DNA of 64,000 nt from Hasllibacter sp. MH4015. Lineage in GTDB: Bacteria; Pseudomonadota; Alphaproteobacteria; Rhodobacterales; Rhodobacteraceae. Where the stretch lies: NCBI RefSeq assembly GCF_020177575.1, contig NZ_JAHTBK010000001.1, positions 62,001-126,000 on the forward strand, given 5' to 3'. The notes beneath the pieces were generated by a model. It was not told where the DNA came from and ran no database searches. It saw only the letters and a list, made by a program, of their open reading frames with translations. Below are positions 1 through 64,000 of this stretch, piece after piece. Numbering within the stretch: position 1 is the stretch's first letter; each line of letters opens with the position of its first letter. The translations under genes were made by a program, and so were the position numbers.

Positions 1-333
1 GACCTTTATGCCGCTGACATCGAGGATACCCGTGCGGCATTGGTGAACCGGCGCGCGGGCGTGGTGCAGCGCCTCTACGTGGATGTCGAAGGCGATATCG
101 AGGAGACGCGGGTGGGCTATACCTGCGAGATCGGCTTCGGCGGGGCGGAGCCTGTGACGATCTTCGAGCGGACCCGCAGCCTGACCCGCATGACGGAGAC
201 ATGCAGCCGCCAGCCCGATGGCGAGAGTTTCGTGAACCGGTACTGGATCGACGGGACGGGGTTCGCCTGGGCGTCCGAACAATGGGCCGGACCGGAGCTT
301 GGGCATTTCCGGTTCGAGCGTCTCTACCGCTGA
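1..333 (+). CDS. C-terminal part of a YjbF/GfcB-like outer-membrane lipoprotein (partial)
   Basis: The reading frame is open from the window edge to a TGA at 331-333, so the true start lies upstream. About 110 residues are visible. The ending, with NRYWIDGTGFAWASEQWAGP and then a short beta-rich tail, resembles the C-terminus of YjbF/GfcB-type lipoproteins linked to capsule or exopolysaccharide export; this is recalled family resemblance, not a search result. No signal peptide or lipobox can be checked because the N-terminus is missing. The downstream neighbour is a catabolic thiolase and does not inform function. Confidence 0.45.
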   Translation, partial: DLYAADIEDTRAALVNRRAGVVQRLYVDVEGDIEETRVGYTCEIGFGGAEPVTIFERTRSLTRMTETCSRQPDGESFVNRYWIDGTGFAWASEQWAGPELGHFRFERLYR

Positions 334-341
334 GCCATCGC

Positions 342-377
342 GTTACGCCGAAAAACGCGCCCGCGCGCATCGGTAAC
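342..377. promoter_or_regulatory. Candidate PaaX operator upstream of the thiolase gene
   Basis: Inverted repeat GTTAC (342-346), 26-nt spacer, GTAAC (373-377). Half-sites with flanks read GCGTTAC and GTGTTAC. The same arms and the same 26-nt spacer recur at the paaA promoter and, with one mismatch, at paaZ. A possible promoter follows: TTCCCT (381-386), 17 nt, TAGCCT (404-409). Long-spacer dyads are also how E. coli PaaX sites are organised, but with a different arm sequence. Confidence 0.5.
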
Positions 378-432
378 ACATTCCCTCGGCCCGCATCGCC
401 TGATAGCCTGTCGCCAGCAACGGGAGGCACAG

Positions 433-1638
433 ATGGCCGACGCTTATATCTGCGATTACATCCGCACCCCCATCGGGCGCTTCGGCGGCGCGCTGGCCGC
501 TGTCCGCGCCGACGATCTGGGGGCCGTACCTTTGCGCGCGCTGATGGCGCGCAACGGCGGCGTCGATTGGGCCGCAGTCGACGACGTCTATTTCGGCTGC
601 GCCAATCAGGCGGGTGAGGATAACCGCAACGTGGCGCGCATGTCCGCGCTGCTGGCGGGCCTGCCCGAGGATGTGCCGGGCGCCACGATCAACCGGCTCT
701 GCGGATCGGGCATGGACGCGATCATCGCCGCCGCGCGCGCCATCCGCGCCGGTGAGGCGGAGTTGATGATCGCGGGCGGGGTCGAATCCATGTCCCGCGC
801 GCCCTTCGTCATGCCTAAGGCCGACAGCGCCTATTCCCGCCGGGCGGAGATCTTCGACACGACGATCGGCTGGCGGTTCGTGAACCCGCTGATGAAGGCG
901 CAATACGGCATCGATTCCATGCCCGAGACCGCGGAAAACGTGGCGGAGGATTACGGTATCAGCCGGGCCGACCAGGACGCCTTCGCGGCCCGATCCCAAG
1001 CGCGGGCCGGCGCGGCGATGGAGGCGGGAGTATTCGCCGAAGAGATCGCGCCGGTCACGATCCCGCGTCGCAAGGGCGATCCGCTCGTGGTGGACACGGA
1101 CGAACATCCGCGCCCGGAGACGGACATTGCCGCCCTCTCCAGATTGCGCGCGCCATTTCGCGAAGGGGGCTCCGTCACGGCGGGCAACGCGTCGGGCGTG
1201 AACGATGGCGCGGCGGCCTTGATCATCGCGTCGGAAGCGGCAGCGGCGAAACATGGCCTGACCCCCATCGCACGGGTTCTGGGTGGAGCCACCGCGGGCG
1301 TCGCGCCCCGCGTGATGGGCATCGGCCCCGCGCCTGCATCGCAGAAGCTGATGGCGCGCCTTGGCCTGTCCGTGGGCGATTTCGACGTGATCGAGCTGAA
1401 CGAGGCCTTCGCCGCCCAGGGCCTTGCCGTGATGCGCGCGCTTGGCGTGCCCGATGATGCAGGCCACGTGAACCCGAATGGCGGCGCGATTGCCCTTGGC
1501 CACCCCCTTGGCATGTCCGGCGCGCGGATCACCGGCACCGCGTGCCTCCATCTCAAACGCACCGGCGGAAAGCGTGCGCTTGCCACGATGTGTATCGGGG
1601 TCGGGCAGGGCATCGCAATGGCGATCGAGGCTGTCTGA
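433..1638 (+). CDS. paaJ: 3-oxoadipyl-CoA / acetyl-CoA thiolase
   Basis: A 401-residue type II thiolase. The nucleophile is Cys90 in NRLCGSGMD, with His357 in the GHPLG motif and Cys387 in MCIGVGQG, so the catalytic set is complete. The start (IRTPIGRFGGALAAVRADDL) is typical of 3-oxoadipyl-CoA thiolases (PaaJ/PcaF), which cleave 3-oxoadipyl-CoA to succinyl-CoA and acetyl-CoA in the last step of phenylacetate and protocatechuate breakdown. It points towards the paaABCDE operon and shares the candidate PaaX dyad. An SD (GGGAGG) precedes the ATG. Specificity for 3-oxoadipyl-CoA rather than acetoacetyl-CoA is inferred from context. Confidence 0.8.
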   Translation: MADAYICDYIRTPIGRFGGALAAVRADDLGAVPLRALMARNGGVDWAAVDDVYFGCANQAGEDNRNVARMSALLAGLPEDVPGATINRLCGSGMDAIIAAARAIRAGEAELMIAGGVESMSRAPFVMPKADSAYSRRAEIFDTTIGWRFVNPLMKAQYGIDSMPETAENVAEDYGISRADQDAFAARSQARAGAAMEAGVFAEEIAPVTIPRRKGDPLVVDTDEHPRPETDIAALSRLRAPFREGGSVTAGNASGVNDGAAALIIASEAAAAKHGLTPIARVLGGATAGVAPRVMGIGPAPASQKLMARLGLSVGDFDVIELNEAFAAQGLAVMRALGVPDDAGHVNPNGGAIALGHPLGMSGARITGTACLHLKRTGGKRALATMCIGVGQGIAMAIEAV

Positions 1639-1665
1639 GCCGCGCGATCGGGGCACCCGGCCGCG

Positions 1666-1703
1666 CCTTCTTTGCTTCATAAATACATCCGCCGGAGGCA
1701 TCC
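1666..1703 (-). repeat. Intergenic GATGCCTCCGG...TATTT repeat, copy 1
   Basis: On the minus strand this reads GGATGCCTCCGGCGGATG followed by TATTTATGAAGCAAAGAAGG. It lies between the convergent thiolase and paaE genes. A close relative is at 28880-28917 and a looser one near 43414-43450. From memory, this type of sequence is common between genes in Rhodobacteraceae; its role is unknown. Confidence 0.55.
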
Positions 1704-1726
1704 GGTGCCAGCGGTCTGCGCCGCGC

Positions 1727-2788
1727 TCAGTGGTCCTGGTATTCGACGGTAATCCTGTCGCCCAAAGGCAGCGCCTGGCAGCTCAACACCATGCCACGCG
1801 CCACCTCGTAATCCTCAAGCGCGTGATTGGTGATCATCTGCGCCTCCCCCTCCACCACCTTGCACATGCAGGTCGAACAGACGCCCGCCTTGCACGCATA
1901 GGGCGCGTCGAGACCCGCGCGCAGGGCGGCGTTCAGAAGCGTTTCGCCCGCGGCCACATCCACGTCCTGTGCCGTGCCGTCCACGATGATCGTGGCCGTC
2001 GTGCTGGTTTGATCTTCTGCCGCAACCTCGCGCTGCGGCACCTGGCCGGGCTGGCGTGCGGCGAACAGCTCGTACTTGATCGCGTCTTTCGCCATCCCGT
2101 GCTCGGTAAGTTTCGCGGCGATCACCTCCATCGCCGTTTCCGGCCCGCAGATGAAGGCCGCGTCCGCCGTACCGACATCCACCCAGATCTCGAACATCCG
2201 GTCCAGTTTGGCGGCGTCGATCCGACCAGTGAAAAGGTCGATGCCCGTCGGGTCGTTCTTGAGGATATGCACGATGTTGAGCCGACCCATATGGGCGTTT
2301 TTCAGGTCCTCCAGCTCCTCCCGGAACATGACCTCCCGCGCGGTGCGGTTGGCGTAGATCAGCGTGAAGCGGCTGTGCGGCTCCACCGCCAGGACCGAGC
2401 GCAGGATCGACAGGATCGGCGTGATGCCGGACCCTATCGCAAAGCCCAGATAGTGCCGCTTCGCACCCGGCTCCAGCGCGGTATGGAAGGTGCCCATAGG
2501 GCTGAGCGCCTCGATCTCGTCGCCCACGTTCAGATGCGCGTTGGCCCAGGTCGAAAACGCCCCGCCCCTGACCTTCTTGATCCCGACCTCCAGCGTGCCA
2601 TCCGTCACGCCCGCGCTGATGGAATAGGCGCGGCGCAGCTCCACCCCGTCTATTTCCCGCCGGAAGGTCAGGTATTGGCCCTGGGTGAACGGCAGGGTGG
2701 AGCCGTCCTTGGGCCGCAGGCGAAGGGCCACCGCATCCGGTGTGGTGCGGTTGATGTCGGTGACGATCAGCGGGATGAAGGTGGCCAT
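1727..2788 (-). CDS. paaE: 1,2-phenylacetyl-CoA epoxidase reductase subunit PaaE
   Basis: A 353-residue ferredoxin-NADP-reductase-type flavoprotein with a C-terminal plant-type [2Fe-2S] domain. The FAD-binding signature RAYSIS is near residue 54, the nucleotide-binding region follows (GSGITP), and the cluster ligands are in YACKAGVCSTCMCKV plus a later Cys (LSCQA). It passes electrons from NADPH to the PaaA diiron centre. It is the last gene of the minus-strand epoxidase operon, 6 nt after paaD. Length and domain order match PaaE. Confidence 0.93.
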   Translation of the reverse strand: MATFIPLIVTDINRTTPDAVALRLRPKDGSTLPFTQGQYLTFRREIDGVELRRAYSISAGVTDGTLEVGIKKVRGGAFSTWANAHLNVGDEIEALSPMGTFHTALEPGAKRHYLGFAIGSGITPILSILRSVLAVEPHSRFTLIYANRTAREVMFREELEDLKNAHMGRLNIVHILKNDPTGIDLFTGRIDAAKLDRMFEIWVDVGTADAAFICGPETAMEVIAAKLTEHGMAKDAIKYELFAARQPGQVPQREVAAEDQTSTTATIIVDGTAQDVDVAAGETLLNAALRAGLDAPYACKAGVCSTCMCKVVEGEAQMITNHALEDYEVARGMVLSCQALPLGDRITVEYQDH

Positions 2789-2794
2789 GGGAGC

Positions 2795-3256
2795 TCAGAT
2801 GCACTTGAAATAGTCGAAGGGTTCCAGGCAGTCCCGGCAGCGCCACTGCGCCTTGCAGGGGGTGGAGCCGAACTGGCTGATCCGTTCCAGATCCGCCGAT
2901 TGGCAGCGCGGGCAGCGATCCGGCCCGCCCGCGGGATTGGGCGGCGCGATCCCGTATTCCTCAAGCCTGGCGCGGCCCTTGTCGGACAGCCAATCGGTCG
3001 TCCAGGGCGGCGCGATCTGGCGTTTCAAGGTGACATGGTCGAGGCCCCGTTCGCGCAGGGCGGTTTCCACCGACAATTCAATGACGGCAGTGGCCGGGCA
3101 ACCGGAATAGGTCGGTGTCAGGGTCACTTCCAGACTGTCCCCGGCCCAGGCCACATCCCGCACGATGCCCAGATCGACGATGGAGATCACCGGGATCTCC
3201 GGGTCCGGCACGGCATCCAGCCAGCGCCACACATCGTCGGTGCCGGGCTTCACCAT
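2795..3256 (-). CDS. paaD: Phenylacetyl-CoA epoxidase maturation protein PaaD
   Basis: 153 residues from the ATG at 3256. The N-terminal part is a DUF59/MIP18-like domain (WLDAVPDPEIPVISIVDLGI) and the C-terminus is a zinc-ribbon-like segment with CPRCQ and CRDC pairs. PaaD is needed for epoxidase activity, probably in cofactor assembly. An in-frame ATG at 3286 would add 10 residues, but the start at 3256 matches the usual family N-terminus and overlaps the paaC stop by 7 nt, as expected for coupled translation. Confidence 0.9.
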   Translation of the reverse strand: MVKPGTDDVWRWLDAVPDPEIPVISIVDLGIVRDVAWAGDSLEVTLTPTYSGCPATAVIELSVETALRERGLDHVTLKRQIAPPWTTDWLSDKGRARLEEYGIAPPNPAGGPDRCPRCQSADLERISQFGSTPCKAQWRCRDCLEPFDYFKCI

Positions 3257-4005
3257 GTCGCGCCGGGATAGGCCCGTTGCAACCATTGCATCTGCGCCAG
3301 GAGGTGGCCGAGGTGTTCCGAATGCCGCGATCCGTCGCGCCCGCCCCTATGGGCGAACCGGCTGTCGGGCACGGTCAGCGTGGCCGCCGACATCGTGGCC
3401 GTAAGCGCCGTGTCATAGGGCGCACGCAACTGGGCCGGGTCAGGCGCGACGCCCTCGGCGGCCAGCGCGGCATCCACCGCATCGCCCACGAAAAGCTCCC
3501 CCACGAAGGGATAGAGCAGGTCCAGCGCCGCCTGCATCCTTCCACGGCTTTCTTCCGTGCCATCACCCAGACCCACCACCAATTCCGCGGAGCGTTCGGT
3601 GTGATAGGTCACTTCCTTCTCCGCCTTGGCGGCGATGGCTGCGATCCGGTCGTCGCGACTGTCCGCCAAGGCACCAAGCATCAGAAGATGCCATTGATCG
3701 AACAGGTATTGCCGCAAGATCGTCTGCCCGAAATCCCCGTTGGGTTGCTGCACCAGCAGGCAGCAGCGGAAATCCCACGCATCGCGCAACATCGCCAGAT
3801 CGTCGGCGGAGCGGCCCTTGCCCTCCACCTCACCGGCCAGGCCGAGCCACATCTGTGTCTGCCCGATCAGGTCCAGCGCCGTATTCGCCAGCGCGATGTC
3901 TTCCTCCAGCACCGGCCCCTTACCGCACCATTCTGACAGGCGATGGCCGAGGACTAGGGTGTTGTCCCCCATGCGCAGAAGGAATTCCGGAAACTCCGCC
4001 TGCAT
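3250..4005 (-). CDS. paaC: Phenylacetyl-CoA epoxidase structural subunit PaaC
   Basis: 251 residues, all-helical ferritin-like fold. PaaC pairs with PaaA in the epoxidase heterodimer but does not carry the catalytic diiron site. Recognisable segments are LRMGDNTLVLGHRLSEWCGK at the N-terminus and the KEVTYHTERSAE helix. The ATG at 4005-4003 overlaps the paaB TGA by one base (TGATG); an in-frame GTG lies one codon earlier. It is tightly packed between paaB and paaD. Confidence 0.93.
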   Translation of the reverse strand: MQAEFPEFLLRMGDNTLVLGHRLSEWCGKGPVLEEDIALANTALDLIGQTQMWLGLAGEVEGKGRSADDLAMLRDAWDFRCCLLVQQPNGDFGQTILRQYLFDQWHLLMLGALADSRDDRIAAIAAKAEKEVTYHTERSAELVVGLGDGTEESRGRMQAALDLLYPFVGELFVGDAVDAALAAEGVAPDPAQLRAPYDTALTATMSAATLTVPDSRFAHRGGRDGSRHSEHLGHLLAQMQWLQRAYPGATW

Positions 4006-4295
4006 CACATCGGCCCCACATCCTTGGGGATGTCGAAAAAGGTCGGGTGGCGGTAGGTCTTGTCCTCCGCCGGGTCGTACATCGGTCCCTTCTTCGACGG
4101 GCTGGAGGCGGCGATCTGCGCCGAGGGGACGGCCCAGATGCTCACGCCCTCCTTGCGGCGGGTATAGACGTCACGCGCGTGCTTGATCGCCATCTCCGCA
4201 TCCGGCGCATGGAGGGAGCCGACATGCCGATGCGAGGCACCGTGCTGGCCACGAATGAAGATTTCCCACAGGGGCCATTCTCGTTGGTCTGCCAT
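4005..4295 (-). CDS. paaB: Phenylacetyl-CoA epoxidase subunit PaaB
   Basis: A 96-residue protein with the family's start (WPLWEIFIRGQHGASHRHVG) and a C-terminus rich in Pro and Lys (SKKGPMYDPAEDKTYRHP). PaaB bridges PaaAC dimers in the multicomponent monooxygenase. It sits 4 nt after an inserted DUF3291 gene, so paaA and paaB are not adjacent here, unlike the classical paaAB order. Confidence 0.93.
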   Translation of the reverse strand: MADQREWPLWEIFIRGQHGASHRHVGSLHAPDAEMAIKHARDVYTRRKEGVSIWAVPSAQIAASSPSKKGPMYDPAEDKTYRHPTFFDIPKDVGPM

Positions 4296-4299
4296 CGGG

Positions 4300-4767
4300 T
4301 TAGCTCACTATCTGCAGCGCTGCTTGCGTGTCACGCCACCGCGTGGCGTCGGGCAGGTGATCCCAGCCGAACGCATGGTCGCTGTTGCCGTGGGTGTTGA
4401 GGTGGTCGAGCCGCGCGAAGGCGTCGCCGAGGCTTGGCTGGGTGTCCGGCGCCACCCACCACATCGCGAAATGCATGCGGTCGAGAATATCGAACCACTC
4501 CGCGCGCTTTTGGTAGAATTGACGGTGAAGAGTGTCCCACACGAAGCGTTCGAACTGCGCAACAGACCACCAGACTGAGACGGTCGCGATCATCCGCGCG
4601 TTGCCTTGGATCGGACCGCTGGTTTCCGCCACGTTGCGCCAAATAAACCCGTCCGAGCGCTCGGCAATTCCGTTTACCCGCGCGATGTTGTCGGCGAATG
4701 GAGCCACGCGTGGATCGTCCAGATCGTGCTTGAGACGCGCGATATTGATCTCGGCGAGGTGCATCAT
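4300..4767 (-). CDS. DUF3291-domain protein encoded inside the paa epoxidase operon
   Basis: 155 residues beginning [12 protein letters not shown], typical of the DUF3291 family, a ferredoxin-like alpha/beta-barrel fold related to small monooxygenase-like proteins. The segment [20 protein letters not shown] with following Trp/His residues is conserved-looking. The start overlaps the paaA stop by 4 nt (ATGA) and the stop is 4 nt before paaB, so it is almost surely co-translated with the epoxidase subunits. No family reaction is known to me. A role in protecting or assisting the epoxidase, or in handling its reactive epoxide, is only inference from position. Confidence 0.85.
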
Positions 4768-5741
4768 TCTGCGGCCACCTTGGCGGCTCGCTTCTTCGCC
4801 GCGTGTGCCATCAGCCCGTCGCGCACCCAGGCGCCGTCATCCCACGCCTTTTGCCGCGTCGCGATCCGGTCGACCGAACAGGGGCCATTGCCCTTGAGCA
4901 CGTCGAAGAATTCTTCCCAATCGGGCTCCGCGAAATCGTAGCCGCCCTTTTCCTCGTTCCACGCCAGCGTGTCGTCGGGCACGGTCAGCCCCAGATACTC
5001 CGCCTGAGGCACCGTCTGATCCACAAATTTCTGCCGCAGCTCGTCATTGGAATTCATCTTGATCTTCCACGCCATGCTCTGCGCGGAATGCTTGGACTCC
5101 GCGTCGCTCGGCCCGAACATCATCAGCGCCGGAAACCAGAACCGGTTGAGCGCATCTTGCGCCATGCGCTTCTGCGCGTCGGTACCGGTGCACATCTTCA
5201 TCATGATGTCGAAGCCCTGCCGCTGGTGGAAGCTCTCCTCCTTGCAGATGCGGATCATCGCGCGCGCGTAAGGCCCGAAAGATGTCCGCTGCAGCGGCAC
5301 CTGGTTCATGATCGCGGCCCCGTCCACAAGCCAGCCCACCGCGCCCATATCGGCCCAGGTGAGCGTGGGATAGGCGAAGATCGAGGAATATTTCATCCGG
5401 CCGTCGAGAAGCATTTCCGTCATCTCGTCCCGGGACACGCCAAGCGTTTCCGTCGCGCAATAGAGGTAGAGCCCGTGGCCCGCCTCGTCCTGCACCTTGG
5501 CCAGCAGGATCGCCTTGCGCTCCAGCGTCGGCGCGCGGGTGATCCAGTTGCCCTCGGGCAGCTGGCCGACGATTTCGGAATGGGCGTGCTGGCCGATCTG
5601 CCGGATCAGCGTCTTGCGATAGCCCTCCGGCATCCAATCCTTGGGCTCGATCTTGTCGCCCGCGTCAATGCGGGCCTGGAACGCGGCCAGCTTCGCGGGG
5701 TCGTCCTGCGTCGCCTCGGATTTCACCATCTGTGCATACAT
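4764..5741 (-). CDS. paaA: 1,2-phenylacetyl-CoA epoxidase catalytic subunit PaaA
   Basis: 325 residues, diiron ferritin-like monooxygenase subunit. Iron-ligand motifs are visible as DEAGHG in the [18 protein letters not shown] helix and EESFH in [18 protein letters not shown]. It inserts one oxygen atom into phenylacetyl-CoA to give the ring 1,2-epoxide. First gene of the minus-strand operon; an SD (GACAGGAGG) precedes the ATG. The promoter region upstream carries the dyad at 5802-5837. Confidence 0.95.
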
Positions 5742-5765
5742 GATGCGCCTCCTGTCTCCGCCTGA

Positions 5766-5837
5766 TTTCTAGCAGAATCGCCCGCCAAGGTCCAATGAAA
5801 TGTTACACCCGACGGCCTTGTGTGAAAAACTTGTAAC
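5766..5837 (-). promoter_or_regulatory. paaA promoter region with candidate PaaX operator
   Basis: The dyad GTTACA (5802-5807) / TGTAAC (5832-5837) has GTTAC/GTAAC cores 26 nt apart, the same geometry as at 342-377. On the minus strand a possible promoter lies just downstream: TTGGAC (5795-5790), 18 nt, TAGAAA (5771-5766). The paaA-side arm continues as GTTACAAGTTTTTC, nearly identical to GTTACAAGATTTTTC at the paaZ promoter (7729-7743). Confidence 0.5.
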
Positions 5838-5883
5838 GCAATCGGCTCCGTCTTCCATGTGCCCGAAATATCCCGGTGGGGGT

Positions 5884-5908
5884 CCGGGGGAGGCAGGGCC
5901 TCCCCCGG
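5884..5908 (-). terminator. GC-rich hairpin after paaK
   Basis: A perfect 11-bp inverted repeat, CCGGGGGAGGC and GCCTCCCCCGG, with a 3-nt loop, 35 nt beyond the paaK stop. No T-run follows on the minus strand, so it is not a classical intrinsic terminator; it may protect the paaIK transcript end or belong to a GC-rich intergenic repeat like the one at 43364-43412. Confidence 0.4.
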
Positions 5909-5942
5909 TCGGTCGGCCCGGCGCAAGCCGGGGCGAAATCCC

Positions 5943-7247
5943 TTACCCGCGATTGTCCACGACGCGCCGTGCCTTGCCCTGACTGCGCTCGACCGACCCG
6001 GGCGCGGCGACCAGCACCTCCGCCGAGACGCCGACAATTTCCTTGATCCGATGCCCCAACGTCGCCGCCTGCACGGCCTGCGCCTCCCCGTCCCCATGGT
6101 CCGGCAGGCTTTCCACATGGACCTTCATCGCGTCCATCCGCCCGTCCTTCACCAATTCGATCTGGTAATAGGGGGCCAGTCCCTCGACGCCCAGGACCTG
6201 CTCCTCGATCTGGGACGGGAACACATTCACGCCGCGCAGGATAATCATGTCGTCCGAGCGCCCGGTGATCTTCTCCATCCGCCGCATCGACCGCGCCGTG
6301 CCGGGCAGAAGGCGGGTCAGGTCGCGGGTGCGGTAACGGATGATCGGCAGGCCTTCCTTGGTGAGCGTGGTGAAGACCAACTCGCCCATTTCGCCATCGG
6401 GCAGGACCGCGCCGGTCTGCGGGTCGATGATCTCGGGGTAGAAATGGTCTTCCCAGATATGCAGGCCGTCCTTGGTCTCCACGCATTCATTGGCGACGCC
6501 CGGCCCCATGACCTCGCTGAGCCCGTAGATGTCGACCGCGTGCATGTCGAATGCCTCCTCCACCTCGGCGCGCATCTTGTTGGTCCAGGGCTCGGCCCCG
6601 AAGATGCCGACCTCCAGGCTCGACGCGCGCGGGTCGATGCCCTGGCGGTGATATTCCTCAAGGATGTTGAGCATGTAGGACGGCGTGACCATGATCGTGG
6701 TCGGGTGAAAATCTTCTATAAGAGTGACCTGCCGCGCCGTCATCCCGCCGGAGACGGGGACAACCGTGCATCCCAACGCCTCGGCCCCATAATGGGCGCC
6801 AAGGCCGCCGGTGAACAGGCCGTAGCCATAGGCGATATGCACCATGTCGCCGGGGGCCGTTCCGCTCGCGCGCATGGAGCGGGCCACCATATTGCCCCAC
6901 ATCTCGATATCGCCCTTGGTGTAGCCCACGACGGTTGGTTTGCCGGTGGTGCCGGAGGAGGCATGGATACGGGTGATCCGGTCCCGCGGGACAGCGAACA
7001 GGCCGAAGGGGTAATTGTCACGCAGGTCTGATTTCACCGTGAAGGGGAACTTGGCGAGGTCCGATAACTCCCGCAAATCATCGGGATGCACACCCGCCGC
7101 ATCGAATTTTGCGCGGTAGAACGGCACGTTGTCATAGGCGTGTCTGAGGGACCATTTCATCCGCTCAAGCTGGAGGCTCGCGATTTCGTCGCGAGAGGCG
7201 ATCTCGATGGGCTCGAGCGTGTCGCGGGATGGGGTGAGGTCTTTCAT
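5943..7247 (-). CDS. paaK: Phenylacetate-CoA ligase
   Basis: 434 residues, the usual PaaK length. The ANL-family phosphate-binding motif is HASSGTTGKPTVVGYTKGD, and later signatures include YGLSEVMGPG and YRTRDLTRLLPG, ending in the small C-terminal domain. It activates phenylacetate to phenylacetyl-CoA using ATP, the committing step of the pathway. The chosen ATG at 7247 overlaps the paaI stop by 4 nt (ATGA), gives an N-terminus matching family members, and excludes a long upstream in-frame extension that runs antisense to paaZ. Confidence 0.94.
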   Translation of the reverse strand: MKDLTPSRDTLEPIEIASRDEIASLQLERMKWSLRHAYDNVPFYRAKFDAAGVHPDDLRELSDLAKFPFTVKSDLRDNYPFGLFAVPRDRITRIHASSGTTGKPTVVGYTKGDIEMWGNMVARSMRASGTAPGDMVHIAYGYGLFTGGLGAHYGAEALGCTVVPVSGGMTARQVTLIEDFHPTTIMVTPSYMLNILEEYHRQGIDPRASSLEVGIFGAEPWTNKMRAEVEEAFDMHAVDIYGLSEVMGPGVANECVETKDGLHIWEDHFYPEIIDPQTGAVLPDGEMGELVFTTLTKEGLPIIRYRTRDLTRLLPGTARSMRRMEKITGRSDDMIILRGVNVFPSQIEEQVLGVEGLAPYYQIELVKDGRMDAMKVHVESLPDHGDGEAQAVQAATLGHRIKEIVGVSAEVLVAAPGSVERSQGKARRVVDNRG

Positions 7248-7675
7248 CTGTGTTCCTCGAAAAGGTGCCCGCCGATGGCGCGGGAGGCGCCGCGGAATTC
7301 GGCGACGATCACGCCGTCCTGGTTGGTGACGGTGACATCGGTAATGCCGGAACGGCCGGATTGCGTGATCTCGCGCGCGTCGGCTGTCAGCGTATCGCCA
7401 AGGCGGACGGGTGCAAGAAAGCTGATGCTGTTGTGTTGGGCGACGGTGGCCACGTTGCGGGAATTGCACGCGAAGGCGAAGGCGCTGTCGGCCAGCATGA
7501 AGGTGACGCCGCCATGGCCGATGCCGTGGCCGTTGCAATGGTCCTCGCGGATCGACAGGGTGAGCGTCGCACGGCCTTCGTCGATCTCCACGATTTCCAT
7601 GCCGACCCACGCCGACGCACGGTCGCCGGCCCACATCGCATCGGCGCTGCGCTGCGCACGCTCCTTTGGCGTCAT
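7244..7675 (-). CDS. paaI: Hydroxyphenylacetyl-CoA thioesterase PaaI
   Basis: 143 residues, hot-dog-fold thioesterase of the PaaI subfamily. The active-site segment is NGHGIGHGGVTFMLADSAFAF with the characteristic HGG, and a second strand reads GDTLTADAREITQSGRSGI. It hydrolyses ring-hydroxylated or stalled CoA thioesters and so relieves CoA trapping. First gene of the minus-strand paaI-paaK unit and divergent from paaZ across 82 bp. Confidence 0.9.
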   Translation of the reverse strand: MTPKERAQRSADAMWAGDRASAWVGMEIVEIDEGRATLTLSIREDHCNGHGIGHGGVTFMLADSAFAFACNSRNVATVAQHNSISFLAPVRLGDTLTADAREITQSGRSGITDVTVTNQDGVIVAEFRGASRAIGGHLFEEHR

Positions 7676-7699
7676 CCCCGAGCCCTCCCAAACTCCCTA

Positions 7700-7764
7700 T
7701 TGCGCGACCCTGCCGCATCGCGCAAAGTGTTACAAGATTTTTCGGGAGGGGGAAATCATGCAAC
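7700..7764. promoter_or_regulatory. Divergent paaI-paaZ control region
   Basis: It holds two dyads. TTGCGCGA (7700-7707) and TCGCGCAA (7718-7725) form a perfect 8-bp inverted repeat with a 10-nt spacer. GTTAC (7729-7733) and GCAAC (7760-7764) fit the GTTAC-N26-GTAAC pattern seen at two other paa promoters with one mismatch; the right arm overlaps the paaZ start codon. Binding by PaaX is inferred. Confidence 0.5.
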
Positions 7765-9758
7765 GCATTGGCAGCTTCGCGAAGGGTGTCTGGATCGCGG
7801 CCGGACCGGGCGCGCGGCCCATCGCCGATGCGTCCACGGGCGAGGTGATCGCCGAAGCGGGCAATGACACGCTGGATGTGGCGGGCATGGTCGGCTACGC
7901 GCGGGAGGTCGGCGGACCTGCGTTGCGCGCGATGGATTTCCACGACCGCGCGCGCATGCTCAAGGCGCTGGCGTTGCATCTGAACGCGAACAAGCAGGCC
8001 TTGTATGATCTGTCCTTCACGACAGGTGCCACGCAGGCGGACCATGGCTTCGACATCGACGGCGGGATCGGGACGCTGTTTGTCTTTGCCTCCAAGGGAC
8101 GCCGCGAGATGCCGGAAGGTCACGTGCTGCTCGATGGCGGGTTCGAGCCTCTAGGCAAGACCGGGGCCTTTGGCGGGCAGCATATCTACACGCCCCGATT
8201 GGGCGTGGCATTCCACATCAACGCGTTCAATTTCCCGGTCTGGGGGATGCTGGAGAAGATCGCGCCCGCGTTTCTGGCGGGCGTGCCGAGCATCGTGAAA
8301 CCTGCCACCGCGACGGCCCATGTGACGGAGCTGTGCGTGCGGATGATGCTGGAGGCGGGCGTTCTGCCCGACGGAGCGTTGCAATTGGTGACGGGCGGTG
8401 TGGGTGACGCGCTCGACCACCTCGGGCCGCAGGATGCAGTGACATTCACCGGCTCGGCGAAAACGGCGGGCATCGTCGCCGATGCCCTGCCGCGCGGTGT
8501 GCCGTTCACGGCGGAGCAGGATTCGTTGAACGCGAGCATTCTGGGGCCGGATGTCACGGTGGAGAGCCCGGAATTCGAGATCGCGGTGAAGGAAATCGCC
8601 TGCGAGATGACGACCAAGGCGGGTCAGAAATGTACGGCGATCCGGCGGGTTATGGTGCCCGGGCCGCTCCTCCAGCCTCTCGTCGATCGTCTGTCCTCGC
8701 GACTGTCGAAGGTTGTGGTAGGTGATCCGCGCGATGCCGGGACGACGATGGGACCGTTGGTGTCCATGTCGCAGCAGCGCGATGTCCGCGAGAAGACGGC
8801 GCAAATCAACCGCGAGGCGGAACTGGTGTTCGAGGGCGAGATCGGTGGCGATACCGAAAACGGTGCGTATCTGTGCCCGATGCTGTTCCATTGCGCCGAT
8901 CCCGATGCGGCGCGGATCGTGCATGAGACGGAAGCCTTCGGCCCCGTCTCCACTCTAATGCCGTACCGCGATCTGGATCATGCCATGGCGCTGACGAACC
9001 GGGGGGAGGGATCGCTGGTGGCCTCCCTCATCACCCATTCCGGCGACGTGGCGCGGGAGGTGGTGCAGGGCATCGGCGCCTGGCACGGGCGGGTTTACGT
9101 GAACAACCGAGACTCGGCGAGTGAGGCGACGGGCCACGGCGCACCGATGCCGCACCTGACCCATGGCGGGCCTGGGCGCGCGGGCGGCGGGGAGGAGCTG
9201 GGCGGTATCCGCGCCGTGAAACATTACATGCAACGCGTGGCGGTGCAGGGCTCGCCGGACATCCTGACGGCTGTGACGGGGCGTTTCGTGCCGGGGGCGA
9301 CCAAGACGCCATCGGAAGCCCATCCGTTCCGGATGCGGTTCGGCGACCTTGCGCACGGCCAGACCCTCACCACCGAAGCCCGCGAAATAACCCTCGACGA
9401 TATTGAGCACTTCGCCCATTTCACCGGCGACACATTCTATGCCCACATGGATGAGGATGCGGCCAAGAGAAACCCGTTCTTCCCGGGTCGCGTCGCCCAT
9501 GGCTACCTGATCCTCAGCTTTGCCGCCGGTCTGTTCGTGGAACCCGCGGAAGGTCCGGTCCTTGCCAATACCGGCCTCGACAATTTGCGGTTCCTCAAAC
9601 CCGTCAGCCCCGGCGATACGATAATTGTTGAGTTGACCGTCATGGACCGCAAGTCGCGTAACGATGTGTACGGTGAGGTCCGCTGGCATGCCCATGTGCG
9701 CAATCAAGACGGCGACGCGGTGGCAGAATACGAGCTTCTGACCATGGTGGCCAAATGA
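7758..9758 (+). CDS. paaZ: Bifunctional oxepin-CoA hydrolase / aldehyde dehydrogenase PaaZ
   Basis: 666 residues. The N-terminal 520 or so form an aldehyde dehydrogenase with general base Glu253 and nucleophile Cys292 ([10 protein letters not shown]). The C-terminal part is a MaoC-like (R)-hydratase carrying the Asp558/His563 pair in [10 protein letters not shown]. The hydratase opens oxepin-CoA and the dehydrogenase oxidises the resulting semialdehyde to 3-oxo-5,6-dehydrosuberyl-CoA. The start at 7758 has a strong SD (GGGAGGGGG). Both catalytic sites are intact. The stop overlaps the paaX start (ATGA). Confidence 0.95.
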
Positions 9759-10555
9759 ACGTGACGCCCTTGCATGCCCGCGATTCCGATCCGGTGCGCG
9801 CGCTGGCCGATGCCTTGTCCCGCGACGGCACGCTCAAGCTGTGGTCGGTGTTGGTCACATGCCTGGGGGATATCAGCCAGGACGGCGCGCGGGATGTCTC
9901 GGGCCTCGCCCTGTCGCGGCTGGTGGAGCGGATCGGATTGCAGCCGCAGGCGATGCGTGTGGCGTTGCACCGGCTCAAACGCGACGGCTGGACGCTGAGC
10001 CGCCGGGACGGGCGGGTCGGGTATCATCGCCTGTCCGAGAGCGCGCTGGCCCAGACCCGCGCGGTGGCGGACCGCATCTACGGGCGGGCCAACACGGGCG
10101 CACCTTGGTTGCTCGTGGGCCTTCCGCCCGATGCGCCCGACGCCCTGACGCTCTTGCCGCGCGAAATGTCCGCCGTCCCGATCTCCCGCAATTTCGCGTT
10201 GGTCAGCGGGGATTTGGCGGATGTGCCGGGCGAGTGGCTGCGCGCCGATCCGGCCTCCGGCGCGCTGCCGGACTGGGTGCGCGACATCGTGCAAGACGCT
10301 GCCTGCGACCGAGAATTCGCCGAGCTGGATGCCGCTTTGCGGGCAATCGGGCCGTTGCCCGACGGGGCTGAGGATCGGTTCGCCCTTCGGGTTCTCGTCC
10401 TCCATGGCTGGCGGCGCCTGATCCTGCGGTCCAACCCGGCGGCGGAGGCGGCTTTGGGAGACATGCGCGCGGAAATCTCCTGTCGCGCCACGTTCCTTGA
10501 CCTGATGGATGCGCTGGGGCCGCCCGATATATCGGCGGTCGAGGCGCGCCCGTGA
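9755..10555 (+). CDS. paaX: PaaX-family phenylacetyl-CoA-responsive repressor
   Basis: 266 residues with an N-terminal winged helix (LSRLVERIGLQPQAMRVALHRLKRDGW) of the PaaX type and a C-terminal effector domain (LALRVLVLHGWRRLILRSNP-like end). PaaX releases paa promoters when phenylacetyl-CoA accumulates. It is translationally coupled to paaZ, so it is probably autoregulated through the divergent paaI-paaZ region. The three GTTAC-N26-GTAAC dyads in the locus are its likely sites. Confidence 0.88.
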   Translation: MNVTPLHARDSDPVRALADALSRDGTLKLWSVLVTCLGDISQDGARDVSGLALSRLVERIGLQPQAMRVALHRLKRDGWTLSRRDGRVGYHRLSESALAQTRAVADRIYGRANTGAPWLLVGLPPDAPDALTLLPREMSAVPISRNFALVSGDLADVPGEWLRADPASGALPDWVRDIVQDAACDREFAELDAALRAIGPLPDGAEDRFALRVLVLHGWRRLILRSNPAAEAALGDMRAEISCRATFLDLMDALGPPDISAVEARP

Positions 10556-10854
10556 CGGCGACCCCGGTGCACGCACGCATGCACCAAGCGGTGCGATTGC
10601 CATATCGCGCGGCCCGGCTTGGTGTAGGTTTCAGTGAACGGTCTGATTCTTCGGGGCCGAATTTTGGGTAAGACAGGCGCGATATCGTGGAAAAACGGGC
10701 CACGATCCGTGGCCGGGCAAAATATGGTGACATATCATAATAGTTGTGGTTCGTTACTAACCAGATCCGGGGGTCAGCGATGGCCCGCGCAATATTCGGA
10801 ACCCGAGGCGGGACGAACCCGCCCACCGATACAACCAATGGGAGGAAGATTGAT
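10556..10854 (+). promoter_or_regulatory. Upstream control region of the TRAP transporter genes
   Basis: No convincing gene lies in this 299-bp gap. It contains several dyads: GGTGCA-N8-TGCACC (10566-10585), whose TGCA cores recur every 12 nt to 10595; ATATCGCGC (10602-10610) with GCGCGATAT (10677-10685); GGCCAC-N5-GTGGCC (10698-10714); and TGGTT-N7-AACCA (10747-10763). TGACATATCA (10729-10738) also occurs at the promoter at 30375. The dctP SD (GGGAGGAAG) is at 10840-10848. Which dyads are real operators is unknown. Confidence 0.35.
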
Positions 10855-11898
10855 ATGATGAAGAAAACCCTGCTGACCGCGCTTGGCGGAGTGGCCGTGG
10901 GCGCGCTTGTCGCCAGCGGTGCGCTGGCCCAGGAAGTCACGCTGCGCCTGCACCAGTTCCTGCCGGCCCAGGCCAACGTGCCCGCGCTGGTCCTCGACGT
11001 CTGGGCCGACCAGGTGGAGGAAGCCTCCGGCGGTCGGATCGAGATCGAACGCTATCCCTCCATGCAGCTGGGCGGTGCCCCGCCCGAACTGATGGATCAG
11101 GCAATCGACGGCGTGGCCGATATCGTCTGGACGGTTGTGGGCTATACCCCGGGCCGCTTCCCGTCGACGGAAGTGTTCGAGCTGCCTTTCATGGTCGCCG
11201 ATGCGCGCGCCGCGTCCTGCGCCTATTGGACGATGTACGAAGAAAGCATGCAGGAAGAATTCTCCGATGTGCATCTTCTGGGCACCTGGGTCCACGGCCC
11301 CGGCATGTTCCACACGGTCGATCCGGTCGAGGTTCCCGCGGACCTGGAAGGCATGCAGATCCGCGGCGGCTCCCGCCTCGTGAACCAGCTGCTTGAGCTG
11401 ACCGGGGCCACGCCCGTCGGCATGCCGGTTCCGGCTGTGACGGAAGCCCTGTCGCGCGGCGTTCTGGATGGCACGACGATCCCGTGGGAAGTCACCGCCG
11501 CCCTGCGCGTGCCGGAACTGGTGGAAAACCACACCGGGTTCGAGGGCAACGGCCTCTACACCCTGACCTTCGTTCTGGCGATGAACAACGATGCCTACGC
11601 CGCGATGCCCGAGGATCTTCAGCAGATCCTGGACGAGAATTCGGGCCTCGACTTCTCCATCTTCGCGGGTGGCACACAGGCCGATGCCGATGGCCCGGCG
11701 CGTGAGCTGGCCGTGGATGCGGGCAACAACATCATCATGGTCGACGCCGCATCGGTCGAAGCCGATTGGCTGCCAGTGGTGGAGCCGATCTATGACAGCT
11801 GGATCGCCGATGTGGGCGAAAGCGGTCTGGACGGACAGGCCCTGATCGACCGCGCGCGTGAGCTGATGGAAGGCGATTGCGCCAATGCGGGCCAGTAA
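10855..11898 (+). CDS. dctP: TRAP transporter periplasmic solute-binding protein (DctP family)
   Basis: 347 residues. A signal peptide (KKTLLTALGGVAVGALVASG, cleavage after ALA) precedes the mature start QEVTLRLHQFLP. The signature region GGSRLVNQLLELTGATPVGM contains the Arg expected to bind a substrate carboxylate in DctP proteins. It starts an operon with the small and large permease subunits. The substrate is not readable from sequence; the flanking paa and box genes make an aromatic carboxylate such as benzoate, cinnamate or phenylacetate a reasonable guess. ATG at 10855 and 10858 are both possible. Confidence 0.88.
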   Translation: MMKKTLLTALGGVAVGALVASGALAQEVTLRLHQFLPAQANVPALVLDVWADQVEEASGGRIEIERYPSMQLGGAPPELMDQAIDGVADIVWTVVGYTPGRFPSTEVFELPFMVADARAASCAYWTMYEESMQEEFSDVHLLGTWVHGPGMFHTVDPVEVPADLEGMQIRGGSRLVNQLLELTGATPVGMPVPAVTEALSRGVLDGTTIPWEVTAALRVPELVENHTGFEGNGLYTLTFVLAMNNDAYAAMPEDLQQILDENSGLDFSIFAGGTQADADGPARELAVDAGNNIIMVDAASVEADWLPVVEPIYDSWIADVGESGLDGQALIDRARELMEGDCANAGQ

Positions 11899-11971
11899 GG
11901 CCAACTGACGAACAGGGCTGCGGCGGAAACCTCGCCGCAGCCCGATCCTCCGGTGCACCTTGGGAGGGGTG

Positions 11972-12556
11972 ATGTACCGCACACTTCTGTTCCTGTCGCG
12001 CCTGTTGGCCATTCTGGGTGGCCTCATGCTGTCGGTGCTTGTGCTGCTGACCGTGTTCAATGTGGTCATGCGCGCCGCGGATCGCGTCTTCTTCTGGATG
12101 ATCGACACCGGGACCATGGCCGGTCTCGGCCAATGGATGATCGACGCGGGCGTCGGCCCGATGCTCGGAACATTCGAACTGATCGAGGCCGGGATCGCCT
12201 TCGTCATCTTCTCCTTCATTCCGATCTGCCAGATCACCGGTGGCCACGCCTCCGTCGATATCTTCACGTCGCAGATGTCGGACGGCGCCAACCGCGTGTT
12301 GCGCGCGGTGACGGAGCTGATCTTCGCCGCCGTCCTGATCCTGATCGCGACGCAGCTTTACGGCGGGCTGCTTACGAAATTCAATTCCGGCCAGACCACG
12401 TTGGAGCTTCAGATGCCGGTCTGGTATTCCTACGCGATCAGCCTTGTGGGCGCGGTCCTTGCCGCCATCGTGGCGGCCTATATCTCCGTCGTGCGCATTG
12501 TTGAGCTGGTCACGCGCCGCGCCATCCTTCCGCCTGACCTGGGGGCGGAGCATTGA
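11972..12556 (+). CDS. dctQ: TRAP transporter small permease subunit (DctQ family)
   Basis: 194 residues with four hydrophobic helices (about 8-30, 60-85, 105-125 and 150-175), as in DctQ proteins. Start chosen at the ATG at 11972 behind GGGAGGGG; a TTG 12 nt upstream is also in frame. A hydrophilic loop between the first two helices (MIDTGTMAGLGQWMIDAGVG) is longer than in many DctQ proteins. Its stop overlaps the dctM start. Confidence 0.85.
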   Translation: MYRTLLFLSRLLAILGGLMLSVLVLLTVFNVVMRAADRVFFWMIDTGTMAGLGQWMIDAGVGPMLGTFELIEAGIAFVIFSFIPICQITGGHASVDIFTSQMSDGANRVLRAVTELIFAAVLILIATQLYGGLLTKFNSGQTTLELQMPVWYSYAISLVGAVLAAIVAAYISVVRIVELVTRRAILPPDLGAEH

Positions 12557-14154
12557 CCGACCAGCTGATCGGGATTCTGTCCTTCCCGGCCCTTCTGCTG
12601 ATGATCTTCCTTCGGGTGCCTATCGGCCTGTCGATGTTCGTCACCGGCCTTGTCGGGCTGATCCTTGTCACCGGCGACACGCAGATCCCGTTCGGTCGCC
12701 TGAAGTCCGAGACATTCACGACCTTCTCCAGCTACTCGCTGTCCATCATCCCGATGTTCCTGCTGATGGGCCATTTCGCGACCCTCGGCGGCATGTCCCA
12801 GGCGCTGTTCAAGGCGGCAGAGGGGTGGTTGGGCCACCGCAAGGGCGGGGTGGCGATGGCGGCGGTGGGGGCCTGCGCGGGGTTTGGCGCGATCTGCGGA
12901 TCATCGCTGGCAACGGCGGCCACGATGGGCCGCGTCGCCCTGCCGGAACTGCGCCGCTACGGATACGAGGGCGGGTTTTCCACCGCCACCTTGGCGGCGG
13001 GCGGCACGCTCGGCATCCTGATCCCGCCCTCCGTGGTGCTGGTGATCTACGCCATCCTGACCGAACAGAATATCGCCAAGCTGTTCCTTGCGGCCTTCAT
13101 CCCCGGCATCATCGCGGCGCTCGGCTATGTACTTGCGATCTCCATCTACGTGCGCCTGAACCCGAAAAGCGCAGGCGTCGGCCCGCGCATGCCCTACGGC
13201 GAACGCTTCGTGGCGATGGCGAAGATCTGGCCGGTTCTCGTGGTCTTCGGCCTTGTGGTCGGCGGGATCTACGCGGGCTGGTTCACGCCGACCGAAGGCG
13301 CGGCCGTCGGCGCGCTCGGCACCGGGTTGATCGCATGGTTCAATGGTGGGCTGACGCGAGAGACCTTCACCGAAAGCTTTATCGTCACCGCGCGCGCCAC
13401 GGCGATGATCTTCTTCATCATCCTCGGCGCGGCCTTCTACAATGGGTTCCTCGCGCTGACGCAGGTGCCCCAGGGCATCGCCGAATGGGTCACGACCTCC
13501 GGCTTTTCGCCGTACACGATCCTGATCCTGATCCTCGTCTTCTACCTGATCCTCGGCTGTTTCATGGACAGCCTGTCGATGATCCTGCTGACGATCCCGA
13601 TTTTCTGGCCGGTGATGGAAGGGCTCGATTTCGGGTTCGTCACCATGATCGACCTGCACACCGCCCGCGCGGTGGAGGCCATGGCTATGGTCCCGGAGGT
13701 AACGTCCGCCATGGCCCAGGGTCTGATCGACACGTTCCGCGAAGGCGGCAGCCTCGACCAGGCGCAATTGGCCACGATGGCGCTGATCGAGGGCCATTTC
13801 GAGATGGAGGACGACATGTTCCGGTCGATCCTCACCGCCCTCGCCAACGGGGAGGAATTGGTCCGAGACCAGACGCGTGCGCTGGAATTGCGCCGCGTGA
13901 ACCAGGGCGCGCTCAACCGCATCAATTCCGAACAAATCGCCATCTGGTTCGGGATATTGGTTCTGATCGTCGTGGAGGTGGGGCTGATCACGCCGCCCGT
14001 GGGGATGAACCTGTTCGTCATCAACGCGATGGAGAAGACCACCAAGATGACGGAGACCTATCGCGCCGTCCTCTATTTCGTGGCGTCCGACCTGTTGCGC
14101 GTGGTGCTTCTGGTGGCGTTCCCGGTCATCACGCTGGCTTTTATCACGTGGTGA
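12553..14154 (+). CDS. dctM: TRAP transporter large permease subunit (DctM family) with internal insert
   Basis: 533 residues; usual DctM proteins are about 425-440. The membrane core is normal: AGFGAICGSSLATAATMG early and ITPPVGMNLFVINAM near the end. Between FWPVMEGLDFG and IAIWFGILVLIVVEVGLITP there is an extra hydrophilic, helix-rich block of about 95 residues (roughly 363-457) with many Glu, Gln and Met. The start is a TTG overlapping the dctQ stop (TTGA). DctM forms the Na+-driven translocation channel. Confidence 0.88.
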   Translation: MTDQLIGILSFPALLLMIFLRVPIGLSMFVTGLVGLILVTGDTQIPFGRLKSETFTTFSSYSLSIIPMFLLMGHFATLGGMSQALFKAAEGWLGHRKGGVAMAAVGACAGFGAICGSSLATAATMGRVALPELRRYGYEGGFSTATLAAGGTLGILIPPSVVLVIYAILTEQNIAKLFLAAFIPGIIAALGYVLAISIYVRLNPKSAGVGPRMPYGERFVAMAKIWPVLVVFGLVVGGIYAGWFTPTEGAAVGALGTGLIAWFNGGLTRETFTESFIVTARATAMIFFIILGAAFYNGFLALTQVPQGIAEWVTTSGFSPYTILILILVFYLILGCFMDSLSMILLTIPIFWPVMEGLDFGFVTMIDLHTARAVEAMAMVPEVTSAMAQGLIDTFREGGSLDQAQLATMALIEGHFEMEDDMFRSILTALANGEELVRDQTRALELRRVNQGALNRINSEQIAIWFGILVLIVVEVGLITPPVGMNLFVINAMEKTTKMTETYRAVLYFVASDLLRVVLLVAFPVITLAFITW

Positions 14155-14163
14155 CGTCGTAAG

Positions 14164-14184
14164 ATAGTTATGTAGTATAACGAT
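14164..14184. promoter_or_regulatory. 21-bp palindrome, candidate MarR-family operator
   Basis: Pattern AT-N-GTTAT-N5-ATAAC-N-AT, with seven matched bases in each half. It starts 9 nt after dctM and lies ahead of the run of aroyl-CoA genes that includes a MarR gene. Size, AT content and symmetry fit MarR-family sites. Confidence 0.45.
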
Positions 14185-14214
14185 ACAGAATCGACGGCTT
14201 GGGAGGGCCGCCGC

Positions 14215-14366
14215 GCTCAAGTAGCCGGGAGGCGGTCGCGCGAACGACCAGCGCTCAAGTGGCTGAAGGCGGTAGCGCAGCAAAACCAGCGCTCAAGTAG
14301 CCGAAGGCGGTAGCGCAGCAAAACCAGCGCTCAAGTAGCCGAAGGCGGTAGCGCACCAAAAAGGGG
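14215..14366 (+). repeat. Four tandem 38-bp repeats
   Basis: Copies begin at 14215, 14253, 14291 and 14329. The unit starts GCTCAAGTAGCCGAAGGCGG. Copies 2 to 4 are nearly identical and copy 1 is diverged. Together with the preceding base each unit contains GCGCT...AGCGC, which can form a small hairpin. The last copy runs into the SD (GGGGGGGAGG) of the next gene. The unit is not a multiple of three and there is no spacer variation, so it is neither coding nor CRISPR. Confidence 0.9.
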
Positions 14367-14376
14367 GGGAGGTCCG

Positions 14377-15141
14377 ATGCAACTCGACGGACAGGTGGCC
14401 ATCGTCACCGGGGGGGCCAGCGGTCTTGGGGAAGCCACCGCGCGCTACCTCGCGGCACGCGGGGCCGACGTGGCGATCCTCGATTTCAACGGCGACCGCG
14501 CGCGCGACATCGCGTCGGAGATCGGCGGCTATTCCCAGCAATGCGATGTCAGCGACGCCGAACATGCCGCGACCGCGGTGACCAGTGTGATGGCCCGGTT
14601 CGGGCAGGCGGCGCGCATCTGCGTGAATTGCGCGGGGCTGGGATACGCCGCGCGGATCGTCGGGCGGGAGGGGAAGACCTCCCTCGATACCTTCCGCAAG
14701 GTGATCGACGTGAACCTGATCGGCACCTACAACGTGATGACCTACGCGGTGCAGGCGATGATGGACCTTCCGCCGCTGGACACGGGCGAACGAGGCGTCG
14801 TCATCAACACGGCCTCCGCCGCCTATCAGGACGGACAGGTCGGCCAATCGGCCTACGCCGCCAGCAAGGGGGCCATCGCGTCCATGTGCCTGCCGCTGGC
14901 GCGGGAATTGGCCAAGCCCGGTATCCGGGTCAATGCCATCGCGCCGGGCCTGTTCAACACGCCGATGATGGAAAGCCTGCCGGAAGAGACGACGAAGGCC
15001 ATCGTCGCCAATGTGCCGTTCCCCGCGCGTTTGGGCGACCCGGCAGAGTTTGGGCAGATGGTCGCGGCGATCATCGAGAACCCCTATCTAAACGGAGAGG
15101 TCATTCGCCTTGACGGTGCCACGAGGTTGCCGCCCAGATGA
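14377..15141 (+). CDS. SDR-family 3-hydroxyacyl-CoA dehydrogenase
   Basis: 254 residues, short-chain dehydrogenase/reductase. The NAD-binding glycine motif is TGGASGLG near residue 11; the catalytic Tyr160 and Lys164 lie in SAYAASKGAI. The overall sequence, including ARLGDPAEFG near the end, resembles type II (HSD17B10-like) 3-hydroxyacyl-CoA dehydrogenases. In this operon it could oxidise the 3-hydroxy-3-arylpropionyl-CoA formed by the following crotonase. Its end overlaps that gene by 4 nt. Confidence 0.8.
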   Translation: MQLDGQVAIVTGGASGLGEATARYLAARGADVAILDFNGDRARDIASEIGGYSQQCDVSDAEHAATAVTSVMARFGQAARICVNCAGLGYAARIVGREGKTSLDTFRKVIDVNLIGTYNVMTYAVQAMMDLPPLDTGERGVVINTASAAYQDGQVGQSAYAASKGAIASMCLPLARELAKPGIRVNAIAPGLFNTPMMESLPEETTKAIVANVPFPARLGDPAEFGQMVAAIIENPYLNGEVIRLDGATRLPPR

Positions 15142-15893
15142 GTGACCTTCTGATCGACATCGACGGGCCCATCGCCACGCTGACGCTGAACCGTCCGGAC
15201 CGGCGCAACGCGATGAATGACGCGCAGATCGCGCGGCTGGCCGCGTTCTTCGATGCCCCGCCCGAAGGCGTGCGCGTGGCGATCCTGACGGGGGCGGGGG
15301 ATCATTTCTGTGCGGGCCTTGATCTGGCGGAACAAGTGGACCGTGCCACCGATGCGGCCATGGCCCATTCCCGGATGTGGCACGCGAAGCTCGACCGGGT
15401 GCAGTTCGGCGGCCTGCCCGTTGTGGCGGCGATGCGCGGTGCGGTGATCGGCGGCGGGCTGGAAGTGGCCAGCGCCTGCCATGTGCGCATCGCGGCACCC
15501 GACGTGATCTTCCAACTGCCCGAAGGCAAGCGTGGCTTTTTCGTGGGTGGCGGCGCGACGGTGCGCGTGGGTCGGATCATCGGCCCGGACCGCCTGACGG
15601 AGATGATGCTGACCGGGCGCAGCTATTCCGGCACCGAGGGCGCGGCGCTGGGTCTGGCCCATTATGTCACGGATGATCCCATGGCCCGCGCCCTGGAGCT
15701 TGCCGGCCAGATCGCCACCAATGCGCGTCTGTCCAATTACTTCGCAATCCAAGGCGTCGCGCGGATCAACGCCATGGCGCCAGAGGAAGGGTTCTTTACC
15801 GAGGCTCTGTGTACCGCGCTCGCCCAGACGTCCCCGGATGCGGAGGAGGGGTTTCGCGCCTTCCTCGAAAAACGCGCGCCGAATTTTCAATGA
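15138..15893 (+). CDS. Enoyl-CoA hydratase/isomerase (crotonase family)
   Basis: 251 residues. Oxyanion-hole segments GAGDHFCAGLD and GAVIGGGLEVAS are present, and both usual crotonase acids can be placed (the Glu in GGGLEVAS and the Glu in QLPEGKRG), so it looks like an active hydratase. Coupled by ATGA overlaps to the SDR before it and the MarR gene after it. In context it would hydrate cinnamoyl- or feruloyl-CoA; an alternative is a role in the lower phenylacetate or box route, since no separate paaF or paaG is seen in the window. Confidence 0.8.
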   Translation: MSDLLIDIDGPIATLTLNRPDRRNAMNDAQIARLAAFFDAPPEGVRVAILTGAGDHFCAGLDLAEQVDRATDAAMAHSRMWHAKLDRVQFGGLPVVAAMRGAVIGGGLEVASACHVRIAAPDVIFQLPEGKRGFFVGGGATVRVGRIIGPDRLTEMMLTGRSYSGTEGAALGLAHYVTDDPMARALELAGQIATNARLSNYFAIQGVARINAMAPEEGFFTEALCTALAQTSPDAEEGFRAFLEKRAPNFQ

Positions 15894-16423
15894 CGCGGGC
15901 GGTCGCAGATAAGGCGGCGCCCCCGCGCGATGCCGATGCCGCCAGTGACCGGCCCGTCTATGACGCCGATCTGCGCCGCCTCATCGGGTACAATATCCAG
16001 CGGGCGTCGAGCGCCATTATGGGGGCGGTGAACGCCGTGCTGACGCCCTTCGAATTGCGCCGCGCCTCCTATTCCGTCTTGTCGGTGATCGTGGGCCAGC
16101 CCGGTCTGCGGCAGGCCGACCTGTCCGAAGTGCTCGCCATCGAGCGGCCCAACCTCGTTCAGATCGTGGACATGCTGGAAAAGGCGGGTTGGATCACGCG
16201 CCGCCGCGCCGACATGGATCGCCGCGCTTACGAGCTTCATCCGACGCCCGCCGGGGCGGATCATTACGCGCGCGCCCGCGCGGCGCTGGAGGCGTTCGAC
16301 ACTCGCATGACCTGCGCTTTGTCCGACGAGGCCCTCGCCGCCCTCACAAAAGGTTTGAACGCAGTGGAACGTGCCGGCCCGGGCGCACGGGCCGCGACGG
16401 AGGATGCGGAGGGATTGCCGTGA
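15890..16423 (+). CDS. MarR-family transcriptional regulator
   Basis: 177 residues from the ATG overlapping the crotonase stop. Winged-helix features are clear: RQADLSEVLAIERPNLVQIV as the recognition region and TRRRADMDRRAYELHPTPAG as the wing. MarR proteins beside hydroxycinnamoyl-CoA ligases (FerC/FerR and CouR types) are repressors released by the aroyl-enoyl-CoA. That would fit here, with the palindrome at 14164-14184 as a target. Confidence 0.85.
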   Translation: MTRAVADKAAPPRDADAASDRPVYDADLRRLIGYNIQRASSAIMGAVNAVLTPFELRRASYSVLSVIVGQPGLRQADLSEVLAIERPNLVQIVDMLEKAGWITRRRADMDRRAYELHPTPAGADHYARARAALEAFDTRMTCALSDEALAALTKGLNAVERAGPGARAATEDAEGLP

Positions 16424-18180
16424 ACCATCAACCCCATGACGTAATCCGCGAAGACCGCCCCGATGGCTCCGTCCACCTGTCCGCCCGCGCCGTGCTGGGG
16501 CCGGTGGTGAAGCGGACGACCGATTGGCTGGACCATTGGGCGGAGACAACGCCCGACGCGGTTTTCATCGCCGAACGCGCCGGGGACGGGTGGCGGGAGG
16601 TCAGCTATGCCACCGCCCGGGACCAGGCGCGCGCCATGGCCGTGGGGCTTCTGGATATGGGCCTTGGCCCGATCCGCCCGCTGCTGATCGTCACCGGCAA
16701 TTCCGTCAACCACGCCTTGCTGGCGCTTGCCGCGCAATATGCAGGCGTCCCCTTCGCGCCGGTGGCCGAGCAATATGCCGCCATCCCCGCCGCCCGCGCG
16801 CAGCTGGACCACATCGCCCGCCTGATCCGCCCTGCCGCGGTTTTTGCGGAGGATGGTGCGGCATTGTCGGAGGTGTTCGACCGGGAGGCCCTGCGCGATG
16901 CCCGTCCGCTCATGGCCCACGGGCCGGGGCGCACGCTGGACGATCTGGCGGGCGTGGCGGGGGCGCTGGATGTGAGCGTTACGCCGGACAGCGTCGCCAA
17001 GATCCTGATGACATCGGGCAGCACCTCAGCGCCCAAGGGTGTGCTGACGACCCATCGGATGATGTGCACCAACCAGGCGCAGATCGCGGCCTGCCTGCCG
17101 TTCCTGACCCGACGTCCCCCGGTCCTGGTCGATTGGCTGCCTTGGAACCACGTCTTCGGCGGATCGCACAATTTCAACCTGGTGCTCGCCAATGGCGGCG
17201 CGCTCTATATCGACGGGGGCAAGCCGATCCCCGCGCTCATCGGCAAGACGATCGAGAACAATCGCATCAAGCAGGGCACGATCTCCTTCAACGTTCCGGT
17301 GGGCTTCGCCGCCCTGCGTGACGCGATGCGCGGCGACCGGGAATTCGCCCGCGCCTTCTTCGAAGACCTCGACATGCTGTTCTATGCCGGCGCCTCCCTA
17401 CCGCAGGATGTCTGGGCGGATCTGGAGGCGATGGCCCGCGACGTGAGGGGCGACATGCCACTCTTCACCTCGTCTTGGGGCCTGACGGAAACCGCACCCG
17501 CCGCGCTTTTGCAACATGAACCGACCGACCGCTCCGGCGTTGTTGGCGTGCCGCTTCCGGGCGTGGACGTGAAGCTGATCCCGACCGACGACCGCTACGA
17601 GGTCCGCGTCAAAGGCCCCTCCATCTTCACCGGCTACCTCAACGATCCCGCCCGGACGGAAGAGGCGTTCGATGATGAGGGTTATTTCAGGACCGGCGAT
17701 GCCATGGCCTTCGTCGACCCTGCCAACCCCAATCAGGGCCTCCGTTTCGATGGCCGGATATCGGAAGACTTCAAGCTGATGACCGGCACGTGGGTCCGCG
17801 CCGCCGCCCTGCGGCTGGACGTGCTGAGCGCGCTGAAGGGCCTGGCGCAGGATGTCATCGTCACCGGCGACGGACGCGCGGAAATCGGCATCCTGATCGT
17901 ACCTGCCCCGGCGCTGCGCGACAGTGCCCGCGATGATGGGGAGGCGCTCTTGCCCGCCGATCCCATGCCGATCGTGCAAGCCCTTTCCGCCTTCACCGGC
18001 GGCTCGTCCACCCGCATCACCCGCGCCCTTGTCCTGTCCGAGCCGCCCTCGATGGCGGATGGAGAGATCACGGCCAAGGGCAACCTGAATTTCGCCAAGA
18101 TCAAGGCCCGCCGCGCGGATGTCATCGACCGCCTCTACGACGATGCCGATCCCGCCTCCCTCCCGATAGGAGCGTCCTGA
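16420..18180 (+). CDS. Feruloyl-CoA synthase-like aryl-CoA ligase
   Basis: 586 residues, ANL superfamily. Phosphate-binding motif MTSGSTSAPKG at 197-207. Segments DWLPWNHVFGGSHNFNLVL, ALYIDGGKPIP and GRISEDFKLMTGTWV closely match the feruloyl-CoA synthase subgroup rather than acetate or fatty acyl ligases. It would activate ferulate, coumarate or cinnamate with CoA and ATP. The GTG start overlaps the MarR stop (GTGA), which fixes the start. The exact substrate is not decidable by reading. Confidence 0.82.
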   Translation: MNHQPHDVIREDRPDGSVHLSARAVLGPVVKRTTDWLDHWAETTPDAVFIAERAGDGWREVSYATARDQARAMAVGLLDMGLGPIRPLLIVTGNSVNHALLALAAQYAGVPFAPVAEQYAAIPAARAQLDHIARLIRPAAVFAEDGAALSEVFDREALRDARPLMAHGPGRTLDDLAGVAGALDVSVTPDSVAKILMTSGSTSAPKGVLTTHRMMCTNQAQIAACLPFLTRRPPVLVDWLPWNHVFGGSHNFNLVLANGGALYIDGGKPIPALIGKTIENNRIKQGTISFNVPVGFAALRDAMRGDREFARAFFEDLDMLFYAGASLPQDVWADLEAMARDVRGDMPLFTSSWGLTETAPAALLQHEPTDRSGVVGVPLPGVDVKLIPTDDRYEVRVKGPSIFTGYLNDPARTEEAFDDEGYFRTGDAMAFVDPANPNQGLRFDGRISEDFKLMTGTWVRAAALRLDVLSALKGLAQDVIVTGDGRAEIGILIVPAPALRDSARDDGEALLPADPMPIVQALSAFTGGSSTRITRALVLSEPPSMADGEITAKGNLNFAKIKARRADVIDRLYDDADPASLPIGAS

Positions 18181-19361
18181 TGCCCTTCATCCCCTATGGC
18201 GCCTATTGGTCCACGCCATTCGCCCGCTGGCAGGGCAGCCTTGCGCATCTGAACTCCGTCGAATTCGCGGCCCATGTGGGCAAGGCGCAGCTGGCCCGGA
18301 TGGACATCCCCGCCGACAGCTTCGATTTCGCCGCCTTCGGGCAGACCGTGATCCAGAGAGGGAGCTTTTTCGGCGGGCCGTGGTTTACGGCGATGCTGGG
18401 GGCCGAAGGTCTCGCCGCGCCCATGGTCAGCCAGGCCTGTGCCACCGGGGCTCGGCTTCTGTCCACTGCGGTGGGGGAGATTGCGCAAGGCGCACAGCAA
18501 GCATTGATCGTGTCGGGGGATCGCACTTCCAATGGCCCCCATGTCTATTTCCCCGCGCCCCACGCCCCCGGTGGCACGGGCGAAAAGGAAGACGTTGTGA
18601 TGGACAATTTCGGCCACGATCCCTGGGCTTGCAATGCCATGATCCAGACGGGGGAGAACGTGGCCGCCCGCGAAGGGATCACGACCGCGGAACAGCACGA
18701 TGTCGTCGCCTGCCGCCGCGCCCAATACGACGACGCGCTGGCCGATGATTGCGCGTTCCAGCGCCGTTACATGCCGGTGATCGACGTGCCCGATGCGCGC
18801 TATCGCAAGACCATCGCGACGCTGTCCACGGATGAGGGGGTGGAGCCGCTGAACGCGGACAAGCTTGCCACGCTCAAGCCGGTGATGCGCGACGGCACGA
18901 TCACCTTCGCGGGGCAAACGCATCCCGCCGATGGCAATGCGGGCATGGTCGTCGTGGCCGACGCCGACCGCGCGCGCGAGATCGGCGAAGGCCCCGCCGT
19001 GGAAATCATCGCCATCGCCCAGGCGCGCGAGGAGAAGGGTTTCATGCCCGCCGCGCCGATCAAGGCCAGCATCGCCGCGCTCGACCGGGCGCGCCTGCTG
19101 ATCAATCAGGTCGATGCGATCAAGTCCCACAACCCGTTCGCCGTAAACGACATCGCCTTCGCGCGCGCCTTCGGGATCGACTGGAAGAATATGAACAATT
19201 TCGGCTCCTCTCTGATCTGGGGCCATCCGCAGGGGCCGACGGGCCTGCGGGCGATGATCGAACTTATAGAAGAACTCGTGCAACGCGGCGGCGGCACCGG
19301 CCTGTTCCAGGGCTGCGCTGCCGGGGATTCGGCCATGGCCGTGATCCTGCGCGTGCGCTGA
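18180..19361 (+). CDS. Thiolase-family acyl-CoA acyltransferase
   Basis: 393 residues. The catalytic set is present: Cys87 in SQACATGARL, His349 in GHPQGPTGLR and Cys379 in FQGCAAGDSA. Overall it resembles the divergent thiolases that lack the standard NRLCGSG motif. After the hydratase and SDR it would cleave 3-aryl-3-oxopropionyl-CoA into acetyl-CoA and an aroyl-CoA (benzoyl-CoA if the substrate is cinnamate). It overlaps the ligase stop by one base (TGATG). Confidence 0.82.
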   Translation: MPFIPYGAYWSTPFARWQGSLAHLNSVEFAAHVGKAQLARMDIPADSFDFAAFGQTVIQRGSFFGGPWFTAMLGAEGLAAPMVSQACATGARLLSTAVGEIAQGAQQALIVSGDRTSNGPHVYFPAPHAPGGTGEKEDVVMDNFGHDPWACNAMIQTGENVAAREGITTAEQHDVVACRRAQYDDALADDCAFQRRYMPVIDVPDARYRKTIATLSTDEGVEPLNADKLATLKPVMRDGTITFAGQTHPADGNAGMVVVADADRAREIGEGPAVEIIAIAQAREEKGFMPAAPIKASIAALDRARLLINQVDAIKSHNPFAVNDIAFARAFGIDWKNMNNFGSSLIWGHPQGPTGLRAMIELIEELVQRGGGTGLFQGCAAGDSAMAVILRVR

Positions 19362-19376
19362 GACAGGGAGAAGCCG

Positions 19377-20891
19377 ATGCAAGGAAACGCCGCCCTCCAT
19401 TTCGTCGACCGTCACCTCAGCGAAGGCCGCGCCGACAAGACCGCCTTTATCGAGGCCGACGGCAAGCAGCGCAGCCTGACCTACGGCGAATTGCACGACC
19501 ATGCGGCGCGGTTCGCGGGCGCGCTTTATCGGCACGGCGTCCGGCGCGAAGAACGCATCGCCATGATCGTCCGCGATCAGATCGAGTGGCCGGTGATCTT
19601 CTGGGGGTCGATCAAGGCGGGCGCGATCCCGGTGCCGCTCAACACGCTGTTGTCGGCGGATGTCTACGACTCGATCCTCACCGACAGTCGCGCCTCCATC
19701 CTCGTCGTGTCCGAGGAGATGTGGGAAATCGTCGAGCCCGCCACCCGCGACAATCGCCACCTGCGCGCGATCCTCGTGATCGGCGATGCACCGGACATGA
19801 CGGAAAGCTACCGCGACTTCATATCGGGGGCAGAGCCGGTAGAGACGGTTGAGGCCGGCGAAGATGAATTGGCCTTCTGGCTCTACTCCTCCGGCTCCAC
19901 GGGTCAGCCCAAGGGCGTGCGCCACGTCCATGGCGCGCTGAAGGCCACCTGCGATACGTTTGGCGATCAGGTTCTGGGCATACGGGAAGATGATGTTGTC
20001 TATTCCGTCGCCAAGATGTTCTTCGCCTATGGTCTGGGCAATGCCGTGTCCTTTCCGATGTCGGCGGGGGCCACGACGGTGCTTTTTGCCGGGCGACCCA
20101 CGCCGGATGCCGTCTATGACATCATGGCGCGGCACCGGCCCACGATCCTGTGCGCCGTGCCCACGCTGTTCGCCGCCATGGTGCAGGCCGCCGATGGCCC
20201 GCCGGATCACAAACTGCGCCTGTGTACCTCGGCGGGGGAGGCGTTGCCGAAGGATGTGGGCGACGGCTGGCAGCGCCTTACGGGGACGGAGATCGTGGAC
20301 GGTGTCGGCTCCACCGAGATGCTGCACATCTTCCTGTCCAACCGCCCCGGCGATTGCGTCTACGGCACATCGGGGACCGCCGTGCCGGGCTACGATCTGC
20401 GGCTGGTCGATGAGCATGACGAAGACGTGGCAGAGGGGGAGGTCGGCGAATTGCTGGTGCGCGGCCCGTCCTCGGCCGACGGGTACTGGAACAAGCGCGC
20501 CAAGTCTCAAGCCACGTTCGAGGGGATGTGGACCCGGACTGGCGACAAGTATGAGCATCGCGACGGGCGCTACATCTATTGCGGGCGCACCGACGACATG
20601 TTCAAGGTCTCCGGCATCTGGGTCAGCCCGTTCGAGGTTGAAAGCGCGCTCATCGCCCATCCCGCCGTTCTGGAAGCCGCCGTCGTGGCGCGCGCCGACG
20701 ATAAGGGCCTCGACAAGCCCGCGGCCCATGTCGTGCTGAAAGACGGGGCAGAGCGACCGGAGGAACAGGCGCTCAAGGATTTCGTCAAAGACCGGATCGG
20801 CATGTGGAAATATCCCCGCTGGATCACCTTCGCCGATGATCTGCCCAAGACGGCGACCGGCAAGATCCAGCGCTTCAAGCTGCGCGGCTGA
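19377..20891 (+). CDS. Benzoate-CoA ligase family protein
   Basis: 504 residues, ANL superfamily of the benzoate/4-hydroxybenzoate-CoA ligase type. Motif LYSSGSTGQPKGVRHVHGAL lies from about 169; SAGEALPKDVGDGWQRLTG and VDGVGSTEMLHIFLSNRPG are typical of this group, and the Lys of KTATGKIQRFKL closes the adenylation chemistry. It makes benzoyl-CoA, the entry compound of the box pathway. SD GGGAGAAG before the ATG; one-base overlap (TGATG) with the hydrolase. Confidence 0.88.
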   Translation: MQGNAALHFVDRHLSEGRADKTAFIEADGKQRSLTYGELHDHAARFAGALYRHGVRREERIAMIVRDQIEWPVIFWGSIKAGAIPVPLNTLLSADVYDSILTDSRASILVVSEEMWEIVEPATRDNRHLRAILVIGDAPDMTESYRDFISGAEPVETVEAGEDELAFWLYSSGSTGQPKGVRHVHGALKATCDTFGDQVLGIREDDVVYSVAKMFFAYGLGNAVSFPMSAGATTVLFAGRPTPDAVYDIMARHRPTILCAVPTLFAAMVQAADGPPDHKLRLCTSAGEALPKDVGDGWQRLTGTEIVDGVGSTEMLHIFLSNRPGDCVYGTSGTAVPGYDLRLVDEHDEDVAEGEVGELLVRGPSSADGYWNKRAKSQATFEGMWTRTGDKYEHRDGRYIYCGRTDDMFKVSGIWVSPFEVESALIAHPAVLEAAVVARADDKGLDKPAAHVVLKDGAERPEEQALKDFVKDRIGMWKYPRWITFADDLPKTATGKIQRFKLRG

Positions 20892-21652
20892 TGTGGGGCG
20901 ACGGCTTCGTCACCGCACACGGCCGGCGGCTCGAATATCGCTGCTGGGGTCCGGACCCGTCCGGCGGGGCAGCGATCGTTCTGCTGCATGAGGGTCTGGG
21001 GTCCGTCGCGCTCTGGCGTGGGTTTCCGCAAGCGCTGGTCGAGACGACGGGCCTGCCGGTGCTGGCCTATTCGCGCGCGGGTTACGGGTTTTCGGATGCC
21101 GATGATCTGCCGCGCCCGCTCGACTGGATGACGCACGAAGCGGTGGAGGTTCTGCCGCAGGTCCTGTCGGCCTTCGCCCTCGACCGCCCGATCCTTGTCG
21201 GCCATTCCGACGGCGCCACCATCGCCGCGATCCATGCCGGGCTTGTGGGCGGCCTGCGCGGCGTCACCCTGATGGCGCCGCATTTCTTCACCGAAGAGAT
21301 GGGCCTGGCTGAAATCGCCCGCGCCGCACGCCGCTTCGACACGTCCGACCTGCCCGAGCGCATGGCGCGCTACCACACGGACCCGCGCGCAACCTTCCGT
21401 GGATGGGCAGATGCGTGGCTGTCGCCGGGCTTCCGTGACTGGAACGTGGCGGAGGTTCTGGACGACACCACCTGTCCGATCCTCGCCATCCAGGGGGTAC
21501 AGGACGAATACGGGACGAAAGCCCAGATCGACGTGATCTCCACCCGTGCCCGCGACGTCCGCGTCCATATGCTAGACCCATGCGGGCACAGCCCGCACCT
21601 GGAACGCCAAGATGCCGTCCTGTCCGCGATCTCCGATTGGCTATTTGCATAA
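20891..21652 (+). CDS. Alpha/beta hydrolase of the box cluster
   Basis: 253 residues. Nucleophile Ser106 in VGHSDGATIA, oxyanion region LLHEGLGS, and a C-terminal His in DPCGHSPHLE complete a plausible triad. Hydrolases of this kind often accompany box genes; roles as esterase or enol-lactonase have been suggested, none proven to my knowledge. Co-transcribed with the ligase. It ends the first part of the operon, before the promoter ahead of boxC. Confidence 0.8.
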   Translation: MWGDGFVTAHGRRLEYRCWGPDPSGGAAIVLLHEGLGSVALWRGFPQALVETTGLPVLAYSRAGYGFSDADDLPRPLDWMTHEAVEVLPQVLSAFALDRPILVGHSDGATIAAIHAGLVGGLRGVTLMAPHFFTEEMGLAEIARAARRFDTSDLPERMARYHTDPRATFRGWADAWLSPGFRDWNVAEVLDDTTCPILAIQGVQDEYGTKAQIDVISTRARDVRVHMLDPCGHSPHLERQDAVLSAISDWLFA

Positions 21653-21676
21653 TATCGCATCATCTAGAGAAAAATC

Positions 21677-21749
21677 TGCACCTTTAGCGCAGGAAAGCGC
21701 ACTATAACGCTTGCCTCGGGCGCAAGCTGCGCTATCCTGCATCCGCGCA
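21677..21749 (+). promoter_or_regulatory. boxC promoter with repeated GCGCA motifs, candidate BoxR operator
   Basis: Likely promoter TTGCCT (21711-21716), 16 nt, TATCCT (21733-21738). The spacer contains the dyad GCGCA-agc-TGCGC (21720-21732). Further GCGCA copies lie at 21687, 21697 and 21745, and TGCA at 21677 and 21738. Operators between -35 and -10 usually mean repression; the BoxR-type regulator encoded downstream is the obvious candidate. Confidence 0.5.
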
Positions 21750-21762
21750 ACAGGAGATTCCC

Positions 21763-23418
21763 ATGTCCAAGGTCATCGACTTTCAGACGGACCCGTCCCG
21801 CTATCGCCATTGGCGCGTGGACTACGATGGCCCGGTGGCGACGCTGACCATGGATGTTGACGAAGATGGCGGCCTGTTCGAGGGCTACCAGCTTAAGCTC
21901 AATTCCTACGATCTAGGCGTCGATATCGAGCTTAATGACATCGTGCAGCGGATGCGGTTCGAGCATCCGGAAGTGCGGGTCGTCGTCATGCAATCGGGCA
22001 AGGACAAGGTGTTCTGTGCCGGTGCCAATATCCGGATGCTGGGCGGGGCGGCCCATTCCCACAAGGTCAACTTCTGCAAATTCACCAACGAGACGCGCAA
22101 CGCCTATGAAGCGGCGGAGGCGGAATCGGGCCAGAAATACGTGGCCGCCATCAAGGGCGCCTGCGCGGGCGGCGGCTACGAACTGGCGCTCGCCTGTAAC
22201 CACCTGATGCTGGTGGATGACGCGACCTCCTCCGTTTCCCTGCCAGAGGTGCCGCTTCTGGCGGTGCTGCCCGGCACAGGTGGCCTGACCCGTGTGACGG
22301 ACAAGCGCAAGGTGCGCCGCGATCTGGCGGACGTGTTCTGCGCCACGGAAGAAGGCGTGAAGGGCAAGCGCGCCGTCGAGTGGCGGCTTGTGGATGAGGT
22401 CGTGCCGAATTCCACCTTCGACAAGGTGGTGGCAGACCGCGCCCGGGAATTCGCCGCGGCCAATCCCCGCGATGCGCAGGGCATCACGCTCGGGCCCCTG
22501 CAAAAGACGCTCTCCGATGACGGGTCCATCGCCTATTCGCTTGTCAAGGTGCAGGTCGACCGCGCCGCGCGCACCGCGACCATTACGCTGAACGGCCCCG
22601 ATGCCGATGCCCCGGCGGATATGGACGCACTCCATGCCGAGGGCGATCAATCCTACATGCTACGCTTGGCCCGCGAGTTCGAGGATGCGATCCTGCATCT
22701 GCGCCTGAACGAGATGGAATGCGGCCTTTGGACCCTGCGTACGCAAGGCGACCCGGCTCGCCTGATCGCGCACGAGGCGCTTCTGCGCGACAATGCCGAT
22801 CACTGGCTGGCCAATGAAATCCGCCATTACTGGAAGCGCACCCTGAAACGGCTCGACGTGACCTCGCGCAGCCTCGTAACGCTGGTGGAGCATGGCTCCT
22901 GCTTCGCGGGGGTCTTGGCGGAACTGATCTGGGCCGCCGACCGATCCTACATGATGGAAGACGAGTTCGAGGGCGACAATCGCCCGATGGCGACCATCAC
23001 CCTGACACTGGACAATTTCGGCGCCTACCCGATGGGCAATGACCTGACGCGGCTGCAAACACGCTTCCTTGCCACCCCCGACGCGGTCGATGCGATGCAG
23101 GACCAGATCGGTGCGCCGATGGACGCGGCCGAGGCCGAGGAGAACGGCCTCGTGACGATGATCATGGACGACATAGATTGGGAGGATGAGATTCGCATCA
23201 TCCTCGAAGAACGCGCCAGCTTCTCCCCCGATGCGATGACGGGGATGGAGGCGAATTTGCGCTTCGCAGGTCCCGAGACGATGGAAACCCGCATATTCGG
23301 GCGGCTGACGGCCTGGCAGAACTGGATCTTCAACCGGCCCAACGCCGTGGGCGAAAACGGCGCGCTGCAACGCTATGGCAGCGGTATCCGCGGCGAATAC
23401 GACATGGAACGGGTGTAG
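21763..23418 (+). CDS. boxC: 2,3-epoxybenzoyl-CoA dihydrolase BoxC
   Basis: 551 residues, the usual BoxC length. The crotonase-type half contains KVFCAGANIRMLGGAAHSHK and KGACAGGGYELALACNHLML; the long C-terminal part (EMECGLWTLRTQGDP, NDLTRLQTRFLATP) is specific to BoxC. It opens the ring of 2,3-epoxybenzoyl-CoA hydrolytically, releasing formate and giving 3,4-dehydroadipyl-CoA semialdehyde. SD CAGGAG is 6 nt before the ATG, with its own promoter. Confidence 0.94.
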   Translation: MSKVIDFQTDPSRYRHWRVDYDGPVATLTMDVDEDGGLFEGYQLKLNSYDLGVDIELNDIVQRMRFEHPEVRVVVMQSGKDKVFCAGANIRMLGGAAHSHKVNFCKFTNETRNAYEAAEAESGQKYVAAIKGACAGGGYELALACNHLMLVDDATSSVSLPEVPLLAVLPGTGGLTRVTDKRKVRRDLADVFCATEEGVKGKRAVEWRLVDEVVPNSTFDKVVADRAREFAAANPRDAQGITLGPLQKTLSDDGSIAYSLVKVQVDRAARTATITLNGPDADAPADMDALHAEGDQSYMLRLAREFEDAILHLRLNEMECGLWTLRTQGDPARLIAHEALLRDNADHWLANEIRHYWKRTLKRLDVTSRSLVTLVEHGSCFAGVLAELIWAADRSYMMEDEFEGDNRPMATITLTLDNFGAYPMGNDLTRLQTRFLATPDAVDAMQDQIGAPMDAAEAEENGLVTMIMDDIDWEDEIRIILEERASFSPDAMTGMEANLRFAGPETMETRIFGRLTAWQNWIFNRPNAVGENGALQRYGSGIRGEYDMERV

Positions 23419-23428
23419 CCCGCGCAAC

Positions 23429-23502
23429 GGTGGGTTTCACCCACCCTACGGGACTCGGCGAGGCCGTACCCGATTGACACTGTAGGGTGGGTGCAACCCA
23501 CC
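23429..23502. repeat. REP-like palindromic element between boxC and boxB
   Basis: Two hairpins, GGTGGGT-ttc-ACCCACC (23429-23445) and GGTGGGT-gca-ACCCACC (23486-23502), are themselves arranged head to head: ACCCACCCTAC (23439-23449) pairs with GTAGGGTGGGT (23482-23492). GTAGGGTGGGTG-type palindromes are widespread as interspersed repeats in bacteria. It sits inside an operon without disrupting a gene. Confidence 0.75.
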
Positions 23503-23519
23503 ATCCGGGAGGATAGACA

Positions 23520-24968
23520 ATGACCGCACAAGACGTTGAATACGACACCCAGATCCCCAATAACGTCGGCCTCGGCCAGGACCGCAAGGTTTTGAAGGCG
23601 CTGGAAAAATGGCACCCGGGGTATCTGGATTGGTGGAACCGGCTGATCCCCCAGAATTTCCAGGAAAGCATGGTCTATCTGCGCACCGCCGTCTCCGTCG
23701 ATCCCAAGGGATGGGCGAAATTCGATTACGTGAAGATGCCCGAATACCGCTGGGGCGTGTTGCTTGCACCGCCCGTGGAAGGCCGCACGATTCCGATGGG
23801 TGAGCACGCGGGCCAGCCCGCGTGGCAGGAGGTTCCGGGCGAATACCGCAACATGCTCAAGCGCCTGATCGTGATCCAGGGCGACACGGAGCCGGGCAGC
23901 GTGGAACAGCAACGCTTCCTCGGCCTGACCGCGCCGTCGCTTTATGACATGCGCAACCTGTTTCAGGTGAATGTTGAAGAAGGACGCCACCTCTGGGCGA
24001 TGGTTTATCTGCTGCAAAAGTATTTCGGCAAGGATGGCCGGGAAGAGGCCGATGACCTGCTCCGCCGCTCTTCCGGATCGGACGAGGCACCGCGGATGCT
24101 CGGCGCCTTCAACGAGGAGACGCCGGATTGGCTCAGCTTCTTCATGTTCACCTACTTCACGGACCGTGACGGCAAGATGCAGCTGGAAAGCCTCGCACAA
24201 TCAGGCTTCGATCCGCTCAGCCGCACCTGCCGCTTCATGCTGACCGAGGAAGCCCACCACATGTTCGTCGGGGAAACCGGCGTGGGCCGCATCGTGCAAC
24301 GGACCTGTGAGGCGATGGCGGAGGCGGGCATCACCGACCCCACCGATATCGGGCGCGTGCGCGATCTGGGCGTCATCGACCTGCCGACGATCCAGAAGAA
24401 GCTGAACATGCATTATTCGTTGTCGCTGGACCTGTTCGGGCAGGAAGTTTCGACGAATGCCGCCAACGCTTTCAACGCGGGCATCAAGGGCCGTTACATG
24501 GAGCAGCGGATCGACGATGATCACCAGTTGAAGGACGCAACCTATGTCGTGAAGCTGATCGAGGACGGCAAGATTCTCGACAAGGAGGTGCCCGCGCTGA
24601 CCGCGATCAACATGCGCCTGCGCGACGATTACATCCGCGATGCCTCCGGTGGCCTGCGCCGTTGGAACAAGATGATCCAGCGCACCGGCATCGAGTTCGA
24701 GCTGAAGCTGCCGGACCAGGCCTTCCACCGCCAGATCGGTGTCTTCTCCGCCATCAAGGCCGATCCGGAGGGCAACCTGATCAGCGAGGTGGACTGGCAG
24801 GCCAACAAGGACAATTGGCTGCCCACCAAGGCCGACGGCGAATTCATCCAGTCGCTCATGGTGCCCTGCTACGAGCCTGGTGAATATGCCGGCTGGATCG
24901 CGCCGCCCAAGGTCGGCATCGACAACAAGCCGGGCGATTTCGAGTACGTGAAGCTGCACATGGCATGA
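23520..24968 (+). CDS. boxB: Benzoyl-CoA 2,3-epoxidase oxygenase subunit BoxB
   Basis: 482 residues, class I diiron oxygenase. Metal-ligand helices include VNVEEGRHLWAM and LTEEAHHMFVGETGVG. It epoxidises benzoyl-CoA using O2 and two electrons, normally supplied by the reductase BoxA. No boxA lies in the window; the next gene is a flavodoxin. SD GGGAGGA precedes the ATG. Confidence 0.95.
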   Translation: MTAQDVEYDTQIPNNVGLGQDRKVLKALEKWHPGYLDWWNRLIPQNFQESMVYLRTAVSVDPKGWAKFDYVKMPEYRWGVLLAPPVEGRTIPMGEHAGQPAWQEVPGEYRNMLKRLIVIQGDTEPGSVEQQRFLGLTAPSLYDMRNLFQVNVEEGRHLWAMVYLLQKYFGKDGREEADDLLRRSSGSDEAPRMLGAFNEETPDWLSFFMFTYFTDRDGKMQLESLAQSGFDPLSRTCRFMLTEEAHHMFVGETGVGRIVQRTCEAMAEAGITDPTDIGRVRDLGVIDLPTIQKKLNMHYSLSLDLFGQEVSTNAANAFNAGIKGRYMEQRIDDDHQLKDATYVVKLIEDGKILDKEVPALTAINMRLRDDYIRDASGGLRRWNKMIQRTGIEFELKLPDQAFHRQIGVFSAIKADPEGNLISEVDWQANKDNWLPTKADGEFIQSLMVPCYEPGEYAGWIAPPKVGIDNKPGDFEYVKLHMA

Positions 24969-24977
24969 TCGTGGCCT

Positions 24978-24995
24978 GGCGGGACGTGTCCCGCC
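24978..24995 (+). other. Short perfect hairpin between boxB and the flavodoxin gene
   Basis: GGCGGGAC-gt-GTCCCGCC, 8-bp arms, 10 nt after the boxB stop and 23 nt before the flavodoxin start. No T-run. It could set relative expression by mRNA processing or weak attenuation. Confidence 0.45.
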
Positions 24996-25018
24996 ACCCG
25001 ACCCAAAGGACGAAAGCT

Positions 25019-25477
25019 ATGAACATTCATTTTCTCTTCGGCACCGAAACCGGTTCGGCCGAGATGCTGTGCGAGGATATCCGCGACGCATTGGGCGACG
25101 GGTTCGATTGTGAGATCACGTCCCTGGGAGAAGTCGATCCCGCCACGCTCGATGCAGACACGTTCTACTTCTTCGTGACGTCCACCTATGGTAACGGCGA
25201 CCTGCCCGTGACGGCGCAGCCCTTCTACGACAAGATCGTGGAGACGGGCCAGGACCTCAGCCATGTGCGCTTCGCCATCTTCGGGCTCGGCGACATGGTG
25301 TTTTCCGAGACCTTCGCCTTCGGCTCCAAGATCCTGATGGAGAAGCTGCTGGAACAGGGCGCCACCATGGTCGGCGAACGCTGCATCCACGACGCGTCTT
25401 CCCCCGACATGCCCGAAGATCTGGGTATCCCCTGGGCGCAGGAGATCGTGCAGCAACCCAAAGCCAAGGCCGCCTGA
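25019..25477 (+). CDS. Flavodoxin-domain protein in the box operon
   Basis: 152 residues, one flavodoxin domain. The FMN phosphate loop is FGTETGSAE at the N-terminus, STYGNGD supplies the second FMN loop, and FGLGDMVFSETF the third. No reductase or ferredoxin domain is attached. It lies directly after boxB, where boxA is found in classical clusters, so it may carry electrons to BoxB, reduced by a reductase encoded elsewhere. An in-frame start at 24965 would add 18 residues but ignores the SD (AAAGGACG) before 25019. Confidence 0.85.
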   Translation: MNIHFLFGTETGSAEMLCEDIRDALGDGFDCEITSLGEVDPATLDADTFYFFVTSTYGNGDLPVTAQPFYDKIVETGQDLSHVRFAIFGLGDMVFSETFAFGSKILMEKLLEQGATMVGERCIHDASSPDMPEDLGIPWAQEIVQQPKAKAA

Positions 25478-25909
25478 ATGCAACCGCGCCCCGACGGTGC
25501 CTTCGTCCATGATGTGCGTGTCACCTGGGGCGATTGCGACCCCGCCAAGATCGCCTATACCGCGCGGCTTCCGTGGTTCGCGCTTGATGCCATCGACGCC
25601 TGGTGGTCCGAACATCACGGGCCCGGCGGCTGGTATCATATGGAGATCGACACCAATGTCGGCACGCCTTTCGTGCGGCTGGAGATGGATTTCAAATCCC
25701 CCGTCACGCCGCGCCACATCCTCAAATGCCACACTTGGCCCTCGCGCCTTGGCACCAAGTCCGTGACCTTCCGGGTCGATGGCGTGCAGGACGGCACCAC
25801 CTGTTTCGAGGGCGCGTTTACCTGCGTCTTCATCATCGCCGATCAGTTCAAATCGCAACCCGCCCCGCCGTCCCTGCGTGCGCTGATCGAACCCCACATC
25901 CCCGGTTGA
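25478..25909 (+). CDS. 4-hydroxybenzoyl-CoA thioesterase-like hot-dog protein
   Basis: 143 residues. The motif TWGDCDPAKIAYTARLPWFALDA carries the catalytic Asp of the 4HBT family (WxDxDxxxxxY pattern, here with D in GDCDPAKIAY). Abuts the flavodoxin stop. It probably hydrolyses aroyl-CoA thioesters as a safety valve or to release 4-hydroxybenzoate/benzoate when CoA runs low. Confidence 0.85.
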   Translation: MQPRPDGAFVHDVRVTWGDCDPAKIAYTARLPWFALDAIDAWWSEHHGPGGWYHMEIDTNVGTPFVRLEMDFKSPVTPRHILKCHTWPSRLGTKSVTFRVDGVQDGTTCFEGAFTCVFIIADQFKSQPAPPSLRALIEPHIPG

Positions 25910-25915
25910 GGTCCC

Positions 25916-26809
25916 ATGTCGAACCAGGATGCCCATCCCCCCCTTGCGGTCGATGCCGCCATCTCCGCCCTGCAATCCCGCGTGGGCGACCGGGTCCGGG
26001 CCGCGCGCGCCTCCATCGGCATCTCGCGTCGGGTCCTGTCGGAGATGTCGGGCGTCTCCCCGCGCTACCTTGCGCAGCTTGAAGGGGGCGATGGCAATAT
26101 CTCCATCGGGCTCTTGCTGCGCGTGGCCGATGCCTTGGGCGTCTCGCTGGAAACCCTCGTCGCGCGCTCCGACCTCCCGCCGGAGGCGCTGCGCATGGGC
26201 GAAGCCTTCGCCGCCGCCGATGAACCGACCAAGGCGCGGGTGCGCGAAATGCTGTCGGGGGCCACGACCAAGGCGGGCCGTATCTGCTTGATTGGCCTGC
26301 GCGGCGCAGGCAAATCCACCCTCGGCGCCGCGGCGGCAGCGGCCTTGGATGCCCCTTTCGTGGAGCTCAACCGCACGATCGAGGCATCGGGCGGCATGCC
26401 CATCGGCGAGATCATGGCGCTCTACGGCCCCGAAGGCTATCGCCAGTTGGAGGCTGATGCCCTGAACCAGATCGTCGCCGACCACGACCGCGCCATCGTC
26501 GCCGTTGCCGGTGGCATCGTGGGGGAGGCGCAGACCTTCGACCTCCTGCTCGACCGTTTCCACACGATCTGGGTCAAGGCCTCGCCCGAGGAACACATGG
26601 ACCGCGTGCGCGCCCAGGGGGACACGCGCCCAATGGAAGGCAACCCGCAAGCCATGGCGCAATTGCGCGTCCTTCTGACGAGCAGGGAGGCGGAATATGC
26701 CCGCGCCGATGCCATCCTCGACACGAGTGGGCAAAGCGTCGACGACTCGCTGGAACGCCTTCTGGCCCTGACCGCGCGGTTGGGCTTCATCACCGGGGAT
26801 ATCCCATGA
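25916..26809 (+). CDS. boxR: BoxR/BzdR-type regulator: HTH fused to a shikimate-kinase-like domain
   Basis: 297 residues. An XRE-type helix-turn-helix spans about 23-82 (ISRRVLSEMSGVSPRYLAQL). The C-terminal half is a shikimate-kinase-like fold with P-loop GLRGAGKST near 127-135. BzdR and BoxR share this fusion; benzoyl-CoA binds the kinase-like domain and lifts repression. It overlaps the next gene by 4 nt. Probable target is the GCGCA-rich boxC promoter. Confidence 0.9.
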   Translation: MSNQDAHPPLAVDAAISALQSRVGDRVRAARASIGISRRVLSEMSGVSPRYLAQLEGGDGNISIGLLLRVADALGVSLETLVARSDLPPEALRMGEAFAAADEPTKARVREMLSGATTKAGRICLIGLRGAGKSTLGAAAAAALDAPFVELNRTIEASGGMPIGEIMALYGPEGYRQLEADALNQIVADHDRAIVAVAGGIVGEAQTFDLLLDRFHTIWVKASPEEHMDRVRAQGDTRPMEGNPQAMAQLRVLLTSREAEYARADAILDTSGQSVDDSLERLLALTARLGFITGDIP

Positions 26810-28866
26810 ATGTGACGACCAGATCCGAGGGGCTGACCGGTTTCGTCACCCTCGACAATCCCCCCGTGAACGCCATCGGCAAGGAGATGCGCCAAGGCCT
26901 GCTGGACGCCGTCGCCTGGGCGGAGCGAGAGAATTTCGACCGGGTGATCGTCACAGGCGCGGGCCGCGCCTTCGCCGCCGGGGCCGATGCGAAGGAATTC
27001 GACGGCGCGGCGCTGGAACCCTACCTGCCGGACGTCTTGGACGCGATCGAGAAAAGCTTCGTGCCCTGGATTGCCGCGATCAACGGGGTGGCCCTTGGCG
27101 GTGGCGCGGAAATCGCGCTGGCCTGCCGGATGCGCATCGCCGCGCCCCAGGCGCAGATCGGCCTGCCCGAGGTGACACTTGGCGTGATCCCCGGGGCGGG
27201 CGGCACCCAGCGCGCCATGCGTCTGACGGGCCTTGAAACCGCGCTCGACATGATCGCCTTCGGGCGGCCGCTTCGCGCGGGCGCGGCGCTGAAGGCCGGG
27301 CTGATCCACGCGGTCGAAGATGATCCGATGGACGCCGCCGACATGGTCAACACCGAGGAGCTTCAGTGCATCGTTCCCACGTGGGAGCTGCCCGCCCCCG
27401 ACCACGACGCCGCCGCCTTTGACGCCATCCGCGCACGCCTCGCGCAACGCAGTCCGGGCCAGATCGCCCCGCTTCGCGCCGTCGACGTGGTGGAACAGGG
27501 CCTCAGCCTTCCCTTCGATCAGGCGATGAAACTGGAACGCGCGACCTTTTTGGACCTCAAGGGGGGCGACCAATCCCGTGCCCTGCGCCACATATTCTTC
27601 GCCGAACGCGCCGCCAAGCCGCCCAAGGACTTGCCGCCCGCGTCTGAATTGACCGAAATCGCCGTGGTCGGTGGCGGAACCATGGGTGCGGGCATCGCCT
27701 ATGCCTGCCTGTCCATCGGCCTGCCCGTAACCCTTCTGGAAAGCGATGCGGAGGGTGTGGAACGGGCTCAGGCCAATATCGGCCAACTTGTCCAGACCGG
27801 CCTTGACCGGGGGCGCCTTTCCGATGACGGCGCGCGGGCGCTGCGCGACCGGCTAACCGTGACCACGGACTACGCCAAGGCCGCAAATGCCCCCCTCGCC
27901 ATCGAGGCCGCGTTCGAGGATATGGAGGTCAAGAAAGCCATCTTCGCGCAACTCGACGCCGCACTTTCGCTCGACGCGGTGCTGGCCACCAACACCTCCT
28001 ACCTCGACGTGGATGAAATCGCGGCCAGCACCAACGAGCCCTCGCGCGTTCTGGGCCTGCATTTCTTCGCGCCCGCCCATATCATGCGCCTTCTGGAGAT
28101 CGTGAGGGGCGCGCGCACCTCTCCCAGGGCGCTCGCCACCGGCTACGCCCTTGGCAAGCTGCTCAAGAAGGTGCCGGTGCTGGCCGGTGTCTGCGACGGC
28201 TTCATCGGCAACCGCATCTATTCCCGCTACCGCGAGGCCGCCGATACCGTTTTCATGGATGGCTCGACCCCGTGGGAAGTCGACGAAGCGATGGTCAATT
28301 TCGGCTATGCCATGGGGCCTTACGAGGTGGCGGACCTGTCGGGCCTTGATATCGGGTACGCCGCGCGCAGGCGGCAGGACGCGACGCGCGATCCGAACCG
28401 GCGCTATATCCCCATCGCGGACCGGATGGTTGAGCTTGGCAAGCTCGGCAAGAAAGTCGGCGCGGGCTGGTACCGCTATCCCGGCGGCGGCGGCAAGGTC
28501 GAGGATCCCATCGTCGCCGATCTGGCCCTGGAAGAGGCGCATTTCGCCGGGATTGAGCGGACGGACTATACCGAGGATCAGATCGTGGAACGGCTGGTGC
28601 TGGCGATGATTAACGAGGCCGCGGACGTGCTGGCCGAGGGGATCGCCCAAAGCGCCGCCGACATCGACCTTGTCACGGTGTTCGGCTACGGCTTCCCCCG
28701 CTGGCGGGGCGGTTTGATGCATTATGCCGACACGCTCGGCGTGCCGCATATCGTGGAGCGGATCACCGCATTACAGGCCGAGGACCCGGTGGCATGGAAG
28801 CTTTCGCCGGTGCTGGAGGAATGCGAGAAGCGCGGTCTGAGCCTTGCGGAATGGTCGACGGAGTAA
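26806..28866 (+). CDS. FadB-like enoyl-CoA hydratase / 3-hydroxyacyl-CoA dehydrogenase
   Basis: 686 residues. A crotonase domain at the N-terminus (AGRAFAAGADAKEF; GVALGGGAEIALAC; GLPEVTLGVIPGAGG with a catalytic Glu) is followed by an NAD-binding Rossmann domain (VVGGGTMGAGIAYA from about 287) and the C-terminal 3HCDH domains ending FGYGFPRWRGGLMHYAD. It can hydrate and oxidise dehydroadipyl-CoA to 3-oxoadipyl-CoA for the thiolase, serving both box and paa products. ATGA overlap with boxR. Confidence 0.88.
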   Translation: MNVTTRSEGLTGFVTLDNPPVNAIGKEMRQGLLDAVAWAERENFDRVIVTGAGRAFAAGADAKEFDGAALEPYLPDVLDAIEKSFVPWIAAINGVALGGGAEIALACRMRIAAPQAQIGLPEVTLGVIPGAGGTQRAMRLTGLETALDMIAFGRPLRAGAALKAGLIHAVEDDPMDAADMVNTEELQCIVPTWELPAPDHDAAAFDAIRARLAQRSPGQIAPLRAVDVVEQGLSLPFDQAMKLERATFLDLKGGDQSRALRHIFFAERAAKPPKDLPPASELTEIAVVGGGTMGAGIAYACLSIGLPVTLLESDAEGVERAQANIGQLVQTGLDRGRLSDDGARALRDRLTVTTDYAKAANAPLAIEAAFEDMEVKKAIFAQLDAALSLDAVLATNTSYLDVDEIAASTNEPSRVLGLHFFAPAHIMRLLEIVRGARTSPRALATGYALGKLLKKVPVLAGVCDGFIGNRIYSRYREAADTVFMDGSTPWEVDEAMVNFGYAMGPYEVADLSGLDIGYAARRRQDATRDPNRRYIPIADRMVELGKLGKKVGAGWYRYPGGGGKVEDPIVADLALEEAHFAGIERTDYTEDQIVERLVLAMINEAADVLAEGIAQSAADIDLVTVFGYGFPRWRGGLMHYADTLGVPHIVERITALQAEDPVAWKLSPVLEECEKRGLSLAEWSTE

Positions 28867-28879
28867 GCGCGACGACCCC

Positions 28880-28917
28880 ATCCTTGTTCCCGGAAAATAC
28901 CTGCCGGAGGCATCCTT
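28880..28917 (-). repeat. Intergenic GATGCCTCCGG...TATTT repeat, copy 2
   Basis: The minus strand reads GGATGCCTCCGGCAGG, then TATTTTCCGGGAACAAGGAT. Same arrangement and orientation relative to the preceding plus-strand gene as copy 1 at 1666-1703: just after a stop codon in a convergent gap. Confidence 0.55.
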
Positions 28918-28971
28918 CATTCGGTCGCCACGCGGGTGCAGGGGCTTGATCTGCGAAGGCTCGGCAAATGG

Positions 28972-28987
28972 TTAAGAAATAATTAAC
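28972..28987 (+). promoter_or_regulatory. Perfect CtrA-type box TTAA-N7-TTAAC
   Basis: TTAA (28972-28975), GAAATAA, TTAAC (28983-28987) matches the alphaproteobacterial CtrA consensus. It lies in a convergent gap, ahead of neither flanking gene. A weak hairpin CTGAAA/TTTCAG follows at 28995-29014. Confidence 0.5.
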
Positions 28988-29048
28988 AAGAATGCTGAAA
29001 CGTAGCCCTTTCAGATACTTAACCCACCTTATCAAGCGTGATAACCGG

Positions 29049-30257
29049 CTACTTTACCCGGATCGGTAGGCTCGTGAACCCCCGGAACCGCGCCAGTCCC
29101 AACCGCTCGCGCGGGCCGTTCGCGGCCAGTTTCGGAAACCGCGCGATCAGCCGTCCCAACGCGATCTTCCCCTCCATCCGCGCGAGCGACGCGCCAAGGC
29201 AGACATGGATGCCCGTGATGAAGGCGATATGCGGGTTCGGCTTGCGGGCGATGTCGAAATGGTCGGGATCGGCGAAGACCTCCGGATCACGGTTCGCCGC
29301 CGCGATGGAGGTGTGGATGTAGGTCCCCTTGGGGATCATGGCGCCGGAGGGCAGCGCGATATCCTCCCCCGCCAGCCGGTTGCCGATCTGAAGCGGGCTT
29401 TCTACCCGCAAGCATTCCTCCACCGCCGTTCCGATCAGGTCGGGATCGTCCAGAAGGCGGCGATGCTCTCCCGGATTGTCGAGGAAAAGCCCCACGGAAT
29501 TGCCCACGAAAGAGGTCGTCGTCTCGTGCCCGGCATTGAGCAGGAAGATGCAGTTCTGGACCAGCTCTTCCTGGGTCAGCCGACGCCCGTCATGTTCGCC
29601 GAAGATCAGTGCCTCAAGCACTTCGCCCTCGCCCGCACCGTCGGGATTGTTGCGGCGATGGTCGATCAGGTCGCTCAGGATCGCGCCAAACTCCGTCACC
29701 GCATCATTGCCCGCCTTCATCTGCGCCTCCGACACCACGGGGTCGAGCGCGCCCAGAATGGCGATGGAATACCCGCGCAGCTTTTCGCGATAATCCTCCG
29801 GCACACCCAGCATGAAGCTGATGATCTCCGTCGGCAGCATCATTCCGAAATCGGCGATCAGGTCCAACTCCCCCAGATCTTCCACCCGGTCCAGAAGCTG
29901 GTCGACGATCCCCTCGATCAGGCGCTCCATCACCACCAGCTTGCGCGGCGTGAACGCGGCGGAGATCAGCTTGCGCACCACAGTGTGATAGGGCGGATCG
30001 TTGAAAATCAGCGACGTGGTGTGATGCACCTTCAGCGGGCATTCCCCGAACTTGGCCCCGAACGCCTCCGTCTTGTCCGACAGCATGTCGCGGGACCGGT
30101 ACGTCGCCAGGCAATCGTCGTGCCGTGTCAGGTAGACGGAGCCGTCGCTATTGCGGTGAACCGGATCGTTGCGCCGCAGGGCCGCAAGGGTGGGATAGGG
30201 GTCTTCGATGAAATCCGGCCCGATGGCGTTCAGATCGAATTGCGCGACGTCCAGCAT
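29049..30257 (-). CDS. Cytochrome P450
   Basis: 402 residues. Heme-binding segment FITGIHVCLGASLARME with axial Cys353, I-helix motif LLNAGHETTTSF, ExxR in ECLRVESPLQ. Soluble bacterial P450 of the CYP family close to those annotated as unspecific hydroxylases. Start at the ATG at 30257 behind AAGGGAGGG; the longer in-frame extension is not supported. No ferredoxin or reductase gene is next to it. Substrate unknown. Confidence 0.9.
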   Translation of the reverse strand: MLDVAQFDLNAIGPDFIEDPYPTLAALRRNDPVHRNSDGSVYLTRHDDCLATYRSRDMLSDKTEAFGAKFGECPLKVHHTTSLIFNDPPYHTVVRKLISAAFTPRKLVVMERLIEGIVDQLLDRVEDLGELDLIADFGMMLPTEIISFMLGVPEDYREKLRGYSIAILGALDPVVSEAQMKAGNDAVTEFGAILSDLIDHRRNNPDGAGEGEVLEALIFGEHDGRRLTQEELVQNCIFLLNAGHETTTSFVGNSVGLFLDNPGEHRRLLDDPDLIGTAVEECLRVESPLQIGNRLAGEDIALPSGAMIPKGTYIHTSIAAANRDPEVFADPDHFDIARKPNPHIAFITGIHVCLGASLARMEGKIALGRLIARFPKLAANGPRERLGLARFRGFTSLPIRVK

Positions 30258-30361
30258 TTCATCCCTCCCTTTCCGCGCAACTATCCTTGGCGGACGCACG
30301 GGGGGCAAGGGGCTTGGCTGATGCGTGATGTCGCCCTGCTGCGTGACGAGGTGTCGCGAGA

Positions 30362-30403
30362 TGTAAACTAAAGTTGACATATCAGGTGTAATCCACTGAG
30401 AAT
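30362..30403 (+). promoter_or_regulatory. Promoter with PpsR/CrtJ-like TGT-N12-ACA site
   Basis: TGTAAACTAAAGTTGACA (30362-30379) is TGT-N12-ACA with inner symmetry AACT-N2-AGTT. Its last six bases are a consensus -35 (TTGACA, 30374-30379); a -10-like GAGAAT is at 30398-30403, 18 nt away. A repressor on this site would cover the -35. The regulated gene is the SCHIC-like protein starting at 30466. Confidence 0.6.
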
Positions 30404-30465
30404 AAATCCGGGCGAGTCCCGCAGCGTCTTGGACAGGCGCGAAGATGCGGCTCGGCCTATGAGGG

Positions 30466-31317
30466 ATGACCGTGACGAGGATGTACAACCAGAGCGGGGC
30501 CGCGGATGGCCGCTTGGACACGCTGGATGGACGGCAGAGACTGGCGCGCGACCTGTCGGTCAATGCCCTTGATGCCTTGGCGAAGCAGGCCATGGCGCAA
30601 GTCAAGCGAGAGTTCCGGGAAGCCGCGATTTCCTGCACGATCGAAGGCGCGGATCCCATGCCCCACATCATCGCAATGGCCCACGCGCTTGCCGATCCGG
30701 AAAGCGATCTTTTCGATACATTGGTCCAGGATCTGCGTGAGACCGGCATCACAGTAGACGTGTTGTGTGATTCCTACCTTGCGCCTGCCGCCCGGCAATT
30801 GGGGGTCTGGTGGGCCGAGGACCGGATGACCTTCGCGGAAGTTACGGTCGCCACGACCCGTGTTCAGGCACTGCTGCGCGGTTTGCCGAAAGGCCGCGCG
30901 ATACCGGGGCAGGACGATAGCAAAGCCGCGATCTTCGCCGCTGCACCGGGGGAGACGCATACCCTCGGCGTCGTGATGGCAGCCCACCACTTCCGCCGCT
31001 TGGGCTGGGATATCGGCCTGCATCTGGGATTGGACGGCATGGATCTGGCTGGGGTCATATCCGAGGATTCGCGCGATCTGGTCGCGCTGAGCTGCGGCGG
31101 ACGTCACGGTGCGGAGGCGCTTCGGCGGCTGATCGTGGATCTGCGCATGCGGCGACCGGAGCTGGCAATCGTGCTGTGCGGCGAGATCGTTCAGGACGCG
31201 GACGCCCTAGCGGATTTGCCGGAACTCGACGGGACAGTGACCTGCCTTGGCGATGCCGAGCACGCCCTGCGCGCCGCGCGCCAGATCCGCATCAACGCGA
31301 CCGGCCACGCCGTCTGA
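30466..31317 (+). CDS. Cobalamin/SCHIC-domain protein, PpaA/AerR-like
   Basis: 283 residues. An N-terminal helical part is followed by a B12-binding fold: GVWWAEDRMTFAEVTVATTR (the helical cap) and GETHTLGVVMAAHHFRRLGW, where His165 takes the place of the cobalt ligand in the DxHxxG motif (Asp replaced by Glu). No methyltransferase domain is attached, so it is a sensor. The PpaA/AerR proteins of purple bacteria, co-regulators of PpsR/CrtJ, have this layout. The upstream TGT-N12-ACA site supports the link. The start is uncertain (ATG at 30466 or 30481; GAGGG is very close to the first). Confidence 0.72.
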   Translation: MTVTRMYNQSGAADGRLDTLDGRQRLARDLSVNALDALAKQAMAQVKREFREAAISCTIEGADPMPHIIAMAHALADPESDLFDTLVQDLRETGITVDVLCDSYLAPAARQLGVWWAEDRMTFAEVTVATTRVQALLRGLPKGRAIPGQDDSKAAIFAAAPGETHTLGVVMAAHHFRRLGWDIGLHLGLDGMDLAGVISEDSRDLVALSCGGRHGAEALRRLIVDLRMRRPELAIVLCGEIVQDADALADLPELDGTVTCLGDAEHALRAARQIRINATGHAV

Positions 31318-31323
31318 ATTATT

Positions 31324-32028
31324 TTACGAAATCTCGTCCCGGCGCTCTGCGCGAGGGCTCACCTCGCCATAGAACGTATCGAGGCTTTGCTCGGGCGTCG
31401 GCGTGAAGGGGCCGATCATCGTGGCACTGGCGATACGATCGAGCCGGAACATGCGGAAATCGTCGCGCAACTCGCACCACGCCACGAGTGTCCAGACGGC
31501 CCCCCAGAACCACAGGCCGAGGGGTCGGATCGTGCGGTCCGTCTCTGCCCCCGCCTCATCCCGGTAGGCGAGTGTCAGGCGCTCGGTCGCCTTGATGGCA
31601 TTCTCGACCGTGTCGATGATGGCGCGGGTTTCCGGGGCGAGTGGCCGTGTCGTCCAGGCCTCGAACCGCAGGGCATCGGCCCGTTTGCGCACGGGATCGG
31701 GCAGGATCGCGGCGATCTTGTCATGCGCGCTTTCGGCGCCCTTGGCCATGGAGGACCCGCCCCAGGTTCGGACCATGCGCGCGCCCACCGATAGCGCAAT
31801 CGCCTCCTCCTCCGTGAACATCAGGGGCGGCAGATCGTAGCCATCGCGCATCATGTAACCAAGGCCCGCTTCGCCGTCGATCGGCACACCGTTGCCCTGC
31901 AAATGCGCGATGTCGCGGTAGATCGTCCGTTCCGACACTTCCATCGCGCGGGCGAGTTCGCGCGCGGTGGTCAGGGTTCCGGGACGCAGGCGGTCGATGA
32001 GGCGGAAAAGGCGGTCGGCACGGCGCAT
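31324..32028 (-). CDS. WYL-domain transcriptional regulator (YafY type)
   Basis: 234 residues: N-terminal helix-turn-helix (TARELARAMEVSERTIYRDI, HTH_11 type), then a WYL domain (TLAYRDEAGAETDRTIRPLGLWFWGAVW, YxRD-like and later FRLDRI). Start chosen at the ATG at 32028; a GTG three codons upstream is also in frame. Lies 96 nt downstream of the VOC gene on the same strand and probably controls it through the palindrome at 32550-32567. It ends 6 nt from the convergent SCHIC gene. Confidence 0.88.
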   Translation of the reverse strand: MRRADRLFRLIDRLRPGTLTTARELARAMEVSERTIYRDIAHLQGNGVPIDGEAGLGYMMRDGYDLPPLMFTEEEAIALSVGARMVRTWGGSSMAKGAESAHDKIAAILPDPVRKRADALRFEAWTTRPLAPETRAIIDTVENAIKATERLTLAYRDEAGAETDRTIRPLGLWFWGAVWTLVAWCELRDDFRMFRLDRIASATMIGPFTPTPEQSLDTFYGEVSPRAERRDEIS

Positions 32029-32124
32029 GGGCTTCACTCTAGTCTCGGGCTTTACCCGTGGAAAGCGGCGGGCGGAGGGCGAGGCGGCACGACCGGATCA
32101 CATCCGGCCGCGCCCTCCCAAACC

Positions 32125-32499
32125 TCAGCCGTTGGCCTTGAACATGGCGATCGAATTGCCATCGGGATCGCGGGCGTAGAAGAAGGTGCCCGGCGTAATG
32201 GCGATATCGGGGCTTTCGACCTGACCGCCCGCATCGGTGATGCGCGCGCGGGCTGCATCCAGGTCGTCCGGAACGACGAAATGGATCGTCGCCCCCTCGC
32301 GGGAAGGTTTGCCGGGGTAAAGATGCCCGCCGATGCCGGGGGTATTGTCATTGAAGCTGAGGAAGACCGCCGGGTTCGGGCCGGTGTGATCCACCGTCAG
32401 GCTTTGCTGAAGGACGGCGCCGTAGAAGGCCTTCGATGCGTAAAGATCGCTGACCGCGATCTCAACCCAGCAGACGCTGTTATGGGGGGTGTCGGACAT
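32125..32499 (-). CDS. VOC-family (glyoxalase/bleomycin resistance-like) protein
   Basis: 124 residues, two beta-alpha-beta-beta-beta modules: WVEIAVSDLYASKAFYGAVL and the second module from IHFVVPDDLDAARARI to YARDPDGNSIAMFKANG. Members are metal-dependent lyases, isomerases, dioxygenases or binding proteins. Pairing of a VOC gene with a WYL regulator is common, and a ligand-dependent induction is likely, but the substrate cannot be read. Confidence 0.85.
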   Translation of the reverse strand: MSDTPHNSVCWVEIAVSDLYASKAFYGAVLQQSLTVDHTGPNPAVFLSFNDNTPGIGGHLYPGKPSREGATIHFVVPDDLDAARARITDAGGQVESPDIAITPGTFFYARDPDGNSIAMFKANG

Positions 32500-32549
32500 C
32501 TGGTTCGCTCCATCTGGTATGTCGATGAAGGCGGTCTAGCATCCCCCTG

Positions 32550-32567
32550 CTGACAGCGTTCTGTCAG
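32550..32567. promoter_or_regulatory. Palindrome CTGACAG-N4-CTGTCAG upstream of the VOC-WYL pair
   Basis: Perfect 7-bp arms around CGTT, 51 nt before the VOC start, with a related TGGCAG at 32573-32578. It is placed for autoregulation by the WYL regulator; I recall similar TGACAG/CTGTCA motifs near such genes. Confidence 0.55.
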
Positions 32568-32592
32568 GAGCGTGGCAGGGTGCAAGGATTTT

Positions 32593-33165
32593 CTAGATGT
32601 CCAATTCGGCCACCGGGATGATCGGGAAGAATTGGCCGTCCGACCAGACCCCGAACATCTCGACCCCGTCGACCTCGTGGGATTGGCCGAGATCGACAAG
32701 CCGATAGAAGCTCTTGCGGTCAATCAGCGCCTCCAAGCCCGCCCGGATGTGGATGTAGGGCGACGGCACCCCATCCTCACCGCGCTCTACCCGGATTGCG
32801 TGATCGGCCCCGGCCACGACACGATCGCCGACATTCGTGGTGAAGGCGATGGATTGATCCGCGCCCTCACCGGCAGCCTCCAGATCCACGGCGACGAAGG
32901 GCGCGTCCACCACGCGAATGCCGACCTTTTCCACGGGCGTTACGAGGTAATACTTGCCGTCTTCCAGCTTCAGGATCGTGGAGAACAGCCGGACCAGCGG
33001 TTTGCGGCCGATGGGCGTGCCTTCGTAGAACCACGTCCCGTCGCGCCGGATTTCCATGTCGAGATCGCCGCAGAACTCCGGATTCCACAGGTGAACGGGG
33101 GGCAGTTTGCCCTGTTTCGCAGCATCCTGCGCGGCTTTGAGCAATTGGTCGGTGGCTGGCGTCAT
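32593..33165 (-). CDS. DUF1285-domain protein
   Basis: 190 residues with the family's run of blocks: LPPVHLWNPEFCGDLDMEI, GTWFYEGTPIGRKPLVRLFS and ILKLEDGKYYLVTPVEKVGI, ending in VWSDGQFFPII. DUF1285 proteins are cytosolic, have no established activity and occur widely in proteobacteria. Divergent from the MoxR cluster across 130 bp. Confidence 0.85.
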   Translation of the reverse strand: MTPATDQLLKAAQDAAKQGKLPPVHLWNPEFCGDLDMEIRRDGTWFYEGTPIGRKPLVRLFSTILKLEDGKYYLVTPVEKVGIRVVDAPFVAVDLEAAGEGADQSIAFTTNVGDRVVAGADHAIRVERGEDGVPSPYIHIRAGLEALIDRKSFYRLVDLGQSHEVDGVEMFGVWSDGQFFPIIPVAELDI

Positions 33166-33295
33166 GGATTTGTCCCTTCGAGGCGCGCTTTCACGATCAT
33201 TTGTCCGTCAATGCCTTTTGCCATTTGTGGTCGGAGGAATAGGTCTGTTACCTGTTGGACGCATATTTAATTTAACGCACGCGCGGAGCATTACC

Positions 33296-34299
<1,004 letters not shown>

Positions 34300-34303
<4 letters not shown>

Positions 34304-35187
34304 ACGAGCTCACCCTCCATTCCCCCGAAACGCTCCGGTCCCGGTCCGAAGCGGTCGCGGCATCGCTGCCGCCGCTGATGGCCGATGCACAGCACCTTGC
34401 GGCCACGGTGCTGCTGGGTGTGCACGGACGCAAGCGCGCGGGGACGGGGGACGAGTTCTGGCAGTACCGTCCGGCGGAACAGGGCGACAGCTACCGCGCG
34501 ATTGATTGGCGACGCTCCGCCCGGTCGGATGGCCATTTCCTGCGCCAGACGGAGTGGCAGGCCGCCCAGGCGGTGATGCTCGGGGTCGATGACGCGGCGT
34601 CCATGACGTTTTCGGGCCACAAATCGCGCCCCTCCAAGCTGCGCCGTGCGCAGACATTGGCAATGGCGCTTGCGATCATCGCAGTGCGCGGCGGCGAGCG
34701 GGTCGGCCTGACCCACCTGGCGGAACCGCCGCGCGGCGGTCAGGCGCAGTTGGTGCGGCTGGCATCGGCGATGATGGACGGCGGGGAGCGACCCGAATAC
34801 GGCGCGCCCAAGCCGCAGGTCATGCCATCGGGCGCGCGGGCGGTGTTTTTCAGCGACTTCCTGGGCGACCCTGCCGCAATCGAAAAAGTCCTTGGCCGCG
34901 CGGCGGATCGCGGCGTGAAAGGCGCGCTGGTCCAGGTGCTCGACCCCGATGAGGAAGCGTTTCCCTTCGACGGACGGACGCTTTTCGAAAGCATGTCGGG
35001 CGCGATCCGGTTCGAGACGTTGAAGGCGAAATCCCTGCGTGAGGACTACCTCGCCCGTCTGGCCGCGCGCAAAGCCGCGTTGCGTGACATGACCCGCCGG
35101 ACCGGGTGGCGATACCATGTCCATCATACCGATGCGCCCGCCGAACCCACGCTTCTGTGGCTCTATCAAGCGTTGGAGCGGCAATGA
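34300..35187 (+). CDS. DUF58-domain protein
   Basis: 295 residues. The DUF58 core begins with GVHGRKRAGTGDEFWQYRP and GDSYRAIDWRRSARSDGHF, followed by a VWA-like fold (VMLGVDDAASMTFS). The TTG start overlaps the moxR stop (TTGA). DUF58 proteins act with MoxR and BatA-like partners in envelope stress or metalloenzyme activation; the real target here is unknown. Confidence 0.88.
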
Positions 35188-37940
35188 TCGGCGCCTTGGG
35201 ATTTGCCACGCCGCTTCTGTTGCTCGCGTTGATCGCGCTGCCGGTGCTGTGGTGGCTGCTGCGCGCCGTGCCGCCCGCGCCAATCAAGCGGCGGTTCCCG
35301 GGCATCGCCCTGCTTCTGGGCCTGAACGACGACGAGAGCGAGACGGACAAGACGCCGTGGTGGCTGTTGCTCTTGCGCATTGCGGCGGTGGCGGCGGCGA
35401 TCATCGGCTTTGCCGGTCCCGTTCTGAACCCGGCGGAGGAACGTGCGGCCGGTGATGGCCCGCTTCTGATCGTGCTGGACGGATCATGGGCCTCCGCCCG
35501 CGACTGGCAGGCGCGGCTGGATCGGGCGGGGCTGCTTTTGGACGATGCGGGCCGGGCCGGGCGCGAGGTTGCGGTGGTGCAATTGACGGACCTGCCCGCA
35601 GGTGAGCTGTCCCTCCAAGCCGCAAATGCTTGGGCACCCCGTGTGCCATCTTTGACGCCGGAACCTTTTGCGCCGGATATGGCAGCCGCGGCGGAATGGG
35701 CCGCGGCGCTTGAAGGCCCGCTTGAGGTCTTCTGGTTTTCCGACGGGATCGACCACGCGGAACGGGCGGAGCTGGCCAGCGTGTTGGCCGATCTTGGCCC
35801 CTTGTCCGTGTTTCAGGGCGATCGGGACCTGATCGCCCTTGCGCCGCCACGGTTCGAGGATGGCGAAATCCGGGTCGATCTGACGCGGCTTGGCAGTGAC
35901 ACGCCCCGGGAGGTCATGGTCGTGGCCCACGGTCGCGACCCCGCGGGCCTGCCGCGTGATCTGGCGCGGACCCAGGCCAGCTTCGGCCCGGGGGAGATGG
36001 TGGCCACAACCGCCTTCGACCTGCCGCCGGAATTGCGTAACCGGATCACACGGTTCGAATTGGCGACGGAGCGCCATGCGGGTGCCGTGGCCTTGACCGA
36101 CGACGCATTGCAACGCCGCCAGGTGGCCTTGATTTCCGGCGGGGCGGCGGATGAGCAGCAGGCGCTTCTGTCGCCGCTGCATTACCTGCGACAGGCGTTG
36201 GAGCCGACGGCGGACCTGATGGAAGCCGCGCTCAGCGACGTGCTCGTTGCCTCCCCCGATGTGATTATGCTGGCCGATGTGGCCACACTCGCCCCCGACG
36301 AAGAGGCGCAATTGGTCGAATGGGTCGAAAACGGCGGGTTGCTGGTGCGCTTTGCGGGCACGCGGCTGGCCGGATCGGATGTAGCACGGGAGGAAGCGGG
36401 ACCGTTGATGCCGGTGCGCCTGCGAGTCGGTGGCCGCACGGTGGGCGGTGCGATGTCCTGGGGGGAACCCAAGGCGCTTGAGCCGTTCGAGGAAGGTTCG
36501 CCCTTTTTCGGGCTGGCGATCCCCGACGACGTTGAAGTCACGAGCCAGGTGGTTGCGCAGCCCGACCCGACGCTGAGCGAGCGGACAATCGCGAGCCTGA
36601 CCGACGGCACACCACTTGTGACCCGCGCGGCGGTGGGGCAGGGCTCGGTGATCCTGTTCCACGTCACGGCCAACGCGGAATGGTCGACGCTGCCCCTGTC
36701 GGGCCTGTTCGTGCAAATGCTGGAACGGCTGGCGATTTCCACCCGGCCCGTCGCCCCCGACGCCGCAGATCTGGAAGGCACGATCTGGACACCGGAAGAG
36801 GTGCTGGACGGCTTTGGCGTGCTGCGCGATGCGGGTACACGGCCCGGTGTGGAAGGGGAGGACCTGGCGGATGCGCCCCTGTCCGCCGACCTGCTGCCGG
36901 GGCTCTATGCTGGCGAGGATCGCCGCCTTGCGCGCAATGTCATCGCGCCCGACACCGCCCTTGTCGCGGCCAGCTGGGGTGCGGATGTCCCGGTGGAGGG
37001 GATGTCGGTCGTCCTGCCCACGGACCTGATGGCCGCGTTCTTGACGGCTGCCTTAATCCTTCTTCTGGTGGATGCCATCGCGGCCCTTTGGCTCGCCGGT
37101 CGCCTTTCGGGCCTGACCCGCGCGGCGGTGATCCTGGCCGCACTGTCCTTGCCGCAAACTGCGGACGCGCAACTGACCCCGGACGAGGAACTGGCGCTCC
37201 TGGCGACGTCTGAGGCGACGCTGGCCTATATCCTGACCGGCGACGCGGAGGTGGACGAGACGTCCCGCGCCGGATTGCAGGGCCTGTCGAACACGCTTTA
37301 CCAACGCACCTCCGTCGAACCCGCGCCGCCCATCGGCGTGACGCTGGAGACGGATGAACTGGCGTTTTTCCCGATGATCTACTGGCCGATCACACCCGAT
37401 CAGCCGATCCCGTCCGCCGCGGCCTATCGTCGGTTGAACGATTACCTGCGCGGCGGCGGCATGATCGTCTTCGACACCCGCGACGCCCATGTCGGCAGGT
37501 TCGGCTCCGGCACGCCGGAGGGGCGGCGGCTACAGGTGATCGCGGCGCCGCTCGATATTCCGCCGCTGGAGCCGATCCCCGAGGATCACGTCCTGACCCG
37601 CACCTTCTACCTGTTGCAGGATTTTCCGGGCCGTCACATCAGCCCCGATGTCTGGGTGGAGGCCGCGCCCATAGATGCCGAACAGATCGAAGGGATGCCG
37701 TTCCGAAACCTCAATGACGGGGTCACGCCGGTGCTGATTGGCGGCAACGATTGGGCCGCCGCATGGGCGCAGGATGAAACCGGTCGGCCGCTTTTCCCGG
37801 TCGGGCGCGGGTCCACGGGCGACCGGCAGCGGGAGATCGCGCTGCGCTTCGGTGTGAACCTTGTGATGCACGTGCTGAGCGGGAATTACAAAAGCGACCA
37901 GGTCCATGTGCCTGCCTTGCTGGATCGGTTGGGGCAATAG
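35184..37940 (+). CDS. BatA-N-terminal / DUF4159 membrane protein
   Basis: 918 residues. The N-terminus has two helices (GFATPLLLLALIALPVLWWL and a second near 62-80) of the aerotolerance-regulator (BatA) type. A large periplasmic or cytosolic region with VWA-like segments follows (LLIVLDGSWAS), a membrane helix lies near 620-640, and DUF4159 forms the C-terminus (LAFFPMIYWPI, FDTRDAHVG). ATGA overlap with the DUF58 gene. It is the usual third member of MoxR-DUF58-DUF4159 clusters in alphaproteobacteria. Confidence 0.85.
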   Translation: MIGALGFATPLLLLALIALPVLWWLLRAVPPAPIKRRFPGIALLLGLNDDESETDKTPWWLLLLRIAAVAAAIIGFAGPVLNPAEERAAGDGPLLIVLDGSWASARDWQARLDRAGLLLDDAGRAGREVAVVQLTDLPAGELSLQAANAWAPRVPSLTPEPFAPDMAAAAEWAAALEGPLEVFWFSDGIDHAERAELASVLADLGPLSVFQGDRDLIALAPPRFEDGEIRVDLTRLGSDTPREVMVVAHGRDPAGLPRDLARTQASFGPGEMVATTAFDLPPELRNRITRFELATERHAGAVALTDDALQRRQVALISGGAADEQQALLSPLHYLRQALEPTADLMEAALSDVLVASPDVIMLADVATLAPDEEAQLVEWVENGGLLVRFAGTRLAGSDVAREEAGPLMPVRLRVGGRTVGGAMSWGEPKALEPFEEGSPFFGLAIPDDVEVTSQVVAQPDPTLSERTIASLTDGTPLVTRAAVGQGSVILFHVTANAEWSTLPLSGLFVQMLERLAISTRPVAPDAADLEGTIWTPEEVLDGFGVLRDAGTRPGVEGEDLADAPLSADLLPGLYAGEDRRLARNVIAPDTALVAASWGADVPVEGMSVVLPTDLMAAFLTAALILLLVDAIAALWLAGRLSGLTRAAVILAALSLPQTADAQLTPDEELALLATSEATLAYILTGDAEVDETSRAGLQGLSNTLYQRTSVEPAPPIGVTLETDELAFFPMIYWPITPDQPIPSAAAYRRLNDYLRGGGMIVFDTRDAHVGRFGSGTPEGRRLQVIAAPLDIPPLEPIPEDHVLTRTFYLLQDFPGRHISPDVWVEAAPIDAEQIEGMPFRNLNDGVTPVLIGGNDWAAAWAQDETGRPLFPVGRGSTGDRQREIALRFGVNLVMHVLSGNYKSDQVHVPALLDRLGQ

Positions 37941-37942
37941 AG

Positions 37943-40012
37943 ATGGCGAACCAGATCCTCTTCGATCCGCATCTGACTTGGCCCGTCATTTACGTGCTGA
38001 GCGCGGCCGTCATGCTGATCGTCGGGCTGTCGATCTGGAGGGGGCTGGCGGGGTGGCCGTTCCGCCTGCTGGCGGGCGCGGCGCTGCTTCTGGCCCTGAT
38101 CAATCCGTCCCTCCAGGCGGAGGAGCGGGAACCGCTCACCGATATCGTGCTGGTCGTGGTCGATGAAAGCGCGAGCCAGCGGATCAGCGACCGACCGGAC
38201 CAGACGGCGGAGGCCCTGACGCTGGTCGAGGCGGAGATCGAGGATCTAGGCATGGAGGCCCGGATCGCGCGGGTCAGCGATGCGGAGGACAATTCCGGCA
38301 CAAGGTTGATGGCGGAGCTTCAGCGCATGATGGCGGAAGAGCCGCGCGCGCGGGTGGCCGGTGCGCTTCTGATCACCGACGGGCGTCTGCACGATCCCGA
38401 ACTGGTCCCCGACATGCCCGCCCCCATTCACGCGCTGATCACGGGGCGCGAGGGCGATTGGGACCGCCGCCTTGTGATCGAGACGGCCCCGGCGTTCGGC
38501 ATCATCGGCGAGGAATTGTTCCTGACCCTCCGGATCGAGGATCAGGGAGCCGTGCCGCCCACCGCGTCGGGCGGACGATCGGATATCGTCATCGCGATCG
38601 ACGGCGGGCCGCCGCAGACCTTTACCGTCCCAGTGGGTGAAAGCCTTGAATTGCCCCTGACCCTGGAACATGCGGGCCAGAACGTGATCCAGTTCACGGT
38701 ACCGGAGGCGCAGGGCGAGTTGACCACGCGTAACAACGCCGCCGTCGTGCAGATCAACGGCATCCGCGACCGCCTGCGCGTGCTTCTGGTGTCGGGGGAG
38801 CCGCATCCGGGGCAGCGCACGTGGCGCAACCTGCTCAAAGCAGACCCGAGCGTCGACCTGGTGCATTTCACCATCCTGCGTCCGCCCGACCGCCAGGATG
38901 GCGTCCCGGTCAGCGAGTTGAGCCTGATCGCCTTCCCGACCCGCGAATTGTTCATGGAGGCGGTCGACGAATTCGACCTGATCATCTTCGACCGTTACCA
39001 GCGGCGTGGCATCCTGCCGATGCTCTACCTCGATAACATCCGGCGGTATGTGGAGGATGGCGGCGCGCTGCTTGTCGCGGCGGGACCGGATTTCGCCGGG
39101 GCATCCTCGCTCTACCGCACACCCTTGGCCGACATCCTTCCCGGTCGCCCCACCGCGCGGGTGATCGAGGAGCCTTACCTGCCGGTCATCTCCGAATTGG
39201 GGCAGCGCCACCCGGTCACGACCGGACTGGAAACCGAACACACGCCCCTGCCGGGCAGCGAAGACCCTTGGGGCCGCTGGTTCCGTCAGATCGAGTTGAC
39301 GGAACAAGGCGGCCAGACCGTGATGCAGGGCGCCAACGGCGCGCCGCTGCTGATGCTGGACCGGGTCGGCGACGGGCGCGTGGCGCTTCTCGCATCGGAC
39401 CACGCATGGCTGTGGGACCGGGGCTTCGAGGGCGGTGGTCCGCAACTGGAGCTTTTGCGCCGTTTGGCCCATTGGATGATGGGAGAGCCGGACCTCGAGG
39501 AAGAGGCGTTGATGGCCGAGGTCGACGGCCAGAGCATCAACATCACGCGCCGCACCCTGTCGGACCGCGCCGGTGCCGTCACGATCACCACGCCCGATGG
39601 CGAACAGATCGAGGTGCCGCTCGAAGAAAGCTCTCCGGGCGCGTTCACCGCACAGATAACGGGCGAGGAGCAGGGCCTTTACCGCCTGTTGGAAGGCGAT
39701 CTGGAGCGGGTCATCGCGCTTGGGCCCGCCGCGCCCCGCGAATTCGAGGTGACGATTGCGGGCGACGAGGCGATTGCACCTATCGCCGCGCAATTCGGGG
39801 GAACGACGGCGCGGATCGAGGATGGTTTGCCGGACCTGCGACGGGTGAGCGAGGGGCGCACGGCCTTCGGACGCGGCTGGATGGGGCTGAGCGCGCGGGA
39901 TGCCTATGTCACGACGGACGTGACGGTCACGCCGCTGGTTTCCGCTTGGTTATTCCTGCTGATTGCCGCGGGCTTGATGCTGGCCGGTTGGTTGCGCGAA
40001 GGACGGCAGTAG
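37943..40012 (+). CDS. Large membrane protein with VWA/glutamine-amidotransferase-like regions
   Basis: 689 residues. Three N-terminal hydrophobic stretches (VIYVLSAAVMLIVGLSIW, FRLLAGAALLLALINP) are followed by a VWA-like strand (IVLVVVDESAS) and a class-I-amidotransferase-like segment (GGALLVAAGPDFAG) lacking an evident catalytic Cys, and one C-terminal helix (WLFLLIAAGLMLAGWL). Two bases after the DUF4159 gene, same operon. Function in the MoxR cluster is unknown. Confidence 0.82.
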   Translation: MANQILFDPHLTWPVIYVLSAAVMLIVGLSIWRGLAGWPFRLLAGAALLLALINPSLQAEEREPLTDIVLVVVDESASQRISDRPDQTAEALTLVEAEIEDLGMEARIARVSDAEDNSGTRLMAELQRMMAEEPRARVAGALLITDGRLHDPELVPDMPAPIHALITGREGDWDRRLVIETAPAFGIIGEELFLTLRIEDQGAVPPTASGGRSDIVIAIDGGPPQTFTVPVGESLELPLTLEHAGQNVIQFTVPEAQGELTTRNNAAVVQINGIRDRLRVLLVSGEPHPGQRTWRNLLKADPSVDLVHFTILRPPDRQDGVPVSELSLIAFPTRELFMEAVDEFDLIIFDRYQRRGILPMLYLDNIRRYVEDGGALLVAAGPDFAGASSLYRTPLADILPGRPTARVIEEPYLPVISELGQRHPVTTGLETEHTPLPGSEDPWGRWFRQIELTEQGGQTVMQGANGAPLLMLDRVGDGRVALLASDHAWLWDRGFEGGGPQLELLRRLAHWMMGEPDLEEEALMAEVDGQSINITRRTLSDRAGAVTITTPDGEQIEVPLEESSPGAFTAQITGEEQGLYRLLEGDLERVIALGPAAPREFEVTIAGDEAIAPIAAQFGGTTARIEDGLPDLRRVSEGRTAFGRGWMGLSARDAYVTTDVTVTPLVSAWLFLLIAAGLMLAGWLREGRQ

Positions 40013-40019
40013 TCGCGCC

Positions 40020-40250
40020 TCAGACGTACAGGAGCCCGTGGCAGGTCGGGCAGCGTGTCGTGCGCCGACCGAGGCACCCGTCGCAGCGGGTGAAAGCGGG
40101 GTGGCCGTTCGAATCGGCGCCCGACATGACCTGACCCGATCCACCGCACAGGCGGCAGGCGGTTTGCCCGGTGCCGTGGCACCTGTGGCACCGGACCTGT
40201 TTCGGCTTCGCGCGGCGCTTGCCAACGTGATGAGGCGTGTAGGTATCCAT
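40020..40250 (-). CDS. Small zinc-finger protein with DnaJ-like CxxC repeats
   Basis: 76 residues. Four CxxC pairs (CHRCHGTG, CRLCGGSG, CDGCLG, CPTCHG) match the zinc centre layout of the DnaJ cysteine-rich domain, without J-domain. The start at 40250 has an SD (CGGAGA); an in-frame ATG at 40289 is less likely. Convergent with the MoxR cluster, stops 8 nt apart. Likely a small zinc-binding chaperone-like or RNA-binding protein; function unknown. Confidence 0.65.
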   Translation of the reverse strand: MDTYTPHHVGKRRAKPKQVRCHRCHGTGQTACRLCGGSGQVMSGADSNGHPAFTRCDGCLGRRTTRCPTCHGLLYV

Positions 40251-40341
40251 ATCGGTCTCCGTGTCGCAGAGCTTCAGGATACAAGTCAAAAGTGGCAGGA
40301 CACGCGCATTTTGATGGCGCTGATGCGGCGGGTCGGGCGGA

Positions 40342-40692
40342 TTATTCCGGCACGTCGACAGGCCAGATGGTCTCCGACCAGCCGTCTATATTGGTTCTCG
40401 TGCGGATGAAAACCTGGGCCGTCCCCTCGGGGATCAGCACCCCGGACGTGGAGCGTGTGAAGGGCTGCTCGTTCACATGGGGATGGGCCAGCGGACGCTC
40501 CCCAACCACGGTGCCATCGGCAAGCTCCACCCGCCAACCGTCGGCGTAATCGTCCCACCCGGTATCCCCGTGGGCAATTGTCACGTCGAACCGGTAACCA
40601 TCCGCGCTTCCGATGATCGCGGTCTCCACCACCTCCGCGTCATCGGCATGGGCGGGCAGGGTGAGCAGGAGGAGGGGGATGAGCATACGCAT
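40342..40692 (-). CDS. Small secreted protein, function unknown
   Basis: 116 residues. A signal peptide (MRMLIPLLLLTLPAHA) precedes DDAEVVETAIIGSADGYRF. The mature part is beta-rich, with GDTGWDDYADGWRVELADGT and GERPLAHPHVNEQPFTRS. I recall similar uncharacterised proteins in other Rhodobacteraceae. A periplasmic beta-sandwich is likely. It follows the DUF6434 gene by 67 nt on the same strand. No clear SD; a second Met is two codons in. Confidence 0.7.
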   Translation of the reverse strand: MRMLIPLLLLTLPAHADDAEVVETAIIGSADGYRFDVTIAHGDTGWDDYADGWRVELADGTVVGERPLAHPHVNEQPFTRSTSGVLIPEGTAQVFIRTRTNIDGWSETIWPVDVPE

Positions 40693-40759
40693 AGGGGATT
40701 TATAGCGGCCAATGCCGGGGCGCGATATCACATGGGCGCGAGCGGGGTGCGGGCGGCGA

Positions 40760-41359
40760 TCAGTCGCCAAGGGACAGGTCCGACGGGTCATAGACGTGCC
40801 GGCCATCGGGGGAGGGGCGCTCGATCTTCCGTGCCCAGATCCGGCGCACTGCGTCCATGTCCAGATCGGGATTATCGGCCAGGATGTCTCGGGTGAACTG
40901 GTTGAATTGGTTATGGGGCCGTATCTGCGTCTGCCAATTCGGATCCTTCTTTCGCGCCTCAAGGACGCGCCAGGCGTCACAGGCATCCGCCAATGTCTTG
41001 CCGGCATTGGCCTTGAGCCAATCCATGAACGCGATGGAGAAGGTGAATTTCTGCCCCAACTGCGCCTTGAAGAAGCGGCGCACGTTTTGAGTATTGCGGT
41101 AGCTGTCGGTCAGCACCGTATCGGGCGTCAACGCCGCGCTGTGCCAATCGAACGCGGAGGTCGGTTTCGCGGGCTTCGCCTTGGGCAGATCACGCTGCCC
41201 GGTATCGAGGAAATGCGCGATACGGTCGAGGATATCGAATTTCGCGCCGGTGGTTCGGAGGCCAAGCGTGCGGGCGTGATCCACCAGTTCCGCCTTGCGC
41301 CAATACCATTGCTTCAGGTCTGCGCCGGTTGTGCAGGTCGCGATGGACGGGCGCGCCAT
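40760..41359 (-). CDS. SAP-motif / DUF6434-domain protein
   Basis: 199 residues. An N-terminal SAP-like helix-loop-helix (WYWRKAELVDHARTLGLRTTGAKFDILDRIAHFL) suggests nucleic-acid binding. The remainder (FDWHSAALTPDTVLTDSYRN, NVRRFFKAQLGQKFTFSIAF) fits DUF6434. Three nt after the CopD/HemJ-like gene, same strand. Function unknown. Confidence 0.75.
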   Translation of the reverse strand: MARPSIATCTTGADLKQWYWRKAELVDHARTLGLRTTGAKFDILDRIAHFLDTGQRDLPKAKPAKPTSAFDWHSAALTPDTVLTDSYRNTQNVRRFFKAQLGQKFTFSIAFMDWLKANAGKTLADACDAWRVLEARKKDPNWQTQIRPHNQFNQFTRDILADNPDLDMDAVRRIWARKIERPSPDGRHVYDPSDLSLGD

Positions 41360-41362
41360 GGA

Positions 41363-41776
41363 TCAGCCCCAAGGTTTGTAGACGACAAGGATCAGAACGC
41401 CGATGGCACCGAGCACGCTGATCTCGTTATAGATCCGCAGCCAACGGTCCGATTGCTCGAAAATGCCTTGGCGGGCCTTCAGGATCAGACGCCCGGTCCA
41501 GCCGTAATGGGCCGCAAGGGCCGCCACGACCGCGATCTTCGCATGGCTCCACGCGGGCCAGCCCCAGAGATGCGCGAGGTAGAGGCCGGACAGAATCGCG
41601 ATGACGCCCAGGCCCAGGGAAAAGCGGTAAATGCGGATCGTGAGGTCACCCGTTGGCCCGAATGCACCGGTCGCAGCCCATTCCCGTTTCCAGAAAATGA
41701 TCGCGCGGGGGGCGGCGAAGATGCCGGTCATCCACCCCAGAACACATAACAGATGCAAGACCTTGACCCATTCCAT
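41363..41776 (-). CDS. CopD/HemJ-like integral membrane protein
   Basis: 137 residues, four transmembrane helices. The start VKVLHLLCVLGWMTGIFAAPR and the conserved His and Arg positions resemble the HemJ/CopD family, where HemJ is a heme-dependent protoporphyrinogen oxidase. The match is partial, so it may be another member of the family. Divergent from glcD. Confidence 0.7.
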   Translation of the reverse strand: MEWVKVLHLLCVLGWMTGIFAAPRAIIFWKREWAATGAFGPTGDLTIRIYRFSLGLGVIAILSGLYLAHLWGWPAWSHAKIAVVAALAAHYGWTGRLILKARQGIFEQSDRWLRIYNEISVLGAIGVLILVVYKPWG

Positions 41777-41842
41777 GGCCCGGTTCTGGGGGCAAAAGGG
41801 CGCGCCTGCAAGTTGCGACGGAAGATGCGAATGACAAAACCT

Positions 41843-41880
41843 TTGCTTGATGGCGTGATTGGTTATATATTTTTACCAAT
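41843..41880 (+). promoter_or_regulatory. glcD promoter with ATTGGT-N11-ACCAAT operator
   Basis: -35 TTGCTT (41843-41848), 17 nt, -10 TATATT (41866-41871). An inverted repeat ATTGGT (41858-41863) / ACCAAT (41875-41880) straddles the -10. The TTGGT/ACCAA arms recall GntR-family (GlcC/FadR/LldR) operators that control glycolate or lactate oxidation; no such regulator is in the window. Confidence 0.6.
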
Positions 41881-41904
41881 TCCACGATTTGCGGAGGATC
41901 ACCC

Positions 41905-43350
41905 ATGGAAATGCCAAAGCCCGATGCAAGCGTTCTGGCACGGAAAGCCCGGATCGTGGAGCTCCTGACCAAGGTGCTGCCTTCCTCCGCCGTGATCCAC
42001 GACGAGACGGAGACGCGCGCCTACGAATGCGACGCGCTGACCGCCTATAAATGCCCGCCGCTTGCGGTGGTGCTGCCCTCGTCCACCGAAGAAGTGGCGG
42101 AGATCCTCAAGATCTGCCACGCGCAGGGCGTTCCGGTCGTGCCGCGCGGGGCGGGAACGTCGCTGGCGGGCGGGGCCTTGCCCACGGCGGACAGCGTGAT
42201 CCTTGGGGTGGCCCGGCTGAACCGCGTTTTGGAGACAGATTACGAAAACCGCATCATCCGGGTACAGACCGGGCGCACGAACCTGAGCGTGACCGGCGCG
42301 GTGGAGGCGGAGGACTTCTTCTACGCACCCGACCCGTCCAGCCAGCTGGCCTGCGCCATCGCCGGCAATATCGCGATGAATTCCGGCGGCGCCCACTGCC
42401 TGAAGTACGGTGTGACCACGAACAACCTTCTAGGCGTTACGATGGTGACGATGGAAGGCGAGGTGATCGAGATCGGTGGCGCACATCTGGACAGCGGCGG
42501 CTACGATCTTCTGGGCCTGATCTGCGGCAGCGAAGGCCAGTTGGGCGTGGTGACAGAGGCGACCCTGCGCATCTTGCGAAAGCCCGAGGGCGCGCGGCCC
42601 GTCCTGATCGGGTTCGACAGCAACGAGGTCGCGGGGGCCTGCGTGTCGGACATCATCAAAGCCGGTGTCCTGCCCGTTGCGATCGAGTTCATGGACCGCC
42701 CGATCCTTGAGATCACGGAGCGCCACGCGAAGGCCGGCTATCCCGACTGCGAAGCGTTGCTCATCGTGGAGGTCGAAGGCTCCGAAGGGGAGATCGACGC
42801 GCAACTTGGCCTCATCAAGCAGATCGCACGGTCCCACAACCCGGTCGAACTGCGCGAGGCGGAAACCGCGGAGGAGGCCGGGCGCATCTGGCTGGGACGC
42901 AAAAGCGCCTTCGGCGCGGTCGGTCAGGTGGCCGATTACATGTGCCTGGACGGCACGATCCCGGTGAGCGAATTGCCGAGGGTCCTGAAGGGGATCGAAG
43001 AGATCGCAGACAAATACGGGCTGAAGGTCGGCAACGTCTTTCATGCCGGCGACGGGAACATGCATCCGCTGATCATGTTCGATGCCAACAAGCCGGGCGA
43101 CCTGGAACTGTGCGAGCAATGCGGCGCGGATATCCTGCGGCTCTGCGTGGAGGTGGGCGGCTGCCTGACCGGAGAGCACGGGGTGGGCGTGGAGAAACGC
43201 GACCTCATGGGCGCGCAGTTTACCGAGGCCGACATGGAAGTGCAGATGAAGGTCAAGGATGTCTTCGACCCGGCGTGGTTGCTGAACCCGGCCAAGGTGT
43301 TCCCCCTGGCGGCCTCCGCCCGTCGCCGCGAGAAGGATTTCGCTGCTTGA
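41905..43350 (+). CDS. glcD: Glycolate oxidase FAD subunit GlcD
   Basis: 481 residues. FAD-binding (PCMH-type) domain with VVPRGAGTSLAGGALPTADS and AIAGNIAMNSGGAHCLKYGV, then the C-terminal oxidase domain (GNVFHAGDGNMHPLIMFD, TGEHGVGVEKRDLM). It oxidises glycolate (possibly also D-lactate) to glyoxylate, passing electrons through GlcF to quinone. First gene of the glc operon. Confidence 0.93.
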   Translation: MEMPKPDASVLARKARIVELLTKVLPSSAVIHDETETRAYECDALTAYKCPPLAVVLPSSTEEVAEILKICHAQGVPVVPRGAGTSLAGGALPTADSVILGVARLNRVLETDYENRIIRVQTGRTNLSVTGAVEAEDFFYAPDPSSQLACAIAGNIAMNSGGAHCLKYGVTTNNLLGVTMVTMEGEVIEIGGAHLDSGGYDLLGLICGSEGQLGVVTEATLRILRKPEGARPVLIGFDSNEVAGACVSDIIKAGVLPVAIEFMDRPILEITERHAKAGYPDCEALLIVEVEGSEGEIDAQLGLIKQIARSHNPVELREAETAEEAGRIWLGRKSAFGAVGQVADYMCLDGTIPVSELPRVLKGIEEIADKYGLKVGNVFHAGDGNMHPLIMFDANKPGDLELCEQCGADILRLCVEVGGCLTGEHGVGVEKRDLMGAQFTEADMEVQMKVKDVFDPAWLLNPAKVFPLAASARRREKDFAA

Positions 43351-43363
43351 CGGCACCGACCGA

Positions 43364-43412
43364 CCGGGGTTCCACCCCGGACCCCGCAAAGGGGGGCTGT
43401 CTGCCCCCCTTT
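43364..43412 (+). repeat. Pair of strong hairpins between glcD and glcE
   Basis: CCGGGGT-tcc-ACCCCGG (43364-43380) and AAAGGGGGGC-N5-GCCCCCCTTT (43388-43412). The second resembles a bidirectional terminator (A-run and T-run of three). It is followed by CCCCCCGAGGATATTTGAGG, a looser relative of the GATGCCTCCGG...TATTT repeat. It may reduce read-through from glcD to glcE. Confidence 0.6.
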
Positions 43413-43456
43413 GATCCCCCCGAGGATATTTGAGGCACATGGAAGGAGCGGGCGCG

Positions 43457-44659
43457 ATGTTGAGCCCTGCGAGTGAGACAGAACTGGCCGAGATGATTGC
43501 CGGGGCCGCAGCACCTTTGCGCATCCGTGGGGGTGGGACGCGATCCATCGGCGCCGCGGGAGCCGGAGAGGTCCTGAGGACCGATGCGCTGTCGGGTGTG
43601 GAGCTCTATGAGCCCGGCGCGCTGACCCTCGTCGTGCGCGCGGGCACGCCGTTGGAGGAGGTTGAGACGCTGTTGGCCGAGGAGGGTCAGATGCTGCCCT
43701 TCGAGCCGCCACGGATGGCCGGGGTTCTGGGGCGGGACGGTGTGTCTACCATCGGAGGCGTGGTTGCCGCCAATGCCTCCGGCCCGCGCCGGTTCCAGGC
43801 CGGGGCCTGCCGGGACGCGCTGATCGGGGTGCGCTTCGTCGATGGTACCGGGTCGGTCCTGAAAAACGGTGGTCGGGTGATGAAAAACGTCACCGGCTAT
43901 GACCTGGTGAAGTTGATGGCCGGGTCGTGGGGGACATTGGGCGTGCTGAGCGAGGTGGCATTCAAGGTCCTTCCGAAGCTCAACGGGGCGACATTGCGCG
44001 TCCACGGGGTGGAGGGCGCGCGCGCCCTGGACGCGATGACGCGGGCTGTGACATCGCCCTTCGATGTCAACGGCGCGGCGCTCGTTCCGGGGGAGGGCGC
44101 GTATCTGCGGGTCGAGGGGTTGGAGACCTCCGTCACCTACCGCATCGGCAAGTTGAAGGATCTGTTGGGGGATCTGGGCGAGATCGAGGTGATTGACGAC
44201 CCGGAGGCCTCCGCCGCCCTGTGGCGCGACCTGCGGGACGTGGCGCGGTTCGCGGACGGAACGGCGGCGCTGTGGCGGATATCCATGAAAGCGTCGGACA
44301 TGGTGGCAACCTTCCTGTCCGGTCCCTTGCGGGAGGTCGCGTTCGACTATCAGCTGGATTGGGCCGGGGGCCTTGCATGGGTGCGCCTGTCCGAAGATGC
44401 CGCGGCGCACGCGGCCACCACGCTGGGGGCGGGCGGGACCGGCGCGGAGGCCGGCATCGTCGCCTTCCACCGGCACCTGCAGAACATGTGCCGCGCGCAG
44501 ACGGGCGGCCACGCCACCCTGTTCCGGGCACCCGACAGCGTCCTGTCACAGGTTGATGTGTTCCAGCCCGAGGCCGCTGGCGTGGCGCGTCTGTCGGCGG
44601 GCTTGCGGGCGAAGTTCGACCCGCGCGGCATCCTGAATCCGGGGCTGATGGGGACATGA
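43457..44659 (+). CDS. glcE: Glycolate oxidase subunit GlcE
   Basis: 400 residues, FAD-binding protein related to but shorter than GlcD. Motifs RIRGGGTRSIG, RDGVSTIGGVVAANASGPRR and KNVTGYDLVKLMAGSWGTLG are typical of GlcE. The ATG at 43457 has an SD (GGAAGGAG); earlier in-frame starts at 43430 (TTG) and 43439 (ATG) lack one. It is part of the GlcDEF membrane-associated enzyme. Confidence 0.92.
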   Translation: MLSPASETELAEMIAGAAAPLRIRGGGTRSIGAAGAGEVLRTDALSGVELYEPGALTLVVRAGTPLEEVETLLAEEGQMLPFEPPRMAGVLGRDGVSTIGGVVAANASGPRRFQAGACRDALIGVRFVDGTGSVLKNGGRVMKNVTGYDLVKLMAGSWGTLGVLSEVAFKVLPKLNGATLRVHGVEGARALDAMTRAVTSPFDVNGAALVPGEGAYLRVEGLETSVTYRIGKLKDLLGDLGEIEVIDDPEASAALWRDLRDVARFADGTAALWRISMKASDMVATFLSGPLREVAFDYQLDWAGGLAWVRLSEDAAAHAATTLGAGGTGAEAGIVAFHRHLQNMCRAQTGGHATLFRAPDSVLSQVDVFQPEAAGVARLSAGLRAKFDPRGILNPGLMGT

Positions 44660-44663
44660 TACG

Positions 44664-45008
44664 ATGAGCGCCTTTGCCCTGACGGGATTTGCAGGCTTCG
44701 TGGCACTCTACTGGGTGCCGGTCCTGCTGCCGCCGATGATCGGGTGGCCGGTGGCGGGCCTCCTTGCCATGCTGGCCGGTCTCGGCACGATCATCGCGCT
44801 CCTTACACCACCGGCGCAGAGTTTCGTCGACCTGGGGCCGTTCGTGTTCTCGGTCGCGGGAATTCTTGCCATCGGCGCGACCGCTCCGGCGGCTTTGGTC
44901 CAGTGGATCGGTGTGCGCGGCGGTCCCTCTTTGCGCCTCCGCGTCGTCGGGTTTCTCGGCGCGCTACTCCTCTCGGCGGGGCTGCTCGCTATCTTCCTTT
45001 CCTTCTGA
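44664..45008 (+). CDS. Four-helix membrane protein between glcE and glcF
   Basis: 114 residues with hydrophobic helices at about 5-25, 28-47, 58-80 and 90-112. Not recognised. It is placed 4 nt after glcE and 10 nt before glcF, so it is co-expressed with the oxidase. A membrane anchor or quinone-side partner for GlcDEF, or a permease-like accessory, are only guesses. Its reading frame and hydrophobic pattern argue for a real gene. Confidence 0.7.
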   Translation: MSAFALTGFAGFVALYWVPVLLPPMIGWPVAGLLAMLAGLGTIIALLTPPAQSFVDLGPFVFSVAGILAIGATAPAALVQWIGVRGGPSLRLRVVGFLGALLLSAGLLAIFLSF

Positions 45009-45018
45009 CGGTGCCGCC

Positions 45019-46425
45019 ATGCAAACGACCTTTACGCCAGAGCAGCTGAAAGATTCCGCCACCGCGCGGTCGAACGAGATCCTGCGCACCTGCGTCCATT
45101 GCGGGTTCTGCACGGCGACCTGCCCGACCTACCAGGTCTTGGGCGATGAACTCGACAGTCCGCGGGGGCGCATCTACCTCATCAAGGACATGCTGGAAAA
45201 CGGCCGACCCGCCGACGAGAAGACGGTCAAACATATCGACCGCTGTCTGAGTTGCCTGGCCTGCATGACGACGTGCCCGTCGGGGGTGCATTACATGCAT
45301 CTGGTCGATCACGCGCGGGAATACATCGAGAACACGTACAAACGCCCCCTGTTCGAGCGGGTCCTGCGGTGGACATTGGCGCAGATCCTGCCCTATCCGA
45401 TGCGGTTCCGCGTGGCGCTCCTGGGGGCCAAGATCGGGCGGCCCTTCGCGCGGCTGATGCCCGATGCCCGCCTGCGCGCGATGTTGGAAATGGCGCCCAA
45501 GCAGATCCCGCCGGTCAGTCGCAATGATGATCCGCAGACCTTCCCGGCCGCCCAGAAAAAGATGCGTGTGGCCTTGATGACGGGATGTGCCCAGAAGGCG
45601 CTGAACACGGACATCAACGATGCCACGATCCGGCTTCTGACGCGATTGGGGGCGGAGGTTGTGGTGGCAGAGGGGGCGGGATGCTGCGGGGCGCTGACCC
45701 ACCACATGGGCAAGACAAGGGAAAGCCACGCCACGGCGGCCAAGAACATCCGCGCCTGGAGCGCCGAGATGAGGGGCGAAGGGCTCGATGCGATCGTCAT
45801 CAACACGTCGGGTTGCGGGACGACCGTGAAGGATTACGGCCACATGTTCCGGGACGATGTGGACCTGGCAGAGGATGCGGCTGCCGTGGCCGGACTTGCC
45901 AAGGACGTGAGCGAGGTTCTGATCGACCTGCTGCCGGAGGGGGCGGAGGTGTTCTCCCCCAATATCGCGCGCGTGGCCGTGGCGGGAACCGACGCGCCGG
46001 TGCCGGTGGCGTCCCCGCTCTTTGCCGGCGGACCAAGGGACGGCATCCGTGTCGCCTATCACGCGGCGTGTTCGCTGCAGCACGGACAGCAGATCAAGAC
46101 CTATCCCAAGGATTTGCTGAAACGGGCCGGGTTCAAGGTGGTGGAACCGGCGGATTCGCACCTGTGCTGCGGAAGTGCGGGAACCTACAACCTCATGCAG
46201 CCGGAGATCTCCAAGCAGCTCAAGGCCCGCAAGGTAGAGACGTTGGAGGCGACGAAACCCGACGTGATCGCGGCGGGCAATATCGGGTGCATGATGCAGA
46301 TCGGCTCGGGCATCGGCGTGCCGATCGTCCACACGGTCGAGCTGCTGGATTGGGCCACCGGCGGCCCCCGGCCCCCTGCCTTCGATCGAGAGGATGACGT
46401 GGCCAAAGTGCCGATCCTGCGGTGA
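45019..46425 (+). CDS. glcF: Glycolate oxidase iron-sulfur subunit GlcF
   Basis: 468 residues. Two [4Fe-4S] motifs: CVHCGFCTATCP (Cys25, 28, 31, 35) and CLSCLACMTTCP (Cys76, 79, 82, 86). Two CCG-type domains follow (MTGCAQKALN, GAGCCGAL; HAACSLQHGQ, HLCCGSAGTY), as in heterodisulfide-reductase-like subunits. A loop rich in Ala, Val and Pro (VAVAGTDAPVPVASPLFAGG) between the two CCG domains looks longer than usual. It transfers electrons to the quinone pool. Confidence 0.93.
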   Translation: MQTTFTPEQLKDSATARSNEILRTCVHCGFCTATCPTYQVLGDELDSPRGRIYLIKDMLENGRPADEKTVKHIDRCLSCLACMTTCPSGVHYMHLVDHAREYIENTYKRPLFERVLRWTLAQILPYPMRFRVALLGAKIGRPFARLMPDARLRAMLEMAPKQIPPVSRNDDPQTFPAAQKKMRVALMTGCAQKALNTDINDATIRLLTRLGAEVVVAEGAGCCGALTHHMGKTRESHATAAKNIRAWSAEMRGEGLDAIVINTSGCGTTVKDYGHMFRDDVDLAEDAAAVAGLAKDVSEVLIDLLPEGAEVFSPNIARVAVAGTDAPVPVASPLFAGGPRDGIRVAYHAACSLQHGQQIKTYPKDLLKRAGFKVVEPADSHLCCGSAGTYNLMQPEISKQLKARKVETLEATKPDVIAAGNIGCMMQIGSGIGVPIVHTVELLDWATGGPRPPAFDREDDVAKVPILR

Positions 46426-46509
46426 GGCGGGCCGCCCCGGCCACCCGGCCATATTTTTGCCCCCGTTAACGGTTACGCCCCGCTTAACCAAGGGACGAAG
46501 GGGATCGCG

Positions 46510-47364
46510 ATGCGACTTGCCATGGCCGTAACCATGCTGTGCACGATGGGCAGTTTGCTGTCCGCGCAGGGTCTGCCGACGATCCAACGCGAAAACGCGC
46601 TTGGCGGCTTGCGGGCGCTTGGCGGCGCGGATGAGGCTGCCGAATGGCGGGCGGTGGGCCGGTTGGATACCGGCGTGTCCTTCTGCTCGGCGACGCTGAT
46701 CGCACCTGACGTCGTGCTGACGGCGGCCCATTGCCTCTACCATCCGGAGACCGACGCCGCGTTCGTGCCCGACGACCTCACCTTTTCCGCAGGTTTGCGA
46801 AACGGACGCGCCGCCGCCGTGCGCGGGGTGCGGCGGACGGTTGTCCTGCCCGATTACACGCCCGAGATCGGCGAGGAGATGGACATGATCGGGGCCGACC
46901 TTGCGCTGCTGCAATTACAGCACCCGATTTCGGAGGCCTCCATCCAGCCGATCCCGACCGGGCGCACCGGGCGCGGGGACGATCCGGTCACGGTCGTATC
47001 TTACGGGATGGAGCGGGAAGCCTATGCCTCCATCGAGGAAGGGTGTGAGATCCTCGCGCGGCGCGGGCCGGTACGCTCGTTGAGTTGCGAGGTCGTGTCG
47101 GGGGCGTCCGGCTCTCCGGTCTTGCGCATCGCGCAAGGCCGAGCCGAAATCGTGGCCGTCATGTCCGCTATGGCCGAAGTGGACGGGGAAGCCGTGTCGC
47201 TTGCGGTGATCCTGGACGATCAGCTGGCGCAATTGCTCGATCAATATGAACGGGAGGGGGGTATCGGCCTGTCCCGCCCGAGCCAGACCCTCGGTGGCAC
47301 CGCGTTTCTGGGCCAGGGCAATGACGGGCGCGAAACCATCGGCGCGCGGTTCATCCGGCCCTGA
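46510..47364 (+). CDS. Secreted trypsin-like serine protease
   Basis: 284 residues with a signal peptide (MRLAMAVTMLCTMGSLLSA). The S1 triad can be placed: His in VVLTAAHCLYHP, Asp in IGADLALLQL, Ser in VSGASGSPVL. The nucleophile motif is GASGSP, with Ala in place of Asp of GDSGGP. Four Cys suggest two disulfides. Predicted periplasmic or extracellular endopeptidase. Confidence 0.85.
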   Translation: MRLAMAVTMLCTMGSLLSAQGLPTIQRENALGGLRALGGADEAAEWRAVGRLDTGVSFCSATLIAPDVVLTAAHCLYHPETDAAFVPDDLTFSAGLRNGRAAAVRGVRRTVVLPDYTPEIGEEMDMIGADLALLQLQHPISEASIQPIPTGRTGRGDDPVTVVSYGMEREAYASIEEGCEILARRGPVRSLSCEVVSGASGSPVLRIAQGRAEIVAVMSAMAEVDGEAVSLAVILDDQLAQLLDQYEREGGIGLSRPSQTLGGTAFLGQGNDGRETIGARFIRP

Positions 47365-47383
47365 AAACCACGCCTTTTCGGGT

Positions 47384-47412
47384 CTTGAAACCCGGCGCAG
47401 GGCTTCCCAAAT
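47384..47412 (+). promoter_or_regulatory. Candidate RpoH (heat-shock) promoter of the Hsp20 gene
   Basis: CTTGAAA (47384-47390), 15 nt, CCCAAAT (47406-47412), close to the sigma-32 consensus CTTGAAA/CCCCAT-T. It leaves a leader of about 120 nt in which several stems can form, for example GGTGTCGGC with GCCGGCACC (one G-U) around 47419-47447. Confidence 0.5.
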
Positions 47413-47542
47413 TTGCTGGTGTCGGCGCCGTTGATCGGGCCGGCACCTGAACCGGTGGCCCGTTTCGGCCGCCAGCACCTGGGCTTGCGCCTTCTGAAAG
47501 GGCAGCCCGCACAAATCGTTGTCGCTCAATGGAGGATGACCC

Positions 47543-48004
47543 ATGCGAACCTATGATTTTTCCCCGCTTTACCGCGCAACCGTCGGCTTTGACCGGATGG
47601 CAGACATGCTTGACCGCGTCCTGACGCAAGATGGCAGCACGCCGACCTACCCGCCCTACAACATCGAAAAGACCGCGGACGATGCCTACCGCATCTCGGT
47701 CGCCGTGGCGGGCTTCACGGAAGCCGATCTTTCGGTCGAACAGCGCGAGCAGGAAGTCGTCGTGTCCGCCCGTCGTGAGAAGGACGAGGAAAAGCGCACC
47801 TATCTGCACCGCGGCATCGCCACGCGCGCGTTCGAGAAGCGCTTCCAACTGGCTGACCATGTCCGCGTGACCGGTGCGGTTGCCGAAAACGGCATGCTGC
47901 ATATCGACCTGGTGCGTGAAGTGCCCGAGGCGCTCAAACCCCGCCAGATCGAGATCGGGTCCGGCACGGCCAAAGCCATCGAAGGTGAGACGGTCGACGC
48001 CTAA
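47543..48004 (+). CDS. Small heat-shock protein Hsp20 (IbpA-like)
   Basis: 153 residues. Alpha-crystallin domain from YPPYNIEKTADDAYRISVAV to the conserved RAFEKRFQLADHVRVTGAV and NGMLHIDLVREVPEALKPR. It is an ATP-independent holdase for unfolding proteins. The N-terminus (RTYDFSPLYRATVGFDRM) is typical for IbpA-like members. SD ATGGAGGAT, RpoH-like promoter, and an intrinsic terminator at 48031-48057. Confidence 0.93.
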   Translation: MRTYDFSPLYRATVGFDRMADMLDRVLTQDGSTPTYPPYNIEKTADDAYRISVAVAGFTEADLSVEQREQEVVVSARREKDEEKRTYLHRGIATRAFEKRFQLADHVRVTGAVAENGMLHIDLVREVPEALKPRQIEIGSGTAKAIEGETVDA

Positions 48005-48030
48005 GTCGCCATCGCCTTGAGACAAGCGGG

Positions 48031-48057
48031 GGGCGGTCCAATCGGGCCGCCCTTTTT
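48031..48057. terminator. Intrinsic terminator of the Hsp20 gene
   Basis: GGGCGGTCC-aatc-GGGCCGCCC (one G-U pair) followed by TTTTT at 48053-48057. The T-run overlaps the stop codon of the convergent Hint-domain gene. Confidence 0.85.
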
Positions 48058-48899
48058 CATGCGCGCCTCAGCCGCCGGGGGCGCATGCCGGGCTGCTCGA
48101 CCCGCCGGGCGGGTTCCATCCCGATACACCGGTTCAGGAGCGCCCGCGCCGCCCTGTGGTGGTGCTCAAGACTGCGCGACGTGACCAACATGCTTTCGAC
48201 CCAGCACCCGGCGGCCTGGATGATCGAATGCCGCTCCATCACGATGGACAGGTAATGGGCCTTTTTCCGTCCGCGCATCCGCCGGACGCCGTTCTGGCCA
48301 ACCAATTTGATCGCGGGGACCAACACCTCCTCCCCCGTCGCGTGGTCGATGCGCAGGACGCGGTGTTGGGGCGACGTAATCAGATCGGAATGCGGCGTAT
48401 CTTGGCCCAACGCGCCTTTGGGGATCAGGATCGGCTTGGCGGGATCATCGTCGGCTTTGAATGTCATCCGCTCGAACATGACAAGGCGGATCGCCTGCCA
48501 GCCGAGATCCTTTGTCCAGACGATGTCATCGGGGCGCAGATCCTCAATCGGGATTTCGCCCCGTTCGGTGCAGATCGGCGTTCCCTCATGCAGGCAGAAG
48601 GGCCCGGCGGAAAAGGTGAAATCGGATGCCGAGACGTCCGACATGCCCACGTCTTTCAGGCGCAACGTTTCGCCGTTGTCGAAGGTCAGGACGGTGTCGC
48701 CCCCATCCCCCGACATGCGCGCCCGGACATCTTCGTAGGAGGAGAGTTCGGCCATGTCGAACGTGACGCGATCCGTGCCGGGTCGAAACCCTTCGAGGAC
48801 GTCACAGCCGTGCCCATCGCGAAACACGAACGTCTCGCAGGCACCATGGGCCTCTGCCCGATCCAAGCCTGAGACGCCGTCGGCACGGCCAGTCGACAT
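48057..48899 (-). CDS. Hint-domain protein with a short RTX-like N-terminal remnant
   Basis: 280 residues. The N-terminal 100 residues (FRDGHGCDVLEGFRPGTDRV, LRLKDVGMSDVSASDFTF) resemble the last part of RTX-type calcium-binding repeats. Then comes a Hint (hedgehog/intein) domain, whose first residue is probably the Cys of FCLHEGTPICTERG, with DLRPDDIVWTKDLGWQAI and TSPQHRVLRID, where the His of the HRV block is conserved. Hint domains self-process. It is short compared with the large roseobacter RTX-Hint proteins. Start 48899 behind GAGGT. Confidence 0.8.
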   Translation of the reverse strand: MSTGRADGVSGLDRAEAHGACETFVFRDGHGCDVLEGFRPGTDRVTFDMAELSSYEDVRARMSGDGGDTVLTFDNGETLRLKDVGMSDVSASDFTFSAGPFCLHEGTPICTERGEIPIEDLRPDDIVWTKDLGWQAIRLVMFERMTFKADDDPAKPILIPKGALGQDTPHSDLITSPQHRVLRIDHATGEEVLVPAIKLVGQNGVRRMRGRKKAHYLSIVMERHSIIQAAGCWVESMLVTSRSLEHHHRAARALLNRCIGMEPARRVEQPGMRPRRLRRA

Positions 48900-48989
48900 A
48901 ACGGGACCTCGTCGCAATTTTCGTGCGACAGCGGTAGGAAACCGGGCCTAATTGTCGGTGAATGGAGCGGATTACTTAGGTAAAATTGA

Positions 48990-49874
48990 CTAGAACCATT
49001 GCCCCGGTTCCATCAACCCCAGCTCCATCAATTGCATGGAGGACCACTGGAATTGCACGGATTTGTGCCAGCGGAAATCGGGGATGTCGTGGCGGGAGCC
49101 GGGATTGGTCCTGAGCGCCTTGGCCACCCGGAACGAGCAGATCGTGGCACTCAGCGAATGGTGCCAGGGGCAGGTATAGGTGTTCAGCTCTTCGTTGCTG
49201 AGCGTGTGGTCGTCCCGCAGCCTGAGGCCCGGTTGCGCCTGGAACAGGCCGACGCGGTCGATCTTGCGCTTCGGTTTGGCGACATGCTCCTCAAACCGCC
49301 AGCGCAGGCCGCCGTAGAAGTTGAGCTGCCGGTCCATGACGTCGTCGCCCTCCGGCCCGCCCCGGCGTGTCTCGGCGTAGTAGCCGGAGCTGTCGAGAAG
49401 CGCACTGTCCAGATCGACCGCGTTGGGGTGGGCGGTCAGGTCGCCCGCGTAAAGGTCGATGACGTAGGTCAGAACCGCCTCGCGCCGTTCCTCCATCACC
49501 CATGTCACAAGCTCTCCCACGGTGCGATCTTCGCAGAAGGGGAAGAACAGGAATTCACCGTTATAGCAGTAGTGAATCCACTGCCCCGGCACCTTCTCGA
49601 TCAAGGCGTTGACGACGTCGACGGCCACGCCGGGCCTGCGCGACGGGTGGCGAATGATATGTTGCCGGGCCGTCGTGTCCGCGGGTGCGTCCGGCACTTC
49701 CACCTCTTCGGGGGCCACGACGATGATCCCCTTGAAGCCGAGCGAATGGAGGTGGTCGAGGCTGCTCGCAAGCTCCACCCGGTCCTCAGCGATCAGCACG
49801 GCGAACGGCCCCTTGCCCAATTCGCCGGGGGCGAGGGCCTGAAATTTCGTGAGGTTGGAATGCTCTATGGCCAT
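48990..49874 (-). CDS. Glycosyltransferase family 2-like protein
   Basis: 294 residues. Segments GQWIHYCYNGEFLFFPFCED, EERREAVLTYVIDLYAGDL and YTCPWHHSLSATICSFRVAK are ones I recall from a Rhodobacteraceae family annotated as GT2-like. The N-terminal part (FAVLIAEDRVELASSLDHLH) looks like a nucleotide-sugar-binding half. No membrane segment. The longer in-frame extension antisense to miaB is rejected. Confidence 0.65.
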   Translation of the reverse strand: MAIEHSNLTKFQALAPGELGKGPFAVLIAEDRVELASSLDHLHSLGFKGIIVVAPEEVEVPDAPADTTARQHIIRHPSRRPGVAVDVVNALIEKVPGQWIHYCYNGEFLFFPFCEDRTVGELVTWVMEERREAVLTYVIDLYAGDLTAHPNAVDLDSALLDSSGYYAETRRGGPEGDDVMDRQLNFYGGLRWRFEEHVAKPKRKIDRVGLFQAQPGLRLRDDHTLSNEELNTYTCPWHHSLSATICSFRVAKALRTNPGSRHDIPDFRWHKSVQFQWSSMQLMELGLMEPGQWF

Positions 49875-50039
49875 GCTGCTCGTCGTTATTGCCGGACGCG
49901 TGTGCCACGCCGAACCGCTTTGCGCGCCAAAATGCCTGCAAGTCGGCGATATTGCAATTCCGCCATCGGTTGAAGCGCGGGCCGCGGCACGATAGAGGAC
50001 GGCGGTTGATAATTCCTTGTCCCGAGGGTGCCTCCCGCG

Positions 50040-51353
50040 ATGACCAAGAAGCTCTACGTCAAAACCTATGGCTGTCAGATGAACGTCTATGACAGTGAGC
50101 GCATGGCCGAGGCCCTGAGCGGCGAAGGGTATGAGCAGGTCGACAGCCCCGAAGACGCCGACATGATCCTGCTCAACACCTGCCACATCCGGGAAAAGGC
50201 GGCAGAGAAGGTTTATTCCGAACTGGGCCGGTTCCGCCCGCTTCGCGATGCCAACCCCGACCTCAGGATCGGTGTCGCGGGTTGCGTGGCCCAGGCCGAG
50301 GGCGAAGAGATCATGCGCCGTCAGCCGATGGTCGATCTTGTCGTAGGCCCCCAAACCTATCACCGCCTGCCGAAAATGATGGAAGCGGTGGAGAAGGGGC
50401 AAAAGGCGCTCGACACCGATTTCCCCGAGGAAGACAAGTTCCTGAAACTGCCCAGGCAGCGCGCCACGCGGGGGCCGACGGCGTTCCTGACGGTGCAGGA
50501 AGGCTGTGATAAATTCTGCGCCTTCTGTGTTGTCCCCTATACCCGTGGTGCGGAGGTCAGCCGCCCGGCGGATCGGCTTCTGGGGGAGGCGCGCGATCTG
50601 GTGGACCGTGGCGTGCGGGAAATCACGCTTTTGGGGCAGAATGTGAATGCCTATCACGGCGCGGGTGAGGGCGGCGATTGGGGCCTTGCGCGGCTGATCC
50701 GAGAAATGGCGAAGATCGACGGGCTGGATCGTATCCGCTTTACCACCTCGCATCCAAACGACATGAACGACGACCTGATCGCGGCCCACGGCGATTGCGA
50801 AAAGCTGATGCCCTACCTGCATCTTCCGGTGCAGGCGGGGGCGGACAAGGTGCTGAAGGCGATGAACCGCAAGCACACGGCCGAGGATTACGTCCGCCTG
50901 ATCGAGCGTATTCGCGCCGTGCGGCCCGATCTGCACCTGTCGGGCGACTTCATCGTCGGCTTCCCCGGCGAGACGGAGGCGGATTTCCAGGATACGCTGT
51001 CGCTGGTCGAAACGGTCGGCTACGGCACGGCCTATTCGTTCAAGTATTCCAGCCGTCCGGGCACCCCCGCGGCGGAACGGGCGGGCCAGGTATCAGCCGA
51101 GGAAGCGAGTGACAGGCTCCAACGGCTGCAATCTCTCCTCACGCAGCAACAGCGCGCGACGCAGGACGCGATGGTGGGCCGCCGCGTCCATGTCCTGTTC
51201 GAGAAGCCAGGGCGCGAGGCGGGGCAGATGGTCGGCAAATCCGAATACCTGCACGCCGTCCATGTCGACGGGCCCGCCGAGTTACGCGGACGGATCGCAC
51301 CGGTGGAGATCGTGGAAAGCCGCACCAACTCCCTGCGCGGACGCCTGGTCTAG
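50040..51353 (+). CDS. miaB: tRNA-2-methylthio-N6-dimethylallyladenosine synthase MiaB
   Basis: 437 residues. The UPF0004 domain holds Cys12, Cys48 and Cys82 for the auxiliary [4Fe-4S] cluster; the radical-SAM motif CDKFCAFC gives Cys156, 160 and 163; a C-terminal TRAM domain ([20 protein letters not shown]) binds tRNA. It methylthiolates A37 of tRNAs reading UNN codons. Start at the ATG at 50040; a GTG four codons earlier is in frame. Confidence 0.95.
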
Positions 51354-51380
51354 GGCGGGACAATGCCCGCCCCACGGGAT

Positions 51381-51710
51381 TTACCGGCCCGGCGGGTTTT
51401 CCGCGATGATGCGATACATCACCTGAACCGCCGCGTCGGGCCGATCCACGGTGGAGGGATCCCGGCACACCCGCTCTCCGATCGCGTGGGCCTCCGGATA
51501 GGAATATCCGGCGTTCACAAGGCTATCTATGAAGACCGGGTTGGGCCGGTCCCAGATCACCTCGGTAAACGGGCCGCGGAAACAGCTGACCGTCACTGTG
51601 ATCGTGTTCACGATCATTCGGTATTCGTAGGTGGTGGCTTGGACCGGTGCAGATAATCCGGCCAGAACGACTGCACCGGCGGCACCGGTGCGCGCAAATT
51701 TACTCAACAT
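51381..51710 (-). CDS. Small secreted protein, function unknown
   Basis: 109 residues with a signal peptide (MLSKFARTGAAGAVVLAGLS, cleavage around VQA-TTYEY). The mature chain has two Cys (VSCFRG and ERVCRD) that could form a disulfide. Not recognised. Convergent with miaB. Confidence 0.65.
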   Translation of the reverse strand: MLSKFARTGAAGAVVLAGLSAPVQATTYEYRMIVNTITVTVSCFRGPFTEVIWDRPNPVFIDSLVNAGYSYPEAHAIGERVCRDPSTVDRPDAAVQVMYRIIAENPPGR

Positions 51711-52168
51711 TTATACTTCCCCAATCAGTCGGCGCGCCCGTGTTGGCAGACAGGGCTCCGTGCGCCGGTTCGTGACGGCACGGTATCACGATGCGCGGGC
51801 GGCGCGGATCACTTTTGACTAAAATCGGTAAGATTCGAATTGGCGCGAAACAATGCCGGGCCGATTCGCCCAATGTTCGCAAATCACTGACAATCTGACG
51901 CGGCACGGCCCCTTCGCGCCGATCCTACGCCAAATCTCCGTCGAAGGACCGGCAAAAATAGCCGAATCGCGGCCAAGCTGTTTCCGAATCCGCAACCTTC
52001 GGGCGATTAAACCCCTTCCCAAGTGGGGATAAGGTGCTATCCTGCCGAAATCTAACGCGTTTTCGCCATGGGCGCTGCCATGCCCGATGAATTGGCGACA
52101 AATGCAGGACATGTTGCCGAATCCGCGCCTGCGTTTTCGGGGGATTCGAAACGAGAGGGGATGCAGGT
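51711..52168 (+). other. 458-bp intergenic region without a recognisable gene
   Basis: Only short overlapping reading frames occur, none with a family signature. The base composition is less GC-rich than neighbouring genes. Near the 3' end CCCAAGTGGGGATAAGGTGC precedes TATCCT (about 52037), a possible -10 like that of boxC, leading to the OmpA-type gene whose GTG start follows GAGAGGGG. Confidence 0.5.
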
Positions 52169-52744
52169 GTGATCTACGCTTTGACACGCAGATTGACGGG
52201 TGCGCTTGGTGCGGCTGCCTTGGCGGCGGGGGTGATGTTCGCCGTCGCGACGCCGGCCGCTGCGCAGCAAACCGTGACGATTACCGGAACCGTTCAACCG
52301 GGTCTTTGGGTTGATCCGGATGGCTGTATGCACTGGGTCGCCGATGGCGGGATCGAGGGCTATATGGAAGGCCGCGTGAACCCCCATAACGGGATGCCCG
52401 TGTGCCTTGATGTGAACCCGTGCGGCGTCGCGAACACCGATACGATGTTCCACACCGATTCCGCGCGATTGACCTCCGCCGGCCGCGCGCATCTTCAGCA
52501 ATTCTTCCAAAGCGCCGGGGCCTTCGCCTACGCCATCTATGGCCACACCGACAGCCGCGCCTCCGACGAATACAACATGCGCCTGAGCAACCGTCGCGCC
52601 GCCGCGGTGGCGAACCTCGCACGCTCCATGGGGGCCCGCGTCGCTCGCGAGATCGGGTATGGTGAACGCCGTCCGGTCGCGCCCAATGACAGCGCCGCTA
52701 ACATGCAGCGCAACCGCCGCGTCGAAATCGTGTGCTACCGCTAA
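52169..52744 (+). CDS. OmpA-family protein with an N-terminal DPDGC domain
   Basis: 191 residues with a signal peptide (cleavage near AAA-QQ at about 33). Residues 45-79 form a small domain (GLWVDPDGCMHW...GIEGYMEG...GMPVC; Cys53 and Cys79). Residues 91-191 are an OmpA-like peptidoglycan-binding domain (YGHTDSRASDEYNMRLSNRR). The GTG start follows an SD. The next gene encodes a lipoprotein with the same small domain. Predicted periplasmic cell-wall anchor. Confidence 0.85.
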   Translation: MIYALTRRLTGALGAAALAAGVMFAVATPAAAQQTVTITGTVQPGLWVDPDGCMHWVADGGIEGYMEGRVNPHNGMPVCLDVNPCGVANTDTMFHTDSARLTSAGRAHLQQFFQSAGAFAYAIYGHTDSRASDEYNMRLSNRRAAAVANLARSMGARVAREIGYGERRPVAPNDSAANMQRNRRVEIVCYR

Positions 52745-52761
52745 GCGGGAAAGGGACAGAC

Positions 52762-53130
52762 ATGAATATTCTCAAACTTCCCCTGCTGATGGCCGCACCG
52801 CTTGCGCTGATGGGCTGCGTGGAAAACTTCGAAGGGGTGGGCCCCGCCCGCCTGGGTCCCAACGGCGAACCGCCGGTGATCGCCATCGGTGAAGACCGCG
52901 GTCGGGATGCCGGGTCCCTGTCGCGGCTAGAGGCCGGGATCTACATCGACCCCGACGGTTGCCACATCTGGATGATCGACGACGGGCTTGAGGGCTACTG
53001 GTCGCGCCGCCTGGATCCGCGCTCGGGTCTGCCGGTCTGTACCGAGCCTGCGCCGCGCGGCTCCATCATCGGGGATTACAGCTCCGGCAGCCCGGGTATC
53101 GCGGATCGCGTGCCACGCATCCGGCGCTGA
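52762..53130 (+). CDS. Lipoprotein with a DPDGC domain
   Basis: 122 residues. Lipobox LALMGC with lipidated Cys19. Residues 59-93 (GIYIDPDGCHIW...GLEGYWSR...GLPVC; Cys67, Cys93) repeat the small domain of the preceding OmpA-type protein at matching spacing. 17 nt separate the genes. Probably an outer- or inner-membrane-anchored partner; function unknown. Confidence 0.8.
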   Translation: MNILKLPLLMAAPLALMGCVENFEGVGPARLGPNGEPPVIAIGEDRGRDAGSLSRLEAGIYIDPDGCHIWMIDDGLEGYWSRRLDPRSGLPVCTEPAPRGSIIGDYSSGSPGIADRVPRIRR

Positions 53131-53152
53131 CGCCATCGAGAATACCTTGCGG

Positions 53153-53180
53153 CAGGCGGTCCTTCGGGGCCGCCTGTTTT
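53153..53180 (+). terminator. Intrinsic terminator after the lipoprotein gene
   Basis: CAGGCGGTCC-ttcg-GGGCCGCCTG (one G-U) followed by TTTT. UUCG tetraloop; ends the OmpA-lipoprotein unit. Confidence 0.85.
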
Positions 53181-53342
53181 CGTACCGGCACCGGGCAGGT
53201 GTCGCGGGCGCAACCATGGGCACCACAAAATATCGTCTCAACCGCAAGGATCGCTGTGGACAACAATGGCCCGTGCGGCCAGACTCGGATCAAGACAGGA
53301 GCCTCGGGTGGTCCGGGGTAGACACCTCGACCGGAGATTTCC

Positions 53343-54371
53343 TTGGCAATCAACACGCTGTCTGAGACCGACCCGACCGGCCAAGCGCCCGTATCCGCCG
53401 AATCCCCCGAACACATCCTGACCTTCCCCGACAATCGCCTGCTGATCGAGTTATGCGGCGAATTCGACCGCAACCTCGCGCAGGTGGAACACCTGCTGTC
53501 GGTCCACATCCTTCGCCGTGGCAACGAGCTTGCCATTCTGGGCGATGCCAAGGACCGCGCGGCAGAAGTGTTGCAAGGCCTCTACGAGCGGGTGGAGGCT
53601 GGTAAATCGCTGGAACCGGGCGATATCGACGCCGCTGTGCGCCTCGGCGGCTCGGGCGAGGGCACCGGCACGCGGGATGGCGATCAGATCGAGATGTTCA
53701 AGGGCGGCACGCTGGAGATCGGCACCCGCAAGAAGACGGTCGAGCCGCGCACACAGGCGCAGCAGAACTATGTCCGCGCGCTCTACGATCACGAATTGGC
53801 CTTCGGGATTGGCCCCGCAGGCACCGGCAAGACCTACCTCGCCGTCGCGGTCGCCGTGAACCAGATGATGAGCGGACATGTCGACAAGATCATCCTCAGC
53901 CGACCGGCGGTGGAGGCGGGCGAACGGCTCGGCTTTCTTCCCGGCGACATGAAGGACAAGGTCGATCCGTACATGCAGCCGCTTTACGACGCGCTGAACG
54001 ACTTCCTGCCGGGCAAGCAATTGGCCAAGCTGATCGAGGAAAAGACGATCGAGATCGCGCCGCTGGCCTTCATGCGCGGGCGCACCCTGTCGAATGCCTA
54101 CGTGGTGCTGGACGAGGCGCAGAATGCCACCTCGATGCAGATGAAGATGTTCCTCACGCGCCTGGGGCAGGGCAGCCGGATGGTCATCACCGGCGACCGG
54201 TCACAGGTTGACCTGCCGCGCGGCGTGACCAGCGGCCTGTCGGATGCGGAACGGATTCTCGACGGGGTGAAGGGCATTTCCTTCAACTATTTCACGGCAA
54301 AGGATGTCGTGCGCCACCACATGGTCGCGAAGATCATCGAAGCCTACGACAAGGATGCGCCGGCGGGCTGA
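53343..54371 (+). CDS. phoH: PhoH-family ATPase
   Basis: 342 residues. Walker A GPAGTGKTYLAVAVAVNQM, Walker B VVLDEAQNATSMQMKMFLTR, plus KEKT-type segments conserved in PhoH/YbeZ. YbeZ interacts with YbeY in RNA metabolism; the ybeY gene lies 1 kb downstream with a GNAT gene between. The TTG start (MAINTLSET-like) follows GGAGA with good spacing; no in-frame ATG fits. Confidence 0.92.
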   Translation: MAINTLSETDPTGQAPVSAESPEHILTFPDNRLLIELCGEFDRNLAQVEHLLSVHILRRGNELAILGDAKDRAAEVLQGLYERVEAGKSLEPGDIDAAVRLGGSGEGTGTRDGDQIEMFKGGTLEIGTRKKTVEPRTQAQQNYVRALYDHELAFGIGPAGTGKTYLAVAVAVNQMMSGHVDKIILSRPAVEAGERLGFLPGDMKDKVDPYMQPLYDALNDFLPGKQLAKLIEEKTIEIAPLAFMRGRTLSNAYVVLDEAQNATSMQMKMFLTRLGQGSRMVITGDRSQVDLPRGVTSGLSDAERILDGVKGISFNYFTAKDVVRHHMVAKIIEAYDKDAPAG

Positions 54372-54541
54372 TCGCTGCGGCGCGCCCCGGTTTTCCCGGC
54401 GGCCTTGCGGGACCAGCGCGATTGCAGGACCCACGTGCCGATCAACAGGCACAGGCCGAATCCCACGAGAATCGGATGGTTCGTCAACGGTACGCTGATG
54501 GCGCGGCCAAGCTGCAAAAGCGCCTGTGTGAAATGGTCCAT
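54344..54541 (-). CDS. Small single-pass membrane protein (tentative)
   Basis: 65 residues with one hydrophobic helix (HPILVGFGLCLLIGTWVL) and a basic C-terminus (RWSRKAAGKTGARR). Start at 54541 with SD GAGGCAG. It overlaps the phoH 3' end by 28 nt convergently. It could be a non-coding artefact, but the hydrophobic-basic profile and SD favour a real small gene. Confidence 0.4.
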   Translation of the reverse strand: MDHFTQALLQLGRAISVPLTNHPILVGFGLCLLIGTWVLQSRWSRKAAGKTGARRSDQPAGASLS

Positions 54542-54820
54542 GATAACTGCCTCGAATTTTGTTTTGTCCTCGGTACCGAAACAATTGGGCAGAAAAAGGG
54601 CAGGTGTTTCCCATTTCGCGGGGCAGCCGCCCGTTGACCGCGCGGGTTTCAACCCTCAGGCTACGCCAACACGCGCATATTCGCGCGTGCGGAGGTTTCA
54701 TGTTCGGTCGTCCCGCGACCCCCTGATTTAGCCGGCCCCGAGAGCGCGGGCCTGTGACCGCAACCCCTTTCGGGCAGCGGCGTCTTCAGCCATGAAACCT
54801 CAGAAAAGTGGATCAAACCA
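54542..54820 (+). other. Gap between the small membrane gene and the GNAT gene
   Basis: No gene seen. It contains the hairpin CACGCGC-N6-GCGCGTG (54670-54689) and a 10-codon reading frame from ATG 54792 to a TGA at 54822-54824 that overlaps the TTG start of the GNAT gene by three bases. Confidence 0.4.
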
Positions 54821-55297
54821 TTGACCCAACATGACTTCACCCTGCGCCGGGCGCGGACCCAAGATGCGCAGGACCTCACCACAATCATCACCGCAAGTGG
54901 CCTTTTTTCTCCGGCGGAAGCTGAGGGCTTCGGCGATAACCTGCCCGATATGCTGTCGGGGGACGACGCGACCTGGTTCCGGCTCGACCACGGCACCTTG
55001 ATCGCCGGGGCCGCCTACCTGACCAGGGACGGCATCAACGAAGATGTGTTCAACCTGCTCTTCATCGCCGTGGCCGGTGCCTTTCGTGGCCGGGGCGGCG
55101 GTGCGGCCCTGATCTCGGCGGCGGAGGATGCGGCAAAGGCGGATGGCGGACGTCTGCTGCTGATCGGGAGGAGCGACGGTGCGGAGCAATCCCGCGCCCG
55201 CGCGGTCTATCGCGCGGCCGGGTATGTGCAACAGGGCAAGATCGCCGATTACTACGCGGCTGGTCTCGCCAAGGTGATTTTCGCCAAGGCCCTCTGA
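54821..55297 (+). CDS. GNAT-family N-acetyltransferase
   Basis: 158 residues with the acetyl-CoA binding block VAGAFRGRGGGAALISAAED and DGGRLLLIGRSDG, ending with ARAVYRAAGYVQQGKIADYY. Start is TTG; no in-frame ATG is available before TLRRAR. Placed between phoH and ybeY, which are usually adjacent. Substrate unknown. Confidence 0.8.
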   Translation: MTQHDFTLRRARTQDAQDLTTIITASGLFSPAEAEGFGDNLPDMLSGDDATWFRLDHGTLIAGAAYLTRDGINEDVFNLLFIAVAGAFRGRGGGAALISAAEDAAKADGGRLLLIGRSDGAEQSRARAVYRAAGYVQQGKIADYYAAGLAKVIFAKAL

Positions 55298-55306
55298 CAC
55301 GCACGG

Positions 55307-55335
55307 CATCCGGGCGCGGTGATTGCGCCCGGGTG
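55307..55335 (+). terminator. Hairpin after the GNAT gene
   Basis: CATCCGGGCGC-N7-GCGCCCGGGTG, 11 bp with one U-G. No proper T-run follows (TCATT), so termination is uncertain; the ybeY gene starts 24 nt later. Confidence 0.45.
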
Positions 55336-55358
55336 TCATTGCGCCTAATCCCCCGGCC

Positions 55359-55856
55359 ATGGAGATCGACATTTTGATCGAAGCGCCCGCATGGGACGCC
55401 GTGGCGCTGGAGGAGCTGGCCCAGACCGCCGCGGAGGCCACGCTGCGCGAACTCGCGTTGGAGCCGGAGCATTTCGCGCTGTCCGTGCTGGCCTGCGACG
55501 ATGCCCGGATCGCGGTGTTGAATGCGGAGTTTCGCGGCAAGCAGACGCCGACGAATGTTCTGTCCTGGCCCGCTACAGACTGCGCGTCGGCAATTGCGGG
55601 ACAGATGCCGGACCTGCCCGCCCCCGATCCGGTCGGCCCACCGGAGGAGATCGGCGATATTGCGCTGGCATTCGAGACCTGTGCGCGTGAAGCGGACGAG
55701 GCCGGCAAGACCCTGCCACATCACCTGAGCCATCTGATCGTGCATGGCGTGCTGCATTGCCTTGGATTCGACCACGAAACCGACCCTGATGCCGCACTCA
55801 TGGAGGGGTTGGAGACGCGTATACTTGCCAGATTGGGTGTCCCTGACCCATATTAG
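55359..55856 (+). CDS. ybeY: Endoribonuclease YbeY
   Basis: 165 residues. The zinc motif HGVLHCLGFDHE is intact, with RGKQTPTNVLSWP earlier. YbeY acts in 16S rRNA 3'-end maturation and ribosome quality control. Start at the ATG at 55359; the GTG-type extension upstream overlaps the hairpin and is less likely. Followed 45 nt later by corC. Confidence 0.93.
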   Translation: MEIDILIEAPAWDAVALEELAQTAAEATLRELALEPEHFALSVLACDDARIAVLNAEFRGKQTPTNVLSWPATDCASAIAGQMPDLPAPDPVGPPEEIGDIALAFETCAREADEAGKTLPHHLSHLIVHGVLHCLGFDHETDPDAALMEGLETRILARLGVPDPY

Positions 55857-55901
55857 ACCCACGGGCAATTGCAGCCCGGTTTATTGTTTCGGAAAGGAGC
55901 C

Positions 55902-56801
55902 ATGAGCTCAAACCCTGATCCGTCGTCTCCCGCGGCGCGTGGCGCGCCCTCGGACGATGATGACCCCTCGCCTGAACGGCCCGGGTTCTTTGCACGCTTG
56001 TTCGGAAATGCCGGTAACGGCGCTGACCCGGACGATGCCCCCAATTCCACAGATGAAGCCACTCCGACCGTTCTGGGCCCCCGGCTGCCGAGCATGTCGA
56101 ATCTGCGCCAGATGCGGGTGGAGGACGTATCCATCCCGCGCGCGGAGATCGTGTCGGTCGCCAGCGACATCGGGCTGGACGAATTGGTGCAGGTGTTCCG
56201 CGACAGCGGCCTGACGCGCCTGCCGGTCTATGACGGGACGCTGGATGAACCCATCGGCCTCGTGCATCTCAAGGACATCGCGTTGCAGCACGGCTTCAAC
56301 GGGGACGGGGCGGAGTTCATCTTGTCGGAATCCCTGCGCCCGGTGCTGTACGTCCCGCCCTCGATGCCGATCGGCGTGCTTCTGACGAAGATGCAGGCGG
56401 ATCGCATCCATATGGCACTGGTGATTGATGAATATGGTGGCGTCGACGGGCTTCTGACCATCGAGGATCTGATCGAACAGGTCATCGGTGAGATCGAGGA
56501 TGAACACGACGTCGAGGAGGCGCAGCACTGGACGCGGGAAGACGATGGCGCATTCCTCGCGCTGGCCCGCGCGCCGCTCGATGAGTTTGAATCCGAGATC
56601 GGCCTCGACCTCGTGGACGAGACGGAGGAGGAGGAAGTCGATACGCTCGGCGGCCTGGTCTTCCTCCTGTCAGGCCGGGTGCCCGCGCGCGGTGAAGTCG
56701 TGCCGCATCCCTCGGGCGTGGAATTCGAAGTGATCGACGCCGATCCGCGGCGCATCAAGCGCCTGCGCGTCCGTCTGCCCCAGGACGAGGCGGCGGAGTG
56801 A
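55902..56801 (+). CDS. CorC/HlyC-type CBS-domain protein
   Basis: 299 residues. A low-complexity N-terminus is followed by a CBS pair (MRVEDVSIPRAEIVSVASDI; LPVYDGTLDEPIGLVHLKDI; ALVIDEYGGVDGLLTIEDLI) and a CorC_HlyC transporter-associated domain (VDTLGGLVFLLSGRVPARGE). It lacks the N-terminal DUF21 membrane domain, as in the cytosolic CorC found between ybeY and lnt. SD AAGGAG; GTGA overlap with lnt. Confidence 0.9.
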   Translation: MSSNPDPSSPAARGAPSDDDDPSPERPGFFARLFGNAGNGADPDDAPNSTDEATPTVLGPRLPSMSNLRQMRVEDVSIPRAEIVSVASDIGLDELVQVFRDSGLTRLPVYDGTLDEPIGLVHLKDIALQHGFNGDGAEFILSESLRPVLYVPPSMPIGVLLTKMQADRIHMALVIDEYGGVDGLLTIEDLIEQVIGEIEDEHDVEEAQHWTREDDGAFLALARAPLDEFESEIGLDLVDETEEEEVDTLGGLVFLLSGRVPARGEVVPHPSGVEFEVIDADPRRIKRLRVRLPQDEAAE

Positions 56802-58312
56802 GCGATGCCGATACGCCCGACGGGGGCCTGACGCGCTGGCAATCCCGCGCGTTGGCCGTCTTGGCGGGCGGTGTGGCCGCTCTGTCCCTTCCACCGTTCG
56901 AGGCATGGTACGCGATGTTCCCGGCCCTCGCGCTTGTGACGATTCTCGTGGCCCGGTCCGCCACGCCGAAGCACGCCTTCGCGATGGCATGGTGGGCCGG
57001 TCTGGGCTGGTTCGGGCTCGCGATGCACTGGATCGTGCAACCGTTTTTCGTGGATGCCGCCGCGACGGGCTGGATGGCCCCTTTCGCGCTTGTCCTGATG
57101 GCGGGCGGTCTGGCCCTGTTCTGGGCCGTGCCGGGCTGGGTCGCGGCGCGCCTGACGGGGCCGGGGGCGGGCCGTGCCATGGCCTTCGCCGGGCTTTGGG
57201 CGCTGTCGGAATACGCCCGCGGCCACGTGCTGACCGGCCTGCCATGGGCGGAACCGGGCCACGGTCTGATCGGGACGGAGGCGTTGGCGCTGTCGGCGCT
57301 TGGGGGACCATTGGCGCTCACGCTGGTGGTTTTGCTGCTGTCCGCAGGCTCCGCCGCGCTCTACCTGCGGACCGGCCCCGCGCTGGCGGGTCTGCCCCTC
57401 GCCGCCGGCCTCGCAATCGGACTGATCCCATGGGCCGGACCCGCCCCCGCGCCGACCGACCATCTCGTGCGGATCGTCCAGATCAACGCGCCCCAGCACC
57501 TGAAATGGCAACGCGACATGATCCCGGTCTTCTTCCAGCGGGCGCTGGACCTCACGTCCTCCGCGCCGGGGCCTTCGGGCGCCCCGGACCTGGTTGTCTG
57601 GCCCGAAACCTCGCTTCCCACCATCTTGCGCGATTCCGAAACGCCGCGCGCCCGCATGGCGGAGGCGGCGGGCGACGCCCGGATCATCGTGGGCGGGCAA
57701 CGCTATGCGGGGATCGAGCCGCGCAATATCCTCGCGCTGCTCGCCCCGGACGGAGAAATCACTCAGGTCTACGACAAGCACCACCTTGTGCCCTTCGGCG
57801 AATACATCCCCCTGCGCGGGCTGGCCGACCGGTTGGGTCTCAGCGGATTGGCGCAACAGATGGCAAGCGGCTACCGCCCCGGCGCAGGCCCCGGCCTGGT
57901 GGATGTCGGCCCCCTCGGCCGCGCCTTCCCGATGATCTGCTACGAGGCGATCTTCCCCCGTTACATCGCCCGTCTCGACCGGCCCGATTTCATGGTGCAG
58001 ATCACCAACGATGCGTGGTTCGGCAGTTTCGCCATGCCCTACCAGCATCTGGCCCTTGCGCGTCTTCGCGCCGCCGAACAGGGGCTGCCGATGATCCGCG
58101 CCGCGAATACCGGTGTCTCCGCCATGATTGATGCGCGGGGGCGCGTGGTGGAGGCCTTGCCGATGGACGTGCACGGGGTGCTCGACGTGCCGCTGCCCGC
58201 CGCGTTGCCGCCCACGCCCTACGCGCGCATGGGCGATCTGCCCGCGCTGCTTGTCGCCCTAATTGCCACAGCGCTTGGGCTTGTTGCCGCACGGCGCGCC
58301 GGCGTGCATTGA
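56798..58312 (+). CDS. lnt: Apolipoprotein N-acyltransferase
   Basis: 504 residues. Multiple N-terminal helices, then a nitrilase domain with Glu in VVWPETSLP, Lys in [13 protein letters not shown] and Cys in [10 protein letters not shown], the catalytic triad. It adds the third acyl chain to lipoproteins at the outer face of the inner membrane. GTG start overlapping corC. One C-terminal helix ([18 protein letters not shown]). Confidence 0.94.
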
Positions 58313-58345
58313 ACCTTCGCCCATTCAGGCGTAAGTCGCCCAAAA

Positions 58346-58389
58346 CCTCACAACGGCTTCCTGACGTGAGGTGTCATTATAATGGAGCA
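58346..58389 (+). ncRNA. SAM/SAH riboswitch of metK
   Basis: The stem CCTCAC (58346-58351) / GTGAGG (58366-58371) encloses AACGGCTTCCTGAC, followed after 9 nt by AATGGAGCA (58381-58389). These elements match the SAM-SAH class seen ahead of metK in Rhodobacterales, where the GGAGCA tail pairs into a pseudoknot. Here GGAG is the SD of metK, so ligand binding would block translation. Confidence 0.92.
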
Positions 58390-58395
58390 CCCCCC

Positions 58396-59577
58396 ATGGC
58401 GCGCGATAACTACCTCTTCACTTCGGAATCCGTTTCCGAAGGGCATCCCGACAAGGTTTGCGACCGGATTTCCGACGCTGTTCTCGACGCCTTCCTGGCC
58501 GAAGAACCCGAAGCGCGCGTCGCGGCAGAGACCTTCGCCACCACCAACCGCGTGGTGATCGGCGGTGAAGTGGGCCTGAGCGATCAGGACAAGCTGAAGG
58601 AATACATGGGCCGCATCGACGCCATCGCGCGCGACTGCATTCGCGACATCGGCTATGAGCAGGACAAGTTCCACCACGAGACGGTGGAAATCACCAACCT
58701 GCTGCACGAGCAATCCGCCCATATCGCCCAGGGCGTCGATGCCGCCGAAAACAAGGATGAGGGCGCGGGCGACCAGGGGATCATGTTCGGCTTCGCGGTC
58801 AACGAAACGCCCGAACTGATGCCCGCCCCGATCTGCTATGCCCACAACATCCTCAAGCGGCTGGCCGATGAACGTAAATCCGGGGCGGAGCCTGCGCTGG
58901 GACCGGACGCGAAATCGCAATTGTCGGTGCGCTACGAAAACGGCATGCCGGTCGGCGTGACCTCCATCGTCTTGTCCACACAGCATCTTGACGAGAGCCT
59001 CACCTCCGACGACGTGCGCGCCATCGTGGAGCCCTATATCCGCGAAGAACTGCCCGACGGCTGGATTTCCGACGACACGGTCTGGCACGTGAACCCCACG
59101 GGCAAATTCGTGATCGGCGGGCCGGATGGCGATGCGGGCCTGACCGGGCGCAAGATCATAGTGGATACCTATGGTGGCGCGGCGCCCCATGGCGGCGGCG
59201 CGTTTTCCGGCAAGGATCCTACCAAGGTCGACCGCTCAGCCGCCTATGCGGCGCGCTACCTGGCCAAGAACGTCGTGGCCGCAGGCCTCGCCCATCGCTG
59301 CACGATCCAGTTGAGCTACGCGATCGGCGTTGCCTCGCCCCTGTCGATCTATTGTGACACGCACCAGACGGGTGAGGTTCACGAGGCAGAGATCGAGCGC
59401 GCCTTGGGTCGGGTCATGGACCTGACGCCGCGCGGCATCCGCACCCATCTGGGCATGAATAAGCCGATCTACCAACGGACCGCGGCTTACGGCCATTTCG
59501 GACGCGCGCCCGAGGCCGATGGCGGCTTCTCGTGGGAGCGCACGGATCTGGTCGATGCGATCAAGGGCGCACTCTGA
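58396..59577 (+). CDS. metK: S-adenosylmethionine synthetase
   Basis: 393 residues. Signature [20 protein letters not shown] at the N-terminus, [10 protein letters not shown] (ATP/methionine loop) and [20 protein letters not shown]. It forms SAM from methionine and ATP. Under feedback control of the riboswitch immediately upstream. The ATG at 58396 is 6 nt after the riboswitch tail; the in-frame region upstream is the riboswitch itself. Confidence 0.97.
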
Positions 59578-59606
59578 CCCCGGGCCGCATCCTGAACAAT
59601 GTCCGG

Positions 59607-59636
59607 AAGGCCGTACTCGAAAGGGTGCGGCCTTTT
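59607..59636 (+). terminator. Intrinsic terminator of metK
   Basis: GGCCGTAC (59609-59616), 8-nt loop, GTGCGGCC (59625-59632) with one G-U, preceded by AA and followed by TTTT. 30 nt after the metK stop. Confidence 0.85.
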
Positions 59637-59685
59637 CGCTGTCCGGCCCTTGAGCCGGTCCGAGGATCACGCTAAGCGCGCCGCC

Positions 59686-60381
59686 ATGGAACGCCCCCAT
59701 CGCAATTTCTACGGCCGCCGCAAGGGCCAGCACCTGAAAGACAGCCAAGAACGGTATCTGGCGGAGGATCTGGACGCCCTGTCGCCGGGGGATGTCGATT
59801 GGGATGCGAACCCAGATCGCACGCCTCTCGACCTCGACGCGCTCTTCGGCGGACGCGATGTCTGGCTTGAGGTCGGCTTCGGCGGGGGGGAGCATCTGGT
59901 CCATCAAGCGGCGAGCAACCCCGATGTCGGCATCCTCGGATGCGAGCCCTATATCAACGGCGTTGCCATGCTTCTGGGCAAGATCCGTAAGGCGGGCGTC
60001 GAGAATCTGCGCGTCTATCCCGGTGATGCGCGCGACATGTTCGATGTGCTGCCCGACGCAAGCATCTCCAGGGCTTTCCTGCTCTACCCCGATCCGTGGC
60101 CCAAGAAACGCCACCACCGCAGGCGCTTCGTCACGCCCGAACACCTCGATCCCTTGGCGCGCGTCCTGAAACCCGGCGCCGAGTTTCGTGTGGCCACCGA
60201 CATCCCCGACTACGTGCGCCAGACACTTGAAGAAGTGCCGGGGCCCGGTTTTGAGTGGCTTGCCGAAGGTCCGTCTGATTGGCGCGAGCCGTGGATGGAT
60301 TGGTTCTCGACCCGCTACGAACAAAAGGCCCTGCGCGAAGGCCGCGTGCCGCATTACTTGACCTTTCGGCGAGCCGGATGA
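59686..60381 (+). CDS. trmB: tRNA (guanine-N7-)-methyltransferase TrmB
   Basis: 231 residues. SAM-binding segment WLEVGFGGGEHL, then GCEPYINGVAML, LLYPDPWPKKRHHRRRFV with the conserved PDPWPKKRH, and the C-terminal SDWREPWMDWFSTRYEQKAL. It methylates G46 of tRNA. The start at 59686 (MERPHRNFYGRRKG) is typical. It depends on SAM from the preceding gene. Confidence 0.94.
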   Translation: MERPHRNFYGRRKGQHLKDSQERYLAEDLDALSPGDVDWDANPDRTPLDLDALFGGRDVWLEVGFGGGEHLVHQAASNPDVGILGCEPYINGVAMLLGKIRKAGVENLRVYPGDARDMFDVLPDASISRAFLLYPDPWPKKRHHRRRFVTPEHLDPLARVLKPGAEFRVATDIPDYVRQTLEEVPGPGFEWLAEGPSDWREPWMDWFSTRYEQKALREGRVPHYLTFRRAG

Positions 60382-60393
60382 GTGGCTAAAAGG

Positions 60394-60428
60394 TTAAGAT
60401 TCGGTTAAAGGAAATCTGAAAATATATT
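60394..60428 (+). promoter_or_regulatory. CtrA-like box and -10 upstream of aroA
   Basis: TTAA (60394-60397), GATTCGG, TTAA (60405-60408), each half within GGTTAA. A possible -10 TATATT is at 60423-60428, so the box would cover the -35, the usual arrangement of CtrA-activated promoters. Confidence 0.45.
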
Positions 60429-60449
60429 GAATACGAATACTTAAGGTAG

Positions 60450-60481
60450 GGTTGCACGCGTGCAACCTTGCTGTTGCAACA
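60450..60481 (+). promoter_or_regulatory. Perfect 18-bp palindrome and TGTTGCAACA ahead of aroA
   Basis: GGTTGCACGCGTGCAACC (60450-60467) is fully symmetric with a central CG, the form of LacI-family operators. TGTTGCAACA (60472-60481) is a second palindrome repeating GTTGCA. Both lie about 95-125 nt before the aroA start and just downstream of the proposed promoter. Confidence 0.5.
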
Positions 60482-60573
60482 TCAATTCACCCCCCAAAAA
60501 TCACCCATGGACCCCCACCGGTCCCGCGTCTATCACCACGGCCCAAGACCCATCGCAAAAGGCCGCATGCCCC

Positions 60574-61929
60574 ATGTCCTCCCACGGTGATCCCCAGCCC
60601 ATGACCGCGCGCCGCGGCGGTGCCCTTAACGGTGTGGCAGAGGTGCCGGGCGACAAGTCGATCTCCCACCGCTCCCTGATCCTTGGCGCGATGGCCGTGG
60701 GCGAGACGCGGGTGACCGGCCTCTTGGAAGGCCAGGACGTGCTGGACACGGCCGCCGCCATGCGGGCCTTCGGGGCGGAGGTGACGCGGGAAGGTGACGG
60801 GACGTGGTCGATCCACGGCGTCGGCGTGGGTGGGTTCGCGGAGCCCGAGGATGTCATCGACTGCGGCAATTCCGGCACCGGCGTGCGCCTGTTGATGGGG
60901 GCCATGGCCACGACGCCGATCTCCGTGACATTCACCGGCGATGCGTCGCTCCGGTCCCGGCCCATGGCGCGGGTGACGGACCCGCTGTCCCTGTTCGGCA
61001 CGCAATCCTACGGGCGCGCGCAGGGGCAATTGCCGATGACGCTCGTGGGGGCGGCCCATCCGCTTCCGGTGCGCTACACCACGCCCGTCCCCTCGGCGCA
61101 GGTGAAATCCGCCGTGCTCCTCGCGGGCCTGAATGCACCCGGTCAGACCGTGGTGATCGAGGCGGAGGCGACGCGAGATCATTCCGAACGGATGCTGGCG
61201 GGCTTCGGCGCGCAGATCACGACCGAGGTGACGGAGGAGGGCCGCGTCATCACCCTGACCGGCCAGCCTGAACTGAAGCCCCAGACCATCGCCGTGCCGC
61301 GCGACCCAAGCTCCGCCGCCTTCCCGGTCTGTGCGGCGCTGATCTGCGAAGGCTCGGACGTGGTGGTCCCCAATATTGGCCTCAACCCCACCCGCGCGGG
61401 CCTGTTCGAGACGCTGCGCGAAATGGGCGCGGATCTGACCTATGAGAACCCCAGGGAGGAAGGCGGCGAACCGGTCGCGGACCTGCGTGCGCGCTTCTCG
61501 CCCGACATGAAGGGGATCGAAGTGCCGCCCGACCGCGCGGCGAGCATGATCGACGAATACCCAATCCTGTCGGTGGTCGCGGCGAATGCCGAGGGGCCGA
61601 CGGTGATGCGTGGCGTCAAGGAATTGCGGGTCAAGGAAAGCGACCGGATCGCCGCAATGGCCGATGGCCTGCGCGCGGCCGGGGTGAAGGTCGAGGATGG
61701 CCCCGATTGGTGGATCGTCCATGGGCGCGGCCCCGGCGGCGTGAAGGGCGGGGCCAAGGTCGCGACCCATCTCGACCATCGCATCGCGATGTCATTTCTA
61801 TGCGCCGGGTTCGCGAGCCGCGAGCCGATCACCGTGGATGATGCGGGGCCCATCGCGACGTCGTTTCCGATTTTCGAAGGGCTGATGCGTGACCTCGGCG
61901 CACGGCTCGAGCGGTCCAACCGAGCTTAG
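60574..61929 (+). CDS. aroA: 3-phosphoshikimate 1-carboxyvinyltransferase (EPSP synthase)
   Basis: 451 residues. [64 protein letters not shown] and [20 protein letters not shown] are the family signatures; overall closest to the alphaproteobacterial (class II-like) enzymes. The NSGTGVR segment has Gly where the CP4 enzyme has Ala. It makes EPSP in aromatic amino-acid synthesis. ATG at 60574 preferred; Met at 60601 also possible. Confidence 0.95.
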
Positions 61930-62342
61930 GGAAGGCAGGGGTCTTCAAGCGGGGCGAGCGGGACCGACCAACGCCGCCCGACGGCACCCAACCAGAAGGC
62001 CGGGCTGGCCACGATGCCGATCCCGACGGCCCAGACCAAGCCAACCGGGGATTGAAAGAAAAGCCCGAGCACCACGACAGACCAGCCCGTGATGATCACA
62101 GTGCTGTGCCACCAATAGGCTCTTTCGATGTGACCCCTTAGCGCGGCATTGGTGGCAAAGGCCAACCCCGCCGCTGGCAGGAACGCGACGACGCCAAATG
62201 TCGCGAAGAACAACGTGTTGACCACCATGGCCTCCAGAATTTGGCGTTCTGGGCCTGTGCCGACCGAAATGAGAGCGGCGAAAGCCAGAATGCAGGCGCC
62301 GTAGGCCCAGAGGCAACCACGCCAGATGTCATGATTAGGCAT
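61926..62342 (-). CDS. Small integral membrane protein, function unknown
   Basis: 138 residues with four hydrophobic helices ([69 protein letters not shown]). Overlaps the desaturase stop by 8 nt on the same strand, so likely co-expressed. Stops convergently with aroA (4-nt overlap). Not recognised. Confidence 0.7.
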
Positions 62343-63273
62343 GGGCCAGGTTCTCGCTTTCCGCATGCAAAGATTGGCGGACCCGGGCCAGCCCTTCGCG
62401 AGCCGGTTCGGAGTCCGGCCGCTTCACATCCCAAGCCAACCCCACGGCTTCCAGTGCCTTGATGAACCAGAAGCCCGGATCGACCTGGCCATGTTCGACG
62501 CCAAGTTGCGCGGAATGCGGAAAAGCATGGTGGTTGCCATGGAAGCTCTCGCCGAAGGTCAGGAACCCCAGGCCGCGCAGGTTGTAGCCCTGCACCGGCA
62601 ATCCCCTGACCTCCCACCCCTGATGTCCGCCCTTGTGGGCGGCATGGCCCACGGCCCAATGGCCGATCAGCGACACCGCGATGCGGAGCGACACGCCCCA
62701 CAGAACCAATCCGATGCCGCCGATGGCGAACAGGATCGCCGCGGGGATCAGTTGTTGCGCCATCCAATGCCGTTCCATCCACGCGTAGACGGGATCGTCA
62801 GCGATCTCCGCCTCCACCACGAAACGGGGCGGGTGGGTCAGGCGGAATTCGCAATGCATTTGCCACCACGCATCCCTCAGCCAGCCCGCGCCATGGGACG
62901 GATGGGGCGGGCATACCGTCTGCCGCTGGTGCCAATCGCGCATGTCATGGGCGCGGATCATGCCGATCGGCCCCGCCATGCCGACCAGCGTTCCGAGCCA
63001 GACCAGAACGCGTTCCACCCCCTTCGGCGCGTTGAAGCTGCGGTGGATCAAAAGGCGATGCATCCCCACGGAATGCCCGGCGCAAAGCGTGAGGGCCGAC
63101 AGGACAAGAAACGCCGCCACGCCCCCCCAACTGGGGAATACGACGATCGCGGCAAGGCCGCCGGCCATATGGGTAAGCGTCCAAAGCGATTTGCCCGGGG
63201 CCCAGACGATGCGGCCTTCGGTGGCGGACGTGCGTGGCGTGGCGAAGACGCGGTCAGTGTCGATCAGGTTCAT
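62335..63273 (-). CDS. Fatty acid desaturase (membrane, histidine-box type), second copy
   Basis: 312 residues. Histidine boxes: HSVGMHRLLIHRS near residue 68 and ESFHGNHHAFPHS near 247; the middle region HDMRDWHQRQ lacks a canonical HxxHH. Hydrophobic stretches flank these. It resembles acyl-CoA/lipid desaturases. ATGA overlap with the upstream homologue; the two appear to be a tandem duplication. Confidence 0.85.
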   Translation of the reverse strand: MNLIDTDRVFATPRTSATEGRIVWAPGKSLWTLTHMAGGLAAIVVFPSWGGVAAFLVLSALTLCAGHSVGMHRLLIHRSFNAPKGVERVLVWLGTLVGMAGPIGMIRAHDMRDWHQRQTVCPPHPSHGAGWLRDAWWQMHCEFRLTHPPRFVVEAEIADDPVYAWMERHWMAQQLIPAAILFAIGGIGLVLWGVSLRIAVSLIGHWAVGHAAHKGGHQGWEVRGLPVQGYNLRGLGFLTFGESFHGNHHAFPHSAQLGVEHGQVDPGFWFIKALEAVGLAWDVKRPDSEPAREGLARVRQSLHAESENLAHA

Positions 63274-64000
63274 TGGATGGCTCCTTTGAATGCGGGGTTT
63301 TGCAGCCCGTGCGGTAAGCGGATGTTCCACGCGAGCCCGAGGGCCGACAGGGCGCGGATCACCCACCAGCCGGGGTCGATCTGGCCCGCGTGATGTCCCA
63401 TCCGGGCGGAACGCGGAAACGCGTGGTGGTTGTTGTGGAAGGCTTCGCCAAAGGTGAACACGCCCCAGAACGGCAGGTTGCGCCCGTCAATCGCGATGTC
63501 GTCCTGCACGAACGGGCGCTCTCCGGTCGTGTGGGCGAAATGGACCGTGACCCAATGGCCCGCCAGCGACACCGCGATGCGCAGACTCACGCCCCACAGG
63601 ACGAAGCCGATACCGCCCATGGCGAAAAGGAGCGCCGCCAGCGGCAATTGCTGCCACCGCCACGTCGCCTCCAACCAGCGGTAGAAAGGATCGCCCGTGA
63701 TGCGGCCCTCGATATGAAGGACCGGCGGATGGTCGAGGTTCATCTCGCAATGCATCTGCCAAACCGCATCCCGCCAGAACCCGACATCGTGCTTTGCGAA
63801 GGAATGGCAATCACGCTGCTGTTGCTGCCAGTCGCGGATCTCGTGGATGCGGAACATGCCGATGGGTCCCGCCATGCCGACAAGGGTTCCAAGGTAGACC
63901 AGCGCGTATTCCAGCCAGCGGGGTGTCTCGAAACTGCGATGGATCAGTAGGCGGTGCATCCCGACGGAATGGCCGAGGCAGAGGGTCAGGAGCATCAGGG
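63270..64000 (-). CDS. Fatty acid desaturase, first copy (N-terminus cut by window edge)
   Basis: At least 243 residues are visible; the reading frame stays open at position 64000. Boxes HSVGMHRLLIHRS and EAFHNNHHAFPRS are present, with HEIRDWQQQQRDCHSF between. Long shared blocks with the second copy (VGMHRLLIHRSF, LGTLVGMAGPIGM, GGIGFVLWGVSLRIAVSL) show they are paralogues. The start lies beyond the window. Confidence 0.85.
   Translation of the reverse strand, partial: LMLLTLCLGHSVGMHRLLIHRSFETPRWLEYALVYLGTLVGMAGPIGMFRIHEIRDWQQQQRDCHSFAKHDVGFWRDAVWQMHCEMNLDHPPVLHIEGRITGDPFYRWLEATWRWQQLPLAALLFAMGGIGFVLWGVSLRIAVSLAGHWVTVHFAHTTGERPFVQDDIAIDGRNLPFWGVFTFGEAFHNNHHAFPRSARMGHHAGQIDPGWWVIRALSALGLAWNIRLPHGLQNPAFKGAIQ

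Follow-up and report, generated by a model that had tools for sequence, protein, structure and literature searches.

The AerR-like gene and its promoter

The window, i.e. the whole 64-kb stretch of DNA analysed here, exhibits on its forward strand a gene (30466 to 31317, alternative ATG at 30481) encoding a 283-aa AerR-like protein, recognised by its Pfam domains and its match to AerR. The divergent neighbour is a cytochrome P450 gene (29049 to 30257, reverse strand; 87% identical in a syntenic relative), the start of which bounds the intergenic region. The convergent neighbour (31324 to 32037, reverse strand) encodes an HTH_11-WYL transcriptional regulator according to its domain match and, as far as shown, stands outside the circuit described below. 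The AerR-like gene appears to be monocistronic.

The original prediction described the product as a PpaA/AerR-like cobalamin-domain protein. Its AerR-like character holds: a B12-binding_2 cap (residues 71 to 137) precedes a B12-binding Rossmann domain (residues 155 to 271), PF02607 and PF02310 are both above cut-off, and the AerR structure 7te2 matches the protein at 6e-17. The protein nevertheless belongs to a lineage separate from the PpaA/AerR encoded next to ppsR in the photosynthesis gene cluster (PGC). In AerR, His145 is the lower ligand of cobalamin, W94 and F101 form the cap, and Thr105 faces the Q-linker of CrtJ (PMC9144470). Alignment identifies His165 of the window protein, within the sequence GETHTLG, as the equivalent of His145, and aligns W116 and F123 with W94 and F101. 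The equivalent of Thr105 is also kept, and the Ser109 position is occupied by a threonine. There is no histidine before residue 67 of the window protein, so that the upper ligand of long AerR, His10, is missing. The short AerR isoform also lacks His10. A domain search of the protein found the B12 domains alone, with no BLUF domain. The window protein shares the B12 cap and Rossmann domains, the lower-ligand histidine and the W/F cap with Cereibacter sphaeroides PpaA (RSP_0283), Rhodobacter capsulatus AerR and Dinoroseobacter shibae PpaA, and differs from them in having no equivalent of the N-terminal His10. It shares the pair of B12-binding domains with CarH (34.5 bits with the CarH profile), but lacks a MerR DNA-binding domain, and its score is well short of the 400 bits required for CarH. 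A single-sequence AlphaFold model of the protein reached a pLDDT of 45 and was discarded.

The protein had also been called a SCHIC sensor. In the strict sense of a domain carrying heme instead of cobalamin this is unlikely, since the lower-ligand histidine and the W/F cap are intact. A heme-binding protein resembling the C-terminal half of AppA would be in line with profile searches, in which AppA (the sequence used being that of the solved protein itself) is found at 60 bits by the profile of the window protein's clade and at 31 bits by the PGC AerR profile. It would also agree with a 2010 paper that, going by its title in PMC10734443, assigns heme-binding SCHIC domains to PpaA/AerR. In AppA, however, the histidine stands two residues away from this position and L239 and R246 form the cap (PMC9144470), unlike the window protein, where both features are those of cobalamin-binding AerR. 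Neither the window protein nor the genome exhibits a match to AppA_SCHIC (PF21966). We consider the heme-type sensor highly improbable.

The palindrome TGTAAACTAAAGTTGACA occupies positions 30362 to 30379 (forward strand), its start being 104 bp 5' of the ATG at 30466. Its half-sites are symmetric at six of seven positions. Consensus matching detected a single sigma-70-like promoter in the region. It consists of a -35-like hexamer TTGACA (30374 to 30379), which lies within the right half of the palindrome, and, after a spacer of 18 bp, a -10-like hexamer GAGAAT (30398 to 30403, a weak consensus match), both on the forward strand. The symmetric TGT-N12-ACA site overlapping a TTGACA -35 box is thereby confirmed. 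A second left half-site, TGTAA, begins at 30387, 7 bp 3' of the first palindrome; the same gap separates the tandem puc sites of this genome. The right half of this possible second site (30387 to 30404, forward strand, over the -10 region) is degenerate and its weight matrix (PWM) score is -4.1, so that a second PpsR site is weak or absent, although the TGTAA half-site may contribute to repression. The arrangement recalls that of bchC, where one CrtJ palindrome spans the -35 and another the -10 region (PMC5362033). In both cases TGT-N12-ACA covers the -35 box, but bchC has two good palindromes, whereas the second one of the window gene is degenerate.

PpsR-type sites in the genome and in relatives

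The host genome contains a ppsR gene (450 bits against a cut-off of 275), together with pufL, pufM, bchG, bchH, bchN, bchY, bchZ, crtA, crtC, crtI and puc genes. A PGC copy of ppaA/aerR, the product of which has about 30% identity to the window protein, lies directly 5' of ppsR. The ppsR, bch and puf genes that the original prediction proposed to look for are all present; a genome lacking ppsR, which would have refuted that prediction, is not what is observed. This gene set makes the host a phototroph. The other option that had been left for it, a non-phototroph with a reused circuit, is ruled out by the same genes. We take the host to be a light-using marine bacterium; its genus suggests an obligately aerobic phototroph. 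The gene ppsR (C1:3291546) and the AerR-like gene (C1:92466) are not adjacent.

The bare TGT-N12-ACA pattern was rejected as evidence, its count in the 64-kb window (five sites against 4.8 expected) being at chance level. The extended palindrome TGTMA-N8-TKACA behaves differently: it occurs 14 times in the whole 3.71-Mb genome, compared with a single occurrence of the reversed control pattern. Both the TGTMA/TKACA half-sites and the TGT-N12-ACA spacing are present in TGTAAACTAAAGTTGACA. Apart from this site, nine of the 13 extended-motif sites are in PGC, pucBA-PUCC or hemC/hemE promoters: six of the 14 sites fall within the PGC, two form a tandem, spaced by 7 bp, 5' of pucB-pucA-PUCC, and one lies between the divergent hemC and hemE genes. 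The remaining four lie 5' of, or overlap, genes for an MFS protein, an oxidoreductase and a GNAT protein and a stretch with no assignment. The tandem puc palindromes (L040:2987-3029; G000:C1:832386-832428) are far from the main PGC. In C. sphaeroides, the PpsR targets determined by ChIP-seq include pucBA, ppaA and hemE (PMC4344238).

A weight matrix was trained on the nine PGC, puc and hem sites, leaving out TGTAAACTAAAGTTGACA. The latter scores 23.8, within the range of the training sites (16.5 to 26.2). The runner-up in the window (16.7, at 59342 to 59359) lies inside the metK coding sequence and is probably due to chance. A PpsR-type site was found in front of all 20 ppsR-adjacent aerR/ppaA genes scored.

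A relative of the same genus (G379) exhibits full synteny around the locus. Neighbouring proteins are 62 to 94% identical between the two genomes. The AerR-like gene (30466 to 31317 against L131) is by far the fastest-evolving one of the syntenic block, with 42% identity of its product. In the interval between the P450 gene and the AerR-like gene, the conserved island relative to G379 consists of TGTAAACwAAAGwTGACA and about 13 bp on its 3' side. The counterpart of the operator in G379 is TGTAAACAAAAGATGACA, in which the hexamer reads ATGACA rather than TTGACA and the palindrome is still kept. Syntenic orthologues in Rhodobacterales LSUCC0031 and in a Rhodophyticola MAG have sites of their own, TGTAAATCTTGATTGACA (PWM 23.2) and TGTCAAGCTTGTCTGACA (PWM 20.6), respectively. 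Scores of at least 14 were obtained for the upstream regions of 13 of the 39 clade members, compared with 7 of 796 control tiles from the same loci (Fisher p 3.6e-14); two scores of 23.5 (L048 and L058) belong to PGC copies of ppaA and were left out of the clade count. No recognisable site (score under 11) is present 5' of 24 of the 39 members, and PpsR control is therefore not universal in the clade.

These figures bear on whether the palindrome arose fortuitously around a -35 box, with the gene outside PpsR control. The chance-level count of the bare motif, the possible retention of TTGACA simply as a promoter element and the presence of the site in a minority of the clade would all suit such an origin. 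It would leave unexplained the 14 to 1 excess of the extended motif genome-wide, the persistence of the palindrome in the relative with ATGACA in place of TTGACA, and the enrichment upstream of the clade members over the control tiles. A fortuitous palindrome is very unlikely in our judgement. The rarity of the motif in the genome, its PGC, puc and hem company and its conservation in relatives bear out the prediction that the promoter of this AerR-like cobalamin-domain gene, which lies outside the PGC, carries an operator of the PpsR/CrtJ type. A good PpsR site is not necessarily a functional one, since two sites bound by PpsR in the C. sphaeroides ChIP-seq experiment, outside the known targets, had no effect on expression (PMC4344238).

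Phylogenetic position and genomic distribution

A tree built from 59 proteins cleanly separates (100/99) the clade of the window protein from the AerR/PpaA that are encoded next to ppsR in the family. When 24 AerR-like proteins of other alphaproteobacterial families are added, 23 of them fall on the window protein's side of a 100/100 branch. The genes of C. sphaeroides PpaA, R. capsulatus AerR and D. shibae PpaA adjoin ppsR in the PGC, and the family relatives of these proteins form a clade separate from that of the window protein, the gene of which lies outside the PGC. Sequence comparison groups the window protein with the ppsR-adjacent AerR of other alphaproteobacterial orders; of the 24 loci added, 20 have the gene immediately next to ppsR. 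The window protein has the signature PGExHTLGvxMAADLFRxxGW in common with many of these other-order PpaA/AerR; unlike their genes, the window gene is remote from ppsR.

The SCHIC domain of AppA, the BLUF-SCHIC antirepressor of PpsR in C. sphaeroides, also falls on the window protein's side, with a long branch. The sequence data tentatively group the two. The window protein and AppA have homologous SCHIC/B12 domains, with a G-W signature following the ligand loop, are both encoded outside the PGC and, by analogy, would share PpsR as a partner. They differ in that the window protein has no BLUF domain, retains the cobalamin histidine in its normal place and is not matched by the AppA_SCHIC family of Pfam. 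The tree of the three groups is unrooted and does not allow the nesting of AppA to be called. The proposed origin of AppA is therefore tentative, and draws on the wider tree, the profile scores and a shared Trp. No CarH outgroup was found among 142 genomes. Some clade members have an ispH neighbourhood, described below; AppA was not seen to share it. The surroundings of AppA itself, examined in three genomes, yielded no PpsR site. It has been proposed that AppA stems from a duplication of AerR (PMC6199135). Our trees suggest that the duplicate in question may be an old lineage spread across the family, of which the window gene is a member. One genome (G313) contains a 304-aa AppA_SCHIC-like protein (contig C58; L114/L120) that lacks both BLUF and the usual cobalamin histidine motif, possibly an AppA-like intermediate; an intact copy of the window lineage with a PpsR site is found in the same genome.

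Within the family, ppsR is detected above cut-off in 78 of the 80 genomes with an AerR-like protein (the host's own included) and in none of the 79 genomes lacking one. The orthologue is located inside the PGC on Sulfitobacter plasmids and in two other genomes, where it is convergent to ppsR and adjoins it. On pSD118 of Sulfitobacter guttiformis and on a S. alexandrii plasmid, its surroundings include chlG, bchP, idi and dxs as well as genes for a c-type cytochrome and a PUCC-type transporter. A search of the named genomes with the window protein as query returned no relatives, because this protein is too divergent.

Several members occupy other surroundings. One subgroup (L060, L063, L064, L069 and L075) is always beside ispH-like and NYN/LabA-like genes, in most cases also near folK, rpoZ, relA and pdxJ, and mostly has no PpsR site. 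Another member is plasmid-borne (L135:4911-5762, plasmid pSC52_3 of Rhodobacteraceae bacterium SC52), between a PQQ alcohol dehydrogenase gene on its 5' side and genes for a 4Fe-4S protein and an FAD:protein FMN transferase on its 3' side; some 160 bp 5' of it there is a PpsR-like site with a score of 16.9. A member in a genome without ppsR (L130:1444-2256, G006) shares its 5.8-kb contig with transposase-like fragments and adjoins a gene for a RegA/PrrA-like response regulator. Its C-terminal part looks degraded, and it is possibly a remnant after the loss of photosynthesis.

The divergence of the lineage from the PGC AerR clade, its occurrence in unrelated chromosomal neighbourhoods and its fast evolution (42% identity within a genus) might be taken to mean that PpsR does bind the site, but that the protein senses B12 or light for another partner and is merely co-regulated with photosynthesis. 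Such a role is at odds with the near restriction of AerR-like proteins to genomes with ppsR, with the location of most relatives from other orders directly beside ppsR, and with the placement in the tree, on the window protein's side, of AppA, whose SCHIC domain binds PpsR. We regard another partner as unlikely, and favour PpsR itself.

A candidate feedback loop with PpsR

We read TGTAAACTAAAGTTGACA as a PpsR operator, and the gene as encoding a cobalamin-binding co-regulator of PpsR, a paralogue of AerR/PpaA with kinship to AppA's SCHIC domain, that forms a feedback loop with PpsR control; we would give this reading a probability of roughly 0.7. From the comparisons above we infer PpsR binding, B12 binding, the contact with PpsR and the sign of the loop. 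PpsR encoded in the PGC would cover the -35 box, perhaps also the -10 region, and block transcription of the gene together with that of the bch, crt, puc and hem genes, in the manner of CrtJ at bchC (PMC5362033). Upon relief of PpsR (low light or oxygen, or an active antirepressor), the AerR-like protein would be made, load B12, dock on the Q-linker helix of PpsR and alter repression, closing the loop. In a two-hybrid test, D. shibae PpaA bound PpsR exclusively in the presence of B12 (PMC10890935). Should the window protein be an antirepressor like this PpaA, the loop would be positive and sharpen the switch; should it work like the short AerR isoform, the loop would be negative and act as a brake.

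The phylogenetic pattern can be accommodated by a broader scenario, which we offer as a possibility at somewhat less than even odds. The window gene would belong to what remains, in Rhodobacteraceae, of an ancestral alphaproteobacterial PpaA, having moved out of the PGC while keeping its connection to PpsR. The divergent paralogue would then be the AerR/PpaA encoded next to ppsR, from which the textbook model is drawn, and AppA would descend from the window protein's lineage. The protein without His10 would then be a separate-gene version of what the long and short AerR isoforms do. In R. capsulatus, one job is split between these two isoforms.

Schemes of photosynthesis control in purple bacteria usually feature PpsR and a single AerR/PpaA, to which AppA is added for a few species. 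The promoter of ppaA itself is already known to have a PpsR site, ppaA being a ChIP-seq target of PpsR (PMC4344238), and the window gene shares this feature with the PpaA/AerR genes. A remote second AerR-like gene under PpsR control is not mentioned in the literature surveyed, which does not include several key papers, and with this caution we consider it new. The data point to a second, widespread lineage of B12-domain proteins in Rhodobacteraceae, tied to genomes with ppsR and often preceded by a predicted PpsR operator. This lineage is a concrete candidate for the ancestor of AppA's SCHIC domain, and offers a way of testing whether the long and short isoforms of AerR, on the one hand, and pairs of AerR and AppA, on the other, solve the same problem in two ways. 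Its role in aerobic phototrophs may be that of a separate input for light or for B12 supply.

Two of the other extended sites in the host genome lie close to gene starts. A top-scoring palindrome, TGTCAACCTAGATTTACA (PWM 25.6; L041:2023-2040, G000:C1:903122-903139), is 23 bp 5' of an MFS transporter gene outside the PGC, a further candidate target of PpsR. A PpsR-type palindrome with a score of 17.3 (L042:1984-2001, G000:C1:984683) lies 7 bp 5' of the start of a ferredoxin-NADP-reductase-like gene.
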